64,000 bases of DNA from Syntrophaceae bacterium. Lineage in GTDB: Bacteria; Desulfobacterota; Syntrophia; Syntrophales; Smithellaceae. Made by a program: the position numbers and the translations under genes. Location: contig WRPE01000007.1 of the NCBI GenBank assembly GCA_009773315.1, positions 1-64,000 on the forward strand, read 5' to 3'. Position 1 is the stretch's first letter. Every line of letters begins with the position of its first letter. Of this stretch, positions 1 through 64,000 are shown piece by piece. The notes below the pieces were generated by a model. The model saw nothing but the letters and a program-made list of their open reading frames with translations, was not told the DNA's origin and ran no database searches.

Positions 1-244
1 CCTACAGCTTTTCCAGTTTCCCGGAAGCCCCACCACGAGATTTCAATGACTTACGCCATTCCAAAGACCAAAATGTGCCTACAGCTGTCGAACGTCGGTT
101 AAAACAAAGATCAATAAATTAAGGATATTTTTAGATGAGATTTTATAAACTTCCGAGGTTTCTTCCGGGGACATAACCCCTAATTCAGATTCTCTAACTT
201 TTCTGCCTCCCACACCACCCGCATGCGGACAAATACCGTCAGTG
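1..244. other. left edge, no gene recognised
   Basis: I see no convincing coding region here. The stretch is AT-rich up to about position 170 and more GC-rich near 200-235. A nine-base word (cctacagct) occurs at position 1 and again near position 78. A small GGGG...CCCC inverted repeat lies around 166-181. The sequence follows the 3' end of the PIN gene, so it is probably trailing intergenic DNA or an unrecognisable remnant. Confidence 0.4.
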
Positions 245-649
245 TCAGTCGGCAAACAGGGCTTCAAAATTTCGCGGATTAATGATGACAATATCCCTAT
301 GTTTTTTGAGGATCAGCAGGTCTTCATCACCGGTAACGATATAACCGGCATGCGCATCGACGGCACAGGCAATAATCATATTGTCATTCGGATCTCTGCA
401 AATATTCGGAACAGGACTCAGATCATGAATGATTTCAGACGTTGCTTCTGAAACAATGGCCGAGATTTCGGAAACATCGGCCGGAGTGATTTTGAACTTT
501 TTTCTCAGAATGCCTTCAAATTCGCTGATAATATCATCGCACAAAACGAGGCTGAATGACTGCTTGCGCGCGCGGATCATCAGGCCTGAACAAAGCCCTT
601 CCGTCAGAAAGGCGGCAATCAGGACATTGGTGTCAAATACCGCCTTCAC
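245..649 (-). CDS. PIN-domain toxin of a type II toxin-antitoxin pair
   Basis: This 134-residue protein looks like a PIN-domain ribonuclease of the 'putative toxin-antitoxin system toxin component, PIN family' type. Members are VapC-like Mg-dependent RNases that cleave tRNA or mRNA. The expected acidic residues are visible: D6 in the N-terminal FDTN motif, E43 in a SEFEGIL helix, D89 in DPND, and D108/D110 in TGDED. The start is a GTG that overlaps the TGA of the upstream antitoxin gene by four bases, so translation is probably coupled. Length is normal and no inactivating change is seen. The family call is secure; the RNA target is unknown. Confidence 0.85.
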   Translation of the reverse strand: MKAVFDTNVLIAAFLTEGLCSGLMIRARKQSFSLVLCDDIISEFEGILRKKFKITPADVSEISAIVSEATSEIIHDLSPVPNICRDPNDNMIIACAVDAHAGYIVTGDEDLLILKKHRDIVIINPRNFEALFAD

Positions 650-867
650 GATATAACCTTGAAAACATCGTCATCTGTGACGAGGCCTGACGCTTTCGCT
701 TTGGGGATCAGGCTCTTCTTCATCCGGCGGAATCTGGCCTCCCATAAAAACTCCCCCAGCGATTCTTTCACGATATCGCTTTTATTTCTTCCTGTTGCAC
801 GGGCAATGGCATCCAGTTCCGACGCCATTTTCTCGGACAGACTGACAGACAGAACGCTTCTCATCAT
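646..867 (-). CDS. ribbon-helix-helix (CopG-like) antitoxin
   Basis: This 73-residue protein has an N-terminal ribbon-helix-helix DNA-binding pattern: a short beta strand (SVLSVSLSEKM) followed by two helices (SELDAIARATG and NKSDIVKESLGEFLWEA). The charged C-terminal tail probably binds and blocks the PIN toxin encoded immediately downstream. The start has a strong GGAGG ribosome site and two consecutive ATG codons (867 or 864). RHH antitoxins usually repress their own operon. The tandem repeats just upstream at 878-897 fit that role. Confidence 0.8.
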   Translation of the reverse strand: MMRSVLSVSLSEKMASELDAIARATGRNKSDIVKESLGEFLWEARFRRMKKSLIPKAKASGLVTDDDVFKVIS

Positions 868-877
868 GCACCTCCTG

Positions 878-897
878 CACTACAATACACTACAACA
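878..897. promoter_or_regulatory. tandem 10-bp repeats, candidate antitoxin operator
   Basis: Two adjacent, nearly identical 10-bp units (CACTACAATA and CACTACAACA) lie directly upstream of the ribosome site of the RHH antitoxin gene. RHH dimers often bind arrays of short repeats spaced by about one helical turn. I infer that this is the autoregulatory operator of the toxin-antitoxin operon. Confidence 0.45.
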
Positions 898-1024
898 CCA
901 AATGATTCAATTTAAAAAATAATAATACTATTTGAAAACCCGGAATAATTAAAAGGCCACAATCAAGGAATACTGAGGAATGCTGGGACACAAGGTTTAA
1001 TTTGAACAGAGTGACAGCTTGGTA

Positions 1025-1369
1025 TTACTGAATTTTTCCGATGGCGGTTTTCAGTTGATCAATCAACGGGGGAAGATCGTTTTGAACAATATTCCATAAG
1101 ATGTTCAAATCTACAGCATCATAACCGTGGACAAGACGATTGCGTAAACCAATGATTTGCGGCCAAGGAATCAAAGCATAATTGTGTTGGATTTTCGGTG
1201 AAACTTTTGCCGCTGCTTCTCCAATTATTTCAACGGCACGTGTCAATGCAAGTGACAACATTTCATCCGTGTCTAAATCCTCCCGTGCGCGTCCCTGAAG
1301 CATTGCCACAGCCTTGCGGGAATAATCGAGCATGTGCAGCAGCCTTACTGTGTCGTCATGCTGCGTCAT
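1025..1369 (-). CDS. hepT: HepT-like toxin (DUF86, HEPN fold)
   Basis: This is a 114-residue all-helical HEPN-type protein of the DUF86/HepT family. The conserved R-X4-H-X-Y motif is intact as R76, H81 and Y83 (RNRLVHGY). In characterised pairs this motif forms the RNase site, and its tyrosine is AMPylated by the MntA partner. The start is placed at an ATG with a GAGG site, giving a 14-bp overlap with the end of mntA. An upstream non-ATG start would add about eight residues. The HepT-MntA pairing is a known family association. Confidence 0.85.
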   Translation of the reverse strand: MTQHDDTVRLLHMLDYSRKAVAMLQGRAREDLDTDEMLSLALTRAVEIIGEAAAKVSPKIQHNYALIPWPQIIGLRNRLVHGYDAVDLNILWNIVQNDLPPLIDQLKTAIGKIQ

Positions 1370-1655
1370 AGAGGACCTCTGCTTCCGCAACAATTTTTTC
1401 TCGAAAATATTTACTCAGGAATCCGGCTGTACTCAAATCAACTTTCCGTCCGAGAATTTCTGATAGTTCCTGTTCCATTTTGAAAAATTGAAGCCCTACC
1501 TTTGCGTCGGGTTCAAATTCCACCAATACGTCTATATCGCTTTCAGGCGAAAAGTCAGCTCGCAACACCGAGCCAAAAAATGCCAGTTTGCGAATGGAAT
1601 TGTGCCGGCAGAATTCGGCAATTTTTTCTTCCGGTATGTCCATTTTTAATTTCAT
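1356..1655 (-). CDS. mntA: MntA-like minimal nucleotidyltransferase antitoxin
   Basis: This protein of about 99 residues is a minimal nucleotidyltransferase. The polymerase-beta-type signature GS-X10-D-X-D is complete (G28, S29, D40, D42). In studied pairs the antitoxin transfers AMP to the tyrosine of HepT and silences it. It is transcribed before hepT and the two genes overlap. No strong ribosome site is visible, and an internal ATG at 1643 is also possible as the start. This second toxin-antitoxin pair lies about 0.5 kb from the RHH/PIN pair. Confidence 0.8.
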   Translation of the reverse strand: MKLKMDIPEEKIAEFCRHNSIRKLAFFGSVLRADFSPESDIDVLVEFEPDAKVGLQFFKMEQELSEILGRKVDLSTAGFLSKYFREKIVAEAEVLYDAA

Positions 1656-1767
1656 ATTTTTTAACAACTGCAGCAGTCAGTTCCTCCGCCTGCTTTAAGC
1701 TTGTGATCAAATTCAGCTAGACAATAAGCCAATCTTCCCGACAAGTCAATAATGTTTCACTTATATT

Positions 1768-2763
1768 CTATTGAATCACCTTCAACACGATCTTTCCGAT
1801 GTGTCCGGAAGATTCCATCAGATCATGGGCTTTTGCGGCTTCGGCCAGAGGAAAGACGGCGGAAATCAGCACGCTTAATTTTTTTGCGGCAAAGAGCGGC
1901 CAGACATTTTCCAGCAGGGCTTTTGCGATAGCGGCTTTTTCTTCGATAGAACGGGGACGCAGCATTGAGCCGGTGAACGTCAGATTTTTGGTCAGGATCG
2001 GCAGGCAATCCAGTTCGATCCTGGAGCCCTGCAGAAAAGCGATTTGCACCAGCCGTCCGTTTCTGGCCAGAAGCTTCAGGTTCTTCTGAATATAAGGGCC
2101 GCCCACAAAATCCAGGATGCAGTTAATGTCTTGCGCGCCCGCAAGAGCGGCGACCTCCTGCGCCCAGTCTTGTGTTAAATAATCCAGCACGACATCCGCC
2201 CCCAGTTTTTGAACAGCCTTGATCTGATCGTCCCCGGCAACGGTTGTAAAGACTTTCGCGCCGAAGGCCTTGGCCAGTTGAATGGCGGTGTAGCCGATAC
2301 CCCCCGCGCCGCCGTGTGCCAGAAAATTTTCTCCCGCCTTCAGGCCGCTTCGTCCAAAGACATTCGACCAGACGGTAAAGTAGTTTTCCGGCAGCGCTGC
2401 TGCTGCGGCCAACGATAAGCCCTGCGGGATTGGAAGGCACTGAGATGCGGGCACGGCACAGTATTCGGCATAGCCGCCGCCCTGCGTGAGAGCACACACA
2501 GCGTCTCCAATCTGCCAGTGGGTTACGTCATCGGATTTGGCCACAATCAGTCCTGCAACTTCCAATCCCAAAACGGGTGAGGCGCCGGGCGGAGGCGGAT
2601 ATGCTCCCATGCGCTGGAAGACATCAGGCCTGTTGACGCCCGCGTAAGCGACTTCAATTAAAACTTCGCCTACTTTTGGTTGCGGTAGAGGCGCTTGTTT
2701 GATCTGCATGCAGGAGGAGGGGCCTCCCTGTCCGTGATCGATATACTTCATGGTGTCTTTCAT
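1768..2763 (-). CDS. zinc-free quinone oxidoreductase-like MDR protein
   Basis: This 331-residue protein belongs to the medium-chain dehydrogenase/reductase superfamily, quinone oxidoreductase (PIG3/QOR-like) branch. It would bind NAD(P)H through the glycine-rich segment at residues 150-158 (HGGAGGIGY). The cysteine cluster that binds structural zinc in alcohol dehydrogenases is absent. The N-terminal half carries the GroES-like fold with VAYAGVNRPD. The chosen ATG at 2763 has a GGAG seven bases upstream and lies four bases after the stop of the preceding TPP enzyme gene, so the two are probably co-transcribed. The substrate cannot be read from sequence; enones, quinones or acyl-CoA intermediates are all possible. 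Confidence 0.8.
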   Translation of the reverse strand: MKDTMKYIDHGQGGPSSCMQIKQAPLPQPKVGEVLIEVAYAGVNRPDVFQRMGAYPPPPGASPVLGLEVAGLIVAKSDDVTHWQIGDAVCALTQGGGYAEYCAVPASQCLPIPQGLSLAAAAALPENYFTVWSNVFGRSGLKAGENFLAHGGAGGIGYTAIQLAKAFGAKVFTTVAGDDQIKAVQKLGADVVLDYLTQDWAQEVAALAGAQDINCILDFVGGPYIQKNLKLLARNGRLVQIAFLQGSRIELDCLPILTKNLTFTGSMLRPRSIEEKAAIAKALLENVWPLFAAKKLSVLISAVFPLAEAAKAHDLMESSGHIGKIVLKVIQ

Positions 2764-2767
2764 TTCA

Positions 2768-4321
2768 TTACTCCAGCACCGCTTCAATTAAATATGGCCC
2801 CGGTTCTTTCAATGCCGTTTGAAATTCCCTGATAAAGGCCTCCGCCGTGTTAACGGATACGGCGGGAACACCCATGCCGCGGCTTAGGCTCACCCAATCC
2901 AAAGTCGGTTGATCCAGTTTCATCAGAGAGATTGCTTCTTTACCCAGAGTTTTATACCCGGCCCGCAGGCATTCCAGCTCTATGGTGAAGTATTTGCGAT
3001 TGGAGCATATTACGGTAATGACCTTCGCCTTTTCATGCGCCTGCGACCAGAGCGCCTGCAGTGTGTACATGGCGCTGCCGTCTGCCTGAATATCGATAAC
3101 CTGACGATCCGGCGCGGCAAGCGCAGCACCCAACGCCAGAGGCATGCCCATGCCGATTGCGCCGCCGGTGAGCGTCATATGGCTGTAAGGTTTTAAATAA
3201 GGCGAGTAAGTGTAATAGAAAGCGCCCGAGGACACGCCTTCTTCGACCACAATGCAATGCTCCGGCTGGAGGGCGGCAATCACCTCGCACATTTTCTGGG
3301 CATTTAACGGGCCTGCAGGCAAGGCCGGTATCGCGTAGTGAGCCAGCAACGGACGAAGCTCGTTTTGTCCAACAGCAGGTCCAAGAGCCGCGGCAAGCGC
3401 TTCGAGGACAAGCCCTGCATCTTGCTTTAGGGTGTCAATACGGATACGAGGAGACATTTCCGGCAGGAAAGAGGTTACACCTCCCGCATAGCCGAAGAAA
3501 GCATTAGGTTCGGAAGCGCCCACCATGACAAAGGCGTCGTAACGGGCAAGAAATTTTTGTGCCTGTCCGGGAAAGTAGGGAATACGCTTCAAGACGGGCA
3601 AGCCAACACCTGCATCAAAATACGAGGGAAAGGTGATCATCAAAAGATCGCAGCCGGTTTTCGCTTTAATTTGCGTCGCCGCCGCCAGTCCCTGTTGGCG
3701 CAGAGCTCTGTCCCCAAGAATTAAGGCGGGGTTTTTTGCTTCTTGGATTATTGAGACGGCATGTGGAATCATCTCCTCATCCACAGCATCAAATGAAAAT
3801 GGAGTTCGCGCGATCTCTTCCGTTTTGCAGGTTGCGGATTGGTGATCGGCGGGAACGATCATGGTGGCGATCTGACCATAGAGAGAAGCGGCAATGGCTT
3901 CGGCTGTGTCATGCGATAACTGATCGGCCGAGGTGCTTTCTTTTTGCCAGCCCGATACCGTGCGGGCCAGCGGCGCGATGTCCATATTCAGCGGCGGATC
4001 GTAAGGCCGAATCCACGTGGTATGTTCGCCGATGATATTCAGAACCGGCGACCGGGCGCGCCGTGCGTTATGGAGATTGGCAATGCCGTTGGCGAATCCC
4101 GGCCCCAGATGTAAAATCGTCATGGCCGGTTTTTGTTTGATCCGGCCATAGCCGTCAGCCGCACCCGTACAAACCCCTTCAAAAAGGCCCAGCACGGGTC
4201 GGATATTTTTGACCGTATCAAAAGCCGCAACCAGCGGCAGTTCCGTGGTTCCCGGATTGGCAAAACAAATTTCCACCCCCGCGTCCGCTGCCGTCTGTAA
4301 AATCACTTCCGCACCAGTCAT
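2768..4321 (-). CDS. thiamine diphosphate-dependent enzyme, acetolactate synthase large-subunit-like
   Basis: This 517-residue protein has the three-domain layout of TPP enzymes: N-terminal pyrimidine-binding domain, central domain, and C-terminal pyrophosphate-binding domain. The catalytic glutamate is E27 in NPGTTELPL. The diphosphate/metal motif begins ADGSAMYTLQ and ends about 27 residues later at a conserved asparagine. The family includes catabolic acetolactate synthases, benzoylformate decarboxylase and other 2-ketoacid decarboxylases. No small regulatory subunit is nearby, which argues against biosynthetic IlvB. The start follows AAGGAG closely; longer readings begin in non-coding repeat DNA. 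It probably acts with the downstream MDR oxidoreductase, but the substrate is unknown. Confidence 0.8.
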   Translation of the reverse strand: MTGAEVILQTAADAGVEICFANPGTTELPLVAAFDTVKNIRPVLGLFEGVCTGAADGYGRIKQKPAMTILHLGPGFANGIANLHNARRARSPVLNIIGEHTTWIRPYDPPLNMDIAPLARTVSGWQKESTSADQLSHDTAEAIAASLYGQIATMIVPADHQSATCKTEEIARTPFSFDAVDEEMIPHAVSIIQEAKNPALILGDRALRQQGLAAATQIKAKTGCDLLMITFPSYFDAGVGLPVLKRIPYFPGQAQKFLARYDAFVMVGASEPNAFFGYAGGVTSFLPEMSPRIRIDTLKQDAGLVLEALAAALGPAVGQNELRPLLAHYAIPALPAGPLNAQKMCEVIAALQPEHCIVVEEGVSSGAFYYTYSPYLKPYSHMTLTGGAIGMGMPLALGAALAAPDRQVIDIQADGSAMYTLQALWSQAHEKAKVITVICSNRKYFTIELECLRAGYKTLGKEAISLMKLDQPTLDWVSLSRGMGVPAVSVNTAEAFIREFQTALKEPGPYLIEAVLE

Positions 4322-4345
4322 ATAGTTCTCCTTGTATAATCCAAG

Positions 4346-4386
4346 GGGCGGGAAGACCACCGCAGTGGGGTGGCAAGACCCCGCCC
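4346..4386. repeat. GC-rich nested hairpin repeat in the thiolase-TPP gap
   Basis: GGGCGGG (4346-4352) pairs with CCCGCCC (4380-4386), and an inner CCACC/GGTGG pair is nested within. It lies in the 112-bp gap between the thiolase stop and the TPP enzyme start. There is no following T-run, so it is more likely a dispersed intergenic palindrome or an mRNA processing or stability hairpin than a terminator. Confidence 0.5.
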
Positions 4387-4433
4387 TACAAATCAAACCT
4401 AACAGCCTACAGTCTATAGTCTATTAGACTAAC

Positions 4434-5618
4434 CTACTTCCCCACCCACTCCCAGATGGCAGCTGCGCCCTGGCCGTGGCCGATGCACATGCTTTCAACC
4501 GCGTATTTGACGCCGTAGAAAGGCATTTCGTGCATGATGGTGGTGGCAATTCTGGCGCCGGTGCAGCCCAACGGGTGCCCAAGCGATATGCCACTGCCTT
4601 TGGGATTGAGCAGTTTGTGATTGCGGATGCCCAGCTCTTTCGTACAATAAACAGCTTGCGCGGCGAAGGCTTCATTCACTTCCCAAAGACCGATGTCTTC
4701 TTTTTTCAGACCCGCTTTCTTCAACGCTTTGGGAATGGCGAGCGCCGGACCAATGCCCATATACGCCGGATCAACACCGACGACGGCGAATTCCACCAGC
4801 CTCATTTTAGGCTTCAAACCAAGCTGTTCGCACTTCTCCTTACTGGCTACCACAACGCAGGCGGCGGCATCGTTGGTCTGGCTGGAGTTACCGGCCGTGA
4901 CCGTGCCTTTTTCATCTTTGATAAAAACCGGTTCGAGCTTGGCGAGTGATTCCATGGTGGTGGTTGGCCGAATGCCCTGATCGCGATCCACGATCATCTT
5001 TTTGGTCGAGCCGTCTTCCTGCGGCACGTCCGCCTCTATCGGCAGAATTTCTTCTTTGAACCATCCTTTCTGCGTGGCCTCATGCGCTTTAGTATGGCTT
5101 TCCACCGCCATCTCGTCCTGCTCTTTACGGGTAATGCCGTATTTTCGCGCAACCATTTCCGCCGTATAGCCCATCGAGACCATCTGCGGATCGGTAAAGT
5201 CTTTCAGGCGCGGATTCGGATCAGACATTGTGCCCATGGGGATATGCGTCATGTGCTGCACACCACCCGCCAGGATCAGATCCGCCCAGCCCATATTGAT
5301 CGAGGCGACAGCGAAAGCTATTGTTTGCAGCCCCGATGAACAGAATCGATCCACCGTGCACCCCGGCACGCTGTAAGGCAGTCCCGCCATGATGCCCGCT
5401 AAGCGGCCGATGTTGGAGCCCATATCTTTCATCAGAGCGGTTCCGCCCCAGATGACATCGTCAATCTGATCTTTCGCGCCTTCAATCCCGGCGCGGCGGA
5501 TGGCTTCATTCATCACCAGCGCGGACAGGTCATCGGCGCGCAGATGGGTAAACCACGAACTTTTCCCGGCCTTGGCAATACCCGTGCGTACACTTTCCAC
5601 TATGTAAATATCTTTCAT
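4434..5618 (-). CDS. acetyl-CoA acyltransferase (thiolase)
   Basis: This 394-residue thiolase cleaves 3-ketoacyl-CoA with CoA or catalyses the reverse Claisen condensation. The nucleophilic cysteine is C93 in DRFCSSGLQ. The NEAFAAQ segment is present. The catalytic histidine lies in GHPLGCTGAR, and the second active-site cysteine is C378 in SMCIGHGQG. Length is typical of tetrameric biosynthetic or degradative thiolases. The start has an AGGAG site; the open frame extends upstream only through a repeat element (5673-5789). It sits between the acyl-CoA dehydrogenase and TPP genes and fits a beta-oxidation or fermentation role. Confidence 0.9.
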   Translation of the reverse strand: MKDIYIVESVRTGIAKAGKSSWFTHLRADDLSALVMNEAIRRAGIEGAKDQIDDVIWGGTALMKDMGSNIGRLAGIMAGLPYSVPGCTVDRFCSSGLQTIAFAVASINMGWADLILAGGVQHMTHIPMGTMSDPNPRLKDFTDPQMVSMGYTAEMVARKYGITRKEQDEMAVESHTKAHEATQKGWFKEEILPIEADVPQEDGSTKKMIVDRDQGIRPTTTMESLAKLEPVFIKDEKGTVTAGNSSQTNDAAACVVVASKEKCEQLGLKPKMRLVEFAVVGVDPAYMGIGPALAIPKALKKAGLKKEDIGLWEVNEAFAAQAVYCTKELGIRNHKLLNPKGSGISLGHPLGCTGARIATTIMHEMPFYGVKYAVESMCIGHGQGAAAIWEWVGK

Positions 5619-5672
5619 ATATTTTATTCTCCTGAAATTGTATTTTTTGCATACTATACTGGATAGTTCTGG

Positions 5673-5789
5673 CATCGCAAAATGTCCCGTAGACAAGGCG
5701 CGCGAAGCACGAGGAGTGAGGCGTACCTTTGGCGTACGCCGCAACAACGAGGGCTGAAGCGCAACGCCGTATTCGGGCATTTTCCGATG
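5673..5789. mobile_element. MITE-like palindromic intergenic element
   Basis: This element of about 117 bp has imperfect terminal inverted repeats. CATCGCAAAATGTCCCG (5673-5689) is matched at the far end by the complement of CGGGCATTTTCCGATG (5774-5789). In the centre, GGCGTAC (5720-5726) pairs with GTACGCC (5734-5740). It encodes no protein and ends one base before the stop codon of the acyl-CoA dehydrogenase gene. Its form suggests a non-autonomous mobile palindrome or a REP-like repeat. Copies elsewhere in the genome cannot be seen from this window. Confidence 0.6.
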
Positions 5790-7622
5790 TCAGACCACCA
5801 GCGCTTCTTCAGGGCACGTCAGGACCGAATCTTCTTCGCTCTTGATCAGAGCGGCGGCGGTGGATGTGCCGGGTAGAATGTTGTTCAGATAATATCTGGC
5901 CGATGCGATTTTTCCATGGTAGTAATTGTAATCCGCATCGCCTGCTTTTAACACCGCGACTTTCTTCGCAGCAATCAACGCCTGATCCATCAGACACATC
6001 GCGACGTACACCTGAGAGAAAACAAACAAGGCCCGGATGGCAAAAAGCGGGATGAGCTGGCGTTTGGTTTCCATATTGTCGTACCACGAATCATACGTTG
6101 CCTTGACGTCCGCAGCCGCCTGGTAGCCTTTGTCCAGATTATTCATTTCTTTTTCAAAGCCCGTCGTTTTCATATTGGCGTCGATAAAATCTTTAATATC
6201 CTTCATCCAGGCGGCAAAAGGAATGCCATCTTTCATGCGCATCTTTCGCCCGATCAGGTCGTTGGCATGAATGAAAGACGTTCCTTCCCAAATGGTCAGG
6301 ATTTTGGAGTCGCGCAGATACTGTTCCACCGGATATTCCATCGTGTAGCCGACACCGCCCAGTACCTGGATCGCCTGGGCGATGACGCCGAGACTCGCTT
6401 CCGAACCGTAGCATTTCACCAGTGGCGTGAGGATCTCAGCAAAGGATGAATACTTTTTAGCTTTATCTTTATCGGAGGAGTTATTTTCAATATCCAGATA
6501 ATAAAATCCCCTGAAGATCATGGCACGAATGCCTTCCACATGCGCCTTCATATCCAAGAGCATGCGGCGAATGTCTTCGTGCTTAATGATTGCGACGCGC
6601 TCGGCCCCTTTGACACCGAACGGCCTTCCCTGAATACGTTCTGTGGCAAACTGCGAGGCGAAATAGTAAGCGGCCGCGCCCTGTGTATTGGCGTTATGTC
6701 CGGTACCGATCCGAGATTCGTTCATCATATGGAACATCATGGACAAGCCCTGAGAAAATCCTTTTGCGTCCGGAGCGGGTCCCAGCAGAATTCCGCGGCA
6801 ATTTTCTTCGTCGCCGAAATTAAGCAGCGCGGTTGCCTGCGCGTGCAGTCCCATTTTGTGTTCCACACCAGCGGTGATCACGTCGTTGAATGCGCCCATC
6901 GAACCGTCATCGTTGACCCAGTATTTGGGAACAATATAAAGCCCGATGCCGGGAGAACCGGCCGCAGCGCCTTCCGGACGCGCCAGCACCAGATGGATTG
7001 TATTTTCACAGGTTCCCTGATCGCCGGCGGTGATGAACATCTTAGTACCCTTGATTTTCCAGATGCGGGGATCATCCGTGGGATAAGAACGGGTAATGAT
7101 ATCGCCCGTATCGGAACCAAAGTTGGGTTCGGTCAGACACATGGTCCCCTGCCAGTAGCCGTCCAGCATTTTGGGGATGAACATTTGCTCATCTTTGGGA
7201 GTGCCGAAGCGTAGAATCAGGTTGGCCGCACCCGAGGTCAGCTTCACGCAGGACGTCAGTGCCGGACAGGCGGCGGTGTTAATTTCCGCATTGGCTTTAT
7301 AAAGCATCAACGGCATGCCGGTTTCCACCTTGATACATTCACTCGACGAGCCCCATCCGTTTTGCTGCAGAAACTGGTAGGCTTCCTTAAAGCCGGGCAC
7401 CGGTGTCACTTCGCCTTTTTCAAATTTCACGCCGATCTTGTCGCCCGGCGCATTGATAGGATTGACGATTTCTTTGGAAACCTTGTAGCCCTCGTTGAGC
7501 AGCATATCCACATCGTCGAGCGTGAAATTGCCCTTGAAGCGTTCGCAGTTCAGAACTTCTTCGGTCGGCAGCCATTCCTTCAAAATAAATTTCAAATCCC
7601 TGATGTCATACTTGAATTCCAT
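5790..7622 (-). CDS. acyl-CoA dehydrogenase (long, about 600-residue type)
   Basis: This 610-residue flavoprotein oxidises an acyl-CoA to the 2-enoyl-CoA, passing electrons to ETF, or may run in reverse. The FAD-binding signature CLTEPNFGSDTGD and the catalytic-base region ILTIWEGTSFIHAND, with its glutamate, are both visible. It has the extra C-terminal domain of the longer family branch that includes DmdC-like enzymes, beyond the roughly 380 residues of classic short-chain enzymes. The start has a GGGAGG site. It is flanked by the AOR-ADH fusion and a thiolase, which supports a role in one acyl-CoA pathway. The stop codon directly abuts a palindromic element. Confidence 0.9.
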   Translation of the reverse strand: MEFKYDIRDLKFILKEWLPTEEVLNCERFKGNFTLDDVDMLLNEGYKVSKEIVNPINAPGDKIGVKFEKGEVTPVPGFKEAYQFLQQNGWGSSSECIKVETGMPLMLYKANAEINTAACPALTSCVKLTSGAANLILRFGTPKDEQMFIPKMLDGYWQGTMCLTEPNFGSDTGDIITRSYPTDDPRIWKIKGTKMFITAGDQGTCENTIHLVLARPEGAAAGSPGIGLYIVPKYWVNDDGSMGAFNDVITAGVEHKMGLHAQATALLNFGDEENCRGILLGPAPDAKGFSQGLSMMFHMMNESRIGTGHNANTQGAAAYYFASQFATERIQGRPFGVKGAERVAIIKHEDIRRMLLDMKAHVEGIRAMIFRGFYYLDIENNSSDKDKAKKYSSFAEILTPLVKCYGSEASLGVIAQAIQVLGGVGYTMEYPVEQYLRDSKILTIWEGTSFIHANDLIGRKMRMKDGIPFAAWMKDIKDFIDANMKTTGFEKEMNNLDKGYQAAADVKATYDSWYDNMETKRQLIPLFAIRALFVFSQVYVAMCLMDQALIAAKKVAVLKAGDADYNYYHGKIASARYYLNNILPGTSTAAALIKSEEDSVLTCPEEALVV

Positions 7623-7696
7623 CTTATCTGTTCCTCCCAGTATATTTTTATTTCTTTACTTCATAAAGTTATGGAGCACGGAGCATGAACCGCCGG

Positions 7697-10543
7697 CTAT
7701 TCATACATCGCCGTCAGCAATTCCAATATCTTGGATTGGCTGGGTGATGTCGGATCCGTCGCCATATTCACGGCGTCGCGCGACGTGTAAAAAGCGATTT
7801 CTTTGAGCGCGTCTTTTGTAATACCGTGGGATTTCAGCCTCTGATCAATACCCAGCTCACTGTAAAGCCAGCGCAGGCTTGTCTCCAGATCGCTGGATCG
7901 GTTGATCAGATAGGCCATATCCATGAAGGCTTCCTTGCAGGTTTCTTTGTTGGCTATAACAAAACCCAGCAGACCGAAGATGGCCGCCCGCCCATGCGGG
8001 AGGTGATAGTGAGCGCCCAGCGTATGGGTGAGGGCATGCCCCAGCCCTAATCCTTTGAGGAAAGCCAAACCGCCGCAAATGGCCGCCATGCACATATCCG
8101 TGCGCGCCCGAATATTGTCCGGCTGTTTGTAAGCGGTGACCAGACTGCGGCCGATAAGCTTGACGCCATAAAGCGCCATGGACTCGAAATAGGGATGATA
8201 AGGCGTGGCGAGCGATACGCTGCCTTCTATACAGTGAGCCAGCGCGTCAATGCCGGATTCAATCGTGAGATTGGGTGGCATGGTTTTGGTGAAAAGCGGA
8301 TCGACGACTGCCAGCTTGGGAATGAAATGATTGCTCATCAGGATGAATTTCAAGTCGCGGCCCTTGTCGGTGAGCACCGCGCAGGGATTGACTTCGCTGC
8401 CCGTCCCGGAGGTGGTAGGCACGCAGATAATCGGCGGGAAGATCGGTTTAATCTTGCCGCCGCCGCCGACGAGTCCTTCATATTCGCGCATATCGCCGCC
8501 ATGGGTAACCCTTAATCCCAGCGTTTTTGCCGTATCCATCGAACTGCCGCCGCCCAGGCCTAAAATGCTGTCGCAGCCTGTTTCCTTATAGAGCTTTCCC
8601 GCCCGCTCAATGAGTTCAATAGGCGGATCCGGCTCCACTTCTGCGAAAATCTCCGTTTCGAGGCCGCTTTTCTCGAGAATTTTTTGCACTTCTTCCGCGC
8701 GCCCGCTTTTCAACATAAAAGGATCGGTAACCAGAAAAACTTTTTTAACTTTCAGCGCTTTAATTTTCTTACCCATGGCCTGCGCTACGCCTTCGCCCAT
8801 CAGAATATCCGGCATAGGCGGGATGCGGATCTCCCAGGTTTTTTCCTTTTCTGTAAAAGCATCCAAACCCGTCCACAGGTTTTTAACTTCCTTTTCATCC
8901 ACATCAAAAATAGAACTGGTGGGGGCAATGAGTTCCTCTCGGAAAAAAGCAGGAATGACGGTGTCGATTTTACTGAATTGGGCCTTTTCATTGAAAGCCA
9001 GTTGATCACGCAGCGTTTGTTTGGCGATGTCCATGACATCGTCCGGCGACATGTTCAGAGCATAGCGCGCATTCATCAGATCGGCAAAAAAAGGATAAAT
9101 CGAAGCGCCGGGAACGGCATTTAAGCAGTAGCCGAAAGCATCGCAGGCGGCTGCTTTAATCTGGGTTTTGAGAGAATTTTCTATCTGTTCATTTTTGTCC
9201 TTGGGCAGGCGGTAGGTGAGGCCGGCTGTGTGATCCGCACCCATGGGAGAGGAAAAATATGTCACGCCTGTGCCTTTCACCGCGCGGGGATCATGCGCGG
9301 GAAGGGCCTGTCCCTTAAAAGCTGGAATTCTTTCGATGTGGAGGAAGCGGGCTGTTGTCACGACACCATTCGCCAACGCAAAACCCAGCGGTGTTTCTTT
9401 TTCGATTTCTGAAAGTAAAGCTGCCGCATCGTTTGCATCGCCCCATTTCATTTTCCCCGCTTCGGCGGCCACGCCTAAAGCGCTGCCGGTTTCTATGGCG
9501 TCGAGGCCCAGATCATCGCACGTAAACTTCAGCCGGGCAATGGCGTCGTTGTCGGTAATGCCCAGATTCGTGCCCAGAAGCGCGATGGTTTCATACTCAT
9601 AGGCCGCGCAGATTTTTTTGCCGTCCTTGTCTGGATAGATAATCGAACATTGCACCAGACAGCCGGGCATGCAGCCGTGCATTTTGCCGCCGCGTTCAAA
9701 AAGGATTTTCTGAATATTATTGCCACTGACCGCCACGAAATTTTCCGGGCGACCGGATCGATAGTTCATCGCCGGCAGCGTGCCGTGGCCGGCGGAGTTA
9801 TTGATGGCGAAGGGTGTTCCGAATCTGGAATACAGGCTGATGCTGACATCATGCTTGAGAACATCCGCCCAGTCCCGAACGGTTTTACGAAAAGCTTCCG
9901 GATTGGCGATGACCACCTGATCCGTTCCCGTTGGATCCAGGATAATCGCCTTGAGTCCCTTGGAGCCCATGACGGCGCCCAGGCCTCCGCGTGCGGCATT
10001 GCGCGACGGATCGCCGAAAATGTCGGTAAGCGATACGGATGCGCCCTTGTACTGTCGCTCACCGGCCAGACCCGTGGAGATCACGGCCACTTTGTCCGAG
10101 TATTTCTTGTGAAGGGCGGAAACCAACTCATAATTTTTCATGCCCCGGTATTCGTCGGCAGGCACGAGTTCGGCCTTATCTTTAGAAATGAAAAGACAGT
10201 AAAGCTTCCCGGGTTCAGGGATTTGCTCAACGATAATCGCACGCAGGCCCAGCCGATCGAGAAATTGTCCGGCCGGCCCTCCGGAATTTGCTTCCTTAAT
10301 CCCCTGCGTCAGAGGACTTTTAGCGCCGACGGAAACGCGTCCCATTTGCGGCGCCCGGGTGCCGGCTAGTGGCCCGCAGGCGACAATCAATTTATTTTCT
10401 GGTCCCAGCGGATCACAAAGTGGTTCAACTTCTTTGTTCAAAATTTTAGCAACCAAGGCGCTGCCGCCCAAATAATTCCACTGTGCAGGAAGATTTTCGG
10501 TGGATATTGTTTCATTGTTCATGGAAACGCGAAGGATTTTCAT
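7697..10543 (-). CDS. fusion of aldehyde:ferredoxin oxidoreductase and iron-dependent alcohol dehydrogenase
   Basis: This 948-residue protein carries two complete enzymes in one open frame. Residues 1 to about 530 match the tungsten aldehyde:ferredoxin oxidoreductase family. They hold the N-terminal pterin domain, cluster ligands C291, C295, C299 and C473 (in DAFGYC), an EYET motif at 316-319, and a DHT motif near 437. Residues from about 570 match iron-containing alcohol dehydrogenases: the GGGSSMD nucleotide motif at 664-670, and metal ligands D766, H770, H836 and H850 with family spacing. The first AOR cysteine spacing is CX3C rather than the common CX2C. A single polypeptide could interconvert a carboxylate, its aldehyde and its alcohol using ferredoxin and NAD(P)H. 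Given the adjacent 4-hydroxybutyryl-CoA dehydratase, succinate/succinate semialdehyde/4-hydroxybutyrate is a plausible substrate set, but this is inference. An AGGGGG site precedes the ATG. Confidence 0.9.
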   Translation of the reverse strand: MKILRVSMNNETISTENLPAQWNYLGGSALVAKILNKEVEPLCDPLGPENKLIVACGPLAGTRAPQMGRVSVGAKSPLTQGIKEANSGGPAGQFLDRLGLRAIIVEQIPEPGKLYCLFISKDKAELVPADEYRGMKNYELVSALHKKYSDKVAVISTGLAGERQYKGASVSLTDIFGDPSRNAARGGLGAVMGSKGLKAIILDPTGTDQVVIANPEAFRKTVRDWADVLKHDVSISLYSRFGTPFAINNSAGHGTLPAMNYRSGRPENFVAVSGNNIQKILFERGGKMHGCMPGCLVQCSIIYPDKDGKKICAAYEYETIALLGTNLGITDNDAIARLKFTCDDLGLDAIETGSALGVAAEAGKMKWGDANDAAALLSEIEKETPLGFALANGVVTTARFLHIERIPAFKGQALPAHDPRAVKGTGVTYFSSPMGADHTAGLTYRLPKDKNEQIENSLKTQIKAAACDAFGYCLNAVPGASIYPFFADLMNARYALNMSPDDVMDIAKQTLRDQLAFNEKAQFSKIDTVIPAFFREELIAPTSSIFDVDEKEVKNLWTGLDAFTEKEKTWEIRIPPMPDILMGEGVAQAMGKKIKALKVKKVFLVTDPFMLKSGRAEEVQKILEKSGLETEIFAEVEPDPPIELIERAGKLYKETGCDSILGLGGGSSMDTAKTLGLRVTHGGDMREYEGLVGGGGKIKPIFPPIICVPTTSGTGSEVNPCAVLTDKGRDLKFILMSNHFIPKLAVVDPLFTKTMPPNLTIESGIDALAHCIEGSVSLATPYHPYFESMALYGVKLIGRSLVTAYKQPDNIRARTDMCMAAICGGLAFLKGLGLGHALTHTLGAHYHLPHGRAAIFGLLGFVIANKETCKEAFMDMAYLINRSSDLETSLRWLYSELGIDQRLKSHGITKDALKEIAFYTSRDAVNMATDPTSPSQSKILELLTAMYE

Positions 10544-10687
10544 TGAAGCCCCCTTGTGGTTGATGTGCCGCGTATGCGACGGGGGAGTATAATGAATAAA
10601 TCAGTCGCAAGTCAACTTAATATTCAATGAGTAAATCGTGACGAGCAACGAGTAATGAATGACTAACAATCTAAGGGGGGAACAATG

Positions 10688-10729
10688 CTTAACCCTCCTG
10701 ACTGATTGCAATCGGTCAGGAGGGTTAAG
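10688..10729. repeat. perfect 15-bp stem hairpin between dehydratase and AOR-ADH genes
   Basis: CTTAACCCTCCTGAC (10688-10702) pairs perfectly with 10715-10729 around a 12-base loop. It starts eight bases after the dehydratase stop on the minus strand. No T-run follows in that direction, so intrinsic termination is doubtful. A processing or stability hairpin, or a factor-dependent terminator, is equally likely. Confidence 0.6.
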
Positions 10730-10736
10730 GGGATAT

Positions 10737-12197
10737 CTATTTCTTATCTTCTTTAACACCGGCGATTTTTTTGGCCAATTTCTTCTTTTGTTCGAGGTTG
10801 CCCTGACGGGCAATCATGATGCGTTGGGCCTGGGGCGAACCCGCGCCGTGCATTGATTCCGTGCGATAGCCGACAGCTGCCGTCCCCAGCGTGAGGTTTT
10901 CGACCAGACGCATGATCCGCGCGCGGTCTTCGCAGGATACATTGGCGCTACCTTTGAGGTATTTCTCCAGGACCTTGCCGATTTCCGGGTGCTTCATGTC
11001 TTTTTCAGAGGCCATGGTCACCATCATGCCACCTGCGATATCCTCGGCCAGACGGCAAATTTCGTAGGGGAAGCGCGTGACGTTCTGTTTGCAGACATTG
11101 GCCAGTAAAAGATCGATCAGATACGTGCCGGAGGCTGTTTTGTGGCCCTGTGCGGAACAGGCGATGCCGCAGGAAAACAATGTTTCGTTCAGATGCGTCA
11201 TCTCGATCAACTTATCTTTAATATGAGAAGCCTTGGCCGCGCCGTTGTAATCCGCCGCCGTAGCCGCCGCTCCAATCAGAACGTCGCCCACGCCGACTTT
11301 GCAGCCGCCGTAGCTCTGGCGGTGGTAGCCGGCAAAGCGTTCCACCAGCATGCCGCTGAATTCAGTTTCGCCGCACATCAAAACGTTTTCCCATGGGATA
11401 AAAACATTATCAAAAACCATCAGGGCTTCATGACCGCCAAACTGGGCATTACCCACATCAATGGTACCGCCTTCGAGCTTGCGGGTATCGCAGGACTGGC
11501 GTCCGTAAATATAATAGATGCCTTTTTCGTCCGCCGGACAGACAAACGACACGGCATAGTCGGCGTCTTCCTTGCTCATGGCAATGGTTGGCATGGCTAA
11601 AATCCAGTGGGAATTCACCGCGCCGGTCTGATGCGCTTTCGCGCCGCGCACAACGATGCCTTGATCATTCTTTTCCACAACATGGACAAACATGTCCGGA
11701 TCGGTCTGCTGATGAGGGGCCAGACCGCGGTCTCCCTTGACGTCTGTCATCGCGCCGTCTACGGTCAGGTCTTCTTCCTGAACCATTTTCAGGAATTTGA
11801 TAAACCGTTCGTGATATTTGGTGCCAAGTTTCTGATCCATTTCATAGGTGGTGCTGTCCACGGCGTTCATGGCATCCATACCCACGCAGCGCTGAAAGCA
11901 GGACGCCGTCTGTTGGCCTAAAAGACGCTGCATTTTGACCTTTTTCATCAGGTCATCCGTGCTCTGATGCAAATGCGTAAAGCGGTTTACTTTCTGGCCG
12001 GTCAAGTGAGACTTGGCCGTCATCAGCTCCTCGTATTCCGGTTTCTGCGCCAGCTCATAGGTCATCTTGACGGAATTCATCGAGGGGCGAATGATGGGAT
12101 TGTCCACCCAGTTTTTCACCAGCTCTCCCATCAGATAGATTTTAAAATTCATCTTACGCAAACTTTCTTCGTACTGCTCAGGCGTTTTAAGTGCCAT
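10737..12197 (-). CDS. abfD: 4-hydroxybutyryl-CoA dehydratase / vinylacetyl-CoA delta-isomerase
   Basis: This 486-residue flavoprotein with a [4Fe-4S] cluster belongs to the AbfD family. It dehydrates 4-hydroxybutyryl-CoA to crotonyl-CoA by a ketyl-radical mechanism and isomerises vinylacetyl-CoA. Cluster ligands can be lined up with the Clostridium aminobutyricum enzyme from memory: C100 and C104 in TASCFQRC, and H292 and C299 in GYHRQSYGGC. The C-terminal signature YRTESMHGAGSPQAQR is also present. The length equals the family norm. The ATG at 12197 has a strong GGAGG site. It lies between a thiolase gene and the AOR-ADH fusion gene, suggesting a 4-hydroxybutyrate-to-acetyl-CoA route. A CoA transferase for 4-hydroxybutyrate is not next to it. 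Confidence 0.93.
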   Translation of the reverse strand: MALKTPEQYEESLRKMNFKIYLMGELVKNWVDNPIIRPSMNSVKMTYELAQKPEYEELMTAKSHLTGQKVNRFTHLHQSTDDLMKKVKMQRLLGQQTASCFQRCVGMDAMNAVDSTTYEMDQKLGTKYHERFIKFLKMVQEEDLTVDGAMTDVKGDRGLAPHQQTDPDMFVHVVEKNDQGIVVRGAKAHQTGAVNSHWILAMPTIAMSKEDADYAVSFVCPADEKGIYYIYGRQSCDTRKLEGGTIDVGNAQFGGHEALMVFDNVFIPWENVLMCGETEFSGMLVERFAGYHRQSYGGCKVGVGDVLIGAAATAADYNGAAKASHIKDKLIEMTHLNETLFSCGIACSAQGHKTASGTYLIDLLLANVCKQNVTRFPYEICRLAEDIAGGMMVTMASEKDMKHPEIGKVLEKYLKGSANVSCEDRARIMRLVENLTLGTAAVGYRTESMHGAGSPQAQRIMIARQGNLEQKKKLAKKIAGVKEDKK

Positions 12198-12257
12198 GTT
12201 GTTTCCTCCTGACATCGCAACCAGATGGTTTCACAATGTTCTTAAATGTATTGATAG

Positions 12258-12287
12258 ATAATTTGTTTACTTTTCCCCTGCTGTCAA
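12258..12287 (-). promoter_or_regulatory. candidate promoter upstream of the dehydratase gene
   Basis: On the minus strand there is a consensus TTGACA (12287-12282). It is followed after 18 bases by AATTAT (12263-12258), about 60 bases before the dehydratase start. The -10 matches only four of six positions, so this is a weak call. Confidence 0.3.
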
Positions 12288-12337
12288 CAGAGAAGCGGGA
12301 TTTGCGCTGATTTGGCGCAACACTCTTTATAATTAAT

Positions 12338-12365
12338 GTAGGGAACGGTCGCGACCGTTCCCTAC
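12338..12365. repeat. perfect 28-bp palindrome
   Basis: GTAGGGAACGGTCG and its exact reverse complement are joined without a loop, ten bases downstream of the thiolase stop (minus strand). It may act as a terminator-like hairpin for the thiolase transcript. The style also resembles dispersed intergenic palindromes. A second small hairpin (TTGCGC/GCGCAA) lies beside it at about 12302-12320. Confidence 0.6.
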
Positions 12366-12375
12366 GATGAAATGA

Positions 12376-13557
12376 TTAGAGCATTTCTATAATAAATGCG
12401 TGACCGGGACCACCGCTGGCGCACAGAGATGCGCAGCCAAATTTTTTGCCGCGACGTTTGAGCTCATTCATCATGGTGATGATCAATCTGGCACCCGTCG
12501 CGCCGACGGGATGGCCCATGCTGATGCCGGAACCGACGGCGTTAATTTTGTCCAGACTAATCTTCAACTCACGATTGCAGCCGATGACCTGTGCGGCAAA
12601 TGCTTCGTTGAATTCAAAATAGTCAATATCTTCCAGTTTCATTTTTGCGAATTTCAATGCGTTATGAACAGCCGGAACAACGCCCATACCCATAATGCGG
12701 GGCTCGACGGAACCGGGGGCGGAAGCAACGACCCGGGCGATGGGTTTCACACCCATTTCTTTTGCTTTATCAGCGGACATCATGATCATACAGGAACCTG
12801 CGTCGTTGAGACCGGAGGCGTTTCCTGCCGTGACCGTGCCGTCTTTTTTGAAAACGGATTTGAGTTTGCTTAAGGATTCCATGCTGGTGTCGGCTCTGGG
12901 ATGTTCGTCTCTGTCGATTATGGCCGGGCCTTTTTTGGTTTTGACTTCCACCGGTACAATTTCATCTTTGAACCAGCCCTTTTCAATGGCGGCGCAGGCG
13001 CGCTGATGGCTCATCAGCGCCCATTCATCCTGCTCCTGGCGGGAAATTTTATAAAGGTCTGCAATATTATCCGCCGTAATACCCATGTGATAACCCAGAA
13101 GTGCATCCACCAGACCGCCGATCATCAGGCTGTCCTGAATCTTTTCACCATCGTTCAACCGGTAGCCTTTGCGGGCGCCGAAGAGCAGATAGGGGGCATT
13201 GCTCATGCTTTCAATCCCGACAACGGCACCGATGTCAATCTTGCCCAGCATAATCTCCTGTGAAAGTAATTCGGAGGCGCGCATGGAAGAGGGACACTGC
13301 TGATGAACCGTAAAAGCGAAAGACTCCACCGGCAGTTCCGCACCCAAAGCAATGTGACGGGCGCTATTTCCCGGCGCACCGGCCTGGTTGCACTGGCCGG
13401 CAATGACTTCCTGTACCAGGTTTTTGTCAATACCGGCCTTGGCGATGGCCGCCTTTAAGACAGTCACGCCCAGTTGAACAGGAGTCAAGCCCGAAAGCGA
13501 CCCCATATAATCTCCAATGGCTGTCCTCACTCCACTAACAATAACAACTTCTTGCAT
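12376..13557 (-). CDS. acetyl-CoA acetyltransferase (thiolase)
   Basis: This 393-residue thiolase would cleave acetoacetyl-CoA or a related 3-ketoacyl-CoA. The nucleophile is C88 in HQQCPSSMRA, a variant of the usual QCSSG context. NEAFAAQ, GHPVGATGAR and a C-terminal CASGGPG complete the active site. It is a paralogue of the thiolase at 4434-5618 but clearly diverged. GAGAGG precedes the ATG. It lies upstream of the 4-hydroxybutyryl-CoA dehydratase gene, consistent with splitting acetoacetyl-CoA formed after crotonyl-CoA. Confidence 0.9.
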   Translation of the reverse strand: MQEVVIVSGVRTAIGDYMGSLSGLTPVQLGVTVLKAAIAKAGIDKNLVQEVIAGQCNQAGAPGNSARHIALGAELPVESFAFTVHQQCPSSMRASELLSQEIMLGKIDIGAVVGIESMSNAPYLLFGARKGYRLNDGEKIQDSLMIGGLVDALLGYHMGITADNIADLYKISRQEQDEWALMSHQRACAAIEKGWFKDEIVPVEVKTKKGPAIIDRDEHPRADTSMESLSKLKSVFKKDGTVTAGNASGLNDAGSCMIMMSADKAKEMGVKPIARVVASAPGSVEPRIMGMGVVPAVHNALKFAKMKLEDIDYFEFNEAFAAQVIGCNRELKISLDKINAVGSGISMGHPVGATGARLIITMMNELKRRGKKFGCASLCASGGPGHAFIIEML

Positions 13558-13603
13558 AACTTTACCTCTCTTGTTTTTTATTTATATAGATAATGATGAT
13601 CTC

Positions 13604-14014
13604 CTATAAACTCACATCGGCTGTCGGCTCCAAGTTGGCATCCATCGTCCAAACCGCAGCCTTGCAACCGGTTATCCGAAATATAACCAGCGCGTCTTCG
13701 CCTTTCTGCCCCATCAAAGGTTTCAACCACGGTCGGGCTTCGAGAATTTCCTTTTTGAGAGGCGCATCATATAAAATTTCAACCACACCTGCGACTCTAA
13801 CTTGCGTGTCCGGACTGTTGAAGCAAATTTCGACTTTTTTATTTCCTCGCAGTTGCGAATAAAGAGATTTGAAAGTACCCGTGTGGAAAATAATGCCCTG
13901 CGCATCGGCCCTGTACATGAACATCCCGCGCACACGGGGCTGATCACCTTCCACCGTAGCCAGATGGCAACCGGGGTTGGCATTTAAAAATGATAATATT
14001 TCGTTTCGATTCAC
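13604..14014 (-). CDS. pyridoxamine 5'-phosphate oxidase-like FMN-binding protein
   Basis: This 136-residue protein has the split-barrel pattern of the PNPOx-like superfamily. Its N-terminus (GCHLATVEGDQPRVRGMFMY) matches the typical strand that lines the flavin pocket, followed by the TGTFKSLYSQLRGNKKVEICF segment. Such small proteins bind FMN, heme or F420 and often reduce unknown substrates. The start is a GTG with an AAGGAT site. It lies 46 bases upstream of the thiolase and may be the first gene of the metabolic operon. The substrate is unknown. Confidence 0.75.
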   Translation of the reverse strand: MNRNEILSFLNANPGCHLATVEGDQPRVRGMFMYRADAQGIIFHTGTFKSLYSQLRGNKKVEICFNSPDTQVRVAGVVEILYDAPLKKEILEARPWLKPLMGQKGEDALVIFRITGCKAAVWTMDANLEPTADVSL

Positions 14015-14121
14015 TTTTTATCCTTTTTTTACGGATTAATATTTCTTCTTTTCATCCAAGTTTCTATTCGTTCTTTGTTGTTCATTCAGAAAATAACTTG
14101 GTTTTATTGATAAGCAGATCA

Positions 14122-14781
14122 CTATTTTAAAAGTTCGAACCTCTCTTTGGTGGCGGCTGCTTTATTCTGTTCTCCCTTTTCCAGATAATGTGTCTGTAGT
14201 TTTTTGAGATAAGCCCACAGCGGCCTGCGCCAACCGTTGGTCGACGCGGTGGAAATGCCGATTTGCAGAATAGTCTCATCGGAGGGTAAATACTGCACCC
14301 AGACACCACAGGCAATCAGGCGGGAAAGCGGATCGTCAATGACGGCAATCTCGCGGGCTGCCATCGTCAAATCTTTAGCTAAAGCAGCTTTCAGAACACC
14401 ATTATAACGGGCCGGCAGCGCCTTAGAATCAACTGCGCTGAAATTTCCCTTTAAAAAATGGCAGTACGCCATATCGGACACATTAGGCTCCAACCGGTAA
14501 AGTTTTGCAAACTCGCTTGAGTCAAAACTTTCCAGTGACGCTGTATGCAGGGCATATTTAGTCAAATAGGCAATGGTTAAAAGACTTAAGTCGTTGCCGG
14601 CGGTGATTTCTCTTCTGGCTTTAACAAAATGAGGCTCGGTGGATTCTTCCTTGCCGGTCAAGAAACTGGTTTTGTAATCATCCAGTTGCCGGTAGGCTTT
14701 GTCCTTCCAGTCGGGAACCGGCGTGGTCGATCCGCAGGCACAAATCAATAAGGCAAATAGTAAAGATAGTATCTTTTTCAT
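14122..14781 (-). CDS. putative lipoprotein of the MCE transport operon
   Basis: This 219-residue protein begins with a signal peptide and a lipobox-like end, with the acylated residue probably C16 (LLICACGS). I do not recognise the mature domain. It is largely helical, with no obvious catalytic motif, and could be TPR-like. The start overlaps the stop of mlaD by four bases, so it is the last gene of the Mla-type operon. By position it may be an outer-membrane or periplasmic partner of the lipid transporter, but it does not resemble MlaA or MlaC by eye. Confidence 0.65.
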   Translation of the reverse strand: MKKILSLLFALLICACGSTTPVPDWKDKAYRQLDDYKTSFLTGKEESTEPHFVKARREITAGNDLSLLTIAYLTKYALHTASLESFDSSEFAKLYRLEPNVSDMAYCHFLKGNFSAVDSKALPARYNGVLKAALAKDLTMAAREIAVIDDPLSRLIACGVWVQYLPSDETILQIGISTASTNGWRRPLWAYLKKLQTHYLEKGEQNKAAATKERFELLK

Positions 14782-15731
14782 GGGACTTTAAACTCCGGGA
14801 CTTTTTTCAGCCCTATAATCGCGTCCAGTTTTTTCACGGCGTCCTCAACCGTTTTCAAGGTGTCGTCAATGTCGGAACGAAGAATATGTAAATCTTTCGT
14901 TCCCTCCGATGTATCAGAGCTTATTTTATTAATATTATCAATGGTTTTATCCAGTTTTTGCAGTTTACCGACAATATCCTTGAGGATGACGTTGACTTGA
15001 GGCAGAGCGCCGTCCTTTCCATAGATCTCACTATCTGTCTTGTCCGCCATCTTATCCACTTTCGTAAGGATGCGGTCAACAGTGGTTGTGATGTCTTTGA
15101 GTTTTTTTAGTGATTCATTCAGAGCTTTGACGCTTTCTTCATCGGAGACGACCATTTCTACGAGAGATTTTTTTGAAGCCAGGTTTGTGGTAATTTTTCC
15201 AGCATTGCTCAAAATACGATGAAGATCGCCTTTGGGATCGGACAGATTGCTCGTCAGACGTTCGACGTTGTCGGCAATCTGAGTCACTCTCTCCAAAGCA
15301 GGTTCTATTCTGGCAATGGCATCATTAATATCATTGACTATGATAACTTCCGGAATCTTTTTTTCGTCCAACGGCGGGTTGTTCAAGTTAGTGGTGTTCA
15401 CAACAATGCGGGCTGAGCCGATCAACGGCCGATATAAAATAAACGCACTATCGGATCTGATCCATTTAACATGGCGGTCGGGGATTTTGATTTTGATCAA
15501 AACGACCCCCTTGTCATTGAGTTCCAGGGATTGAACTTTGCCGATATTGAATCCGGAAAAAACAACTGGCATGCCTTCCGTAAAACCATCGCCGGACTTG
15601 GACGAAAGGGTAAATGCGTGCATGTTTTCAAAAACACCCTTTCCCGCGGCCAGGTATAGGAGGGCCAGCACAATAATGATTGCCGTGCAACCAATGAAAA
15701 GACCGACTTTAAATTCGCGGCTCAATGTCAT
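14778..15731 (-). CDS. mlaD: MlaD-like MCE-domain lipid-binding protein
   Basis: This 317-residue protein has one N-terminal membrane helix (about residues 9-30), a single MCE domain (about 38-115, with FTEGMPVVFSGFNIGKV), and a long helical coiled-coil tail to the C-terminus. MCE proteins form hexameric rings that shuttle phospholipids between the inner and outer membranes. It overlaps the upstream degenerate ATPase gene and the downstream lipoprotein gene by four bases each, so the operon is tightly packed. The function is inferred from family and from the linked MlaE permease. Confidence 0.88.
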   Translation of the reverse strand: MTLSREFKVGLFIGCTAIIIVLALLYLAAGKGVFENMHAFTLSSKSGDGFTEGMPVVFSGFNIGKVQSLELNDKGVVLIKIKIPDRHVKWIRSDSAFILYRPLIGSARIVVNTTNLNNPPLDEKKIPEVIIVNDINDAIARIEPALERVTQIADNVERLTSNLSDPKGDLHRILSNAGKITTNLASKKSLVEMVVSDEESVKALNESLKKLKDITTTVDRILTKVDKMADKTDSEIYGKDGALPQVNVILKDIVGKLQKLDKTIDNINKISSDTSEGTKDLHILRSDIDDTLKTVEDAVKKLDAIIGLKKVPEFKVP

Positions 15732-16177
15732 AACTCACCATACTTTTCTTTCATCCATTGATAATCATATATATGACAGCTTAAGTATAAATCGTCAATT
15801 TTTTTCAAAGCGGTCGTTACAAATTGAATATCTTTCAGATGAGGGATGATTTTAAAGGGCTGATCAATCAGGATCATTGCATCTTTCACCATTGCCGCTC
15901 TCAACAGCATTCCACAGAATCTCTCTTCGGGATTTAATGCCGGATTACGCTTATAGGCTATTTGTCCAAGATCAACGCGCTCTAAATATTCAACCGCCAG
16001 CCGTTGAGCCTGACGCTTGGGCATATCTTCATGATATTGCTTAATCAGCGCTATGTTCATGTAAATGTCCTGATTGGAAATCAGGGGGACATCCACGGAA
16101 ACCGGCGCCACCTGCAAAGGATAATCATGCAGAAACTGATGCAGCGACTGATTGAGCGCCTGTTCGCTATCAAACAA
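15728..16177 (-). CDS. degenerate, N-terminally truncated ABC ATPase (MlaF-like)
   Basis: This 149-residue protein aligns by eye with the second half of an MlaF-type ABC ATPase. NIALIKQYHED resembles the segment after the Q-loop, LNPEE (81-85) stands where LSGGE should be, and MILIDQP (101-107) stands where the Walker B LLLDEP should be. The Walker A region is absent, and the catalytic glutamate is replaced by glutamine. The gene starts with TTG two bases after the mlaE stop, with no clear ribosome site. It keeps an open frame and a four-base overlap with mlaD, so it may still be expressed as a structural, non-hydrolysing subunit. It could instead be decaying. Confidence 0.7.
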   Translation of the reverse strand: MFDSEQALNQSLHQFLHDYPLQVAPVSVDVPLISNQDIYMNIALIKQYHEDMPKRQAQRLAVEYLERVDLGQIAYKRNPALNPEERFCGMLLRAAMVKDAMILIDQPFKIIPHLKDIQFVTTALKKIDDLYLSCHIYDYQWMKEKYGEL

Positions 16178-16179
16178 AT

Positions 16180-16965
16180 TTAGAGTAATTTTGTTAGTAA
16201 TGACAGCACCTCGATAATCAGTATGGCCGCAAAAACGTTAACCATGCCCTGAGATACGACAATGGGAATACTGGTAAACTCATGTGACGCCCGCAGACCG
16301 AAACGGATGGGTATCAGCGTGATGAAAAATCCATAAATGGCGCACTTGAACAGGGCGATTAGTATATCAGAAAAATTGGTCGCATTTAATAAAATATTTT
16401 TATAAACATCGATACTCATCCCAAAAATCAACCAGGAAAAAAGGGTGCCGCTGACCAGTAAAACAATGGAGCAAAGGCTGCTCAGCAATACGATGGATAT
16501 GATCCCGTTAATGACTCGCGGGACGAGCAGGTAATTGATGACGTCAATGCGGAACATTTCCAGAGTTTTTATCTCTCTGTTTACTTTCATGACCGCCATT
16601 TCCGTATTAATCGCGGCAGCGGATCGCAGTGTAATCAGCAATACCGTTAAAAGCGGCGACAATTCCGTAACGATCAATCCCATTAGAACATGGCCGAAGA
16701 ATCCGGTAAGCCCGAATTCTTTTAACAACTGAAAAACAATACCGATCAGCAGCGAACCAAAGATGATGGAGACCATGAGAAAAACGGGTAAAATTTGTAC
16801 GGATGTAAAGTATATCTGGTTGAGCAAAACTTCGCGCATGGCGCTGCTGTAGGTTTTACGTCGAAAAATGCGGATAAAAACCTTGCCGGCAAATACAATG
16901 GTATCGGCAAATGCCGTTAGCATCTGGATGACTCGACGCCCCAAGTTTTCCCCAAAAGACATCAT
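16180..16965 (-). CDS. mlaE: MlaE-like ABC permease for lipid transport
   Basis: This 261-residue membrane protein is an MlaE/YrbE-family permease, with several hydrophobic helices between about residue 40 and the C-terminus. The family-typical segment LLITLRSAAAINTEMAVMKV is visible near the middle. It should form a homodimer with an ATPase and the MlaD ring for phospholipid trafficking. The ATG at 16965 has a GGAG site. It is the first gene of the operon; the ATPase that follows is degenerate, so energy coupling needs another ATPase or a different mode. Confidence 0.88.
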   Translation of the reverse strand: MMSFGENLGRRVIQMLTAFADTIVFAGKVFIRIFRRKTYSSAMREVLLNQIYFTSVQILPVFLMVSIIFGSLLIGIVFQLLKEFGLTGFFGHVLMGLIVTELSPLLTVLLITLRSAAAINTEMAVMKVNREIKTLEMFRIDVINYLLVPRVINGIISIVLLSSLCSIVLLVSGTLFSWLIFGMSIDVYKNILLNATNFSDILIALFKCAIYGFFITLIPIRFGLRASHEFTSIPIVVSQGMVNVFAAILIIEVLSLLTKLL

Positions 16966-17098
16966 TTCTGGCTCCACGCACTGACCGCTATCCTAACACA
17001 GGATGGTCAAGACTTCAAACTACCATTAATCAACAAGCTCACTATAAGTCACAGCGGATAAATGCTCGTCACGCAGCAGCGGGAGTAAAACGTTTTAA

Positions 17099-17126
17099 TT
17101 GACAAATCAGCGCTTGTCATTATATT
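17099..17126 (+). promoter_or_regulatory. promoter of the Do-family protease gene
   Basis: TTGACA (17099-17104) and TATATT (17121-17126) are separated by 16 bases and lie about 70 bases before the protease start. This is a good sigma-70 style match. Confidence 0.5.
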
Positions 17127-17196
17127 TGAGACAATTAAAATATTTCATGCAGGGATGCAAACCGAGCGCTGCCTGCATTCATTTGGGAGGATAAAT

Positions 17197-18663
17197 ATGA
17201 AAAATTCAAATCGAAAAACTTTTTTTATGTTTTTAATGGCCTTTCTGGTCGCGTTCTTTATTATTTCCTTGGTAGGGGTTCTACGATCATCCTTTACCAC
17301 GTCGGGAGCACCGGAAATTCCAGCGGCTCAAGCTGTTCCAGGCCTCACGGATACCGCCATTAAAACGCCTGTTTCCTTTTCCGCTCTTGCTGAACGGGTC
17401 AAGCCGACAGTCGTTAATATCAGCACGTCCAAAACCCACAAGGGCAGAGGATCGTTTGGCGCGCCTTTTGGGGGATCACCGTTTGGGGACGATTTTTTTG
17501 ATCGCTTTTTTGGCGACATGCCCCGCAGAGAATTCAAGCAGCGCAGCCTGGGTTCAGGATTTATCATCAGCAATGACGGATATATTTTCACCAACAATCA
17601 TGTTGTTGAAAAAGCGGATAAAATCCTTGTAAAAATTTCCGACGGTAAGGAATACGAAGCCAAAGTGATTGGAACGGACGCCAATACGGATATCGCGTTG
17701 ATCAAAATTAAGCCGGACAACAGCCTTCCGGTAGCGGAAATTGGAGATTCAGAAAAAGTAAAAGTCGGAGAATGGGTCATTGCAATCGGCAACCCATTTG
17801 GTTTAGAAGCTACGGTAACAGCAGGTATTATCAGCGCAAAAGGCCGAGTCATCGGAGCTGGACCCTACGATAATTTCATTCAAACCGATGCCTCCATTAA
17901 TCCCGGAAATAGCGGCGGTCCATTATTCAATATGGAGGGAAAGGTGATCGGTATTAATACGGCAATTGTTGCTCAAGGGCAGGGCATTGGCTTTGCGATT
18001 CCCATCAATATGGCCAAAGGTATTCTGGCCGACCTGAAAACAAAAGGCAAGGTTACACGCGGCTGGCTGGGTATTTCTGTTCAGGACATTTCCGATGACA
18101 TCGCCAAAAATTTAAATCATAAAAACAAAAGCGGCGCATTGGTTTCGGATGTGTTCAAAGGTGATCCAGCGGATAAAGCAGGAATAAAAGTTGGTGATAT
18201 TATTATTGAAATTAACGGGAAAACCATTAAAGACACCCATGATTTATTGTTGACGATCGCCACATTACAGGTTGATCAGAAAATGAATTTGAAGGCAATT
18301 CGCGACGGCAAGGAAATGATTTTCCACGTGACGGTAGCGGAACGCAAAGATAGTGGGGCCATGGCAGCGGAAAAATCAGGAAAAGGTCATTTTGGGGTAG
18401 CCGCACAAGAGATTACGGCAGAGTTAGCCAGACAATTAGGTATCGCGCGCGATGGTGTTATTGTCACAGAAGTGCAAGAAGGAAGCCCTGCTGATGAAGT
18501 TGGTATCCAGCCACAGGATATTATCGTGCAGATCAATCAGGTGAAAATTTCTTCGATGAAGGATTATCTCCGGGAGATCACGAAGGCAGCCACAAAGAAA
18601 AGTGTTACGTTGTTAATCAAACGCGGTCGATCGAGTTTCTTTGTCGCGCTGCGAACAGAGTAG
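17197..18663 (+). CDS. degP: Do-family periplasmic serine protease (DegP/MucD-like)
   Basis: This 488-residue HtrA-type protease has an N-terminal membrane anchor or signal (about residues 9-30). A trypsin-like domain carries the triad H135 (TNNHVV), D165 (NTDIALIK) and S239 (GNSGGPL). Two PDZ domains follow, about 280-370 and 385-480. A glycine/phenylalanine-rich loop (about 84-106) precedes the protease core. Such enzymes degrade or refold misfolded envelope proteins. The chosen ATG has a GGGAGG site; upstream in-frame codons lack one. It is monocistronic, with its own promoter and a strong terminator. Confidence 0.95.
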   Translation: MKNSNRKTFFMFLMAFLVAFFIISLVGVLRSSFTTSGAPEIPAAQAVPGLTDTAIKTPVSFSALAERVKPTVVNISTSKTHKGRGSFGAPFGGSPFGDDFFDRFFGDMPRREFKQRSLGSGFIISNDGYIFTNNHVVEKADKILVKISDGKEYEAKVIGTDANTDIALIKIKPDNSLPVAEIGDSEKVKVGEWVIAIGNPFGLEATVTAGIISAKGRVIGAGPYDNFIQTDASINPGNSGGPLFNMEGKVIGINTAIVAQGQGIGFAIPINMAKGILADLKTKGKVTRGWLGISVQDISDDIAKNLNHKNKSGALVSDVFKGDPADKAGIKVGDIIIEINGKTIKDTHDLLLTIATLQVDQKMNLKAIRDGKEMIFHVTVAERKDSGAMAAEKSGKGHFGVAAQEITAELARQLGIARDGVIVTEVQEGSPADEVGIQPQDIIVQINQVKISSMKDYLREITKAATKKSVTLLIKRGRSSFFVALRTE

Positions 18664-18687
18664 CGATAAATCTAATAAGAATTACTG

Positions 18688-18718
18688 AAGGGCAGGCCCA
18701 ACGGCCTGCCCTTTTTTT
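18688..18718 (+). terminator. intrinsic terminator after the protease gene
   Basis: AAGGGCAGGCC (18688-18698) pairs with GGCCTGCCCTT (18703-18713) around a four-base loop, followed by a run of seven T. It lies 25 bases after the stop. Confidence 0.9.
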
Positions 18719-18834
18719 ATCAAAACCTTGCTTTATATTATGATGATCCAAATGGAGAGAAGCTACGAAAAGAGATTCATACCGTAAACAATGAATGTGG
18801 CTTTGGCTTTATTACCCATCCCAGCCATGAGGGG

Positions 18835-18864
18835 ACAGCAATGTTTCACGTGAAACATTGCTGT
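18835..18864. other. parS: parS-type ParB-binding palindrome
   Basis: The 16-bp core TGTTTCACGTGAAACA (18842-18857) matches the near-universal bacterial parS consensus TGTTNCACGTGAAACA. The symmetry continues outward to a perfect 30-bp palindrome (18835-18864). It lies in the non-coding gap between the protease terminator and the acyl-CoA synthetase gene. ParB/Spo0J loads here and recruits SMC for chromosome segregation. No parAB genes are in the window. parS sites usually cluster near the replication origin, so this segment may be origin-proximal, which is inference. Confidence 0.85.
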
Positions 18865-18958
18865 TGGAATAACTGGTAAGTTAGCGTTCATCCGTCCTTG
18901 TTGAGGAAACCGGTGCCTATCGTGTGAAAGCCTACTTGAAATCTGTCGAGAAATGTTT

Positions 18959-21145
18959 CTACTCTTTCGCCCCTTTTAACCATTGAGAATATTGATACAT
19001 CTTGGCCAACGCTTTAACCGCCCTTTCCGGGCTGGGAAAAACAATCCCCTTATATTCTTGACCCGCTATTTCTATGACGGTGCGAGTTGTTTCATCTGTC
19101 AGCAAATATACGCCTATGATAGGCTTATGATATTTTCCCATTACGGTTACTGTTTTCTCAACTAACTGCTTTTCGTATACTTGTAATATCTCTAAGCTGT
19201 CTTCCATAAATTTTTTGTCATAAGATTTATCGATTGCGATGGTTGATTCCAGCACCGATTTGATAGTTGTCTTTCGTCCGATAATCCCCATATGAATAAT
19301 CGCATCACATTCTTCCCATTTCAGCAACTCATCAACGATTTCCATATGGACATCCGTCCTCATTTCAGCCACTAAATCCACAGGATTCGCATGGCTCCAG
19401 AACGACGGAAGCAGAAGATTAAATTTTTCGATGATCCTTTCTGATAACGGCTGAACTACAAGATTGTTTTCCGTGCATAAATCAGAAGCAACAACCCCCC
19501 ATCCCCCTCCCAAAGTCAGAATGGCTATTCTATTTCCCGTAGGCAAGGGCAGAGACGAAAAGGCTGCGGACAGATCCAATAAATCCATCGGCTGCTCCGC
19601 CTGAATCACGCCTGCCTGCTTGCAGGCTGCCTCAAAAACTTTTACATTGGAAGCCATGGCTCCTGTATGGCTCGCCGCTGCAGAAGCGCCGGCTTGTGTG
19701 CGTCCGCCTTTTAAAATAATGACAGGCTTTTTCCGGCCAACTCTCTTTGCCGATTCAAAAAACCTCCGGCCATTTTTGATACTTTCAATATACATAACAA
19801 CCGTCTTGGTCATGTCATCTACTTCAAAACCTTCCATATAATCCTCAATGGTAATCATCGATTCATTCCCCGAACCGCTGAAAGCACGAATCCCGATACC
19901 TTCCTTTTCCGCAAACGCCAGTAATTGCGTTCCCAAATTACCGGATTGAGCAACCAAAGTTGTATCACCGGCCTTTGGTTGGACATGCGTCCCTGTACAA
20001 TAAAGAGATATATGCGGGTTGCATATGCCCATGGTATTGGGCCCCAAAATCAAAATACCGGCTTCGCTCGCCCTCTTAATCATCTCTTGCTCAAGTGCCT
20101 TGCCTTCAGGTCCCGTCTCACCGAAACCGGAGGAAATAAGTAATACATATTTAATCGCCTTTTGCTTCAATTCTCCAATAATCTGGATGACTCTGTTTGC
20201 AGGAATAGTGATAACAGCCAAATCAACAGGATCAGGAATTTCTGTGACCGACTTATAGACATGTCTGCCGATGATTTCTCCACCTTTGGAATTGACCAGA
20301 TAGGTGTTACCCTGATAATTTCCGGCGATGACGCCGGAGTACATGAACTGTCCCCATTTACTTATTTCCGCGGAAGCTCCGATGAATGCGATAGATTTAG
20401 GATAGAACAGATTGTAAATCGCCTGTGGATCTACGGGCAGATGAGTTACTTTATGAAGGGCTCTCTCTCCCAAAACAATTAAGGCGTCCACTGCCGTTAC
20501 CTTTCCGTCCGCGGACACCAATAATGGATTAATATCAATTTCCTTGATTTCCGGTATGGTCATGGCTATTTCAGACAGGCCAACCAGTACTTTTACCAGA
20601 GCATCCATGTCCGTCGCTTTTTCACCGCGGAAGTTACCCAGCAGCTTTTGAGCGTGCACTTCCTGAATCATTAATCTGGCTTCTCTTTCATCGAGAGGAG
20701 CAAGACGGAAAACGACATCGCCAATGACCTCCGTAAATATGCCCCCCAACCCAAACATAATCGCCGGACCGAACTGCGCATCGAAAAAGAGACCGGCAAC
20801 AAATTCCCTTTTGCCTTCCAACATGGGTTGAAGTAAAAATCCTTCCAAATCTGTCCCTGCCGCACCCTTTATATATACAGCCGCTGCCTGAAGATCTTCC
20901 GGAGTTTTGATATTGAGCTTGACCAAACCTTTTTCTGTTTTATGCGTCAGCTTACTTCCTAACCCTTTTAAAACCACCGGGTAACCCATTTCGCGTGCCG
21001 ACGACTCTATGTCTTCAATATTATTGATTATTACCTCTGTTACCACCGGGATGTTATGGTTTTTGAGAACTTGTTTTGCCTCCGCTTCCGTCAATGCGGC
21101 TCTTCCTTCTTTCATCGCTTTTTCAATTATTGTTGCCGGATTCAT
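18959..21145 (-). CDS. ADP-forming acyl-CoA synthetase (acetate-CoA ligase type)
   Basis: This 728-residue fused enzyme interconverts acyl-CoA, ADP and phosphate with the free acid, CoA and ATP. Domains in order are: an ATP-grasp domain (about 10-225), a CoA-binding Rossmann domain (about 245-370, with FIGASAE), and succinyl-CoA-ligase-like domains to the end. The phosphohistidine is probably H493 in AASHTGAMAS. The beta-like half precedes the alpha-like half, one of the known domain orders. The ATG at 21145 has a GGAG site; the longer open frame upstream lacks one. It may conserve energy from acyl-CoA made by the metabolic island, but it is a separate transcription unit. Confidence 0.9.
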   Translation of the reverse strand: MNPATIIEKAMKEGRAALTEAEAKQVLKNHNIPVVTEVIINNIEDIESSAREMGYPVVLKGLGSKLTHKTEKGLVKLNIKTPEDLQAAAVYIKGAAGTDLEGFLLQPMLEGKREFVAGLFFDAQFGPAIMFGLGGIFTEVIGDVVFRLAPLDEREARLMIQEVHAQKLLGNFRGEKATDMDALVKVLVGLSEIAMTIPEIKEIDINPLLVSADGKVTAVDALIVLGERALHKVTHLPVDPQAIYNLFYPKSIAFIGASAEISKWGQFMYSGVIAGNYQGNTYLVNSKGGEIIGRHVYKSVTEIPDPVDLAVITIPANRVIQIIGELKQKAIKYVLLISSGFGETGPEGKALEQEMIKRASEAGILILGPNTMGICNPHISLYCTGTHVQPKAGDTTLVAQSGNLGTQLLAFAEKEGIGIRAFSGSGNESMITIEDYMEGFEVDDMTKTVVMYIESIKNGRRFFESAKRVGRKKPVIILKGGRTQAGASAAASHTGAMASNVKVFEAACKQAGVIQAEQPMDLLDLSAAFSSLPLPTGNRIAILTLGGGWGVVASDLCTENNLVVQPLSERIIEKFNLLLPSFWSHANPVDLVAEMRTDVHMEIVDELLKWEECDAIIHMGIIGRKTTIKSVLESTIAIDKSYDKKFMEDSLEILQVYEKQLVEKTVTVMGKYHKPIIGVYLLTDETTRTVIEIAGQEYKGIVFPSPERAVKALAKMYQYSQWLKGAKE

Positions 21146-21374
21146 CTGCTTGCTCCATATTTTTCTGTTTATTTTCATGTGTTCACGACATTTTCTTGAC
21201 GTATCCTTACTATAACAGGTGTAAAACCGGGTTGAAAGAGGAATTTCCCTTACGATTAACCTATTATATCTGCTAGGGATGATATACATGAAGTCCCTGT
21301 AAAGCAAGTGTCGGAAATAACGCTCTTGCTCCTTGCCCTTGCTTTTCGCCTCACACCTGACGCCTTACGCTTCT

Positions 21375-22148
21375 CTACTTTTGACACTGCGGACAGTAAA
21401 ATGTACTGCGTCCACCCTGCCTAACCCGGGCAATGACCCCTCCGCATATGCAGCAAGTCTTTCCTTCTTGTCTGTAAGCTTTCAGGTCGTTTTGATTCTC
21501 GCCCTGGCAACCGTAAAGATCGCGCCAATCGGAGATGGATGTTCCCCGTTTTTCAATGCCCTTTTTCAAGATGCGCCGGGCCTGACGAAGCACCGTCCTC
21601 CATTCCCTTTCGCCGAGCGTCGCCGCTTGCCGAAAAGGAGAAATGCCTGCGCGATGCAAAATCTCACAAGCATAGATGTTACCGATACCCGCTATCGCCT
21701 TCGGATCCATGAGTAAAATTTTAACGCTGACTTTTCGCGCAGACTGTTTCTCCAGAAATGTCTTCTCATTAAAGCCAGTCATTAAATCCTTAAAATCTTT
21801 TTCCTGCCCCGTCGTCTCAACCTTAACTGTTGCGAAGCGCCGCGGATCAACCAGGTCGACGTTTCCATCGGCAAGCGTCATCCGCCATCGGGTATGCGCC
21901 TCTCGTTTCCTATCTTTCTGCCAGCGCAATCGTCCGGTCATGCGCAAATGAATCGTGATGCTTCTGCCATCGTTGAGCATTAGCACAATCGTTTTCCCGG
22001 AGCGCCGGACTGCCTTGATCATGCAACCTCTCACGCTTCCGAGACCTGCAAGTTTTTCATCATAAACGACCGTCGCTAAAATTTTTTCCCCCGTTACTCT
22101 GGCATGCAGTTGACGGCATAGCGTCTCAACTTCCGGAAGCTCAGGCAT
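21375..22148 (-). CDS. mutM: formamidopyrimidine-DNA glycosylase
   Basis: This 257-residue enzyme excises 8-oxoguanine and ring-opened purines from DNA and nicks the strand. The N-terminus MPELPEVETL supplies the catalytic proline (P2 before processing) and glutamate. The conserved lysine lies in SGKTIVL, HLRMTGRL follows, and the C-terminal zinc finger has the C-X2-C...C-X2-C pattern (CCICGG and CPQC). A GGGAG site precedes the ATG. Length and motifs are normal. Confidence 0.95.
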   Translation of the reverse strand: MPELPEVETLCRQLHARVTGEKILATVVYDEKLAGLGSVRGCMIKAVRRSGKTIVLMLNDGRSITIHLRMTGRLRWQKDRKREAHTRWRMTLADGNVDLVDPRRFATVKVETTGQEKDFKDLMTGFNEKTFLEKQSARKVSVKILLMDPKAIAGIGNIYACEILHRAGISPFRQAATLGEREWRTVLRQARRILKKGIEKRGTSISDWRDLYGCQGENQNDLKAYRQEGKTCCICGGVIARVRQGGRSTFYCPQCQK

Positions 22149-22602
22149 ATTTTATCTCCCTCCACGTTCGTTGCGTCCCTACTCTTCTTATCGCGCGATG
22201 TGCGACATGGCGGCGTGAAATCCTTATCCCATATGCATTTCCTTATAACGGATACCAAGACCTATGGCTTCTTTCTACCTTATCCCCATTTCTTCGGCAA
22301 TCCAAATTGTATCATCCCTCCAGTTTTTTCCGATATTTCATGAAGAGCCGAATACTGCGAAAATGCTCTTTTCGTGTGGCTCGTAGTCGCCATGACGGAC
22401 TTGATCTGTCGGACGTGTTGAACATCTCCACGCACGCGAAAATATTTTTCCCAACTTTTTTTAAAATTATTTTCATTTTTGAAGCTAAAATGCAAAATAA
22501 TTGTTGACAAATTTTTCTGCTTGCGTAAATTCAAAAATTAATAAAGTTGTTTTTTGACGGCTGCTTTTTTTAAGAGGAAGGATGCTTCCGGAAGGAGAAT
22601 AA
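22149..22602. promoter_or_regulatory. 454-bp gap with a promoter for the kamA operon
   Basis: There is no recognisable gene. The 3' part is AT-rich and contains TTGACA (22504-22509) and TAAATT (22526-22531) with a 16-base spacer, about 70 bases before the aminomutase start. The rest shows no clear RNA structure or repeat. Confidence 0.45.
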
Positions 22603-23913
22603 ATGGAAAACGAGACGCTGTTTAGTGAGGATACAGAACCTCCGGGTACGACAACTGGTCTTGTAGTGGCACAAAATGAAGTGATGGATTTCTTTTTGTC
22701 GGCCAATAACCATTCACAACCTTCCCTGGCAAAATCAAAACCAGAGCGACTTTATTTTCCTTTTAAAGATTCACCCCGCTCCCGAGCCTTCCGTAAAAAA
22801 CATTATCCTGACATCAGCCGTATCGAATGGTTTGACTGGCGCTGGCAATTTCAAAACGCCATTCGCGACGTCCAGATACTCGATACCATCATTCATCTTT
22901 CCGACAATGAACGTCAGGCGATGATGCATCCGTCGGGAGACTTACCTGTCGCCATTACCCCTTACTACGCCAGCCTGATTTCCACCGAGGATCCGTCGTC
23001 TCCGCTGCGCCGCTCAGTCGTTCCAGTGGTCGATGAATGTCTGCATACAAAGGGCGAAGAAGAAGACCCTCTTTGCGAAGACGCCGATTCCCCGGTTCCC
23101 GGTATCGTACATCGCTATCCTGACCGCGTCTTGTTTCTGGTTACCGACATCTGCGCGACCTATTGCCGCTACTGCACCCGTTCCCGCATCTTCGGACGGC
23201 AGCATCAATGTTTTATTGACACCGCCAAATGGGAAAAGGCGCTGGCCTACATCGAATCCAACTCCAACATCCGCGACGTTCTCCTTTCCGGCGGCGATCC
23301 GCTGACGCTGTCCGACGAAAAGCTCGAGTGGCTTCTGTCGCGGCTCAAAGATATTCCGCACGTTGAACTGATCCGTATCGGCACCAAAGCGCCGGTGGTC
23401 CTGCCTCAACGGATTACGCCGGCTCTGGTTTCCATGCTGAAAAAATACCATCCCCTTTGGATGAGCATCCACATCACACATCCCGACGAACTGACCCCCG
23501 AAATGAGCGCCGCCTGCATCCGTCTGGCCGACGCCGGCATTCCGCTGGGCAGCCAGACCGTTTTGCTATCCGGAATTAATGACTCGGTCTCCACGATGTC
23601 CAGGCTGGTGCATGGCCTTTTGCAGATTCGCGTCCGCCCCTACTACCTGTATCAATGCGATCCGATTCCCGGCTCCTCCCACTTCCGCACACCGATCAGC
23701 AAGGGACTGGAGATCATCCAGGGCTTGCGCGGCCATACAACCGGTTACGCCGTACCAACCTATGTCGTTGACGCCCCCGGTGGCGGCGGAAAAATTCCGC
23801 TGCTTCCCGAATACGCCACAGGCTGGGATAAAGGCGATTTGCTGATGCGCAATTACGAAGGCAATATCTTCCGCTACCCGGACAATCACGCGGAGTCGAA
23901 GGATATTCATTAG
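22603..23913 (+). CDS. kamA: lysine 2,3-aminomutase family radical SAM enzyme
   Basis: This 436-residue enzyme would move the alpha-amino group of lysine to the beta position. The radical-SAM cluster motif C184-X3-C188-X2-C191 is in ICATYCRYCTRSR. The PLP lysine is K397 in DAPGGGGKIPL. Two aspartates that hold the lysine side chain in the clostridial enzyme appear conserved (D327 in GIND, D353 in QCDP), favouring lysine over glutamate. It heads a four-gene operon with two ATP-grasp ligases and a GNAT protein, and has its own promoter and a GGAG site. This context differs from the two-gene N-acetyl-beta-lysine osmolyte operon (ablAB) of methanogens. Confidence 0.9.
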   Translation: MENETLFSEDTEPPGTTTGLVVAQNEVMDFFLSANNHSQPSLAKSKPERLYFPFKDSPRSRAFRKKHYPDISRIEWFDWRWQFQNAIRDVQILDTIIHLSDNERQAMMHPSGDLPVAITPYYASLISTEDPSSPLRRSVVPVVDECLHTKGEEEDPLCEDADSPVPGIVHRYPDRVLFLVTDICATYCRYCTRSRIFGRQHQCFIDTAKWEKALAYIESNSNIRDVLLSGGDPLTLSDEKLEWLLSRLKDIPHVELIRIGTKAPVVLPQRITPALVSMLKKYHPLWMSIHITHPDELTPEMSAACIRLADAGIPLGSQTVLLSGINDSVSTMSRLVHGLLQIRVRPYYLYQCDPIPGSSHFRTPISKGLEIIQGLRGHTTGYAVPTYVVDAPGGGGKIPLLPEYATGWDKGDLLMRNYEGNIFRYPDNHAESKDIH

Positions 23914-23930
23914 GATCGTGAAAATAAATT

Positions 23931-24977
23931 ATGTCCGGTAACCCAGACTGTCTATCAACCCGCGCCTCGCGAAAAATAACCGTCGGCCTGACCTACGACT
24001 TACGCGACGATTACCTGTGTGAAGGCTACAGCCTGGAAGAAACCGCCGAATTCGACAAACCCGACACCATTGAAGCAATTGAAAACGTCATTTTAGCGAA
24101 CGGCCACCAGACCGACCGCATCGGTCACGTTCAGGCACTGACCCGCCGCCTGGCCGCAGGCGACCGTTGGGATCTTGTTTTTAATATTGCCGAAGGCCTG
24201 CATGGCTTTGGCCGGGAAGCGCAGGTTCCCGCGCTGTTGGATGCCTATAAAATTCCCTATACCTTCTCTGATCCTCTCGGACAGGCCCTCACCCTTCATA
24301 AGGGGATGACCAAACATGTCGTGCGCGACCTGGGCATTCCCACCCCGGACTTTGCCGTAGTTTCCGATCTGGAGGATATTGACCACATTTCCCTTCCCTA
24401 TCCCCTTTTTGCCAAACCCGTCGCGGAAGGCACGGGCAAGGGCATCACCGCTCTATCCAAAATTGACAACGCCGAAGATCTGCGCAACGTCTGCATGAAC
24501 CTTCTCCAGGCTTTTTGTCAGCCGGTGCTGGTGGAAACGTATCTGCCCGGACGCGAATTTACCATTGGGATCATAGGCTCCGGCAAGAACGCCCGCGCCC
24601 TCGGCGCCATGGAAGTCATCTTGAATCCGGCCGCTGAACAGCATGCCTACTCCTACGAGAATAAGGAACATTATGAAAACCTCGTGCGATACGCCGCAGT
24701 CGATGACGCGGAAGCCAGGCATGCCATAAAGATATCTCTTGCCGCTTGGCGCGGTCTCGGATTGAAAGATGGGGGACGCATTGACCTGCGATCGGACGCT
24801 TGCGGCATCCCGCATTTTATCGAAGTAAATTCTCTGGCCGGTTTGAATCCGGTCCGTTCGGACCTGCCCATTCTCTGCCAGCTTATGGGCATATCCTACC
24901 ACCGGCTGATTACCGATATTCTGAATTCTGCTTTAGAGCGTGCCGGAATCATAAAGACATGTTCAGTCGAATCCTAA
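23931..24977 (+). CDS. ATP-grasp ligase, D-alanine-D-alanine ligase-like (first copy)
   Basis: This 348-residue protein has the ATP-grasp fold of the D-Ala-D-Ala ligase superfamily. An N-terminal substrate domain has DLVFNIAEGLHG. The central ATP-binding region has PLFAKPVAEGTGKGI, and a C-terminal metal site lies near HFIEVNSLAGLNP. The family joins a carboxylate, activated as acyl phosphate, to an amine. It begins 17 bases after kamA and is followed 24 bases later by a related ligase. It is unlikely to be the cell-wall Ddl because its N-terminal region differs and it is paired. I infer that it ligates beta-lysine or another amino acid into a small peptide. Confidence 0.8.
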   Translation: MSGNPDCLSTRASRKITVGLTYDLRDDYLCEGYSLEETAEFDKPDTIEAIENVILANGHQTDRIGHVQALTRRLAAGDRWDLVFNIAEGLHGFGREAQVPALLDAYKIPYTFSDPLGQALTLHKGMTKHVVRDLGIPTPDFAVVSDLEDIDHISLPYPLFAKPVAEGTGKGITALSKIDNAEDLRNVCMNLLQAFCQPVLVETYLPGREFTIGIIGSGKNARALGAMEVILNPAAEQHAYSYENKEHYENLVRYAAVDDAEARHAIKISLAAWRGLGLKDGGRIDLRSDACGIPHFIEVNSLAGLNPVRSDLPILCQLMGISYHRLITDILNSALERAGIIKTCSVES

Positions 24978-25001
24978 AATCATGAGGACAAGACGTCATT
25001 G

Positions 25002-25988
25002 ATGAGAAGAATAGTCATTTTACATACGGATGTGGCAAAGGATGCAGGCGAAGATGAACTCGATACCCTTCGACAGGCCGAAACCATTGCACAGACGATG
25101 GTTTCCCTGGGCTATGAGCCGGTTATGTTGCCTTTTGTCATGGATTTAAATGTAACGATTGCAAAACTCCGCTCTCTTCAACCCTATGTTGTTTTCAATC
25201 TGGTGGAAACGCTGGTTGGCCGTGGCAGCATGATTTACTTTGCAACCGCCTTGCTTGATTTTTTGCGGCTTCCCTACACGGGCTGCCGGACGGATGCCAT
25301 GTTTTTAACCTCCAATAAACCCCTCACAAAAAAAATGTTACACGCCGAAGGTATTGCCACACCACCCTGGCTGACCGCCGACGGAATCGCCGTCGGACAT
25401 GCTGCCACCGAAACGTATATTTTGAAGGCTTCCTGGGAAGACGCTTCCGTCGGCCTGGATGACGCATCCATTCTTCGGACAGATGATCGGGAAATGCTCC
25501 TGGACGCCCTGCAAAAACGCAAACAAAAACTTGGCATGGACTGCTTTGCCGAAGCCTATATTGATGGAAGGGAATTTAATATCGCCTTACTGGCCTCCGA
25601 CCAGGGTATTCGGATTCTGCCTGCCGCGGAAATGCTTTTTCAAGATTACCCGCCAGATAAACTGAAATTACTTGATTACCGAGCCAAGTGGGTGGAAGAT
25701 TCTTTTGAATATAACAATACAAGGCGTACATTGGATATTTCATCACAGGACGCCGATCTGGTGAATCGACTGCGGGATATTGCCCTGAATTGCTGGCAAC
25801 TGTTCGGTCTGCGCGGATACGCCCGCGTGGATTTCCGCATCGATCAAAACGGTCATCCTTGGGTGTTGGAAATCAATGCCAATCCCTGCTTATCTCTTGA
25901 AGCAGGTTTTGCCGCCGCCCTGGAACGAGCCTCGATAAAGTATTCAGACGCGATTGACAATATCATCCGGGACGCTTTGGTAGGATAA
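25002..25988 (+). CDS. ATP-grasp ligase, D-alanine-D-alanine ligase-like (second copy)
   Basis: This 328-residue protein is a paralogue of the preceding ATP-grasp ligase, sharing the layout but strongly diverged. VVFNLVETLVGRGS matches the substrate-loop region. YILKASWEDASVGLDD marks the ATP-binding loop, and VDFRIDQNGHPWVLEINANP carries the metal ligands. Two successive ATP-grasp enzymes suggest two ligation steps or a heteromer. The ATG at 25002 is chosen; a TTG one codon earlier is an alternative. The stop is followed after one base by the GNAT gene, so the two are co-translated. Confidence 0.8.
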   Translation: MRRIVILHTDVAKDAGEDELDTLRQAETIAQTMVSLGYEPVMLPFVMDLNVTIAKLRSLQPYVVFNLVETLVGRGSMIYFATALLDFLRLPYTGCRTDAMFLTSNKPLTKKMLHAEGIATPPWLTADGIAVGHAATETYILKASWEDASVGLDDASILRTDDREMLLDALQKRKQKLGMDCFAEAYIDGREFNIALLASDQGIRILPAAEMLFQDYPPDKLKLLDYRAKWVEDSFEYNNTRRTLDISSQDADLVNRLRDIALNCWQLFGLRGYARVDFRIDQNGHPWVLEINANPCLSLEAGFAAALERASIKYSDAIDNIIRDALVG

Positions 25989-25989
25989 A

Positions 25990-26475
25990 ATGAAATCTAT
26001 CACTTACCGACAGAACATTGAGCCAGCAGATTTGGGTGCGATTTTGAACATTGTTCAAGGGAGCGGCTTTTTTTCCGCCGCTGAAGTAGAACTGGCTTGC
26101 GAACTGGCCACCGATCGGCTCGAACACGGTGAGCAAAGCTCTTATCAATTTTTATTCGCCGAAAACGACGAACAGGTTGTCGGATACACCTGCTACGGCC
26201 TGGTTCCGGCAACCGCCGGCAGCTACGATCTTTACTGGATTGCCGTTTCCGAAACCAGACGCGGCTGCGGCCTGGGTAAAATCCTGCTGCAAAAAACAGA
26301 AGAACTCATCGTGAATGCGGGTGGCATGCAGTTATACGCGGAAACATCTTCCCGTTCTCAATATACGTCCACGCAACGATTTTATGAAAACGGTGGCTAT
26401 ATTTTGGAAGCAGTTCTTAAAGACTTCTACGCGCAAGGCGACAGTAAAATTATTTACTCTAAAGTCCTTAAATAA
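25990..26475 (+). CDS. GNAT N-acetyltransferase
   Basis: This 161-residue protein has the GNAT fold, with the acetyl-CoA pyrophosphate loop at residues 90-97 (RRGCGLGK) after the YDLYWIAVSE strand. It would acetylate an amine, probably the product of the upstream aminomutase and ligases. It is shorter than the beta-lysine acetyltransferase AblB of methanogens, so that function cannot be assumed. It closes the four-gene operon. No terminator is visible in the following 250 bases. Confidence 0.85.
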   Translation: MKSITYRQNIEPADLGAILNIVQGSGFFSAAEVELACELATDRLEHGEQSSYQFLFAENDEQVVGYTCYGLVPATAGSYDLYWIAVSETRRGCGLGKILLQKTEELIVNAGGMQLYAETSSRSQYTSTQRFYENGGYILEAVLKDFYAQGDSKIIYSKVLK

Positions 26476-26728
26476 CAAATAATTTTTTAAAAACCCCCGT
26501 GCATATCTAAGGAAAAAAGAGGATTTGCTTATGCGCCTGTTTCCTAAAGAAGAAAATTTTTTGGTAGGCTTTTTTCTTAAATAAACCAATCCGCCTTGGC
26601 CGTTCCATAAAATCCTGTTGATAATTTCTCCTTTTTGCCATAAAAAACACCTTCAAGTTCTGCCTTTTCACCCCGTGACGACGTTGCAGACCTTTTGACT
26701 TAATGAGACAATCGGGAGACAATTGAAC

Positions 26729-27994
26729 ATGCCGGAAAAGCTGCTGCCCTTTACAAAAAAACAAATGGATAAAATCATTGATAAACATCCGACGCCTTTT
26801 CATATCTATGATGAAAAGGCCATTCGCGAAAACGCTCGCGCTTTTAAAAAAGCATTTGCCTGGAATGAAGGCTTCAAGGAATTTTTCGCCGTCAAAGCGG
26901 CTCCAAATCCTTATCTGCTGAAAATACTTAAAAAGGAAGGATTCGGAGCGGATTGCAGTTCGCTGGCGGAACTGATGCTGGCACAGAAAACGGGCATCAC
27001 CGGTAAAGAAATCATGTTTTCTTCCAATGACACGCCGGCCGATGAATTTATCAAAGCCCGGAAACTGAAAGCAATCATCAATCTGGACGACATAACGCAC
27101 ATTAATTTTCTGGAAAAACACGCCGGCTTGCCGGATTTGATCTGTTTGCGATACAATCCCGGCCCCCTGAAAAAAGGAAATATTATCATCGGCCACCCGG
27201 AAGAGTCCAAATACGGGTTCACACGCGAACAGTTATTTGAAGGCTATCGCATTTGCCGGGATAAAGGCATCAGGCGCTTCGGCATCCATACGATGGTCGC
27301 CTCCAATGAGCTGGACCCTTATTACTTTGTGGAAACAGCAGAAATTCTTTTTCATCTGATCGTCGAACTGTCCCATGCCCTGAACATCCGTTTTGAATTC
27401 GCCAATCTCAGCGGTGGTGTTGGAATCCCCTACCGGCCCGAACAAGAAAGAATCGATCTGGCTGCAATGAGCCGGGGCATTCGGGAAAAATATGAAAAGA
27501 TCATTATGGCTAACGGAATGGCGCCGATCAAACTTTTCACCGAATGCGGACGATATATCACCGGCCCGTATGGCTATCTCGTTTCCCGTGTTCTGCATAT
27601 CAAGGACACTTACAAACAATTTGTCGGCCTGGACGCTTGCATGGCCAATCTCATGCGCCCGGCTCTCTACGGCGCTTATCATCACATCACCATCGTCGGC
27701 AAAGAAAAGAATCCTCATGATTTCATGTATGACGTTACCGGCTCACTTTGCGAAAACAACGACAAATTTGCCATTGATCGCCTGTTGCCACGATTAGAAC
27801 CAGGTGATATTGTAGCTATTCACGACGCAGGAGCCCATGGCCACGCCATGGGCTTCAACTATAACGGCAAACTCCGTTCCGCCGAGTTGCTCTTGCGAGA
27901 AGACGGCTCCGTAGTCCCAATTCGCCGTGCCGAAACGGTGGGTGATTATTTTGCAACACTGGATTTTAAAGGGTTAAATAGGTTTAAAGTCTGA
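26729..27994 (+). CDS. lysA: diaminopimelate decarboxylase
   Basis: This 421-residue fold-type III PLP enzyme would convert meso-diaminopimelate to lysine. The PLP lysine is K56 in FFAVKAAPNP. Phosphate-binding glycines are in NLSGGVGIPY, followed by TECGRYITGPYG, and GSLCENND carries the catalytic cysteine of the other subunit. The ATG at 26729 is preferred, with GGGAG ten bases upstream; a TTG two codons earlier is closer to that site. It lies 253 bases after the kamA operon, so it may supply lysine to the aminomutase, which is inference. The ybaK remnant begins at its end. Confidence 0.88.
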   Translation: MPEKLLPFTKKQMDKIIDKHPTPFHIYDEKAIRENARAFKKAFAWNEGFKEFFAVKAAPNPYLLKILKKEGFGADCSSLAELMLAQKTGITGKEIMFSSNDTPADEFIKARKLKAIINLDDITHINFLEKHAGLPDLICLRYNPGPLKKGNIIIGHPEESKYGFTREQLFEGYRICRDKGIRRFGIHTMVASNELDPYYFVETAEILFHLIVELSHALNIRFEFANLSGGVGIPYRPEQERIDLAAMSRGIREKYEKIIMANGMAPIKLFTECGRYITGPYGYLVSRVLHIKDTYKQFVGLDACMANLMRPALYGAYHHITIVGKEKNPHDFMYDVTGSLCENNDKFAIDRLLPRLEPGDIVAIHDAGAHGHAMGFNYNGKLRSAELLLREDGSVVPIRRAETVGDYFATLDFKGLNRFKV

Positions 27995-28311
27995 AGACCG
28001 ACTCCGCCAAACCTCTGATCATTCTCATGCATGGCGATAAGGAAGTTTCCACAAAAGCTCTGGCTCGTTTTCTGGGTGTTAAGTCTATTACACCCTGTAA
28101 ACCGGAAATTGCACACAAACATACGGGTTATATGGTCGGTGGAACGTCTCCGTTTGGTACCCGGAAACATTTGGGTATTTATATGAAAAAAACTATCGCC
28201 GACTTGCCGGAAATTCTGATCAATGCCGGTTCCCGCGGCCTGCTGGCTAAAATGCGGCCTTCGGAGCTTGTTCGCATTTTAGCGCCCCGCGAAGTAAGCG
28301 TTGCGATATAA
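27988..28311 (+). pseudogene. ybaK: 5'-truncated YbaK/EbsC-type Cys-tRNA(Pro) deacylase remnant
   Basis: The frame from 27988 to 28311 encodes the C-terminal two thirds of a YbaK-family tRNA-editing domain. LIILMHGDKEVSTKALARFLG is followed by HTGYMVGGTSPFG, INAGSRGL and a typical end. The first 40-50 residues of the family are missing, and the open frame starts inside the end of lysA. An internal ATG at 28027 could give 94 residues, but this would lack the N-terminal strands of the barrel. I read it as a deletion remnant; an intact copy may exist elsewhere. Confidence 0.75.
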
Positions 28312-28366
28312 TTTGCCTTCTGATGAAAAAAAAGAGATAATACCTTCCAAGTTATGAGGAAATATT

Positions 28367-28924
28367 ATGCCGGACAATATTATAATTCGCTGCCTCAATT
28401 GCGGCACTAAAAACCGCATACCGAAACAAAAATTTCAGGGGCGTCCCACGTGCGGCAATTGCCACGCTCCGCTGGATGACCTGATTATCCGCTGTCTGAA
28501 ATGCGGCACCAAAAACCGCATGCCGGAAGAACGCCTGAATTCAAAACCGCTTTGCGGCAAATGCGGCGAACCGCTTGTGATCGGGAAACAGGACGTTAAA
28601 CCGGTTGAGGTAACCGATGATTCCTTTGCGCGAGAAGTGCTCGCGCAGGATTTATCTGTACTGGTCGATTGCTGGGCGCCCTGGTGCGGACCCTGCAAGA
28701 GCCTCGCGCCGATTATTGACGAACTGGCATCGGATTATGCCAATGGCGTGAAAATAGTCAAACTGAATGTGGATGAAAATCCAGTTACCGCCTCGCAATA
28801 TGGCGTCCGCAGCATTCCCACCTTGCTGTTTTTCCGGGAAGGCAAACTTGTTGAGAGTCTCGTGGGCGCCTTGCCGAAACAGGAAATCGAAAAGCACCTG
28901 CTCGCGATCATCAAGACGAATTGA
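28367..28924 (+). CDS. trxC: thioredoxin with two N-terminal zinc ribbons (TrxC-like)
   Basis: This 185-residue protein is a thioredoxin-2-like disulfide reductase. The thioredoxin fold spans about residues 78-185 with the redox motif WCGPC (C107, C110) and the cis-proline loop SIPTLL. Unlike ordinary TrxC, which has one zinc ribbon, two four-cysteine ribbons are seen in tandem: C9/C12/C29/C32 and C43/C46/C63/C66. They are so similar (CGTKNRIP and CGTKNRMP) that a recent duplication is likely. A GAGGA site precedes the ATG. The NUDIX gene follows after 18 bases. Confidence 0.9.
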   Translation: MPDNIIIRCLNCGTKNRIPKQKFQGRPTCGNCHAPLDDLIIRCLKCGTKNRMPEERLNSKPLCGKCGEPLVIGKQDVKPVEVTDDSFAREVLAQDLSVLVDCWAPWCGPCKSLAPIIDELASDYANGVKIVKLNVDENPVTASQYGVRSIPTLLFFREGKLVESLVGALPKQEIEKHLLAIIKTN

Positions 28925-28942
28925 GGACGGACAGCCCCCTTC

Positions 28943-29485
28943 ATGGAAAACAAAACCAAAGCGTATTCCTGCAAAATATTTACGGTATGGGAAGAAGATA
29001 TTCAACTGGCCAACGGCAGGAAGACCCGGCAAAGCTGGATCGACCATCAGCCGACCGTTGCCGTCATGGCGGTTAACGAAAAAAACGAATTACTGCTGAT
29101 CAGTCAGTATCGCCTCCCCACCGGCGATCAACTGCTGGAAATTCCCGCCGGTTCATTCGACGACGGAGAATCCCCGGCCGAGTGCGCCCAGCGGGAACTC
29201 GCCGAAGAAACGGGATTTCGGGCAGGCCGGCTCACCGAGCTATATGCAGGTTATCTGTTGCCGGGTTACTGCAATGAATACATGCATTTTTTTCTAGCCG
29301 AAGACCTGGCTTACGAACCGCTCAGCCCTGATGATGATGAGGATATTGAAGTCATGCCGACTCCCTTGAATCAGGTTTTTGACATGCTGCAAAACGGCCG
29401 GATCCGGGACGCGAAGACGGCGCTGGGTTTCCTGTTGGTGGAGCGCTATTTAAACAATAAACTTTTTGCCCATAAGTGGCCCTAA
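28943..29485 (+). CDS. NUDIX hydrolase, ADP-ribose pyrophosphatase-like
   Basis: This 180-residue protein contains a complete Nudix box at residues 70-92 (GX5EX7REXXEEXG). LLEIPAG before the box, a large insert after it, and the overall length resemble ADP-ribose/ADP-sugar pyrophosphatases. These hydrolyse nucleoside diphosphate derivatives using Mg ions. It follows the thioredoxin gene closely and is probably co-transcribed. The exact substrate is not readable. Confidence 0.88.
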   Translation: MENKTKAYSCKIFTVWEEDIQLANGRKTRQSWIDHQPTVAVMAVNEKNELLLISQYRLPTGDQLLEIPAGSFDDGESPAECAQRELAEETGFRAGRLTELYAGYLLPGYCNEYMHFFLAEDLAYEPLSPDDDEDIEVMPTPLNQVFDMLQNGRIRDAKTALGFLLVERYLNNKLFAHKWP

Positions 29486-29538
29486 ACAATTTCAGCACTC
29501 GATCAGCGCGAACCACCACATCCAGATTCGATCGGAAA

Positions 29539-30075
29539 TCAGCGCAGCATTTTTTCTCTTTTTTCCAGCTGAATCTCTAAATTCTTTAATTGCTGGATGT
29601 CCTTTTTTAGCTGTTCATTTTCCTGTTGCAATCTGACTATTTCCGCCGAATATTTCCCCTCTATTTGTTTGCCGTTATCTCTTAATCCTTCAATTTCTTT
29701 CGTCAGTTTTACCTGATCGCCCTGAACTTTTTGTTTCTCCTGTTTTATTTGAACCTGCAGCGCAGAAATCCTGTCCAGACTCGACAGCAAAGCCTGGGCG
29801 GCGGCGGCCCATTTGCTTTTAGGAAATTGGTGAAGTAAATTTTCCAGCTTGGCTTTTGCCTCATTATAATTCGGTTCCTTTTTTTTATTACTTAAATAGG
29901 ACAGGGCCTCTTCGAACAGTTCCTTATCCGAAGACTCTTTACTGAAAATGCCGCTTGATTTTTCCACCGGGCCCTTTTGTCCATTGGCGTTGTCTATGAC
30001 AGCTTTGGTGGAACAACCCGCCAATATAACCGCCGCGATCATCAAATAAATCAATATTTTTGCATGAATTAACAC
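29539..30075 (-). CDS. coiled-coil lipoprotein
   Basis: This 178-residue protein starts with GTG (GGAG eight bases upstream) and overlaps the stop of the GGDEF gene. A signal peptide ends in a perfect lipobox (ILAGC, lipidated C21). Residues about 50-105 look like a short helical repeat region (KAKLENLLHQFPKSKWAAAAQAL), followed by a long glutamate/lysine/glutamine-rich coiled coil to the end. It may be a periplasmic partner of the sensor-like GGDEF protein, but no function is known to me. Confidence 0.7.
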   Translation of the reverse strand: MLIHAKILIYLMIAAVILAGCSTKAVIDNANGQKGPVEKSSGIFSKESSDKELFEEALSYLSNKKKEPNYNEAKAKLENLLHQFPKSKWAAAAQALLSSLDRISALQVQIKQEKQKVQGDQVKLTKEIEGLRDNGKQIEGKYSAEIVRLQQENEQLKKDIQQLKNLEIQLEKREKMLR

Positions 30076-31454
30076 TTATTTGGCTCCAGAGTGCTTTGTA
30101 AGTTCTGTGGATGTGATAATTTTCTTTTTTCGACATATTCTTCCGTAACGTAATTACTGCCGGGCATCATTTTGGCGTATTCCTTTAATTCCGCCACCAG
30201 CCTGGCCATATCCAATGGGTTTTTAAAGCGCGAACCATCATCCGTAACAATCGCTGCAGTGATCGTAATTAATGGAAATTTTTGAACAATTCCCTGACGA
30301 TTTTTACCGATGAAGTATCCATTTTGCGCGTCTTGGGGCGCGTAGAAACGGAGGATACGACTTTCGAAATCAATCACCAGTCTTTTACAAATGGACTGAA
30401 CGTGATCCGGATCGCCAATAACGACAAAATCATCACCCCCGATATGACCGAGAAAGATACCCGTCATGTGTGCTTCGCTGACATAGCCTGATAGGATATT
30501 GGCAACTTCCTTAATGACTTCACTGCCCCACGCATATCCATACTTATCGGCGAACGGTTTAAAATTATCAAGATCCACCTGGCATAAAGAAAACGATTTC
30601 CCCTGCGCCAACAATTGTTCAATCCGATTTTCAATCGCCATATTTCCCGGCAACCCGGTAAGCGGACTGGCATCGAGATTAAGTGCTTCCAGCACCTTGA
30701 GCCTTTTGGTCATATGGGCAAAAGATTTCGCCAGTGCGCCGATTTCATCATCCCGCCTTGCTTCTATTTTGTGATCCAGATTGCCCTCGGCAATGAACCT
30801 TGTAGCTTTCTGTAGTTGTTTTAATGGCTTAGAAATATTACGGGTAACGATCAGCGCCAAAGTAATCCCCAGGATTAAGCTCAACAAACCTAATCCCATC
30901 GTCATATTAACGGCGGTTGAACCCTGCCAGGCGATCAGATTCATTTCATCATTGATGGCTTGATCCATATTTTTTTGAATGTCTCTGAGTTTTACCGCCA
31001 TGTCATCGATGGTCGCTCTGCCGGCTGTATCGGAAATGGCCTGAGCTTCGCGGAGTTGACCGTTTTGCACCATTAAAATTTCTTCTGAGAATAATTCTCT
31101 TAAGCGATTCTGCAACGCATCCATCTGGGCAACAGTGTTTATTGTTTTGTCGTCAAGCTTTAATTTACTCGCCCTGCTCAATCCTTCTTTAAATTCATTG
31201 CTGCGCTGCCAGAAAATCTGTTCCAGCTCAGGATCCTTCAGAATTAAATATTTTTTTTCGACGCTTTCCTGGGCCAGCAGAATATCCATTAGTTTTTTTG
31301 AGGTTTCCATCAAAACAAAATGGTGATTGGTGATGTTGTAAGCCACCCTGCTGAGCTTCTGAAGACTGAATAATGCATAGGCGCTGGCCAGCACGGTCAA
31401 TAACGCCATAAACAAATAACCCAACAACAATTTGCGGCTGATAGTGAGTTTCAT
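30069..31454 (-). CDS. membrane GGDEF-domain protein with HAMP (degenerate GGDDF)
   Basis: This 461-residue protein has a membrane helix at about 8-30, a four-helix-bundle sensor domain, a second membrane helix at about 183-204, a HAMP linker (about 205-258) and a GGDEF domain (about 262-430). The signature reads GGDDF (339-343), with the catalytic/metal glutamate changed to aspartate. Diguanylate cyclase activity may therefore be reduced or lost. No RxxD inhibitory site is obvious. The ATG has a GGAAAAG site. The downstream coiled-coil lipoprotein overlaps its stop and probably belongs to the same signalling unit. Confidence 0.85.
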   Translation of the reverse strand: MKLTISRKLLLGYLFMALLTVLASAYALFSLQKLSRVAYNITNHHFVLMETSKKLMDILLAQESVEKKYLILKDPELEQIFWQRSNEFKEGLSRASKLKLDDKTINTVAQMDALQNRLRELFSEEILMVQNGQLREAQAISDTAGRATIDDMAVKLRDIQKNMDQAINDEMNLIAWQGSTAVNMTMGLGLLSLILGITLALIVTRNISKPLKQLQKATRFIAEGNLDHKIEARRDDEIGALAKSFAHMTKRLKVLEALNLDASPLTGLPGNMAIENRIEQLLAQGKSFSLCQVDLDNFKPFADKYGYAWGSEVIKEVANILSGYVSEAHMTGIFLGHIGGDDFVVIGDPDHVQSICKRLVIDFESRILRFYAPQDAQNGYFIGKNRQGIVQKFPLITITAAIVTDDGSRFKNPLDMARLVAELKEYAKMMPGSNYVTEEYVEKRKLSHPQNLQSTLEPNKC

Positions 31455-31748
31455 CTTTTCCAAAAACCTATGAAGATTGTTATACTTGCACAATGAAATG
31501 CCGAAAAAATAAGCTTGTTGATTAAAATAACACAACCGGCTGGTCCCCGTAAAGAATAATTTATTTTTTTGTCAAATTTTGTGTTTTCCCGCGTCGGAAA
31601 AATTCGGAAAGCTTCTTGCCATAGACGGAAAGTTTTGTTAAACTCTTATTCAAAAGCAGGCTAAACTATTCACAATAGAAAGCCGTTGAGTTAGACATCA
31701 TCGTACCTTACCTGAATATTCATTCCTGGAAGGAAGGGAGACGCCACC

Positions 31749-33047
31749 ATGATTTACAATGAAGAATTTGAAACTTTGCCGCGTGAAGCATTGAAAGCTC
31801 TGCAAGTCAAAAGGCTCCAGCAGGTCCTGCAGCGTGTTTACCACACCGTTGGTTATTATAAAAAGTCGCTCACCGCCGCCAAAATTTCGCCTGACGATAT
31901 TCGATCTCTTGACGATTTACAAAAAATTCCCTTCATTACCCGTCAGGATTTGCGCAACAATTATCCCTTTGGCCTGTTTGCCGTCCCCATGAGCAACATT
32001 GTCCGCCTGCACGCATCGTCAGGCACCTCCGGACGGTCCTCCGTGTTTGGCTATACCAAACGTGATATAGAAACCTGGACAGACCTGATCGCCCGTTCCC
32101 TGGTTGCCGCGGGTTTGAACAAAAACGATATTGTTCATAACGCCTTTAGCTATGGCCTGCCTCCCGGGGGACTGGGCCTGCATTACGGCATCGAAAAAAT
32201 CGGCGCCAGCGTCATTCCCATGTCCGACGGCAACACCAAACGGCAAATCCTCCTCCTGCAGGATTTCGGGCCAACCGTTCTGTGTTCTACACCATCTTAC
32301 GCGCTGCATCTGGCGGAAGAAGGCACGGCCATGGGCGTGGATATGAAATCGTTGCAGCTCCGAGTGGGCATCTTCGGAGGGGATCTCTGGAGCGACGCCA
32401 CCCGCGACGCCATAGAAAACGCTTTCGGCATCAAAGCGCTCAACATCTTCGGCCTGTCGGAAATGATGGGACCGGGTCTCGCCATGGAATGCCTGGAAGG
32501 CCGCCACGGCATGCACATCTTTGAAGATCATTTTATCGTGGAAACCATCAACCCCGAAACCGGTAAGATTCTGCCCGAAGGAGAAGAGGGCGAACTCGTC
32601 TTTACCAGCCTGACCAAGGAAGCGTTTCCGCTCGTCCGTTACCGTTCCGGGGATATTTCACGCCTGATCACCGAGCCTTGCCGCTGCGGCCGCACGCATA
32701 TCCGGATGGAACGCGTGCTGAAAAGAAGTGACGACATGCTGACCATCCGCGGCATCAATATCTTCCCCGTTCAAGTGGAAGCGATTCTCAAGGCGATTGA
32801 AGGTGTCGAACCGGATTACCAGCTCATTATTGATAAGGTCGGAGCACTGGATGCCGTCGAGCTGCATGTGGAAGTCGGCGATAAATTCTTCAGCGAATCG
32901 GGCGGCGTCAAGGAGTTGCAAAGCATTGAAAAAAGAATCGTCAAGGATATGAAGGATTACCTGAGCATCTCGCCGCGCGTCAAACTGGTGGCTCCGCAAA
33001 CACTGAAGGAAAAGGGGAAAAATGTTATTGATAAACGCACTATCTAA
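31749..33047 (+). CDS. paaK: phenylacetate-CoA ligase
   Basis: This 432-residue adenylate-forming enzyme activates phenylacetate or a similar aryl acid to its CoA thioester using ATP. The AMP-binding P-loop is SSGTSGRSS (90-98). FGLSEMMGPG, YRSGDIS and CRCGRTH with MLTIRGINIFP match the PaaK family. A GGGAG site precedes the ATG after a 294-bp gap. The downstream ACT protein is a common partner of PaaK in anaerobes. A role in aromatic or amino-acid-derived aryl acid metabolism is likely. Confidence 0.93.
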   Translation: MIYNEEFETLPREALKALQVKRLQQVLQRVYHTVGYYKKSLTAAKISPDDIRSLDDLQKIPFITRQDLRNNYPFGLFAVPMSNIVRLHASSGTSGRSSVFGYTKRDIETWTDLIARSLVAAGLNKNDIVHNAFSYGLPPGGLGLHYGIEKIGASVIPMSDGNTKRQILLLQDFGPTVLCSTPSYALHLAEEGTAMGVDMKSLQLRVGIFGGDLWSDATRDAIENAFGIKALNIFGLSEMMGPGLAMECLEGRHGMHIFEDHFIVETINPETGKILPEGEEGELVFTSLTKEAFPLVRYRSGDISRLITEPCRCGRTHIRMERVLKRSDDMLTIRGINIFPVQVEAILKAIEGVEPDYQLIIDKVGALDAVELHVEVGDKFFSESGGVKELQSIEKRIVKDMKDYLSISPRVKLVAPQTLKEKGKNVIDKRTI

Positions 33048-33095
33048 TGCCATGCACTCTACAAACATGAACAAAACGATTTTGGAGGAACCTAT

Positions 33096-33527
33096 ATGAA
33101 GGTAGAACAAATCTCTGTTTTTCTGGAAAACAAACCCGGCTCGCTTGAACACGCCACGCGCGTCCTCACGGAGAATAACATCAATATCCGCACCCTGTCG
33201 CTTGCGGAAACGGTGGATTTCGGGATTTTGCGTTTGATCGTCAATGACGTGGAAAAAGCCAACAAGGCACTCAAAGATGCGGGCTTTCGGGTCAGTAAAA
33301 CGGTTGTCGTCGCCGTAGAAGTTCCCGATCAGCCGGGCGGCCTGCACAGCATCATGGACGTCTTAAACAAAGAAAACATCAACGTGGAATATCTTTATGC
33401 CTTTGTGGAAAAAAGCGGCCAGAACGCCGTCATTATCTTCCGTTTCGACGCCCCCGAAAAAGCCATTGACTTGCTGCTCGCGCATAAGTTTACGGTGGTG
33501 CCGGGAGCAAAACTCTACGAGTTTTAA
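33096..33527 (+). CDS. tandem ACT-domain protein paired with PaaK
   Basis: This 143-residue protein consists of two ACT domains (about 1-70 and 71-143), each starting with the typical hydrophobic strand and a G-loop (VFLENKPGSLEHATRVL and VEVPDQPGGLHSIMDVL). ACT domains bind amino acids and regulate enzymes. Genes of this type often follow paaK in anaerobic bacteria and archaea, so it probably senses an aromatic amino acid. A GGAGG site precedes the ATG. Confidence 0.85.
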   Translation: MKVEQISVFLENKPGSLEHATRVLTENNINIRTLSLAETVDFGILRLIVNDVEKANKALKDAGFRVSKTVVVAVEVPDQPGGLHSIMDVLNKENINVEYLYAFVEKSGQNAVIIFRFDAPEKAIDLLLAHKFTVVPGAKLYEF

Positions 33528-33529
33528 AA

Positions 33530-33570
33530 AAAGGGGCTGGTTCCAAAGAAAAATGGAACCGGCCCCTTTT
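33530..33570. terminator. bidirectional terminator between the ACT and AcuI-like genes
   Basis: A long stem (GGGGCTGGTTCCA with TGGAACCGGCCCC, one T-G wobble) is flanked by A-runs on the left and T-runs on the right. It can stop transcription of the plus-strand paaK-ACT unit and of the convergent minus-strand reductase. Confidence 0.9.
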
Positions 33571-33586
33571 AAATCCTTTGCCGGTT

Positions 33587-34585
33587 TCAATCCCACAGAT
33601 TTACGATAATCCGTCCCTGGTGGTTTCCCGACCGGATTTTGTCCAGCGCGCCCTCCACACCGCTCAAGCGCACCTCAGATGCAAGCCGCTCCATCCAGGG
33701 GAATTTCCACGCGCCCGCCAGCATATCCCAGGCCCTGAGTCGTATGGACATCGGGCAGTTCTGTGAATCTATCCCGAACAAGGATACCCCTCGCAGGATG
33801 AAAGGATAAACCGTCAGGTGAATATCGGGTGATATCACATTGCCGCAGCACGTCATGGCGCCGTTTGCGCGGATTGAGCGGATTGCCGAGGTGAGCACAT
33901 TTCCTCCCAGAGTGTCCACACACCCCGTCCACCGATCCTTGAGCAGAGGTCTCCCGCTTTCATCGATCAAATCAGCGGGTTCTATTACGTTTGCCGCGCC
34001 GATTTCCGTGAGATAAGCCCGCTCATCCAGGAGGCTGTTCAGAGCGGTCACATTGAATCCGGTATGGGAGAGCATGGAGACCGCCACACCGCCGACACCG
34101 CCTGCGGCCCCGGTCACCAGAACATCATCCTTGGCCTTGATGCCGAAGTCAGTCAGGCGCAACACAGAAAGGGCAGCGGTAAACCCTGCCGTTCCGAATA
34201 TCATGCTCTCGCGCAGCGTCAGGCCGGCCGGCTTCCGGACAACCCATGCAGCCGGAACCCGGATATACTGCCCCAATCCACCGGATGTGTTCATGCCCAG
34301 ATCATAGCTTGTCACGATCACCTCATCGCCCGGCTTGAATTCCGCTGAACTGCTAGTCTCGACAATGCCCGCAGCATCGATTCCCGGTGTATGGGGATAT
34401 TTTTTTGTCACCCCCTTGTTCCCGGTTGCAGAGAGCATGTCCTTGTAGTTCAGGGATGAATAGAGCACCCTGATAAGGACATCCCCTGCGGGGAGGGCTT
34501 CAATCGACAGCTCCTCGATGGCCCGTGCAAACTTTTTTTCTTCCGTTTCTCTTACCACCAACCCCTGGTACGTTTTCTTTTCCAT
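33587..34585 (-). CDS. acuI: AcuI/YhdH-type acryloyl-CoA reductase-like MDR protein
   Basis: This 332-residue medium-chain reductase matches the YhdH/YhfP/AcuI branch. The N-terminal region has SLNYKDMLSATG, TPGIDAAG marks the GroES-like domain, VTGAAGGVGGVAVSML is the NADPH-binding loop, and CGNVISPDIHLTVYPFILRG is a family signature. Characterised members reduce acryloyl-CoA to propionyl-CoA with NADPH. The true substrate here is open. A GGAGG site precedes the ATG. It is monocistronic and faces the paaK-ACT terminator. Confidence 0.88.
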   Translation of the reverse strand: MEKKTYQGLVVRETEEKKFARAIEELSIEALPAGDVLIRVLYSSLNYKDMLSATGNKGVTKKYPHTPGIDAAGIVETSSSAEFKPGDEVIVTSYDLGMNTSGGLGQYIRVPAAWVVRKPAGLTLRESMIFGTAGFTAALSVLRLTDFGIKAKDDVLVTGAAGGVGGVAVSMLSHTGFNVTALNSLLDERAYLTEIGAANVIEPADLIDESGRPLLKDRWTGCVDTLGGNVLTSAIRSIRANGAMTCCGNVISPDIHLTVYPFILRGVSLFGIDSQNCPMSIRLRAWDMLAGAWKFPWMERLASEVRLSGVEGALDKIRSGNHQGRIIVNLWD

Positions 34586-34635
34586 GGCTTGTAACCTCCA
34601 AAGTTTTACAATTAATCCTAAAAAGATCAGAATGA

Positions 34636-36078
34636 TTATCTGCCTTGCCCAAGCAGGATGGCCGGAATCGTCTTCAGGATCAGAGTTATATCGAGCCGTA
34701 AAGACCAGTGGTCAATATAATCCATGTCCATATCCATCCACTGATTAAATGTGATATCGTTTCTTCCGGGCTGGATCTGCCAGATACAGGTAATGCCGGG
34801 TTTCATGGAGAGGCGGCGACGTTGCCACAGCTCATATTTTTCCACTTCAGCAGGCGTAGGGGGCCTGGGCCCTACAACGCTCATCTCACCCCGGATCACA
34901 TTGATAAACTGGGGGAGCTCATCCAAGCCGAATTTTCTTAAGAATTTCCCGATATAAGGAATAATACGAGGATCCTTTTTTATTTTGAATGCCGGGCCAT
35001 CGGCCTCATTCAATTCTATAAGCGTGTATTGCTGTTCTTCAGCGCCTACGACCATGGAGCGAAACTTGTAGAGTGGAAATTTTCTGCCGTCCTGACCGCT
35101 GCGGATCTGTTTGTAAAAAACAGGACCGGGAGAAAACAATTTGATCAGACAAGGGATAATCACGAACAGCGGAAAGGTGATGATGAGCGCAAAAAGGGCC
35201 AAAACATAGTCCATAATGGATTTGATAGCCAGGGCATCCTGATTTTTCTGAACTCGGCTGATGACAAGCGCCGGTTCCGACAAAAATTGCTCAACTTTAA
35301 CGGAGTGAAATGTATGGCTCGTCATGAATTTCCGAATATACCAGTAGGGAATAATTCGGACGGTGATTCCAAACGTGTTGATGAAGGACAAATACCACTC
35401 AGAATTTTTTATTTCATTTAACGGCATTGTGATCAGGACTTCATCGATGACCCGGTTAATCAAAATATCCCGAATATCCTCCAGGGTCCCAATTACTTTG
35501 ACATCGCAGGCTACGGTTTTTCCGACGTCCTCCCGGTATAATTCGATACAACCAACGACTCTAATAGTGCTTTCCTTTTGTTTCTTGATTATTTCGATGA
35601 GCTCCTGGGCGGCGCCCCGGCTTCCCAGGATGAGGATCTGACGGTGGAAATAGTGGTCTTTGCGTTTTGAAACGATTAGCCGATCGATCAGCCAGCGGGC
35701 GAGAATCAAAACTGTCAGATCCATGAGATAAAATAGAAAAATCAGCAGTCGGCTGACATCGGTGATTTTAAAAATATACATGCACACCACCAAAATACCG
35801 GTGCTGATGGTGACCCCCTTCAAGAGATTCATCACCAGCGGGAATGTCATTTTGGCGCCGTAGCGGTAGTCGGGGCTAAAAACATCAAGGGTTACGTACC
35901 AGATGATGATGATCAGCAGCAGCAAAAGATAATAGTTGGGAACCGTGGTCAGTCCTTCAAAAGGACCAGCCAACCAGCTTCGTTTGACGGCATATACGGC
36001 AACAAAAATCATTGATGTCAGAAAAACATCCACCGCCAATTCAATTCTTCTTACCATCTCTCTGTCCTGATTCACCAT
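34636..36078 (-). CDS. polyprenyl glycosylphosphotransferase, initiating enzyme of polysaccharide synthesis
   Basis: This 480-residue protein transfers a sugar-1-phosphate from a nucleotide sugar to undecaprenyl phosphate. It has a hydrophobic N-terminal half with four or five helices, a CoA-binding-like central domain (ILGSRGAAQELIEII), a further helix near 290-315, and the catalytic bacterial-sugar-transferase domain. That domain shows KFRSMVVGAEE, DELPQFINVIRGEMSVVGPRPP and MKPGITCIWQ. It is the last gene of the minus arm of the polysaccharide locus. The sugar cannot be read; related enzymes use glucose or galactose. Confidence 0.9.
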   Translation of the reverse strand: MVNQDREMVRRIELAVDVFLTSMIFVAVYAVKRSWLAGPFEGLTTVPNYYLLLLLIIIIWYVTLDVFSPDYRYGAKMTFPLVMNLLKGVTISTGILVVCMYIFKITDVSRLLIFLFYLMDLTVLILARWLIDRLIVSKRKDHYFHRQILILGSRGAAQELIEIIKKQKESTIRVVGCIELYREDVGKTVACDVKVIGTLEDIRDILINRVIDEVLITMPLNEIKNSEWYLSFINTFGITVRIIPYWYIRKFMTSHTFHSVKVEQFLSEPALVISRVQKNQDALAIKSIMDYVLALFALIITFPLFVIIPCLIKLFSPGPVFYKQIRSGQDGRKFPLYKFRSMVVGAEEQQYTLIELNEADGPAFKIKKDPRIIPYIGKFLRKFGLDELPQFINVIRGEMSVVGPRPPTPAEVEKYELWQRRRLSMKPGITCIWQIQPGRNDITFNQWMDMDMDYIDHWSLRLDITLILKTIPAILLGQGR

Positions 36079-36090
36079 GATATATGATTC

Positions 36091-37209
36091 TTAATGGCCC
36101 AGACTCTTTCTATACAGTCTGTCATGCTCGCTGCAAGCGGTATCCCAGCTAAACTGTGTGGAAATCATCGCTATGGCCTTTCGCTTGAATTCAGCATACT
36201 GATTTTCGGTGCTGGTTTCAATATAATTTATATGTTTTGCAATAGCGGAAATATCTCCTACCGGAAAAGTCAGCCCCGGAAGGGTTCCCACAAGTTCCCG
36301 ATGCGGACCGATATCGCTTGTAACACTCATTATACCATAAGACAAGGCTTCCAGAAGCGTAATCGGAAGCCCCTCTAATTCGGATGCCGTGATAAAGGCG
36401 CGGGCGTTGGAGAACAGCTCTTCCAGGACCGTTCCGAACTGATAGCCGGTAAAGATGATCGAGGGGGTGTTCTCGGCCAGTTTTATCAAATTGTTCATGT
36501 ATTGTCCCGCAGCGGCGTTGTCGCCCACAATCACCAGGCTGTACTCTCTTGGATTCAATACATAGGCTTTAATAATATCTTCCATGCGCTTTTCAGGAAC
36601 CAGGCGGCCGACGCATAGAAAATAACGCCGGGCGGACAAGCCCCATTTTTTGATCAGGTTTGGCTCTTTGGGCGGAATCGGCGTCATCCCATTGGGGATA
36701 TAGAACGTGATCATGCCATGCACAGAATCAAAATATTGTTGAAGTTCCTTGGAAACCACAATCCGGTATTGTGCAAACAGCATGGCGGCAAGCTCGCCAA
36801 GATAGATCAGTTTCGACGCCCACCATGGCCATTTTTTACGCTGCCAGTCGAGTCCGTGACAGGTAAAAAAAACCTTCATCCTCGGTCTGAAAATGCGGGG
36901 CATCCAGCTGAAGAAACAGGGGCCAATCCCATGAATGTGAACGATGTCCGGATTTGAAAAAAGAATATGAATCATCGAAAACAGCGTGTGTAATAATGCG
37001 TCTGTGTACTTAAGGTTCAGGGTCGGCAGCCGCTTGATCTTCATCCCTTTATACAAATGGATGTCCTTCGGAACATAGTAGCTGCGGGCATAGATGGTAA
37101 TATCATATCCCCTTTCGGCCAGGCGTGAGTAGAGGTTTTCACAATGATGTTCAACGCCGCCCCATGTTGCGGGTACGCCACGGACGCCGGTTACTGCGAT
37201 TTTTATCAT
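36091..37209 (-). CDS. family 4 glycosyltransferase (DUF1972 type)
   Basis: This 372-residue GT-B transferase begins with GVRGVPATWGGVEHH, characteristic of the subgroup annotated as rhamnosyl- or mannosyl-transferases with a DUF1972 N-terminus. The C-terminal lobe has FLCVGRLVPEKRMEDII and SELEGLPITLLEALSYG, the nucleotide-sugar site of GT4. The ATG at 37209 has a GGGGA site. It sits just after another GT4 gene and before the initiating transferase. Donor and acceptor are unknown. Confidence 0.88.
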   Translation of the reverse strand: MIKIAVTGVRGVPATWGGVEHHCENLYSRLAERGYDITIYARSYYVPKDIHLYKGMKIKRLPTLNLKYTDALLHTLFSMIHILFSNPDIVHIHGIGPCFFSWMPRIFRPRMKVFFTCHGLDWQRKKWPWWASKLIYLGELAAMLFAQYRIVVSKELQQYFDSVHGMITFYIPNGMTPIPPKEPNLIKKWGLSARRYFLCVGRLVPEKRMEDIIKAYVLNPREYSLVIVGDNAAAGQYMNNLIKLAENTPSIIFTGYQFGTVLEELFSNARAFITASELEGLPITLLEALSYGIMSVTSDIGPHRELVGTLPGLTFPVGDISAIAKHINYIETSTENQYAEFKRKAIAMISTQFSWDTACSEHDRLYRKSLGH

Positions 37210-37211
37210 TT

Positions 37212-38384
37212 TTATCCCCAAATGGCCGTGAGCTTTGTCACGGTCTGTTCAATGTTGAACTGCATATAGACATCCCCGTAGGCATTCTTTCCGTAATCAG
37301 CGGCGATCAAGGGATGGTTTAATAAAAAAGCAATGGCTTCGGCGAGTTTTTCAGGGTTACCCGGAGGGACCAGGAGACAATTGTATTCGTGTTTTAAGAC
37401 AGCGCGGTTTCCGGGGATATCGGTTGCAACAATCGGCTTTCCGGCAGCCATGGCTTCAAGAAGCGCCATCGATGTTCCTTCAGAGGTGGATGGAAGAACA
37501 AACACCTCCGTTAAAGCCAGAATCTCGCGAACATCGTTTCGGCTTCCGAGAAAGGAAACCACATCTTGAACCCCAAGACTCTGGCTTTGTTGTTCAAGTG
37601 ATTCTCTGAGGTCGCCGTCTCCGGCCAGAAGCAATTTAAGGTTGCCAAGCCGGCGGGTCAGATACGGCATGGCCTCAACTAAATAGCGATGACCCTTGGG
37701 CGGCATGAGGCGCCCGACCGCCGTTATGAGTCGTTGCCCCGGCAAGGCGTCAACAGAAGGCAGCCATTCCGGGTTCGCCAGGGTACCGTGTATCGCTTCA
37801 ACATCAATCCCATTGATGATGATTTGGATTTTTGACGGCGCCAGATGAAAGACGCTCTTCAGTTGTTCCGCCACATCATCGGATACTGCGACCACTGAAT
37901 CCGTCAAATGATAAAGTATCCGGGTCACGCCGATGCGAAAATAATTTCGGAAATCGCCGGCTTTTCGCTCCGGCAGCAAAGCCGGATAATGTACGGTGGA
38001 AATCACCCGATCGGCGCGATACAGCCACCCCGCCGGAATGCCCGTAAATTCCGCATCCGACAGGTGGCAATGCACCACATCCACTTTATGCTGTCTGCAA
38101 AGAGCAATGATGTCTCTGACGTTTTTATAAAAATAGAGGATAAAATCGTATGGATGATAAATGCTGGGCCTGGGCCTGTTGAAGCAATGGACCATCACCC
38201 CTTTCGATTCGATTCGGGCCTTGATGGTTGTATCGGGTTGAATTACGCAGACAAGGGTTTGATATGCGGATTTTGGTGTTTTTTCGGCCAGCAGCACCAG
38301 CAATTCCTGAGCGCCGCCAACATTAAGCGCATCAATCACATGCAGGATTATTCTTTTGCTGCCCAGCATTTTATCCACCGTCAT
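37212..38384 (-). CDS. family 4 glycosyltransferase
   Basis: This 390-residue GT-B enzyme has the N-terminal glycine motif DALNVGGAQELLV. Its C-terminal lobe carries ITAVGRLMPPKGHRYLVEA and PSTSEGTSMALLEAMAAGKPIVAT, where the E-X7-E motif of GT4 retaining transferases is present. The start overlaps the stop of the CpsD-like gene by four bases. It belongs to the minus polysaccharide operon and probably extends the lipid-linked repeat unit. Confidence 0.9.
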   Translation of the reverse strand: MTVDKMLGSKRIILHVIDALNVGGAQELLVLLAEKTPKSAYQTLVCVIQPDTTIKARIESKGVMVHCFNRPRPSIYHPYDFILYFYKNVRDIIALCRQHKVDVVHCHLSDAEFTGIPAGWLYRADRVISTVHYPALLPERKAGDFRNYFRIGVTRILYHLTDSVVAVSDDVAEQLKSVFHLAPSKIQIIINGIDVEAIHGTLANPEWLPSVDALPGQRLITAVGRLMPPKGHRYLVEAMPYLTRRLGNLKLLLAGDGDLRESLEQQSQSLGVQDVVSFLGSRNDVREILALTEVFVLPSTSEGTSMALLEAMAAGKPIVATDIPGNRAVLKHEYNCLLVPPGNPEKLAEAIAFLLNHPLIAADYGKNAYGDVYMQFNIEQTVTKLTAIWG

Positions 38385-39283
38385 CCCAATATTTTATAGA
38401 CTTGCTGGGGTACGGGGAACTTGCGATCATTCAAAATAACTCCGATCGATTCAATCCCGAATTTTTGAAGTTTATCGATAACCACTTTGCTGACTTCATA
38501 CCGGGAAACGCCATATCGACATACCAAAAGAACCATGTCAACGGCTTTCGCGAATTCAATCATGGCGGGGCTGCTGACCAGGGGTTGGCCGTCTATGATC
38601 GTTACGTCGAAATTGGTCCTGCAAAATTTCAGCAGGTGTTCGATGGGTTCGCGCGAGAGCATGCCGCTGCCGATATTTTTTCCGATTGTCCCGGCTCCGG
38701 AAGGCAGCAAATAAAGCCCGGGGTACTCCGTTTGCACAACCATCGGTGCGAGGTCTTTTTTCTCGGCAACAAATGAATAGACCCCTGGAAGATTTTTAAT
38801 TTTGGGGATGGGCGTATGTCTCAGATTCGTATCGACATAGAGGACCTTCATGCTGTACTCTTTAGACAAAAACATCGCCAGATGAAAAGATATCAGCGTG
38901 ACGCCTTCTTTCCCGGATGATCCGCAAATCATGAGAGCCTGAACATTTTGTCTTGTCTCAAGCATGATGTTGGCCCAGCAATCCGAGAGGCTATAGCTCA
39001 TTTTGGAAAGCAGTGCCGGATAGGGAATGGTCAGTTTGCCCGGGATACGCGGGACGAAGCGGGCTTTCAGCGGTTTTGTCGGGGCCTGGGGCTCCGGTTC
39101 CCGAGCCGGAGTCGGAGCGCTCTGGTTGATGACAGGCTGCGGTTTACTGCTCTCGTTATACGCATCTCCCAGAAAACCAGGGTCTGCGGGCTTCGGTGGA
39201 TGACCGAGCCATTCAGATTGCGGATCAACAGAAACTTTTCCGCTGTTTTTATGTTTGGAATATACCTCTTCCCATATCTTCAT
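38381..39283 (-). CDS. CpsD/CapB-like P-loop protein with altered Walker A
   Basis: This 300-residue protein resembles the cytoplasmic tyrosine-kinase-like partner of Wzz. A proline-rich N-terminus of about 90 residues is followed by a MinD-like domain. Walker A' (VLYVDTNLRHTP) and the Walker B region (VTIIDGQPL) are recognisable. The Walker A segment reads CGSSGKEGVT instead of GxxGEGKST, so the invariant lysine before S/T is missing. No tyrosine-rich C-terminal cluster is present. It may regulate assembly without kinase activity. Its gene lies between the AAA-SPOR gene and two glycosyltransferase genes. Confidence 0.8.
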   Translation of the reverse strand: MKIWEEVYSKHKNSGKVSVDPQSEWLGHPPKPADPGFLGDAYNESSKPQPVINQSAPTPAREPEPQAPTKPLKARFVPRIPGKLTIPYPALLSKMSYSLSDCWANIMLETRQNVQALMICGSSGKEGVTLISFHLAMFLSKEYSMKVLYVDTNLRHTPIPKIKNLPGVYSFVAEKKDLAPMVVQTEYPGLYLLPSGAGTIGKNIGSGMLSREPIEHLLKFCRTNFDVTIIDGQPLVSSPAMIEFAKAVDMVLLVCRYGVSRYEVSKVVIDKLQKFGIESIGVILNDRKFPVPQQVYKILG

Positions 39284-39294
39284 GACGGACCCCT

Positions 39295-41124
39295 TTATCT
39301 TTTCACAACCTGACTTTTAATTCCTTTTTCTTGAAGTCTCCGCTGCAGGGCCTCTGCCTCGGATTTTTTTTCATAAGCGCCCAGATACAGTCGAAAGAGG
39401 TTCCTTCCCTTCTGGATTGCATAGGGGAAATATCCAGATTGCTTTAACTTTTCGAACAGATTTATTCCATCCATTTCGCTCGAAAATTCAGCCACCTGGC
39501 AGGCGTACTCGGTTTTTTGAACGGAGGCGCTGGCCAGTTTGTAAGTCGCCTTTATTTTTTTCGCCTCTTCTTCGGTTGAATAAAAGCCGATATAGATCCG
39601 CCACAAGGCCCCCATATCGCCCAAATCCGTTTTCACGAGATAGGGGGTCAGTCCCAATTGCTTTATTTCAGATATTTCTTGAAAAGCCTTTTCCTGCTGC
39701 TGATAACTTGAAGACCGGAGTGAAAATGGATGAAATGGAAACGATTCAAGCGTTCCTGCGGAAGCGGGTTCGATGCTGGAAGGTTGCTGGGTTTGCATAC
39801 CGCCGGCCTGCTTCGCAGGCGTATCGATTGGCGCAGAGGTCGCGGGCGCCGGCTTTTCACCGGACGGTTTATCGGTCATCTCTTCGCGCAGGGTTGGAAT
39901 GACTACGGTGTCCTTTTCCGCGGGAATGATGACCGCGGCTTTTTCAGATTGTTCAGGGGTCTTTTGCTGCGGCTCCGAGGCCGTCGGCGAAAAGAAATTG
40001 ATGATCTTGTTCTCATTATGGATGAAATACTGATATAGCCAGGAACCGGCCAGTATCAACAGGATAATAACAACAATCCATATCACGAATTTTTTGATCT
40101 TCTTACCAGAAGCCAAAACATTAGGAGGGATCGTTGCCGTTACCGGCTGGTACTCGCTTGTATCGGCCGTCGAATTAACCGGAGCCTGCCCAGCGGCATG
40201 GCCTGCCGGGAGATCTTCTGAAAAGGTGATGGCGGTTTGAGCTTTGTTCTTCGAATCGGCAACTCTTTCAGCTTCATTCACAACAGCACCCGTTCCGCCC
40301 TCTGCTTTGGTTTCCGCCAAGGTGCCTTCAACCAATTTTCTGGCATCATCCACAACGGCCGGAGGGATTTGAATCATTCGCTTTGAGGCGCCAATCAGCA
40401 AACAGGTATCACTGATGTTGTTGATCAGACGCGGAACACCCCCGCTGTATTCAAATATCTTTTTAATCGTTTCGTCAGGAAAAGCGGCGCCGGAGGCGCC
40501 GGATTTCATCAGACGAAAATAGATATAATTTTTTGTATCCTCCAGGCTGAATTTGGCCAGGTGGCATCGTCTTTTAATTCGTTGATTGAGTGAGCTTAAG
40601 GCCGGCGTTCTCAGATCCTGCAGAAATGACGGGTGGCCTACAAAAATCATGATCACCGGGAAAAACTCATTATGGTTAAATGTGGATAAATACTTCAGCT
40701 TGGTCAGAATGGTCGTGTCCAGCTCATGGGCGTCATCAATAATCAGATAAAACCGGGAATGATCGGCATCACCTCTGAAGCGATCATAAATCATATCCTG
40801 AAGAATCTCCTCATCTTCAGGAGTCGTGGAAATTCCCAGACTGGAGGCCATCCGCCGCAAGATTCCGCCATAGCCTTCATTGGAAGTCGGAATATATAAG
40901 ACCCGGGGCACCCCTTTTTCCTTTAAAACCTTAATCAGCCTGAGACACAGCAGGGTCTTGCCCATGCCGTATTCGCCTGTCAGTAAGAGAAAGGGCTCCT
41001 GGGTATCGATGCCGAAGAGCAGATAATACCAGGCTTCTTTATGCGTATCAGAGATAAAAAAAGTATCCGTGTTGGGGTGTGTGCTGAAAGGGTCGGTTTG
41101 CAAATGATAATAATCTTTATACAT
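39295..41124 (-). CDS. ExeA-like AAA ATPase with membrane helix and SPOR-type C-terminus
   Basis: This 609-residue protein begins with the ExeA/MshM-like AAA domain: YKDYYHLQTDPF, Walker A GEYGMGKT (50-57) and Walker B FYLIIDDAH (125-133). A membrane helix follows at about 345-370 (IWIVVIILLILAGSWLY). After a proline/threonine-rich linker come two SPOR-like repeats (about 470-609, with YLVKTDLGDMGALWRIYIG and FRLYLGAYEKKSEAEALQ). Similar ATPases occur in exosortase-linked polysaccharide loci. Here it could couple ATP use inside the cell to peptidoglycan binding in the periplasm during export. Confidence 0.85.
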   Translation of the reverse strand: MYKDYYHLQTDPFSTHPNTDTFFISDTHKEAWYYLLFGIDTQEPFLLLTGEYGMGKTLLCLRLIKVLKEKGVPRVLYIPTSNEGYGGILRRMASSLGISTTPEDEEILQDMIYDRFRGDADHSRFYLIIDDAHELDTTILTKLKYLSTFNHNEFFPVIMIFVGHPSFLQDLRTPALSSLNQRIKRRCHLAKFSLEDTKNYIYFRLMKSGASGAAFPDETIKKIFEYSGGVPRLINNISDTCLLIGASKRMIQIPPAVVDDARKLVEGTLAETKAEGGTGAVVNEAERVADSKNKAQTAITFSEDLPAGHAAGQAPVNSTADTSEYQPVTATIPPNVLASGKKIKKFVIWIVVIILLILAGSWLYQYFIHNENKIINFFSPTASEPQQKTPEQSEKAAVIIPAEKDTVVIPTLREEMTDKPSGEKPAPATSAPIDTPAKQAGGMQTQQPSSIEPASAGTLESFPFHPFSLRSSSYQQQEKAFQEISEIKQLGLTPYLVKTDLGDMGALWRIYIGFYSTEEEAKKIKATYKLASASVQKTEYACQVAEFSSEMDGINLFEKLKQSGYFPYAIQKGRNLFRLYLGAYEKKSEAEALQRRLQEKGIKSQVVKR

Positions 41125-42568
41125 GGCTTTTTATCATCCTCATTCGTGACTGGGGCCTTCCTGCCGGCGATGGAGAGAGCAGGCCCGATTCCAGAGAACG
41201 TGTATACAGACCATCCGCAATTCCTGCAAATAAAAAAGGGACGGCATTAACAAAAATATTATTTGAGGGTTCGACAAACAGGTTATTGTTCAGATAAACA
41301 CACCAGATCGCAAAGATGGTGATGCGCAGATTATTCCCCATGATGCCCGTATCGGGTAATTTCCCGGCCAGTTGCAACAATCGGCGCATGGTAAGAAAAA
41401 TAAGCGCCAGATAAGCCAGAAGGCCTGGAATTCCCAGTTCCGTCGCGATTCCCAGCAAATGATTGTGTTGAAACGTGGTTCTCGATTCTTCAATAATAAA
41501 CGGAACAGGTCCCTTGTACCTTTGTGAAGAGGAGGCTGCGGGAATGAACTGAGCCAATCCAACGCCCGTTAACGGGTGTTCGGAAAACAAAAAATAAGAT
41601 TGGTTCAACAAGGCCACACGGATACTCACTTCTTCACGCTGGGCAACGCCGCCCTCCCGTCTGTCTGTCGATAACAATCGGGGAGAATTTGCAATGCCCA
41701 CGATCAGAACGATCGCCAGCGGCAGTGCAATCAATTTCCATTTTGAGAACGACGTCTTGTACCATCCCAGAAAAATAAACAGCGTAATGAGCAGACCCAG
41801 ATAGACGGACCGGGTCAGGGTAAAAAAAACCGCCGGAAAGAAAAGCAATAGCGCTGCCTGATAAAAGACCTTGGCAAAACCCGTTTTTTTTTGCAGGAGA
41901 TGAAGTCCACTGATCAATCCGATCAGAATCCCTACCCCGTTAAAGGCCGAATTCAGAAATGGCCCTCTGGCGCGGTCCAGATGCAGCGGCGATGCCGGGT
42001 CGTTGATATAAGCCGGAAAAACAAACTGCCTGAGATTGGCGTATTCGAAAAAGGCCATAATGGAAAGGTATATCCCAAAATAGAACAGTGCCTGCAGGAT
42101 GAGCGTCACATCCTTTTCACTGACGATATAATTCTTGGCAAATATGAATATGAGAAAGGGAAAAAGATAACCGGTAATAAACACGAACCACGGTGATACA
42201 AACTCCGGTGACACGGCAACAAAACCTACCCGCATCATCGAAAGAATACAGACGAGTGCAAAAATACCCATGGTTATCTCGATGGTTCTGTTGGTTTGGA
42301 AACGAACTTTCCCCGTAAACAGACCTGCCACCAAAAAGAAGAGGATCACTGAAAAGAGCAGCCGCTCTATAGTGATATCAAAAAGGCCGGCCGGTCGAAG
42401 AACAAAAACACCCACGCCAAATACCGCGCCGGCAATGACCCATGCTCCCAGAAGGATTGCCGGAAGACTGAACCGGTCATCTTTTGCCTGAGCTTGTTTA
42501 TACCCACCCCCGAACCACAAAATGATGGCTACCAGAGCGATGATGATGAGCGCAATTTGTATGTACAC
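41117..42568 (-). CDS. O-antigen ligase / polysaccharide polymerase (Wzy-like) membrane protein
   Basis: This 483-residue protein has about 11-12 hydrophobic helices and a long periplasmic loop. The conserved region FSEHPLTGVGLAQFIPAASS with QHNHLLGIATELGIPGLL marks the O-antigen ligase/Wzy (PF04932) family. It would polymerise or ligate lipid-linked repeat units in the periplasm. A GTG start is used because no ATG is near; its ribosome site is weak. Its stop overlaps the start of the AAA-SPOR gene by eight bases. Confidence 0.88.
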   Translation of the reverse strand: MYIQIALIIIALVAIILWFGGGYKQAQAKDDRFSLPAILLGAWVIAGAVFGVGVFVLRPAGLFDITIERLLFSVILFFLVAGLFTGKVRFQTNRTIEITMGIFALVCILSMMRVGFVAVSPEFVSPWFVFITGYLFPFLIFIFAKNYIVSEKDVTLILQALFYFGIYLSIMAFFEYANLRQFVFPAYINDPASPLHLDRARGPFLNSAFNGVGILIGLISGLHLLQKKTGFAKVFYQAALLLFFPAVFFTLTRSVYLGLLITLFIFLGWYKTSFSKWKLIALPLAIVLIVGIANSPRLLSTDRREGGVAQREEVSIRVALLNQSYFLFSEHPLTGVGLAQFIPAASSSQRYKGPVPFIIEESRTTFQHNHLLGIATELGIPGLLAYLALIFLTMRRLLQLAGKLPDTGIMGNNLRITIFAIWCVYLNNNLFVEPSNNIFVNAVPFLFAGIADGLYTRSLESGLLSPSPAGRPQSRMRMIKSHV

Positions 42569-42592
42569 GGAGTCTGCCTTTGCCTTGCAGGA

Positions 42593-43981
42593 TTACAAGC
42601 TCGGTATGGACCCCAATACCGGCACGTTCAACTGCTTTTCGATGCCATAAATTGTCTTCGTGTGGTGATCAAACTGATCAACGGTTAAAGCGGCGGCGAT
42701 TCCCAGGAAGATTCCCGCCAAAAGACCGCCTAATACCAGCAGGATGCGATTGGGCTTATACGGTTTAACCGGAACTGAGGGCCTGTCAATCAAAGTCAGA
42801 AACTGTTTGTCCTGGTTCAGGGATTGTGCCATTCTGGCTTGTTCCATTTGGGCCTGGGTCCGGGTATAAGCCTCTTTGGCAATGTTGAATTCCTGCAGCA
42901 GGGCCTGATAGTTTACCTTTTCCTGAGCTATGGTCTGAATCCGATCTTTAAGGCCCTGGATCGTTTTTTCGAGCTGACCGATTCTGGCCTTGATGCTGTT
43001 AGCCGATATTTTTTGAGCGCTGATGACTCTTTTCATTTCTGTTTTCAGGGAATCCACGCTCAGTTTCAGCTCCTGTTCGACCTGCTTCATCGGCTCAAAA
43101 TTTGCCCGGAACTGGGGTTTCATTTCGTTCAATTGAATCTGAAGTTGCGCTACCTTGTTTTTAAAAACGGTGATGGCACGTCCCGTCACCTCCATTTCCG
43201 GCAATACCGCCGGAACGCCACTCTGATTGCTCTCCCTTTCGAGGGCTGCGATGGAGGCCTGAAGACCGGCCAATTCGGTCTGAAGTTCATGGTAATTTCG
43301 CAAAAACTGCGTTAACAGCGCGTTAGGTCCGACTTCAGCATTTGATTTGTTATCTCCCAGGTTCAGGATTTCAAGCAGGGCCAATGCCTGTTTGGTTTCG
43401 AAATCACGAACCTTGCTTTCCTTCTCCTGCATGTCTTTTTGTAGTTTCTCGGTCTGTTCCTGAAAAAATGAATGCGAGTAAGTCGTTTTGCCTTGAGAGA
43501 TCTCCCGGTATATTGCCAGATAGTTATCGGTGACCGATGTCGTAACCTTGGCCGCAAATGTCGGACTATTATCTGAAAATTCAACAATAAAAACACTGGA
43601 TCCTTCAAACGATTCCCCCCCCGGCGGGACCACATCCAAATTCTCCCGGAGCTCATTTACCTTTTTGGTGATCGCAGACTGCTGCTTGATCCCGGGATAT
43701 ATTTCCTGAACAACCCTTGTCAGGACCCGGTTAGAGGTAATGAGTTCCTTCTGATCCTGAAGAAATCGGCGCACCCTGTTCCGGTAATCCATGGAACTTT
43801 CCTGCTGCAGCGGATCAAAACTTTGCGGAATAACCAGTGAAAATTTAGCCGTTGACCGATAAACAGACGGGAGCGTTACGGCCATGACTAATGAAACGAT
43901 AAAAACAACGAGAAAGACCGCGATGATTAATCGCGACCGATAAAAAAGGATGAAAATAAACTCTCGAAATACATTTTGCAT
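42593..43981 (-). CDS. Wzz/GumC-like polysaccharide chain-length and co-polymerase protein
   Basis: This 462-residue inner-membrane protein has a membrane helix at about 18-38, a large periplasmic coiled-coil domain, and a C-terminal helix with a proline-rich lead (about 415-445). This is the polysaccharide co-polymerase layout. It has no fused kinase domain; the CpsD-like protein downstream supplies the P-loop part separately. It should set chain length and link the polymerase to Wza. It starts 12 bases after the wza stop. Confidence 0.9.
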   Translation of the reverse strand: MQNVFREFIFILFYRSRLIIAVFLVVFIVSLVMAVTLPSVYRSTAKFSLVIPQSFDPLQQESSMDYRNRVRRFLQDQKELITSNRVLTRVVQEIYPGIKQQSAITKKVNELRENLDVVPPGGESFEGSSVFIVEFSDNSPTFAAKVTTSVTDNYLAIYREISQGKTTYSHSFFQEQTEKLQKDMQEKESKVRDFETKQALALLEILNLGDNKSNAEVGPNALLTQFLRNYHELQTELAGLQASIAALERESNQSGVPAVLPEMEVTGRAITVFKNKVAQLQIQLNEMKPQFRANFEPMKQVEQELKLSVDSLKTEMKRVISAQKISANSIKARIGQLEKTIQGLKDRIQTIAQEKVNYQALLQEFNIAKEAYTRTQAQMEQARMAQSLNQDKQFLTLIDRPSVPVKPYKPNRILLVLGGLLAGIFLGIAAALTVDQFDHHTKTIYGIEKQLNVPVLGSIPSL

Positions 43982-43993
43982 AACAATATCAAC

Positions 43994-45142
43994 CTATTTA
44001 ATAAGAGTGCTTCCACCTAGCGAGTAAGAGGCGCCCAAACTGGTCGTAAAAGGCAGCACGGCGTAAATGCCCTTGGTGAAGATTTTCTCAATCTCATCAT
44101 TGATCTCATCAAGCCGGGTTTTGGGCACATAAACAATGTCCCCAGGTTTTAATTTGATATTCGCCAGAGAAACGCCTGATCTCAGAGCTCTTCTGATATC
44201 CACTCGGAAGGCAATGGGCCTTTCCAGTCCTTCATTGCGGAAAACGGCAATTTCTTCCAGTTCACCGCTTTTCTTAAAGCCCCCTGCAAGTGTCAGAGCA
44301 TTCAAAACATTAGGAACAGAACCAATGTCGTAGGCCCCTGGTTTTTCCACTTCGCCAAGGACATAGAGTTTTGGGTTGCGAATTTCCAGCAGGATAAGCG
44401 TGCAGTTAAGATTTCGAACCTGTTTGGCGTAGCTTTCATTGATCCTTTTTTCCACTTGGGCGACTGTAAACCCCTGCACCTGCATGCTGCCGATCACCGG
44501 GAAGGAGATGCGGCCATCCGGAGAAATCGGAGCGATTTTGCTCTGTCCTCTGGCGGCGGTGGTGATCGCTTTTTTCAACTCGTCGATTTTGACATTAAAT
44601 GCTTCAAGCGCAACGGTGATGCTGGGTTCAACAAAGTATTTTTTGTATTGCCGATTTAATTCCGTTGCAAGTTCCATCGGCGTTTTGGATTCTACAGCCA
44701 CGTCGCCGATGAGCGGCATGGTAATTTTCCCATCGGATCGAACCAGGACGGAGGAGCTGTATTGCGGTTGAAAAGGAAAATTAATGCTGATCCTGTCCTG
44801 GACCTCCAGGCGATAATCATCTTCGGTTTTTTCATATTTAAGGTGGTAGACGATTTCCAGCACATCTCCCGGCCCCATACGATATTCCGGAACATAAGGA
44901 ACCGCGATATTGTCAATAATCTGGTAATCCGGATGCAGCGCCGCCTTTTCCGGAGTAACCGTCAATTGCGTCTCCAGTCTCTTCAATTGATCGACATCTT
45001 CAGCGGTTTTGATGTCGGTTTCGAACTGGGAGGGAACGTCTGGAGAATGCACGCAGGATGTAAAAAATAGTAGTGATGTCAAAGTCAGGATCACAACATG
45101 ACAACAAGTCTTCCGAAAGAAGTGCGGGAGAAACGACGCCAT
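43994..45142 (-). CDS. wza: Wza-like polysaccharide export lipoprotein
   Basis: This 382-residue protein has a signal peptide ending in a lipobox (LLFFTSC). A Poly_export domain (YRMGPGDVLEIVYHL, then a region with VGSTPMELATELN-like motifs) is followed by SLBB-type repeats (LYVLGEVEKPGAY with NALTLAGGF). The C-terminal part ends in a hydrophobic stretch. It forms the outer-membrane channel of the export machine. The ATG at 45142 is chosen because it gives a proper signal peptide; longer readings add an unlikely charged leader. It is the first biosynthetic gene of the minus operon. Confidence 0.88.
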   Translation of the reverse strand: MASFLPHFFRKTCCHVVILTLTSLLFFTSCVHSPDVPSQFETDIKTAEDVDQLKRLETQLTVTPEKAALHPDYQIIDNIAVPYVPEYRMGPGDVLEIVYHLKYEKTEDDYRLEVQDRISINFPFQPQYSSSVLVRSDGKITMPLIGDVAVESKTPMELATELNRQYKKYFVEPSITVALEAFNVKIDELKKAITTAARGQSKIAPISPDGRISFPVIGSMQVQGFTVAQVEKRINESYAKQVRNLNCTLILLEIRNPKLYVLGEVEKPGAYDIGSVPNVLNALTLAGGFKKSGELEEIAVFRNEGLERPIAFRVDIRRALRSGVSLANIKLKPGDIVYVPKTRLDEINDEIEKIFTKGIYAVLPFTTSLGASYSLGGSTLIK

Positions 45143-45200
45143 GGCCTCTATCCTCTCGCGGAAACCACAAATGGGATTCAGGGATTTTGATTCAGGGGCT

Positions 45201-45446
45201 TTATCGCGCATACGATCCATCACCATCCGGTCGTGGGAAAATATATTCAAAGTCATAGGGTTTTTCCTTCGGCTTCTTCGCCGCATTCAGCCCATTGAGT
45301 ATTTTTCTCTTGGTTACCTCCGTTGGCTCTCGCAAAAGCCGTTCGGTCTGGCTGATCACCTTGGTGCTGATGTTGGCAAGGCGCGCCAGCTCCGTTATCG
45401 TAAGCCCCTCGGCAGTCCGCCGATCCTTCAATCTATTCCCTTTCAT
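45201..45446 (-). CDS. small XRE-type helix-turn-helix regulator
   Basis: This 81-residue protein contains one XRE/Cro helix-turn-helix (about residues 4-55: GLTITELARLANISTKVISQ and TERLLREPTEVTKRKIL) and a short charged tail. An AGGTG site precedes the ATG. It lies between the divergent promoter region and wza on the same strand, so it is probably the first gene of the minus polysaccharide operon and may control the inverted repeat at 45560-45604. The ligand is unknown. Confidence 0.75.
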   Translation of the reverse strand: MKGNRLKDRRTAEGLTITELARLANISTKVISQTERLLREPTEVTKRKILNGLNAAKKPKEKPYDFEYIFPRPDGDGSYAR

Positions 45447-45540
45447 ATAGACACCTTCCTGAAAGACACTGACTGTTCAATCTATTCCGATGCATATCTA
45501 ATACTCTCTCGATAATTCCGGATTATTCCAGTACGATTCA

Positions 45541-45625
45541 AAAATATACAAAAAAAAATATTTGTCAAGCATTTTTTTGGGTGTGGTCATTTTGCTTGAC
45601 AAATCATCGTCTTTATTTATATGTT
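45541..45625. promoter_or_regulatory. divergent promoters with 12-bp inverted repeat
   Basis: ATTTGTCAAGCA (45560-45571) and TGCTTGACAAAT (45593-45604) form a perfect inverted repeat. Each arm contains a TTGACA -35 element, one facing each way. The plus promoter has TATATG (45618-45623) 16 bases on. The minus one has TATTTT (45546-45541) at 16 bases. The layout could drive the two arms of the polysaccharide locus and allow joint control. Confidence 0.55.
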
Positions 45626-45695
45626 AGCCGCAACAAAGCGTAAGTTTTTTATGAAACCTACTGACGGATTGCCGGAAATAAAGGGAATTTTTGCT

Positions 45696-46721
45696 ATGAC
45701 CGAGCCAGTTCTGATTACCGGAGGCGCCGGCTATGTTGGCAGTCACACCTGCAAAACCCTTGCCGCCATGGGTTACCTGCCCATTGCTCTCGATAATCTG
45801 ATATACGGTCATCCATGGGCTGTCCAATGGGGGCCATTAATTAAAGGGGATATTGCCGATGCTTTTGTGCTGGATCAGATTTTTTCCGATTATCGGCCCA
45901 AAGCGGTTATCCATTTTGCTGCCTATGCGTATGTCGGCGAATCGGTTGAACACCCGGCAAAATATTATCAGAACAATGTTGCCGGTTCAATTTCACTTCT
46001 GGAGGCCATGCGACGACATGGCTGTAAAAATATAATATTTTCAAGTAGTTGCTCAACTTACGGCCTGCCGTTGCAGGTTCCCATCCCGGAAAATCATCCA
46101 CAGATCCCGATCAACCCTTATGGCCGCACCAAACTCATGATGGAGCAGATCATCCAGGACTATGGGAGCGCTTACGGCATCCGGTACGCCATTCTGCGTT
46201 ATTTTAACGCGGCAGGCGCCGACCCCGAAGGTCAAATCGGCGAAGACCATGATCCCGAAACCCATTTAATTCCTCTCCTTCTGCAAACGGTACAGGGTCG
46301 GCGTGATTACACGGAGGTCTATGGAACCGATTATGATACCCCAGACGGCACGGCGATTCGGGATTATATCCATGTAACGGATTTAGCCGGCGCCCATCTC
46401 CTTGCGCTGCAACATCTGACCCAATCCGATGAAAGCCTATGTGTTAATTTGGGGACGGGACAGGGGAGCTCCGTGATGGAAGTCATCCGGGCCGTCGAGC
46501 AGGTTACCGGAAAACCGGTGGCCTACCGAACCGTCGGCAGACGCCCCGGCGACCCCCCCGCGCTGGTAGCCAAGGCGGACCAAGCCGCTTCGCTTTTGGG
46601 CTGGAAGCCCGATTTCATCGACATCCGAAAAACCATTTCAACGGCATGGAACTGGCACCAATCCCAATTAAAAAAGCAGGGTGATCATTCTGGTAGATCA
46701 ACCGAAGGTGAAAGGCTATAA
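45696..46721 (+). CDS. galE: UDP-glucose 4-epimerase (first copy)
   Basis: This 341-residue short-chain-dehydrogenase-type epimerase interconverts UDP-glucose and UDP-galactose. NAD binds at TGGAGYVGSHTC, the serine/threonine of the triad is in SSSCSTYG, and the Y-X3-K pair is in YGRTKLMME. The ATG at 45696 starts the family-standard N-terminus MTEPVLITGG; the longer open frame upstream would add 25 unlikely residues and overlap the promoter. It is the first gene of the plus polysaccharide arm and supplies sugar donors. A second epimerase lies at 61835-62824. Confidence 0.92.
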   Translation: MTEPVLITGGAGYVGSHTCKTLAAMGYLPIALDNLIYGHPWAVQWGPLIKGDIADAFVLDQIFSDYRPKAVIHFAAYAYVGESVEHPAKYYQNNVAGSISLLEAMRRHGCKNIIFSSSCSTYGLPLQVPIPENHPQIPINPYGRTKLMMEQIIQDYGSAYGIRYAILRYFNAAGADPEGQIGEDHDPETHLIPLLLQTVQGRRDYTEVYGTDYDTPDGTAIRDYIHVTDLAGAHLLALQHLTQSDESLCVNLGTGQGSSVMEVIRAVEQVTGKPVAYRTVGRRPGDPPALVAKADQAASLLGWKPDFIDIRKTISTAWNWHQSQLKKQGDHSGRSTEGERL

Positions 46722-46731
46722 GGGGTCAAAC

Positions 46732-47490
46732 ATGCTCGATCATAAAAAGCTTCCGGGCATTGAGGAAATGGCTTTATCAAGAAAGTTGAAAGATCCTTCA
46801 GCCTTCAGCCTTCAGCCTAAACACCAGCGTAGTTATACAATAAAATTGTCTCGCTTGTTTGTCATTGGAATGCTGATGATCCTCTGCTCAGGGTTATTGC
46901 CCACTTTCTCAGTGGCGCAAGATCTCCTGGAAGGCACAGAATTTTCCAAGCAATATCTGGTGCAGCTATCCGGCACGGTAATGAATGAAACGTTCTCGGG
47001 GGCCCAGGCTTTGTTGACCCTGATGCCGCCGGCCCCGGGAAGCAACAACCCCTACCAGCTTATTATTCAAGGTTTCCCCAAGAAAAATTCCCGAAACAGT
47101 TTCTTCTGGAATTCCGAGAATTCAGAAATGACGGCGATTGCAAACGAGATCACCTGCGATATCAAACGAACATTCATCAAGCCAGTGCCGATGCACTTTA
47201 TTTTTTTAAGTCCAGAACTGCTGAGACACTCAGGCGCTTTGGCAGCGAAGGCGGGAGATGAAGGAAAGAAACTTGCTGAAAGCGTAGCCCTTCCAACCCT
47301 GATCAATGCCCGAGCCGGCAAATTGAAGCTTCGCATCCAGTCTAATTCGGTTTCAGGTACCGTTTGGATGAAAGGCTATGATCCGGTTGAAAAGGCATTT
47401 GTTTTATACAGTGCCCGATTATACGGCCAAAAATCGAATCACCTGCAGCCAAGGCAGGACGTAAAAAAGAGTACAGGAGTGGGAGAATAA
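46732..47490 (+). CDS. exported protein of unknown function
   Basis: This 252-residue protein is not recognised. A hydrophobic segment at about residues 40-60 (LFVIGMLMILCSGLLP) preceded by a long polar N-terminus suggests a signal anchor or a signal peptide with an upstream extension. The rest (about 65-240) is predicted beta-rich and contains no cysteine pair or catalytic motif that I know. AAGGGG precedes the ATG, and its stop overlaps the start of the BNR protein gene by one base, so the two are translationally coupled. Its role is probably in envelope or matrix assembly. Confidence 0.6.
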   Translation: MLDHKKLPGIEEMALSRKLKDPSAFSLQPKHQRSYTIKLSRLFVIGMLMILCSGLLPTFSVAQDLLEGTEFSKQYLVQLSGTVMNETFSGAQALLTLMPPAPGSNNPYQLIIQGFPKKNSRNSFFWNSENSEMTAIANEITCDIKRTFIKPVPMHFIFLSPELLRHSGALAAKAGDEGKKLAESVALPTLINARAGKLKLRIQSNSVSGTVWMKGYDPVEKAFVLYSARLYGQKSNHLQPRQDVKKSTGVGE

Positions 47491-49538
47491 TGAGGCGTCA
47501 CCTGAACCCAATCATGTCAGCAGTCGTTCTTGCAGTGTTGATTGCAATCAGCGCAGGCGCGGAAAACCTCCGTCCGTCATGGCACCCGTCAGGGTATGGT
47601 GGCGGTGGACGATTTACAAACATTGCGATAGACCCATCGAATCCCAAAACCGTTTACGTCGGATCAGATGTCGCCGGAATCTACAGAAGCCGGGACGGCG
47701 GCAACCACTTTGAGCTGATCGGAAAAGGGCTGGAGGGTTTTATGGTCGCGGATATCGCCATCAATCCGGCAGCCCCCCATCAGATTGCTTCCCTGACCGA
47801 CGACGGTCTGTATTACAGCATTAATCAGGGCGACGACTGGATTCGGATATCCGGCGAAATCCGCTATCCTTCACGGTTTTTTGGAAGCAGGCTGCTGCTC
47901 TTTACCCGAAACTCGCTGTGGATTGGAACCGACACAAAAGGGGTTTTCAAAATTCCGTTGAACAACCTGAAGGCCCCCCCGCAGCCGGTTCAGGGGCTGG
48001 AGCGTTTCAAGGTTAATGGGCTTACGGTGTATGAGGGATACTTGTACGCCGGAACGTCCCGCGGCGTTTATCGGATGGAGGGGAAAGTCTGGAAGCCTCA
48101 GCACCAAGGACTCTTGCACGGTTCAGCCGAGATTACCGATATTGCCTCTTCGCGCAATTCCCTCTACCTGGTTGAAAAACAGGGCGGCCTGTTCCGATGG
48201 AATGCAAAAACCCTTACCTGGGAAAGTCGCCCTGTTGCACTGGAACCAAAAGCCAAGGGCTATAAATCCCTTCTCGTTCATCCGAACAATCCGGACCTGG
48301 TATTCATCGGCTCGCATCCTGAAAACTGGCCGCACCTGCTTTTCAAAACCCGGGATGGCGGAACCACCTGGAAATCCGTCCTCTCGTTTCAGGTCGATCC
48401 GAAAGCGCCTCCCAATTGGACCAGCACCTTTTCAGGCCTCGAAGAGATGGCTTTTGTCCCTGGAACATCCCAATCCCTCTTTTTGGCGGACTGGTGGAAT
48501 CTCTGGCAGACGGCTGACGACGGAGAGCACTGGTATCAGAAGCATCATGGCCTTCAGAACACGGTCATCAATGACCTGAAGATTCATCCCCGGAACCCAA
48601 AAATCCTCTATCTGTGCGCCGCGGACAATGGTTTGATGATCTCCGAAGATGCGGGAAAAAAATGGCGACGGTCGATGAATGGTGTCGCCGACGGCCATGC
48701 CCAGGAAATTGAAATATTTCCAAGCGATCCTTCCCGGATGGTCCTGCTGATGAATCCGTGGGACGCAAAGGGGAAAATTCATGTGTATGAGTCCCGGAAC
48801 GCCGGGGCAACCTGGAAAGATATTGGGTTTTCAGTACCCAGGGAAACCCTTCCCAAACGGGGATATGTCGATGGGCTGGCAACCAATGTGGAACTCGACC
48901 CTTTTGCGGCTGACACGATTTATGTAGGAACCAATGGATATGGGGTATATAAAACCGTCAATGCCGGGAAAAACTGGTCTCCGATGAATCAGGGGCTGAC
49001 AACACCCTATATCAAGGGACCGGGGGCATTGCTGGTTCATCCCCGACTCCCCGGCGTGCTATTTGCCGGCACGCAAGCGGGCGGTATTTACAAATCCACC
49101 AATGGCGCAATCTCCTGGCAGCGCGTTACAACAGGAGGAGATCGATTTGTGTTTGGCATGGCGATAGATCCTTCAACGCCATCCCGGATTGTGGCAGGAT
49201 GCGCCGGAAATACGCTTCTGATCTCAAGCAATGAGGGGAAAAGCTGGCAGGAAATCCACCTTCCCGTGACCGCATCTCCTCAAATGGCCGTATACAGCGT
49301 AGCCTTCCACCCCCGGCGCCCGGGGCTGGTTTTGGCGGGAACGACTCGCTATGATGTCAGGGCAACCGAAGGGCTCTTTGTGAGCACAGACAGCGCAAAA
49401 ACATTTCGGCAGGTTCCGATGGATATTCCAAAGGTGAACATGATGGTCATCACCTCTGCGGCGGAGGAGCCGGCCGCAGCATATATCGGGTTTAATGGGA
49501 CCGGAATTTTTCGAATTGAGTTGGGAGAAAAACCTTAA
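47490..49538 (+). CDS. exported BNR/Asp-box beta-propeller protein
   Basis: This 682-residue protein has a signal peptide (about 1-24) and roughly ten Asp-box-like repeats (S/T-X-D-X-G-X-X-W/F), such as SRDGGNHF, TRDGGTTW, TADDGEHW, SEDAGKKW and SRNAGATW. This predicts one or two beta-propellers like those of sortilins or GH74 xyloglucanases. Catalytic acids of GH74 cannot be confirmed by eye. Its place between galE and glycosyltransferase genes suggests a polysaccharide-binding or -trimming role, which is inference. The start overlaps the previous stop by one base. Confidence 0.8.
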   Translation: MRRHLNPIMSAVVLAVLIAISAGAENLRPSWHPSGYGGGGRFTNIAIDPSNPKTVYVGSDVAGIYRSRDGGNHFELIGKGLEGFMVADIAINPAAPHQIASLTDDGLYYSINQGDDWIRISGEIRYPSRFFGSRLLLFTRNSLWIGTDTKGVFKIPLNNLKAPPQPVQGLERFKVNGLTVYEGYLYAGTSRGVYRMEGKVWKPQHQGLLHGSAEITDIASSRNSLYLVEKQGGLFRWNAKTLTWESRPVALEPKAKGYKSLLVHPNNPDLVFIGSHPENWPHLLFKTRDGGTTWKSVLSFQVDPKAPPNWTSTFSGLEEMAFVPGTSQSLFLADWWNLWQTADDGEHWYQKHHGLQNTVINDLKIHPRNPKILYLCAADNGLMISEDAGKKWRRSMNGVADGHAQEIEIFPSDPSRMVLLMNPWDAKGKIHVYESRNAGATWKDIGFSVPRETLPKRGYVDGLATNVELDPFAADTIYVGTNGYGVYKTVNAGKNWSPMNQGLTTPYIKGPGALLVHPRLPGVLFAGTQAGGIYKSTNGAISWQRVTTGGDRFVFGMAIDPSTPSRIVAGCAGNTLLISSNEGKSWQEIHLPVTASPQMAVYSVAFHPRRPGLVLAGTTRYDVRATEGLFVSTDSAKTFRQVPMDIPKVNMMVITSAAEEPAAAYIGFNGTGIFRIELGEKP

Positions 49539-50930
49539 ATGCAGATCGTCTTTTGTAATAAATATTTTTTTTTAAACGGTGGTGTCGAGAAATATCTTTA
49601 TGATGTTATGACTTACCTCGCGGCCAGGGGGCATACAACCATTCCGTTCAGCGTCGGTTATGCCGGGACATGGCCATCTCCCTATCAGGACTATTTTCTG
49701 GCGCCTCCCGGAGATCCCGAACAGGCGCTTTGGGCAAACATCCGGTTTTCCCCTGCCAATATCCTGCGATTTCTGGACAGAAGCACCTACTCTTTTGAAG
49801 CCAGAATAAAATTGAACCGGCTGCTGACGGCGTTTCCCGGAACGGACATCGCCTACATTCTGAATATCTATAACTACATGTCTCCAAGCATCATCCACAC
49901 GCTCAAGCGTCATCACATCCCCGTGGTGATGCAGATCGGCGACTACAATCTGCTTTGTCCCAGCTATTCACTGCTGCGGGATGGCAGACCCTGTACACTC
50001 TGCGTTCGGGGACAATATTATCACGGCCTCCAACACCGGTGTGTGAAGAATAATCTGGCCGCTTCCGCGGTCCGGGTTGCCGCCATGTATATCCAGCGCT
50101 TGCTCGGATTGTATGAACTGGTGGATGCCTTTGTCGTGCCTTGTGAGTTCATGAAAGACAAACTGCTCGAAGGCGGTGTTTCCAAACACAAGACGCATGT
50201 GTTGTATTATCCGGTTGAAAGAAGACAGGGAAAGAGAAAAAGAAAAGGGGAGAGGGAAGGAGAGGGAAGGAGAGCAGGAGAGAGAAAGAGCGAAGAAGAC
50301 GCGCGCGAAGATCGGTTTCATGTGCTGAAGTATCCGATTGAAAGAACCGTCGATCCGGATAAGGACTGGCATAAAAAAGACTATATTCTCTATTTTGGTA
50401 GATTATCTTATGAAAAAGGAATAGACACCTTGATCGGCGCATTTCAGAAGCTGAATCCGCCGATAGACCTTTATCTCATCGGCCGGAGCTATGATGGAGA
50501 AGAGGAGCGCCTGAAACGGCTTATTTTGCCTCATGTACAAAACCGCATCCATTTTCTGGGATTCCAGTCCGGGCAAACCCTGATGCGCTGGATTGCCGAG
50601 GCCCTGTTCAGTGTGGTGCCCAGCCGCTGGTATGACAATGCGCCGATCAGCACCTATGAGAGCTTCATGAATGGAACGCCGGTTCTGGCGTCCCGTATCG
50701 GCGGCATTCCCGAACAGGTCGAGGAAGGGGTAACCGGACGATTGTTTGAACCGGACTCCTGTGAGGACCTGGCGCAGAAAATGGATGAGATGCTCGCAAA
50801 CAGGGATCAACTGCTGCAAATGGGAATAGCAGGTCAGGCCTATGTCAAAAAAACGCTGCTCATCCATGACCAAATGGACAGCCTGATGAACCTTTTTGAA
50901 AACGTTATTGCTGATTACAAACGGAGATAG
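49539..50930 (+). CDS. family 4 glycosyltransferase with a purine-rich in-frame insertion
   Basis: This 463-residue GT-B enzyme has an N-terminal lobe beginning FFLNGGVEKYLYDV. Its C-terminal lobe carries LYFGRLSYEKGIDTLIGAF and PISTYESFMNGTPVLASRIGGIPE. Between them, about residues 220-270, a highly charged arginine/glutamate/lysine stretch is encoded by an almost pure A/G tract. It is flanked by two imperfect copies of a 27-bp unit (HVLYYPVER and HVLKYPIER). This lengthens the hinge by about 41 residues. The gene begins one base after the BNR protein stop. The fold is probably kept, but the insertion is unusual. Confidence 0.85.
   Translation: MQIVFCNKYFFLNGGVEKYLYDVMTYLAARGHTTIPFSVGYAGTWPSPYQDYFLAPPGDPEQALWANIRFSPANILRFLDRSTYSFEARIKLNRLLTAFPGTDIAYILNIYNYMSPSIIHTLKRHHIPVVMQIGDYNLLCPSYSLLRDGRPCTLCVRGQYYHGLQHRCVKNNLAASAVRVAAMYIQRLLGLYELVDAFVVPCEFMKDKLLEGGVSKHKTHVLYYPVERRQGKRKRKGEREGEGRRAGERKSEEDAREDRFHVLKYPIERTVDPDKDWHKKDYILYFGRLSYEKGIDTLIGAFQKLNPPIDLYLIGRSYDGEEERLKRLILPHVQNRIHFLGFQSGQTLMRWIAEALFSVVPSRWYDNAPISTYESFMNGTPVLASRIGGIPEQVEEGVTGRLFEPDSCEDLAQKMDEMLANRDQLLQMGIAGQAYVKKTLLIHDQMDSLMNLFENVIADYKRR
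50197..50346 (+). repeat. 27-bp direct repeats flanking a purine tract inside a glycosyltransferase gene
   Basis: Copies at 50197-50223 and 50320-50346 match at 23 of 27 positions and are 123 bases apart (41 codons, in frame). Between them lies a long A/G-only style tract (about 50217-50300). It looks like a segment duplication followed by expansion of a simple repeat. Confidence 0.75.
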
Positions 50931-50934
50931 CGCT

Positions 50935-52071
50935 ATGGTCAATCCCCAGAAAACCCGCGTTGCCGTCCTGGTATCCTTACTGACCATCGGCGGCGCTGAG
51001 CAGTTGCTGCTGGAGCTGCTGCGTCATATTGACCGGCAGCGCTTTGAGCTGCATATTTTCTTTTTAAGAAAACCGGGGCTTGTGGGGAAAGAGGTGCTGC
51101 AACTGGGATTTCCGGTAACCACTGAAATCATTCGATCCAAATTTGACCTGTCCGGAATTTTCAGGCTGGCAAAGCTTCTGAAAGAAAATAAAACGGATGT
51201 TGTTTTTCTGATCAATCACCTCAACACCCTCTTTTTTGGCGTTCTGGCGGCTAAGCTGGCAGGTGTCCGGTCTTGCATCAACTGGGAGAACGAAACGTAT
51301 AAGAAATACCCCTTTCACAATCTGACCATGCTGGGGCGACGCATCCTGCACTTGGGCATTGATTATGTTGTGGCTGCGGCAAAGGGGCATGGCGACTATA
51401 TTGCCGCCGAAGAGAAAATACCTTACGCCAAAATCCGGGTTATTTATAACGGTGTGGATCCGGAGCGGTTTCAATCATCGCTCAGTCCCGGGGAGGCCCG
51501 TGAACGCCTGGGAATACCGCCGGAAAGCCCGGTGGTCAGTATTGTAGCGGCGCTCCGGCCGGACAAGGCGCATCATGTGTTCCTGCAGGCCGCCCGATTG
51601 GTTGTGGATGCCATCCCCGAATCCCATTTTCTGGTGATTGGTGACGGTCCCCAAATGCCCTTTCTGAAAACCCTTGCCCTGGAGTTGCATATCGAAAAGC
51701 AGGTCCATTTTATGGGATTCCAGCGCCGGCTCGGGGATATTTTTGCAGCGGTCGACATTAACTGCCTGTCCTCGTATCCCCAGCAGGAAACACTTTCCGT
51801 CGCTGCGATCGAAGCCATGTCCTCCGGCATTCCCATTATCTGCACGGATGTCGGTTTTATGAATGAAATCGTTATTCCCAATGAAACCGGCTTTCTGGTT
51901 CCTGTCGATAATCCGGCCGGCCTGGCAGAAAAATTAATCCATGTACTGAAAAACCCTGAGCAGAAGCGGTATATGGGCAGTCAGGCCCGGAAAATGGTGA
52001 ACGAAACCCTTAGCGTTCACCAGATGGCGAGAGCCTTTGAGCAGTTGATGCTTCGCGCCAAGCCCGGATGA
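50935..52071 (+). CDS. family 4 glycosyltransferase
   Basis: This 378-residue GT-B enzyme has VLVSLLTIGGAEQLLLELL at the N-terminus. Its C-terminal lobe has VSIVAALRPDKAHHVFLQAA and SSYPQQETLSVAAIEAMSSGIPII, including the conserved E-X7-E region. The ATG at 50935, with a GGAG site, is four bases after the preceding stop. It is a sugar-adding enzyme of the plus polysaccharide arm; the specificity is unknown. Confidence 0.88.
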   Translation: MVNPQKTRVAVLVSLLTIGGAEQLLLELLRHIDRQRFELHIFFLRKPGLVGKEVLQLGFPVTTEIIRSKFDLSGIFRLAKLLKENKTDVVFLINHLNTLFFGVLAAKLAGVRSCINWENETYKKYPFHNLTMLGRRILHLGIDYVVAAAKGHGDYIAAEEKIPYAKIRVIYNGVDPERFQSSLSPGEARERLGIPPESPVVSIVAALRPDKAHHVFLQAARLVVDAIPESHFLVIGDGPQMPFLKTLALELHIEKQVHFMGFQRRLGDIFAAVDINCLSSYPQQETLSVAAIEAMSSGIPIICTDVGFMNEIVIPNETGFLVPVDNPAGLAEKLIHVLKNPEQKRYMGSQARKMVNETLSVHQMARAFEQLMLRAKPG

Positions 52072-52153
52072 ATCAACCCCGGATTCATCTCCGCAATGGT
52101 TATAAAACGATGACCGGTAGAATAGTAACTAAAACATCGATACCGAGACGATA

Positions 52154-53203
52154 ATGATGAAAAAATCTCCCCGAGTGCTGGTACTGGTGGACTGGAATCC
52201 CGATGAAGGTTCTTTGCTGCGAGACTGTCTTCGGAAAACCGGGTTGCATTGTGATCTTATGGGTACCGACTATAAGCGATCGCAGTGGACGCCTTTAAAC
52301 AAAGTTTTTTTTCATTGGCCAAGATGCCTCTGGGTCAGTATAAAAGCTTTCAGCCTGCGACATGACTATGACTATGTGATTGCCTGGCCGCAAGTCATGG
52401 GAATGTTACTGGGCTTTATCAAACTCATGACATTTTCAAATTCACCAAACGTCGTTCTGCTCAATACGACAATTGTTGAACGGAAGAATCCTTTGCTGGA
52501 AATACTGCGACGGTGGTTTATTGCAGTGTCCTTGAAAAAGGTTAACCACATCAGTTTTTTGTCTTATGACTACATGCGTTTAATTCAGGAGCGGTTTCAT
52601 TTATCAGAAACTCAGCTTGTTCATCTGAGACAACCGATTACGTTTGAAAAAAATCCTGATTACAGCGGCTTTAAACCCGATAGTTATCTCTATTCAGTGG
52701 GCTTAAGTTACAGGGATTTTCCTACCCTGATGGCCGCCGCAAGAAAATGTCCAAAACAATTTGTATTGGCTACCACAGATGCTTTCTTGAAAGGCCTGAT
52801 AATTCCGGATAATGTTACTGTTCATCGAAACATCTTTGGGGCTGCCGCGGAAGAGCTGATGAAGCAGTCCGCCGCCGTCATTTTCCCTTTAGAGCGGACA
52901 TCTTCTCCCGCAGGAGAAACAACTCTGGTCAGCGCCATGTTCTATGGAAAACCGGTGATCACTACAAAAACGATTACCACCCAGGAGTACATTCAAAATG
53001 GCCAAAACGGTTTTTTAGTACCCGTGCAGGATCCCGATGCAATTGTTGATGCCATCCATACCCTTTTTTCCGATCCCGACAAAGCAGACGAGATCGGTCG
53101 GCGGGCCAGACAGTCTGTTCTGGAAAATCATACGATGGAAATATATACAAAGAAAATTTTTGATGTTATTGGAAAAAATTGTCAGGGGACAGACACATTA
53201 TGA
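52154..53203 (+). CDS. glycosyltransferase-like protein (first of a tandem pair)
   Basis: This 349-residue protein ends with a GT4-like donor-site region (FPLERTSSPAGETTLVSAMFYGKPVITT, then NGQNGFLVPVQDPDAIVDAI). The N-terminal half (VLVLVDWNPDEGSLLRDCL) is not a canonical GT4 start. It resembles the next gene in length and layout, suggesting an old tandem duplication. Its stop overlaps the next start by four bases. It is probably a cytoplasmic transferase in repeat-unit synthesis. Confidence 0.75.
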   Translation: MMKKSPRVLVLVDWNPDEGSLLRDCLRKTGLHCDLMGTDYKRSQWTPLNKVFFHWPRCLWVSIKAFSLRHDYDYVIAWPQVMGMLLGFIKLMTFSNSPNVVLLNTTIVERKNPLLEILRRWFIAVSLKKVNHISFLSYDYMRLIQERFHLSETQLVHLRQPITFEKNPDYSGFKPDSYLYSVGLSYRDFPTLMAAARKCPKQFVLATTDAFLKGLIIPDNVTVHRNIFGAAAEELMKQSAAVIFPLERTSSPAGETTLVSAMFYGKPVITTKTITTQEYIQNGQNGFLVPVQDPDAIVDAIHTLFSDPDKADEIGRRARQSVLENHTMEIYTKKIFDVIGKNCQGTDTL

Positions 53204-54249
53204 TTTCCCAATTGAAGCTTGTGGTACTGGTCAACTGGAAGGAAGACGGTAATTGGTCTTTTCTCCATCTGCTTAAAAATAGGGTCCAAAGTGTTGATAT
53301 TCTTCAGCCGGTTTCTTTTACACATCCGGTTGGCAGTCGATTGACCCGTCTCTCCACCTATTTATCAGAATTCTATGGGCCGCTCCTGGCATCGGTCCGG
53401 AGAAAACGTTTTGATGTCGTTGTCTCCTGGCAAATGCGCATTGGCATCTGCTACGGCATCCTGAAACGAATCGTTCATTCCCAAAAGCCGCCGGTGCATA
53501 TCATTCAGGATTTTCATATTGATTTGACGCAAACCCGACAACTTTATCGGTTCCAGCTTGCCCTGTTAAAACTTGCGATTCCGGGAATTGACTATTTTTG
53601 CTGCACGTCTACGGAAGAAGAAGAAATCTATAGCCGGATGTTTAATATCCCCCGCAATCGAATTGTCTTTTTACCTCTGGTAGAATCTTCGTCTAATTTT
53701 GAAGAGCCGAGCCATCCTAAAAAGGATTATATTTTTTCTTATGGGAAAAGCGACAGAGACTTTGACACGTTGGTTCGGGCGGTTGCTCCGTTGAATATAA
53801 AAACTTATATTCTGTCTCAAAAATACAAACCGACGGTTCCGGTGCCGGAAAATGTTTGCATCATCCGAGGGTATGTTTCCGGCAAGGAGATGATCCAATG
53901 GATTGCATCCAGCCGAATGGTGGTTCTTCCGCTGAAAGATTATCGGATTTCCGCCGGACAGATCAGCATGCTGGAGGTGATGGCCTTGGCAAGGCCGTTG
54001 ATCATCACGGAGAATATGGCTACGAAAGAATATGCGGTTCATCAGCAGACAGCACTGTTTTTTGAAGCAGGTTATGATAAGGAGTTGGCCGGCCATATTC
54101 AATATTTGTGGAATAACCGGGAAGCCGCAGAACATATCGGGCAACAGGCCCGGCAGGCCGCCTTGAAATTTGATGATCGCCGCCTGGAGGTCTTCAACAA
54201 TCTGCTGGAACGTTGTGCAATGGATATTCAGAAAGGAGAGCATCAATGA
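53200..54249 (+). CDS. glycosyltransferase-like protein (second of a tandem pair)
   Basis: This 349-residue protein is a paralogue of the preceding gene. It starts with LVVLVNWKEDGNWSFLHLL, matching VLVLVDWNPDEGSLL. The C-terminal part has LPLKDYRISAGQISMLEVMALARPLIITENMATKEY, a GT4-like donor region. It contains a LYRFQLALLKLAIPGIDYF helix in the N-terminal lobe, perhaps a membrane-associating surface. Its stop overlaps the start of the OmpA-like gene by four bases. Confidence 0.75.
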   Translation: MISQLKLVVLVNWKEDGNWSFLHLLKNRVQSVDILQPVSFTHPVGSRLTRLSTYLSEFYGPLLASVRRKRFDVVVSWQMRIGICYGILKRIVHSQKPPVHIIQDFHIDLTQTRQLYRFQLALLKLAIPGIDYFCCTSTEEEEIYSRMFNIPRNRIVFLPLVESSSNFEEPSHPKKDYIFSYGKSDRDFDTLVRAVAPLNIKTYILSQKYKPTVPVPENVCIIRGYVSGKEMIQWIASSRMVVLPLKDYRISAGQISMLEVMALARPLIITENMATKEYAVHQQTALFFEAGYDKELAGHIQYLWNNREAAEHIGQQARQAALKFDDRRLEVFNNLLERCAMDIQKGEHQ

Positions 54250-55265
54250 AAACCCGTCAAACACTGATCGCCGTATTGTTAGGAATGCTGATTCTGGCAT
54301 TACCCATGAAGGGGCACACTATTACAACGATGAGCATTCAATTTGAGGAAACCCTGCGCCTGATCAGTTTGGACATGTCGCGCAAAGAGGTCATTGAAAC
54401 ATTGGGAACTCCAGACATCATCAAGAGCGACGGACTGTGCCTGCAATATGAATCGATGGGGTTGAGCATTTTTCTCAATAGAAATGACCAGGTTGAACAG
54501 ATCTATCTGTCCAGAAGCTTTAAAGGAACTGTAGGCAATAAACAGCCATACAAGGCCATACAACTTGCCGATATTGAAAAAGAGTTCGGTGCATCCGTGG
54601 ATGTTGCGACACTCAATTACCAGCCCTCCCCGATCATTCAGAGCAAGGCGACAGTTGAAACCGAGAATAAAACAGATCCCACCGGCAAGGAAAAAGAAGA
54701 ATTCCCGCTTCAATACGAAGGCCATAAAAAACTTTATGTGTTTTACACCGGCGGGAAACCTATGAAATACAAATACGTTTTGGATAATGAAGGGATCGCC
54801 TTCTGGCTGGATCAGAACAAGCAACTTTATGCAACCGTCCTTTACACATCTCGGGCGAAAAATGCCGTTATCCAGTTACCGATCATAGAAAAAGAACCGA
54901 CTGCAGTAAAAAAGACTGCGGAAAAACTCCGTCTGCCGATCGTTCATTTTGATTTTGACAAGTACAATATCAAGAAGCTTTACGTTCCGGATCTGGACCA
55001 GCATGTGGCCTATTTGAGTGCAAATCCCTCATCGCCCGTCACCGTTGAAGGGCATACCGATTATATAGGCTCAGACCAATACAACCAGAAGCTGTCGGAA
55101 AGAAGGGCAAATGCCGTTCGTAAATATCTGATTGAAAAGGGAATCGCCTCTTCGCGGATCCGGGTGGTGGGATATGGTGAGCAGCGGCCCATTGCAGACA
55201 ACAAAACCAAGGAAGGCCGCGCCATAAACCGACGAGCGGAATTTGAAGTGACGGTTGAAAAATGA
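54246..55265 (+). CDS. OmpA-family peptidoglycan-binding protein
   Basis: This 339-residue protein has a signal peptide (about 1-25). A middle region of unknown fold has a small SmpA/BamE-like look (SLDMSRKEVIETLGTPDIIKSDG). The C-terminal OmpA domain (about 225-339) has the signature HFDFDKYNIKK, VEGHTDYIGSDQYNQKLSERRA and GYGEQRPIADNKTKEGRAINRRAE. OmpA domains bind peptidoglycan. It probably anchors or positions the polysaccharide export machine in the envelope. Confidence 0.85.
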   Translation: MKTRQTLIAVLLGMLILALPMKGHTITTMSIQFEETLRLISLDMSRKEVIETLGTPDIIKSDGLCLQYESMGLSIFLNRNDQVEQIYLSRSFKGTVGNKQPYKAIQLADIEKEFGASVDVATLNYQPSPIIQSKATVETENKTDPTGKEKEEFPLQYEGHKKLYVFYTGGKPMKYKYVLDNEGIAFWLDQNKQLYATVLYTSRAKNAVIQLPIIEKEPTAVKKTAEKLRLPIVHFDFDKYNIKKLYVPDLDQHVAYLSANPSSPVTVEGHTDYIGSDQYNQKLSERRANAVRKYLIEKGIASSRIRVVGYGEQRPIADNKTKEGRAINRRAEFEVTVEK

Positions 55266-55309
55266 TGATGGTCGTGTCCCCTGACCCGGCGTCTTAAAGA
55301 TGCAAGCCT

Positions 55310-56872
55310 ATGAGTGAATCCCCAAGCCTTGCCGGACAAATTGGCAGAGCCAGCGCTATCATCATGATCTGGGCGATGATGGATAAAATCCTTGCGATCG
55401 GCAAGGAAATGATGACAGCTCATCGGTTTGGCGTTTCTGCGGCGCTGGATGTTTTCAATATAGCCCAGGCGTTTCCTGGAATTATGATGCTGTTTCTTTC
55501 AGGCGCGCTGGTTTCAGCGTTTGTCCCGCTGTATCTGGAATGGCGCAATCGCTATTCTCCTCAGGAAGCAGATTCCCACGCCACCTGGTTGATCTTCTTA
55601 GCCGCCGCGTTTTTTGCGGTGTTGGCCCTGATCTGCCTTTTTTTAAGCCCGATCATCATACACCTCATTGGCTATGGGTTTGGCCCCAAAGAAAAGCAAT
55701 TGGGCATTATGATGGAGCGGCTCCTTTCTTTGCTGATATTTATTGACGGCGTCGGCATTTTTTTCAGAGGGATATTACATGCCAAAAAGATGTTTTTTCA
55801 TCTCTACGTAGCGCCGCTCTTTTTAAATATTTCGATCATTTTTTTCCTCTATTTCGACATGGGACTTGACATTTATGTTCTGGTCTGGGGCTTTTTGATA
55901 GGCACGCTTCTAAAAACCATCTACATGGGTGTTGCGCTCCGTTATGAGGGCTTTTCATTTAGAACCCCAATCCCTTTTGATTGGAAAAAAGTAAGCGCCC
56001 TCTGGTTTTTGATGCTCCCCCTCTTGGGAAGCGAGCTTATTGCAAATTCAAATCTGTTGATTGATCAGGTTATGGCAACCCAATTGCCGGCCGGATCTGT
56101 TTCAACTCTGCGATATGCCTTTCGGCTCAACAGTCTGCCTGTCCAGGTGATTATCGCTGCCATTTCGATAGCAATTTTCCCATTTATCAGCGAAGAATTT
56201 GCAGCCGGCCGGCGTGATAACCTCCAGAGCATTTTCAAATATTCCATCATTTTTCTTGGTTTTATAACCATCCCCATCACCTGTCTGGTCGTTTTATTTT
56301 CCAAGGATATTGTCATTCTGTTGCTGAAACGGGGTGCATTCGATCTGGATGCTGCGCGACAGACCGCGCAAACACTGGTCTGCTATAGCGTAGGGCTGTT
56401 TTTTTATGCCTATACGTTTATCAATGGCACATTCTTTATAGCCCTGCAAAAGCCCAAAATACTTCTTTATATGGGAATTGTTTCCGTTTTTCTAAACGTT
56501 TTTTTTAACTTTCTGTTTATGCATTTCTTTGGCGTCAAGGGCATTGCCCTGTCCACCAGTGCCACAATGGGAATTATTTCGATCTGGTTTATTTTCCTGC
56601 TGAAAAAAAATCTGGGTATTACGAACTTATCACAGACTTTTTCCAGCTTTTACCGAATGATTATCGCAGCAGCAGGCATGTTGGGTACGGCGCTGATCAT
56701 TGTAAAGCTTTTTGAATTAGCATCCATATCCAGATTGATTTCCGTCCCCATTGCTGCTGCAGCTTCGTCCCTGTGTTATCTGGGCATCATCTGGGTGTTT
56801 CGGACCCCGGATCTCAATACATGCATCACCGTATTAACCAACAAAATAACCCCGTGGAAAAAGCCACGATAA
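55310..56872 (+). CDS. MurJ/MviN-like lipid-linked oligosaccharide flippase
   Basis: This 520-residue membrane protein has about 14 hydrophobic helices and the MviN signature near the N-terminus (RFGVSAALDVFNIAQAFPGIMM and LSGALVSAFVPLYLEW). MurJ flips lipid II. Copies inside polysaccharide loci are thought to flip the lipid-linked repeat unit in place of Wzx, which is likely here as no Wzx is present. The ribosome site is weak. No unusual features are seen. Confidence 0.88.
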   Translation: MSESPSLAGQIGRASAIIMIWAMMDKILAIGKEMMTAHRFGVSAALDVFNIAQAFPGIMMLFLSGALVSAFVPLYLEWRNRYSPQEADSHATWLIFLAAAFFAVLALICLFLSPIIIHLIGYGFGPKEKQLGIMMERLLSLLIFIDGVGIFFRGILHAKKMFFHLYVAPLFLNISIIFFLYFDMGLDIYVLVWGFLIGTLLKTIYMGVALRYEGFSFRTPIPFDWKKVSALWFLMLPLLGSELIANSNLLIDQVMATQLPAGSVSTLRYAFRLNSLPVQVIIAAISIAIFPFISEEFAAGRRDNLQSIFKYSIIFLGFITIPITCLVVLFSKDIVILLLKRGAFDLDAARQTAQTLVCYSVGLFFYAYTFINGTFFIALQKPKILLYMGIVSVFLNVFFNFLFMHFFGVKGIALSTSATMGIISIWFIFLLKKNLGITNLSQTFSSFYRMIIAAAGMLGTALIIVKLFELASISRLISVPIAAAASSLCYLGIIWVFRTPDLNTCITVLTNKITPWKKPR

Positions 56873-56923
56873 AATTCACCAGAAACTACAGACACTATGT
56901 TAGACATGTAGAAGGAGCACTTC

Positions 56924-58111
56924 ATGATGCGCGATTTGTTAAAAGAACAGGATGTCTCCATAACCGTTTCACAGGGCATGGAAGGGCTTGAGTCCCTCCG
57001 CGACACATGGAATGAAATCGTTTCCGGCATGACCCGCAGACATTTTTTCCACTTGTGGGAATGGCATTACAGTTACCTGAAATGCCTTGAGCCGGATCCC
57101 CAGTCTTTCATGTACTTCCTGTTTACAAAAGGAAAAAAGCCTGTTGCCATCTTTCCGCTCCGCGTTACCAAGACTTCCATAGGCGGTTTGCGACTTAAGA
57201 CTTTGGCCTCTCCCTCCCATCAACACATGGTGCTGGGCGACATGATCTGCAACGAGGACGCGCTTCACCTTCCCCTGTTTCATATCTTAAGCGGGTATCT
57301 CCGAAATCAGAAAAAATCATGGGATCTGATTCAGCTTTTCCGTCTGGCGGAAGATGCCGGCGCCATACAAGTGCTTCAGAAAAATTCCCCCTCAAGGTTT
57401 GTGCTAACGCACGATCTCCGCTGTGATTTCATTGATATCGGCGGAGATTATGAGTCCTTTTTTTCAGCGCTCTCCAAGAATTTCAGAAGGAGCTTGAAAC
57501 GTGCAAAGCAACACCTTGATCAATTCCCCAACGTGGCGTTCACCATCACTCAAAGCGGTCAGACCTTGGCGGAAAAATTCGACACATTTCTGAATGTTGA
57601 AGCATCCGGCTGGAAGGGTGCTCTGGGAAGCGGCACGGCCATCAAACTGCACGCGAGCCTCGAATGCTTTTACCGGACGCTGACCCTTACACTCTCCACT
57701 TGCGGGAAGGTATCCATCAATACCTTAACCGTGGATAGCCAGTGTATCGCCGCGCAGTATTGCATCCTTCTGGATAATACCGCTTACATCCTGAAAATAT
57801 GTTACGATGAGGATTACAAACGTTGTGCCCCGGGAAACATGCTCTTGGAGCTCTTCATGAAAAAGAGTATGGAGGATGGCACCATCAATAGCATAAACTT
57901 GATCACAGACGCTGAATGGCACGCGGATTGGAAGCCCAGCTCTTATGAGAAATACACGCTGTATCTTTTTAACACCACCCCAGCGGGTCTCATCGGATCT
58001 GTACTCCTGAAATCTTATCCAATTCTCAAAAAATATTATGAGTCCTATATCCAGCCTCATCTGCCGAGGGAAATACAGGAAAAGATCGGGAGGCTTTCTC
58101 GTGAAACTTGA
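56924..58111 (+). CDS. GNAT_6/FemAB-like transferase (first copy)
   Basis: This 395-residue protein resembles the CelD/BcsL or FemAB-like group with a C-terminal GNAT_6 acetyltransferase domain. Recognisable parts are FFHLWEWHYSYL in the N-terminal half, KNFRRSLKRAKQHL before the transferase domain, and YDEDYKRCAPGNMLLELFMK, the usual acyl-CoA-contact region. Such proteins add acyl or amino-acyl groups to glycans or lipids. AAGGAG precedes two possible ATGs. The next gene, a distant paralogue, overlaps its end by 11 bases. Confidence 0.75.
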   Translation: MMRDLLKEQDVSITVSQGMEGLESLRDTWNEIVSGMTRRHFFHLWEWHYSYLKCLEPDPQSFMYFLFTKGKKPVAIFPLRVTKTSIGGLRLKTLASPSHQHMVLGDMICNEDALHLPLFHILSGYLRNQKKSWDLIQLFRLAEDAGAIQVLQKNSPSRFVLTHDLRCDFIDIGGDYESFFSALSKNFRRSLKRAKQHLDQFPNVAFTITQSGQTLAEKFDTFLNVEASGWKGALGSGTAIKLHASLECFYRTLTLTLSTCGKVSINTLTVDSQCIAAQYCILLDNTAYILKICYDEDYKRCAPGNMLLELFMKKSMEDGTINSINLITDAEWHADWKPSSYEKYTLYLFNTTPAGLIGSVLLKSYPILKKYYESYIQPHLPREIQEKIGRLSRET

Positions 58112-59285
58112 GTTGATTCCCGTCGCCGGGAACTTAAAACGAATCCGGGAAATCTGGGAAAGCTTGGAGGTCGTCTCCAATATTTCCTATTTCCTCTCCT
58201 GGGGATGGATCGAAAACTGGATTACCAGCCTCCCGGACCACGTCCAACCGGAGCTTGCCGTGTTCCTGGAAGGGAACAACCCGCGTCTAGCATTTTTTCT
58301 CGGAAAAGCGACGCTGGGACTGACAGCGATAAGGGGTAACTTTCACGGTCAGCAGCACTTATTCAAAAGTCGGGCATGGTTTCTCAATGCAACGGGGATT
58401 CCGGCCTTCGACCGCATTTATATGGAGTACAATCGTTTTCTATGCAGCCAGAAGGAATCCTTCCAATTGATCGATATATTGAATCGCCTGCCCGACTCCT
58501 GGGATGAACTTTACCTACCGGGCCTCGATATGCAATCTTTTCCAGGAACGGAAGCACTGGATGACCTCTCCCCCTATAAGACCATCATCAAGGATGATAC
58601 AATCGTTTTATCTCCATTCGTTGATTTGGATAAGGTTCGTGCACGGGATGGGGATTATTTGTCGCTTTTATCGGCAAATACAAGGTCTCAGATTAATCGG
58701 TCTTACCGGTTGTGCGAAAAAATAGCGCCTGTGCAGCTTGAAGTCGCTCAGGATATCCGGATGGCCATGGATATCTATGAAGAGTTGGTCGGGTTACATG
58801 AACTCATCTGGACGAATAGAAGCCAGGGCGGAGCGTTTTGCTCAGATTACCTGTTTCGTTTTCACAAGCAATTAATCCAGGACAGATTTGAATATAATGA
58901 AATACAACTGCTCAGAATAAAATGTGGAGACGCTACCCTGGGATGTCTGTACAATTTTGTTTATAAGAACAACGTGTATTTCTACCAGAGCGGTATGAAC
59001 TTCAATCTGGATAAGCGGTTGAAACCGGGCTTGATTGCTCATGTTGAAGCCATCAGACACAATACGGGCGCAGGTCATAAAATATATGATTTTCTGGGTG
59101 GGGGAAGTCGCTATAAGATGAGCCTGGCGACTGATCATAACCGGATGATATGGATTCGGCTGCAAAAACCTCTCCTGAAATTCAGAATTGAGAACACTTT
59201 GAAAATGGTCAAACATCGCCTGATAGGGCTGCGCAACATTCAAAAAAAGGATACCCTTCGAGATCTCGGAAAAAGCGATGTTTAA
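58101..59285 (+). CDS. GNAT_6/FemAB-like transferase (second copy)
   Basis: This 394-residue protein is a distant paralogue of the preceding gene. SYFLSWGWIENWITSLP matches its N-terminal signature, SANTRSQINRSYRLC matches the KNFRRSLKRA segment, and NFNLDKRLKPGLIAHVEAI matches the acyl-donor region. A GTG start with GGGAGG seven bases upstream overlaps the previous gene, so they are translationally coupled. Two such enzymes imply two modifications of the polysaccharide or its lipid carrier. The substrate is unknown. Confidence 0.75.
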   Translation: MKLELIPVAGNLKRIREIWESLEVVSNISYFLSWGWIENWITSLPDHVQPELAVFLEGNNPRLAFFLGKATLGLTAIRGNFHGQQHLFKSRAWFLNATGIPAFDRIYMEYNRFLCSQKESFQLIDILNRLPDSWDELYLPGLDMQSFPGTEALDDLSPYKTIIKDDTIVLSPFVDLDKVRARDGDYLSLLSANTRSQINRSYRLCEKIAPVQLEVAQDIRMAMDIYEELVGLHELIWTNRSQGGAFCSDYLFRFHKQLIQDRFEYNEIQLLRIKCGDATLGCLYNFVYKNNVYFYQSGMNFNLDKRLKPGLIAHVEAIRHNTGAGHKIYDFLGGGSRYKMSLATDHNRMIWIRLQKPLLKFRIENTLKMVKHRLIGLRNIQKKDTLRDLGKSDV

Positions 59286-59460
59286 AACATTGAAAGAAAT
59301 GGCTTCCTGAGAAAAGGAGAACGAGAGGACCGATGATCTCTATCGCCGGCTGAAGAAAAATAAGGGACTGGACGTCTATTCCGCTCGATATAAAGAGGGT
59401 AATCAGATATGTGGTAATAAGGTAAGGCTGACTTTGGACTGCGTTTTGGGAGAAAGATTA

Positions 59461-60561
59461 ATGAGTCCGTTCAGAAAAATCTTGTTTTTCGGAATCATTT
59501 ACTTAGCAATGGTGATTCTGCTGGAAGTTGCTTTTCGCATTCTGCCCGTCCAGGAGAGCATGGCATGGCTACCGGTAAATGAGGGAAACCCCTTTCGACG
59601 GTTTGAGCCAAACCGTTCGTTTACATGGTCCAAGAATTGGAATCTTTCCTTGGTGAACCAATTGAAATCCAATAACTATGGCTTTATCAGCGCGATTGAT
59701 TATGATTCTTCGTCGAATATCCCTCTGACGGCCGTAATCGGCGACAGTTTTATCGAGGCGGCCATGGTGGATCAGACCGGGACGGCTGTGGCCGTGTTAA
59801 ACACGGCGTTCCAAGGCAGACGTCGTTTTTATTCATTTGCCGCCTCCGGCGCCCAATTGAGCACATATATCGCCTATGCAAAGTATGCGAAGAAGGCATT
59901 CCGCCCCGATCGTTACGTATTTCTTCTGATCGGCAACGATTTTGATGAAAGCTTGGCCTCATACGGCGTTGAGCCAGGTGTTCATTACTTTGTCGAGGAT
60001 ACCGAGGGTGGTCTCACGCTAAAGCGAGTTGACTACGAAGTAGGCCTTCTTAAAAAGGTGCTTAGAAAATCTGCGCTGTTCATGTATCTCAATGCAAACC
60101 TGGAGGTAGTACCCCGTTTGAAAACGATATGGTCACGCATGACGGATACCTTTCCCGGACGGAAACCTGAATATGTGGGGCAGACGAACGCCCGTGTGGA
60201 TGCCCGCTGCGAGGCCGATTCCAAAAGGGCTGTGGATGCGTTTTTTAAGATACTGGAAGACTCCTGTGGCGTTCCCAGAAAGAATATTTTAATCGGGATA
60301 GATGGCATGAGGCCACATCTCTACAATCCCGAGGATTTGAGGAAGGCCGACGGAAGCTATTTTTCTCATATGAGAAAATACGTTCTCTTCAAGGCACGCA
60401 TGCTTGGTCACCCAGTCGTTGATATGCAGCCGGTTTTCGAGCAGGATTACGCTGTGAACAAGCTGTTTTTCGAGTATCCTCAATATGATGACGGACATTG
60501 GAATGAGCGTGCTCATGGGCTGTTCGCACGCAAAATTATCGAGTCGGGATTTCTTGATTGA
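59461..60561 (+). CDS. membrane-anchored SGNH hydrolase-like protein (O-acetylation type)
   Basis: This 366-residue protein has an N-terminal membrane anchor (about 6-28) and an SGNH fold. The nucleophile serine is S96 in AVIGDSFIEA, and the C-terminal aspartate-histidine pair is in DDGHWNERAHG (343-353). This pattern is typical of AlgJ/AlgX- or DHHW-type proteins that add or remove O-acetyl groups on extracellular polysaccharides. No MBOAT partner is in the window. The ATG at 59461 is preferred; the open frame continues upstream without a good start. Confidence 0.75.
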   Translation: MSPFRKILFFGIIYLAMVILLEVAFRILPVQESMAWLPVNEGNPFRRFEPNRSFTWSKNWNLSLVNQLKSNNYGFISAIDYDSSSNIPLTAVIGDSFIEAAMVDQTGTAVAVLNTAFQGRRRFYSFAASGAQLSTYIAYAKYAKKAFRPDRYVFLLIGNDFDESLASYGVEPGVHYFVEDTEGGLTLKRVDYEVGLLKKVLRKSALFMYLNANLEVVPRLKTIWSRMTDTFPGRKPEYVGQTNARVDARCEADSKRAVDAFFKILEDSCGVPRKNILIGIDGMRPHLYNPEDLRKADGSYFSHMRKYVLFKARMLGHPVVDMQPVFEQDYAVNKLFFEYPQYDDGHWNERAHGLFARKIIESGFLD

Positions 60562-60633
60562 ATATTCTCTAACTTTCCTACATCGCCCCTGAACATACCA
60601 TGCCACACCAAAAACTTCTGCCCTAAAATCTTC

Positions 60634-60662
60634 TTGACATTAAAATCCCGCCCTCGTATCCT
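60634..60662 (+). promoter_or_regulatory. promoter of the heptose cluster
   Basis: TTGACA (60634-60639) and TATCCT (60657-60662), spaced by 17 bases, lie about 120 bases before the GHMP kinase gene. They separate the heptose genes from the preceding transferase genes. Confidence 0.5.
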
Positions 60663-60784
60663 GACGCTGCAGAAAATCAATTTTTTGCCAATGTGTTTAC
60701 TATTTTATGTTTTTAAGCGGTTTGACGTAGATGCGTCCCTCTTGTTGAACTGGAAAATCAGATAAATTCAGGAAGGCAACAAAT

Positions 60785-61762
60785 ATGATTGTGGTGCGAA
60801 CACCTTTGCGACTAAGTTTCCTGGGCGGCGGATCGGATTTTCCCGATTTTTATCGTAAAGCCGGCGGCGCCGTCGTTTCCACGGCGATTGACAAGTACGT
60901 TTATGTGATCATCAAGGGACGATTTGACGAGCAAGTCGTTGTCAATTACTCCCAACGGGAAACAGTCTCTTCTGCGTCGGATCTCAAGCACGAACTGATA
61001 CGCGAAGCAATGCGAGTTACCGGGGTGGACAGCGGTGTAGAAATCACCACTCTGGCTGATGTGCCGGCTTCCGGCACCGGATTGGGTTCTTCCAGTACGG
61101 TCACGGTTGGGGCACTGCAAGCGTTGTTTACCTACCAAGGTGTTATCGTAACATCGGATGACCTGGCCCGGCAGGCGTGCGAAATTGAGTTGGAATTTTG
61201 CCGAAAGCCTATCGGTAAGCAGGATCAATATATTGCCGCCTATGGCGGCATCCGCCTGATTGAGTTTCTGAAAGATGATCGAACGAGGGTGTCCAACGTC
61301 CTGATCCCGGAAAAAGCGCTTCAAGGACTTACCCGACGGCTTATGCTGTTTTACACCAATCGGACCCGTTCATCGGCTTCGGTCCTGAAGGAGCAAAATA
61401 AAAACATCGGTGATAGGTATGAGCTCTTGTGTCAGTTACGGGATATGGCCTATGCCGGCGCCCGGAATCTTGCCGATGGAGATTTGGATGCGCTGGGCAG
61501 ACTTATGCATGAGGGGTGGGTATTAAAAAAACAACTTGCCAGCGGTGTCAGCGACAAAGCGATCAATGACATGTATGACGCTGCACGCCAAGCGGGTGCT
61601 TTGGGTGGCAAGATTGCCGGAGCAGGCGCCGGCGGGTTTTTACTGTTGTATTGTCCGTTGGACAAGCAAGATCAGGTTCGTAATGCGTTGGGGCATTTGC
61701 GGGAGCTCCCGATCGGATTGGAACGGGACGGCAGTAAAGTTATTCTCAATATTCGCCGCTGA
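60785..61762 (+). CDS. hddA: D-glycero-D-manno-heptose 7-phosphate kinase (GHMP family)
   Basis: This 325-residue GHMP kinase phosphorylates C1 of heptose 7-phosphate. Motif 1 is RTPLRLSFLGGGSDFPDFY. The ATP loop is PASGTGLGSSSTVTVGAL, motif 3 is GKIAGAGAGGFLLLY, and CRKPIGKQDQYIAAYGG is typical of HddA. AGGAAGG precedes the ATG. With hddC and gmhA downstream it makes GDP-D-glycero-alpha-D-manno-heptose, used in S-layer glycans, capsules or LPS. Confidence 0.9.
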   Translation: MIVVRTPLRLSFLGGGSDFPDFYRKAGGAVVSTAIDKYVYVIIKGRFDEQVVVNYSQRETVSSASDLKHELIREAMRVTGVDSGVEITTLADVPASGTGLGSSSTVTVGALQALFTYQGVIVTSDDLARQACEIELEFCRKPIGKQDQYIAAYGGIRLIEFLKDDRTRVSNVLIPEKALQGLTRRLMLFYTNRTRSSASVLKEQNKNIGDRYELLCQLRDMAYAGARNLADGDLDALGRLMHEGWVLKKQLASGVSDKAINDMYDAARQAGALGGKIAGAGAGGFLLLYCPLDKQDQVRNALGHLRELPIGLERDGSKVILNIRR

Positions 61763-61834
61763 AGAACCGGGTCCTCTTGGGGATGCCAATTTTGATGAAA
61801 TATCCGTTACACGCAAAATGATAGAGGGGTTTAA

Positions 61835-62824
61835 ATGATGGCGATTTTGCTCACAGGCGGGGCGGGCTATATCGGCAGCATTGTGACGGAGCGACTTATT
61901 GACAAGGGACGAGAGGTGGTCGTCCTGGACAATTTATCAACGGGTTACCGGTTGGCGGTGCATCCAAAAGCGCATTTTGTACATGGTGATATTAACAACC
62001 GGCAGTGCCTGGATCGGATTTTTACCCGTTTTCCCATTGAAGGGGTGATCCATATGGCGGCCAAGGCTCTGATCCCTGAATCCGTGAAGGATCCGGAACC
62101 TTTTTACACCTGCAACCTGATCGGCGGTGTGACACTGTTGAATGCCATGGTGGCGCATAAGGTTACCCGTTTCATCATGTCCTCGACCGCCGCCGTGTAT
62201 GGCCAGCCCGATCATGTGCCGATTGATGAATCCTTTCCAACCTGTCCCATGAATTCATATGGTGAATCCAAACTAAGTTTTGAGCGTGTTTTATACTGGT
62301 ATTCTCGCGCCTATGAACTGGAAGTGACGACATTTCGCTATTTCAGCGCGGCCGGCGCGTCCCGAATATATGGCGAGGCCCACCATCCGGAAACGCATTT
62401 ATTGCCGCGTCTATTGCTGGCGGCCCTTGATCCACAGGGGCATGGCTCGGCAGATATATACGGGACCGATTATCCGACACCGGATGGCACGTGTGTTCGC
62501 GATTTTATTCACGTCATTGACTTGGCGGAAGCGCATATCCGCGCGCTGGAAATTCCACCTCCGGATAGATTTCGTATCTTCAATATGGGGAGCGGCACGG
62601 GATTTTCCGTGCTACAAGTAGTGGACATGGTAGAACAGATCACCGGCCGGAAATTGAAACGGAATCGGTTGTCCAGGCGCGCCGGCGATCCGGCGCAATT
62701 GGTCGCCACCTCCGCCAAGGTGATGAAAGAATTGAATTGGAAGCCGCTTTACCCCACACTGGAAGCCATTCTGGACAGTGCCTGGCAATGGCATCAGACC
62801 CATCTGACAGGATATGCGGGGTAA
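61835..62824 (+). CDS. galE: UDP-glucose 4-epimerase-like (second copy)
   Basis: This 329-residue epimerase has NAD binding at TGGAGYIGSIVTERL, SSTAAVYG, and the catalytic tyrosine/lysine in YGESKLSFE. It resembles the first epimerase in layout (THLLPRLLLAAL, DIYGTDYPTPDGTCVRDFIHV) but is clearly diverged. Lying within the heptose genes, it might act on a different UDP-sugar such as a GlcNAc or xylose derivative. The start has GAGGGG before two adjacent ATGs. Confidence 0.88.
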   Translation: MMAILLTGGAGYIGSIVTERLIDKGREVVVLDNLSTGYRLAVHPKAHFVHGDINNRQCLDRIFTRFPIEGVIHMAAKALIPESVKDPEPFYTCNLIGGVTLLNAMVAHKVTRFIMSSTAAVYGQPDHVPIDESFPTCPMNSYGESKLSFERVLYWYSRAYELEVTTFRYFSAAGASRIYGEAHHPETHLLPRLLLAALDPQGHGSADIYGTDYPTPDGTCVRDFIHVIDLAEAHIRALEIPPPDRFRIFNMGSGTGFSVLQVVDMVEQITGRKLKRNRLSRRAGDPAQLVATSAKVMKELNWKPLYPTLEAILDSAWQWHQTHLTGYAG

Positions 62825-62856
62825 GTAACACGTAGAAAGAAGGATCGGAGATCGGC

Positions 62857-63585
62857 GTGATCGAACGGCAAGCCTTTTTATTGGCCGCAGGCGTTGGCAG
62901 CCGGCTGGAAACTTTGACCCGGGAGAAACCCAAGTGCTTGTTGCCCATCCATGGCCGGCCCCTTCTGCAAATCTGGCTTGAGCTGTTGCAATCGCAAAAT
63001 GTTACGCAAGTCCTGCTGAACACTCATTGGTTACATCAGCAGGTGGAAGCCTTTGTAACCCAGTGGCAGCGTTATAACCCAACTCCCCAAGTCACGCTAT
63101 TTCACGAGCCGGTTCTTTTGGGCAGTGCAGGCACCCTCCTGGCCAACAGAAAGTTTATCACGCCTGGGGATCCCTTTCTGATATTGTATGCAGATAATCT
63201 AACCGATGTTCCCGTGGGACGATTGGTCGATCGTCATCTTCAACATAGACTGCCCTTCACGCTGGGAGTCTTTCGCACAGCATATCCAACGCAATGCGGC
63301 ATTGCCGAAATCGGTCCTGATGATGTGGTGATTGGTTTTGAAGAAAAACCGGTTCACCCGAAATCGGAATGGGCCGCGGCAGGAGTTTATGTGGCAGATG
63401 ACCGAATTTTTGACGTGTTTCCACCGCTTCAGGCTTCTGAAAAAACCCTGGATTTCGGATTCCACATCATTCCGCGTCTGGCGGGTAAAATGAAAGCGTA
63501 TTATATTCACAATTTTTTAATGGATATTGGCACCCCGGAAGCTTATCAAGATGCAGTAACCACTTGGCAGGAGAGAAAATCATGA
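62857..63585 (+). CDS. hddC: D-glycero-alpha-D-manno-heptose 1-phosphate guanylyltransferase-like
   Basis: This 242-residue sugar-1-phosphate nucleotidyltransferase has the N-terminal signature AAGVGSRLETLTREKPKCLL, a metal-binding aspartate in LILYADNL, and IGFEEKPVHPKSEWAAAGVYV. Between hddA and gmhA it is most likely HddC, making the GDP-heptose. A GTG start with a GGAG site is used. Its stop overlaps the gmhA start by four bases. Confidence 0.85.
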   Translation: MIERQAFLLAAGVGSRLETLTREKPKCLLPIHGRPLLQIWLELLQSQNVTQVLLNTHWLHQQVEAFVTQWQRYNPTPQVTLFHEPVLLGSAGTLLANRKFITPGDPFLILYADNLTDVPVGRLVDRHLQHRLPFTLGVFRTAYPTQCGIAEIGPDDVVIGFEEKPVHPKSEWAAAGVYVADDRIFDVFPPLQASEKTLDFGFHIIPRLAGKMKAYYIHNFLMDIGTPEAYQDAVTTWQERKS

Positions 63586-64000
63586 CGGATGTTTCCGAAT
63601 CTAAAGACCGACAGATAGGATTTGCCAGGGAGTACCTGGAAGGGCTGAAAAAGTGCCTGGACGCGCTTTTACTGGAGGAAGTGGCGGGCGTAATTCGCTG
63701 CCTGGAGGAGGCGTATCGGGAGGGGAAACAGGTTTTTATCATCGGCAACGGTGGGAGTGCGGCTACGGCTTCGCACATGGCCTGCGACCTGGGGAAAGTC
63801 ATCTTACCGGAAGCAGGCGATGCCACACCGCGATTTCGCGTATCGGCTTTGACAGACAATACGCCCTGGATCACCGCCTTAGCCAATGACTTGGGATACG
63901 AGTATATTTTTTCAGAACAACTTAAGAATTTGCTACATAAGGGAGATTTGGTTATCGCTATCAGTGGTAGCGGTAATTCGCCCAACATCATCGAGGGAAT
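63582..64000 (+). CDS. gmhA: sedoheptulose 7-phosphate isomerase, partial at right edge
   Basis: The first 139 residues are visible and the gene runs off the window. IIGNGGSAATASHMACDLGK and AISGSGNSPNIIEG are the SIS-domain signatures of GmhA, which converts sedoheptulose 7-phosphate to D-glycero-D-manno-heptose 7-phosphate. It starts with ATG overlapping the hddC stop (ATGA) after a GGAGAG site. It supplies the substrate for HddA; a GmhB-type phosphatase would be expected just beyond the edge. Confidence 0.9.
   Translation, partial: MTDVSESKDRQIGFAREYLEGLKKCLDALLLEEVAGVIRCLEEAYREGKQVFIIGNGGSAATASHMACDLGKVILPEAGDATPRFRVSALTDNTPWITALANDLGYEYIFSEQLKNLLHKGDLVIAISGSGNSPNIIEG

Follow-up and report, generated by a model that had tools for sequence, protein, structure and literature searches.

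A single gene of a Syntrophaceae bacterium encodes, in one polypeptide chain, a complete tungsten-type aldehyde:ferredoxin oxidoreductase (AOR, residues 1 to ~565) followed by a complete iron-dependent alcohol dehydrogenase (ADH, residues ~575-948). The gene lies in the window, by which we mean the whole stretch of 64,000 nucleotides that was analysed. Its product is probably a bifunctional soluble enzyme that interconverts carboxylate, aldehyde and alcohol, with ferredoxin and NAD(H) each giving or taking two electrons. The AOR-ADH architecture, of which no description was found in the open-access literature searched, is of a known kind, that of the aldehyde/alcohol fusions AdhE and BdhE, with an aldehyde half that would differ in metal, electron carrier and substrate.

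A single open reading frame with two complete enzymes

The fusion gene is one uninterrupted open reading frame that starts with ATG and spans 948 codons (Table 1). Both domains of the AOR/WOR family are recognized by Pfam, AFOR_N with 196 bits (cut-off 29.8) and AFOR_C with 160 bits (cut-off 27), and the Fe-ADH and ADH_Fe_C matches likewise exceed their cut-offs by a wide margin. Over the whole protein, the Pfam search detected AFOR and Fe-ADH domains only, and an N-terminal NAD-dependent aldehyde dehydrogenase (ALDH) domain is absent. The best solved matches are the Pyrococcus furiosus AOR (1aor) over residues 5-539 and the methanol dehydrogenases of Bacillus methanolicus from residue ~575 onwards. 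An AlphaFold2 model built from a 36-row alignment contains both folds with moderate confidence (mean pLDDT 79, pTM 0.68). It is weakest around the AOR active site (pLDDT <50 at residues 243-267 and 407-426), and the packing of the domains or a tunnel between them is beyond its reach. In Foldseek comparisons, the model aligns with AOR and Fe-ADH structures along their entire length, with TM scores of 0.78 (by target) for 1aor and 0.92 for 3bfj and 3owo.

Table 1. Features of the fusion gene and its neighbours in the window
Feature	Position	Strand	Evidence
AOR-ADH fusion gene, 948 aa	7697..10543	-	Single ORF; 35 intact homologues; purifying selection over halves and junction
AOR N-terminal (pterin-binding) domain, residues 2-203	9935..10540	-	Pfam AFOR_N 6.9e-58
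AOR domains 2 and 3, residues 223-539 (T243, E316, Y317, E318, H417, H438)	8927..9877	-	Pfam AFOR_C 1e-46; alignment to 1aor
CX3CX3C motif (C291, C295, C299); with C473, proposed Fe4S4 ligands	9647..9673	-	Conservation; subfamily trait
Junction, residues 540-578: AOR subfamily tail (P541, F546, D547, W557) and link to ADH	8810..8926	-	Conservation in fusions; FDV tail of standalone AORs
Fe-ADH N-terminal NAD-binding domain, residues 579-749 (D607, GGGS 664-667)	8297..8809	-	Pfam Fe-ADH 2.2e-48; conservation
Fe-ADH C-terminal metal domain, residues 760-947 (D766, H770, H836, H850)	7703..8266	-	Pfam ADH_Fe_C 1.2e-33; ligands invariant
4-Hydroxybutyryl-CoA dehydratase (AbfD), upstream, co-directional	10737..12215	-	PDB 1u8v E 2.6e-232; adjacency in close relatives
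Acetyl-CoA acetyltransferase (thiolase)	12376..13557	-	Pfam; NCBIfam TIGR01930 above cut-off
Acyl-CoA dehydrogenase, ~600-residue type, downstream	5790..7622	-	Pfam; PDB 8pns E 9.7e-92; also FadE5
Second thiolase	4434..5780	-	Pfam; NCBIfam
ThDP enzyme	2768..4396	-	Solved relatives benzoylformate decarboxylases; NCBIfam names acetolactate synthase family
PIG3-family zinc-type NAD(P)H oxidoreductase	1768..2787	-	TIGR02824 above cut-off

The fusion is conserved in many genomes

After removal of identical copies, 35 intact copies of the window-type fusion (type A; at least 930 aa and no stop at the junction) were found in ~34 genomes, including two tandem copies in L040. They are ~50-99% identical to the window protein over the full length, and their hosts are mainly Smithellaceae and other Syntrophales together with Desulfobacterales. 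Type A was also present in one bin labelled Spirochaetota (L066) and in one labelled Dehalococcoidia (L073). A search of viral contigs found no relatives. The alignment of 32 full-length copies contains 216 invariant columns. The open frame was recovered in the independent assemblies L038 and L039 at 97-99% identity, and wherever dS could be estimated between the host and its relatives, dN was well below dS in both halves and in the junction, which is under purifying selection.

These data bear out the initial annotation, which had described one protein fusing an AOR to an iron ADH, free of any stop or frameshift between the halves and with C291, C295, C299, C473, D766, H770, H836 and H850 as metal ligands. 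The 948-codon frame carries both domain pairs and has 35 intact homologues, and a hidden stop or frameshift near residue 540 is excluded by the independent assemblies and by a dN far below dS. Homologues are not always split, the joined form being found in dozens of genomes. Seven of the eight ligands are invariant in the 32 aligned copies, and C291 is retained in 31 of them. The host and its relatives are known from metagenome assemblies and a few copies are broken (L059, L072, L074 and L076), which might suggest that an assembly or frameshift error has joined two adjacent genes. The probability of such an artefact is negligible, given that 35 intact copies from many assemblies share the same junction, and given its invariant residues and the low dN relative to dS.

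Four residues of the junction (P541, F546, D547 and W557) are invariant across the 32 aligned fusions. Residues 541-557, seemingly a linker, are in fact the normal C-terminus of a short AOR subfamily, because standalone AORs end in the same FDV tail. By this comparison, the true linker is just ~10-20 residues long.

The AOR half belongs to a short AOR subfamily

The subfamily in question consists of AORs of ~560-600 aa with a CX3CX3C motif and a tail ending in FDV or FDVD. Its standalone members, which include L035, L037, L075, L102-L106 and L159-L175, lack an ADH domain; those compared (L035, L102-L106 and L159-L175) share 53-59% identity with the type A or type B AOR half (type B being the second fusion type, described below). 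The CX3C spacing had been taken in the initial annotation for a peculiarity of this protein. This part of the description did not hold, and the spacing was rejected as a mark of the fusion, since it is a trait of the whole subfamily: CX3CX3C is found in 39 of the 44 standalone AOR rows examined and the classical CX2CX3C in the other five. The AFOR_C match ends at profile position 344 of 385. A truncated AOR half was rejected, as the standalone relatives stop at the same place with the same tail.

The cysteine motif can be aligned with P. furiosus AOR (Pf) in two registers. Without a gap, C291 and C295 fall on Pf C291 and C295, and M288 falls on C288; with one inserted residue, C291, C295 and C299 fall on Pf C288, C291 and C295, and the structural model is too weak in this region to choose between the two. 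Four conserved cysteines are on hand under either register, and we infer that C291, C295, C299 and C473 are the Fe4S4 ligands.

The catalytic set of P. furiosus AOR includes T243, E311, Y312, E313 and H448 (PMC12096430). By the aligned registers, its counterparts in the fusion are T243, E316, Y317, E318 and H438, all of which are invariant. The second-shell set that distinguishes aldehyde-oxidising AORs from YdhV and BamB comprises Pf Thr243, Glu313, Tyr427 and His448 (PMC12096430); Thr243, Glu313 and His448 are matched and invariant in the fusion, and Tyr427 is replaced by H417. The same Tyr-to-His change occurs in the active AOR of C. formicoaceticum and in ASOR, the main reaction of which is different (PMC12096430).

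The ADH half is a group III iron-dependent enzyme

The second half has features that mark group III iron-dependent ADHs: the Fe-ADH domains, the Asp/His/His/His metal site and the GGGS nucleotide motif. The four metal ligands are separated by gaps of 4, 66 and 14 residues, which is the usual spacing of the family, and GGGS 664-667 is retained together with D670. The presence of D607 after the second strand presumably indicates NAD rather than NADP as cofactor, by likeness to FucO. Among the NCBIfam models, the highest score is that of ErcA (NF041833, 'alcohol dehydrogenase-like regulatory protein'; 265.7 bits, curated cut-off 550), followed by 4-hydroxybutyrate dehydrogenase (NF058672; 240.4 bits, curated cut-off 500). 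Since these scores are only about half of the respective cut-offs, the ADH half belongs to neither group. In the sampled Desulfobacterota, the nearest free-standing ADH relatives are 32-40% identical, and all matches to the ADH half above 50% identity are fusions or contig-cut fusion pieces.

The rank of ErcA as top model could be taken to mean that one half is catalytically silent and has a scaffolding or regulatory role, such as the name given to ErcA-like Fe-ADHs suggests. We consider this very unlikely, because the score lies far under the ErcA cut-off, both fusion types retain all four ligands of the metal site together with the GGGS/D nucleotide residues, and the AOR residues are retained as well.

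The fusion seems to have arisen at least twice

A search of the phylum yielded a second fusion type (type B), represented by three intact proteins of 978-989 aa (L107/L151, L108/L152 and L111/L154) that are ~40% identical to the window protein and are found in other Desulfobacterota. Type B has the same AOR-then-ADH order and the same ligands as type A, but a Tyr at the position of residue 417. In the AOR tree, type B is nested inside standalone AORs (53-59% identical to type B; branch support 99), whereas type A makes up a separate clade and has other standalone AORs as its sisters. A tree in which all fusions were forced into one clade was rejected (log-likelihood 303 lower, p-AU 3.8e-5). 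In the ADH tree, type B grouped with standalone ADHs (support 97), but the AU test, performed on a set from which contig-cut rows (among them L036, a cut fusion) and long rows were left out, did not reject a single clade of fusion ADH halves (p 0.33). Because the AOR tree rejects a common origin of types A and B, the fusion seems to have arisen at least twice; this independence rests on the AOR half, and the ADH tree alone is compatible with one origin.

Separate AOR and Fe-ADH genes were also found side by side. In L209, the Fe-ADH gene ends 82 bases before an AOR gene of the type B clade, and genes for a histidine kinase and a sigma-54 regulator lie above the pair. In L118, the TAG stop codon of the AOR gene is followed by AGGAGG and, within a few bases, by an in-frame ADH start, so that this pair is one base change away from a fusion. 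The host genome itself contains two further AOR/Fe-ADH gene pairs, on C56 and C69. Such adjacent separate genes are expected if the two reactions act in series. Together, type A, type B and the pair separated by one stop codon make the route from adjacent genes to fusion testable.

Proposed reactions and genomic context

We infer that both halves are catalytic, with tungsten as the AOR metal, ferredoxin and NAD as partners, and transfer of the aldehyde from one half to the other. The AOR half would carry a W-bis-pterin and one Fe4S4 cluster, and the ADH half would work as an iron (group III) alcohol dehydrogenase with NAD(H). In the ADH step, RCH2OH + NAD+ would yield RCHO + NADH, and in the AOR step, RCHO + H2O + oxidised ferredoxin would yield RCOO- + reduced ferredoxin (protons omitted in both cases), or each step would run in reverse. 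The shared aldehyde would thus couple the low-potential and NAD pools, and neither a CoA ester nor ATP would be needed. In the oxidative direction, the alcohol step is uphill and would be drawn forward by the strongly downhill aldehyde step, which would also hold the toxic free aldehyde low. Joining the two enzymes may bring a fixed 1:1 ratio, active sites near each other, a low level of free aldehyde and possibly channelling. Tentatively, and with slightly less than even confidence, we propose that the protein is a tungsten counterpart of AdhE, fused at least two times, in which the aldehyde is passed directly between the sites and the ferredoxin and NADH pools of syntrophs are coupled without CoA or ATP.

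In the host, the gene order is thiolase, AbfD, fusion, acyl-CoA dehydrogenase, thiolase, ThDP enzyme and PIG3 oxidoreductase, all co-directional, and this cluster is retained in close relatives. However, the neighbourhoods of the fusion vary between genera. In L045, its neighbours include carboxyltransferase, OAD beta and enoyl-CoA hydratase genes, and the fusion sits between succinyl-CoA-ligase-like and succinate-dehydrogenase-like genes. An AMP-binding gene lies downstream of type A in L057, and an acyl-CoA ligase-like gene directly downstream of type B in L205; in L207, a gene similar in size to the latter is followed by an acyl-CoA dehydrogenase gene. Given this variation, the context does not fix a single substrate. 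The recurring genes of fatty-acid activation and oxidation fit acids that leave the AOR and are then activated. The acyl-CoA ligase genes beside some fusions and the syntrophic lifestyle favour oxidation as the net direction, alcohols or aldehydes being converted to acids for beta-oxidation.

A more specific role would be that of a dedicated C4 enzyme acting on succinate, succinate semialdehyde and 4-hydroxybutyrate, which either supplies the neighbouring AbfD or is supplied by it, with 4-hydroxybutyryl-CoA converted to crotonyl-CoA and then to acetyl-CoA via the two thiolases. In the host and close relatives, the genes immediately upstream are those of AbfD, which its strong match to 1u8v convincingly identifies as a 4-hydroxybutyryl-CoA dehydratase, and of a thiolase. 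The ADH half has 4-hydroxybutyrate dehydrogenase as its second-ranked NCBIfam model, and the genes flanking the fusion in L045 also suit this role. We nevertheless regard it as unlikely. The dehydrogenase model reaches 240 bits where 500 are required, and no 4-hydroxybutyrate CoA transferase was identified beside the fusion. AbfD adjoins the fusion solely in close relatives, and different genes surround the remaining fusions; across the order AbfD is widespread, being present in 94 of 149 genomes irrespective of the fusion. The case for 4-hydroxybutyrate as the fixed substrate is weakened by the same distribution of AbfD.

About equally improbable is that the protein is mainly a carboxylate reductase, which would use reduced ferredoxin and NADH to turn acids into alcohols and would serve as an electron sink. 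AORs can work in both directions, and acids are reduced by separate AOR and ADH enzymes in acetogens, P. furiosus and Solidesulfovibrio fructosivorans (PMC12096430, PMC10084766). However, the syntrophs and sulfate reducers that host the fusion usually shed electrons by other means, and the acyl-CoA ligases beside some fusions suit the activation of acids after oxidation; the sequence itself cannot give the direction. A role in aldehyde clearing, by which an aldehyde from the neighbouring ThDP-dependent (benzoylformate-decarboxylase-like) enzyme would be turned into acid or alcohol depending on the redox state, seems somewhat less likely still. A ThDP gene belongs to the host cluster and also accompanies the fusion in L038-L040, L058 and L062, another such gene follows a standalone AOR of the sister clade in L212, and a function of AORs in aldehyde detoxification has been proposed (PMC10816221). 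On the other hand, the gene is absent beside most fusions, and the assignments of the enzyme itself differ, NCBIfam naming an acetolactate synthase and the solved relatives being benzoylformate decarboxylases.

Comparison with known systems and significance

In AdhE and BdhE, as in the fusion described here, an N-terminal aldehyde-forming enzyme and a C-terminal iron-type ADH are joined in one chain, the aldehyde is the shared intermediate, and fusion from adjacent genes occurred more than once (PMC12454647). Their aldehyde half, however, is an NAD-dependent ALDH, which in AdhE forms acetaldehyde from acetyl-CoA, and the paper describing them mentions neither ferredoxin nor tungsten (PMC12454647). 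That of the fusion is an unrelated AOR predicted to contain tungsten and an FeS cluster and to use free acid and ferredoxin, so that the protein would be AdhE-like in its working but not a member of that family.

In its proposed chemistry the fusion resembles Adh3929, an iron ADH, and Aor2487 of S. fructosivorans (PMC10084766), which, in contrast, are two proteins from two differently regulated genes. These separate enzymes were proposed to interconvert ethanol and acetate by means of NADH and reduced ferredoxin, in a process coupled to the hydrogenase Hnd (PMC10084766). The suggestion in the initial annotation that a shared aldehyde would link the ferredoxin and NAD(H) reactions follows the same logic and is supported. 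No FeFe hydrogenase gene was found in the host genome, which rules out this partner there, and reoxidation must therefore take another route than the confurcating partner for NADH and ferredoxin of S. fructosivorans. In the ethanol oxidation of Pelobacter, W-dependent AORs and an NAD-ADH act, P. carbinolicus resembling S. fructosivorans in this chemistry (PMC4275255).

The P. furiosus AOR and the AOR/WOR family (PMC12096430) share with the AOR half the AFOR domains, the catalytic Thr/Glu/Tyr312/His set and four cysteines for one Fe4S4 cluster. Compared with the P. furiosus enzyme (~29% identity), the fusion differs by CX3CX3C instead of CX2CX3C, His for Tyr427, another C-terminal tail and the fused ADH. 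The three-subunit AorABC of Aromatoleum aromaticum (8c0z; PMC6365974) also ties an AOR to NAD chemistry in one complex, but there the extra subunits, which reoxidise the AOR itself, serve NAD and are not an alcohol dehydrogenase. In the open-access literature searched, we found no published description of, or experiment on, an AOR/ADH fusion, in line with the initial annotation, which knew of no characterized example; subscription journals or database tables of architectures may contain one. The words 'fusion' and 'fused' are absent from a 2025 review and from a 2019 paper on the A. aromaticum AOR.

The AOR-ADH protein adds a chemically different member to the aldehyde/alcohol fusion enzymes and, beside AdhE and BdhE, a second natural case of convergent fusion. 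If active, it would connect free acids and alcohols through a single protein, which would be directly useful for acid-to-alcohol conversion, and would show how syntrophs balance ferredoxin and NADH while keeping the aldehyde low.

Fusions in other lineages

Proteins joining a tungsten-type aldehyde:ferredoxin oxidoreductase (AOR) to an iron alcohol dehydrogenase (Fe-ADH) also occur in other Desulfobacterota (loci L107/L151, L152 and L154), and these type B fusions share ~40% identity with the window protein. Judging from the AOR tree, type B is a second AOR-ADH fusion, independently derived in its AOR half. At L205, an acyl-CoA ligase-like gene lies immediately 3' of the type B gene.

Two fusions were found in bins labelled Spirochaetota (L066, a single contig of 3.5 Mb, where similarity stops early, at residue 801) and Dehalococcoidia (L073, at a contig edge); they may reflect horizontal transfer or misassigned bins.

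Copies and gene neighbours

One genome (L040) carries the fusion gene twice in tandem, and the two encoded proteins share 77 and 83% identity with that of the window. Frameshifts, deletions or an in-frame TGA codon disrupt the fusion copies at L059, L072, L074, L076 and L024, which may represent sequencing errors or genuine decay. AbfD homologues are present in 94 of 149 related genomes, frequently in several copies.

Coordinates of loci carrying AOR, Fe-ADH or neighbouring genes
Locus	Position	Feature
Window (Smithella-like syntroph)	10737-12215	AbfD-type 4-hydroxybutyryl-CoA dehydratase gene
L040	4881-10847	Tandem fusion genes
L071	10996-12844	Genes for a B12-binding corrinoid protein and a URO-D-type methyltransferase, immediately 3' of fusion gene
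L118	1477-4380 (approx.)	AOR and Fe-ADH genes, same frame, parted by a single TAG
L209	2847-9851	Fe-ADH, histidine kinase, sigma-54 response regulator, Fe-ADH and AOR genes, consecutive on one strand

AOR and Fe-ADH as separate genes

The host genome (G000) carries two additional AOR/Fe-ADH pairs as separate adjoining genes (contigs C56 and C69), and their AORs have the classical CX2CX3C motif. At L118, a ribosome-binding-like AGGAGG and an ATG immediately follow the TAG; this arrangement is possibly a pre-fusion state, or a candidate for stop readthrough. The gene row at L209 could constitute an alcohol-sensing regulon.
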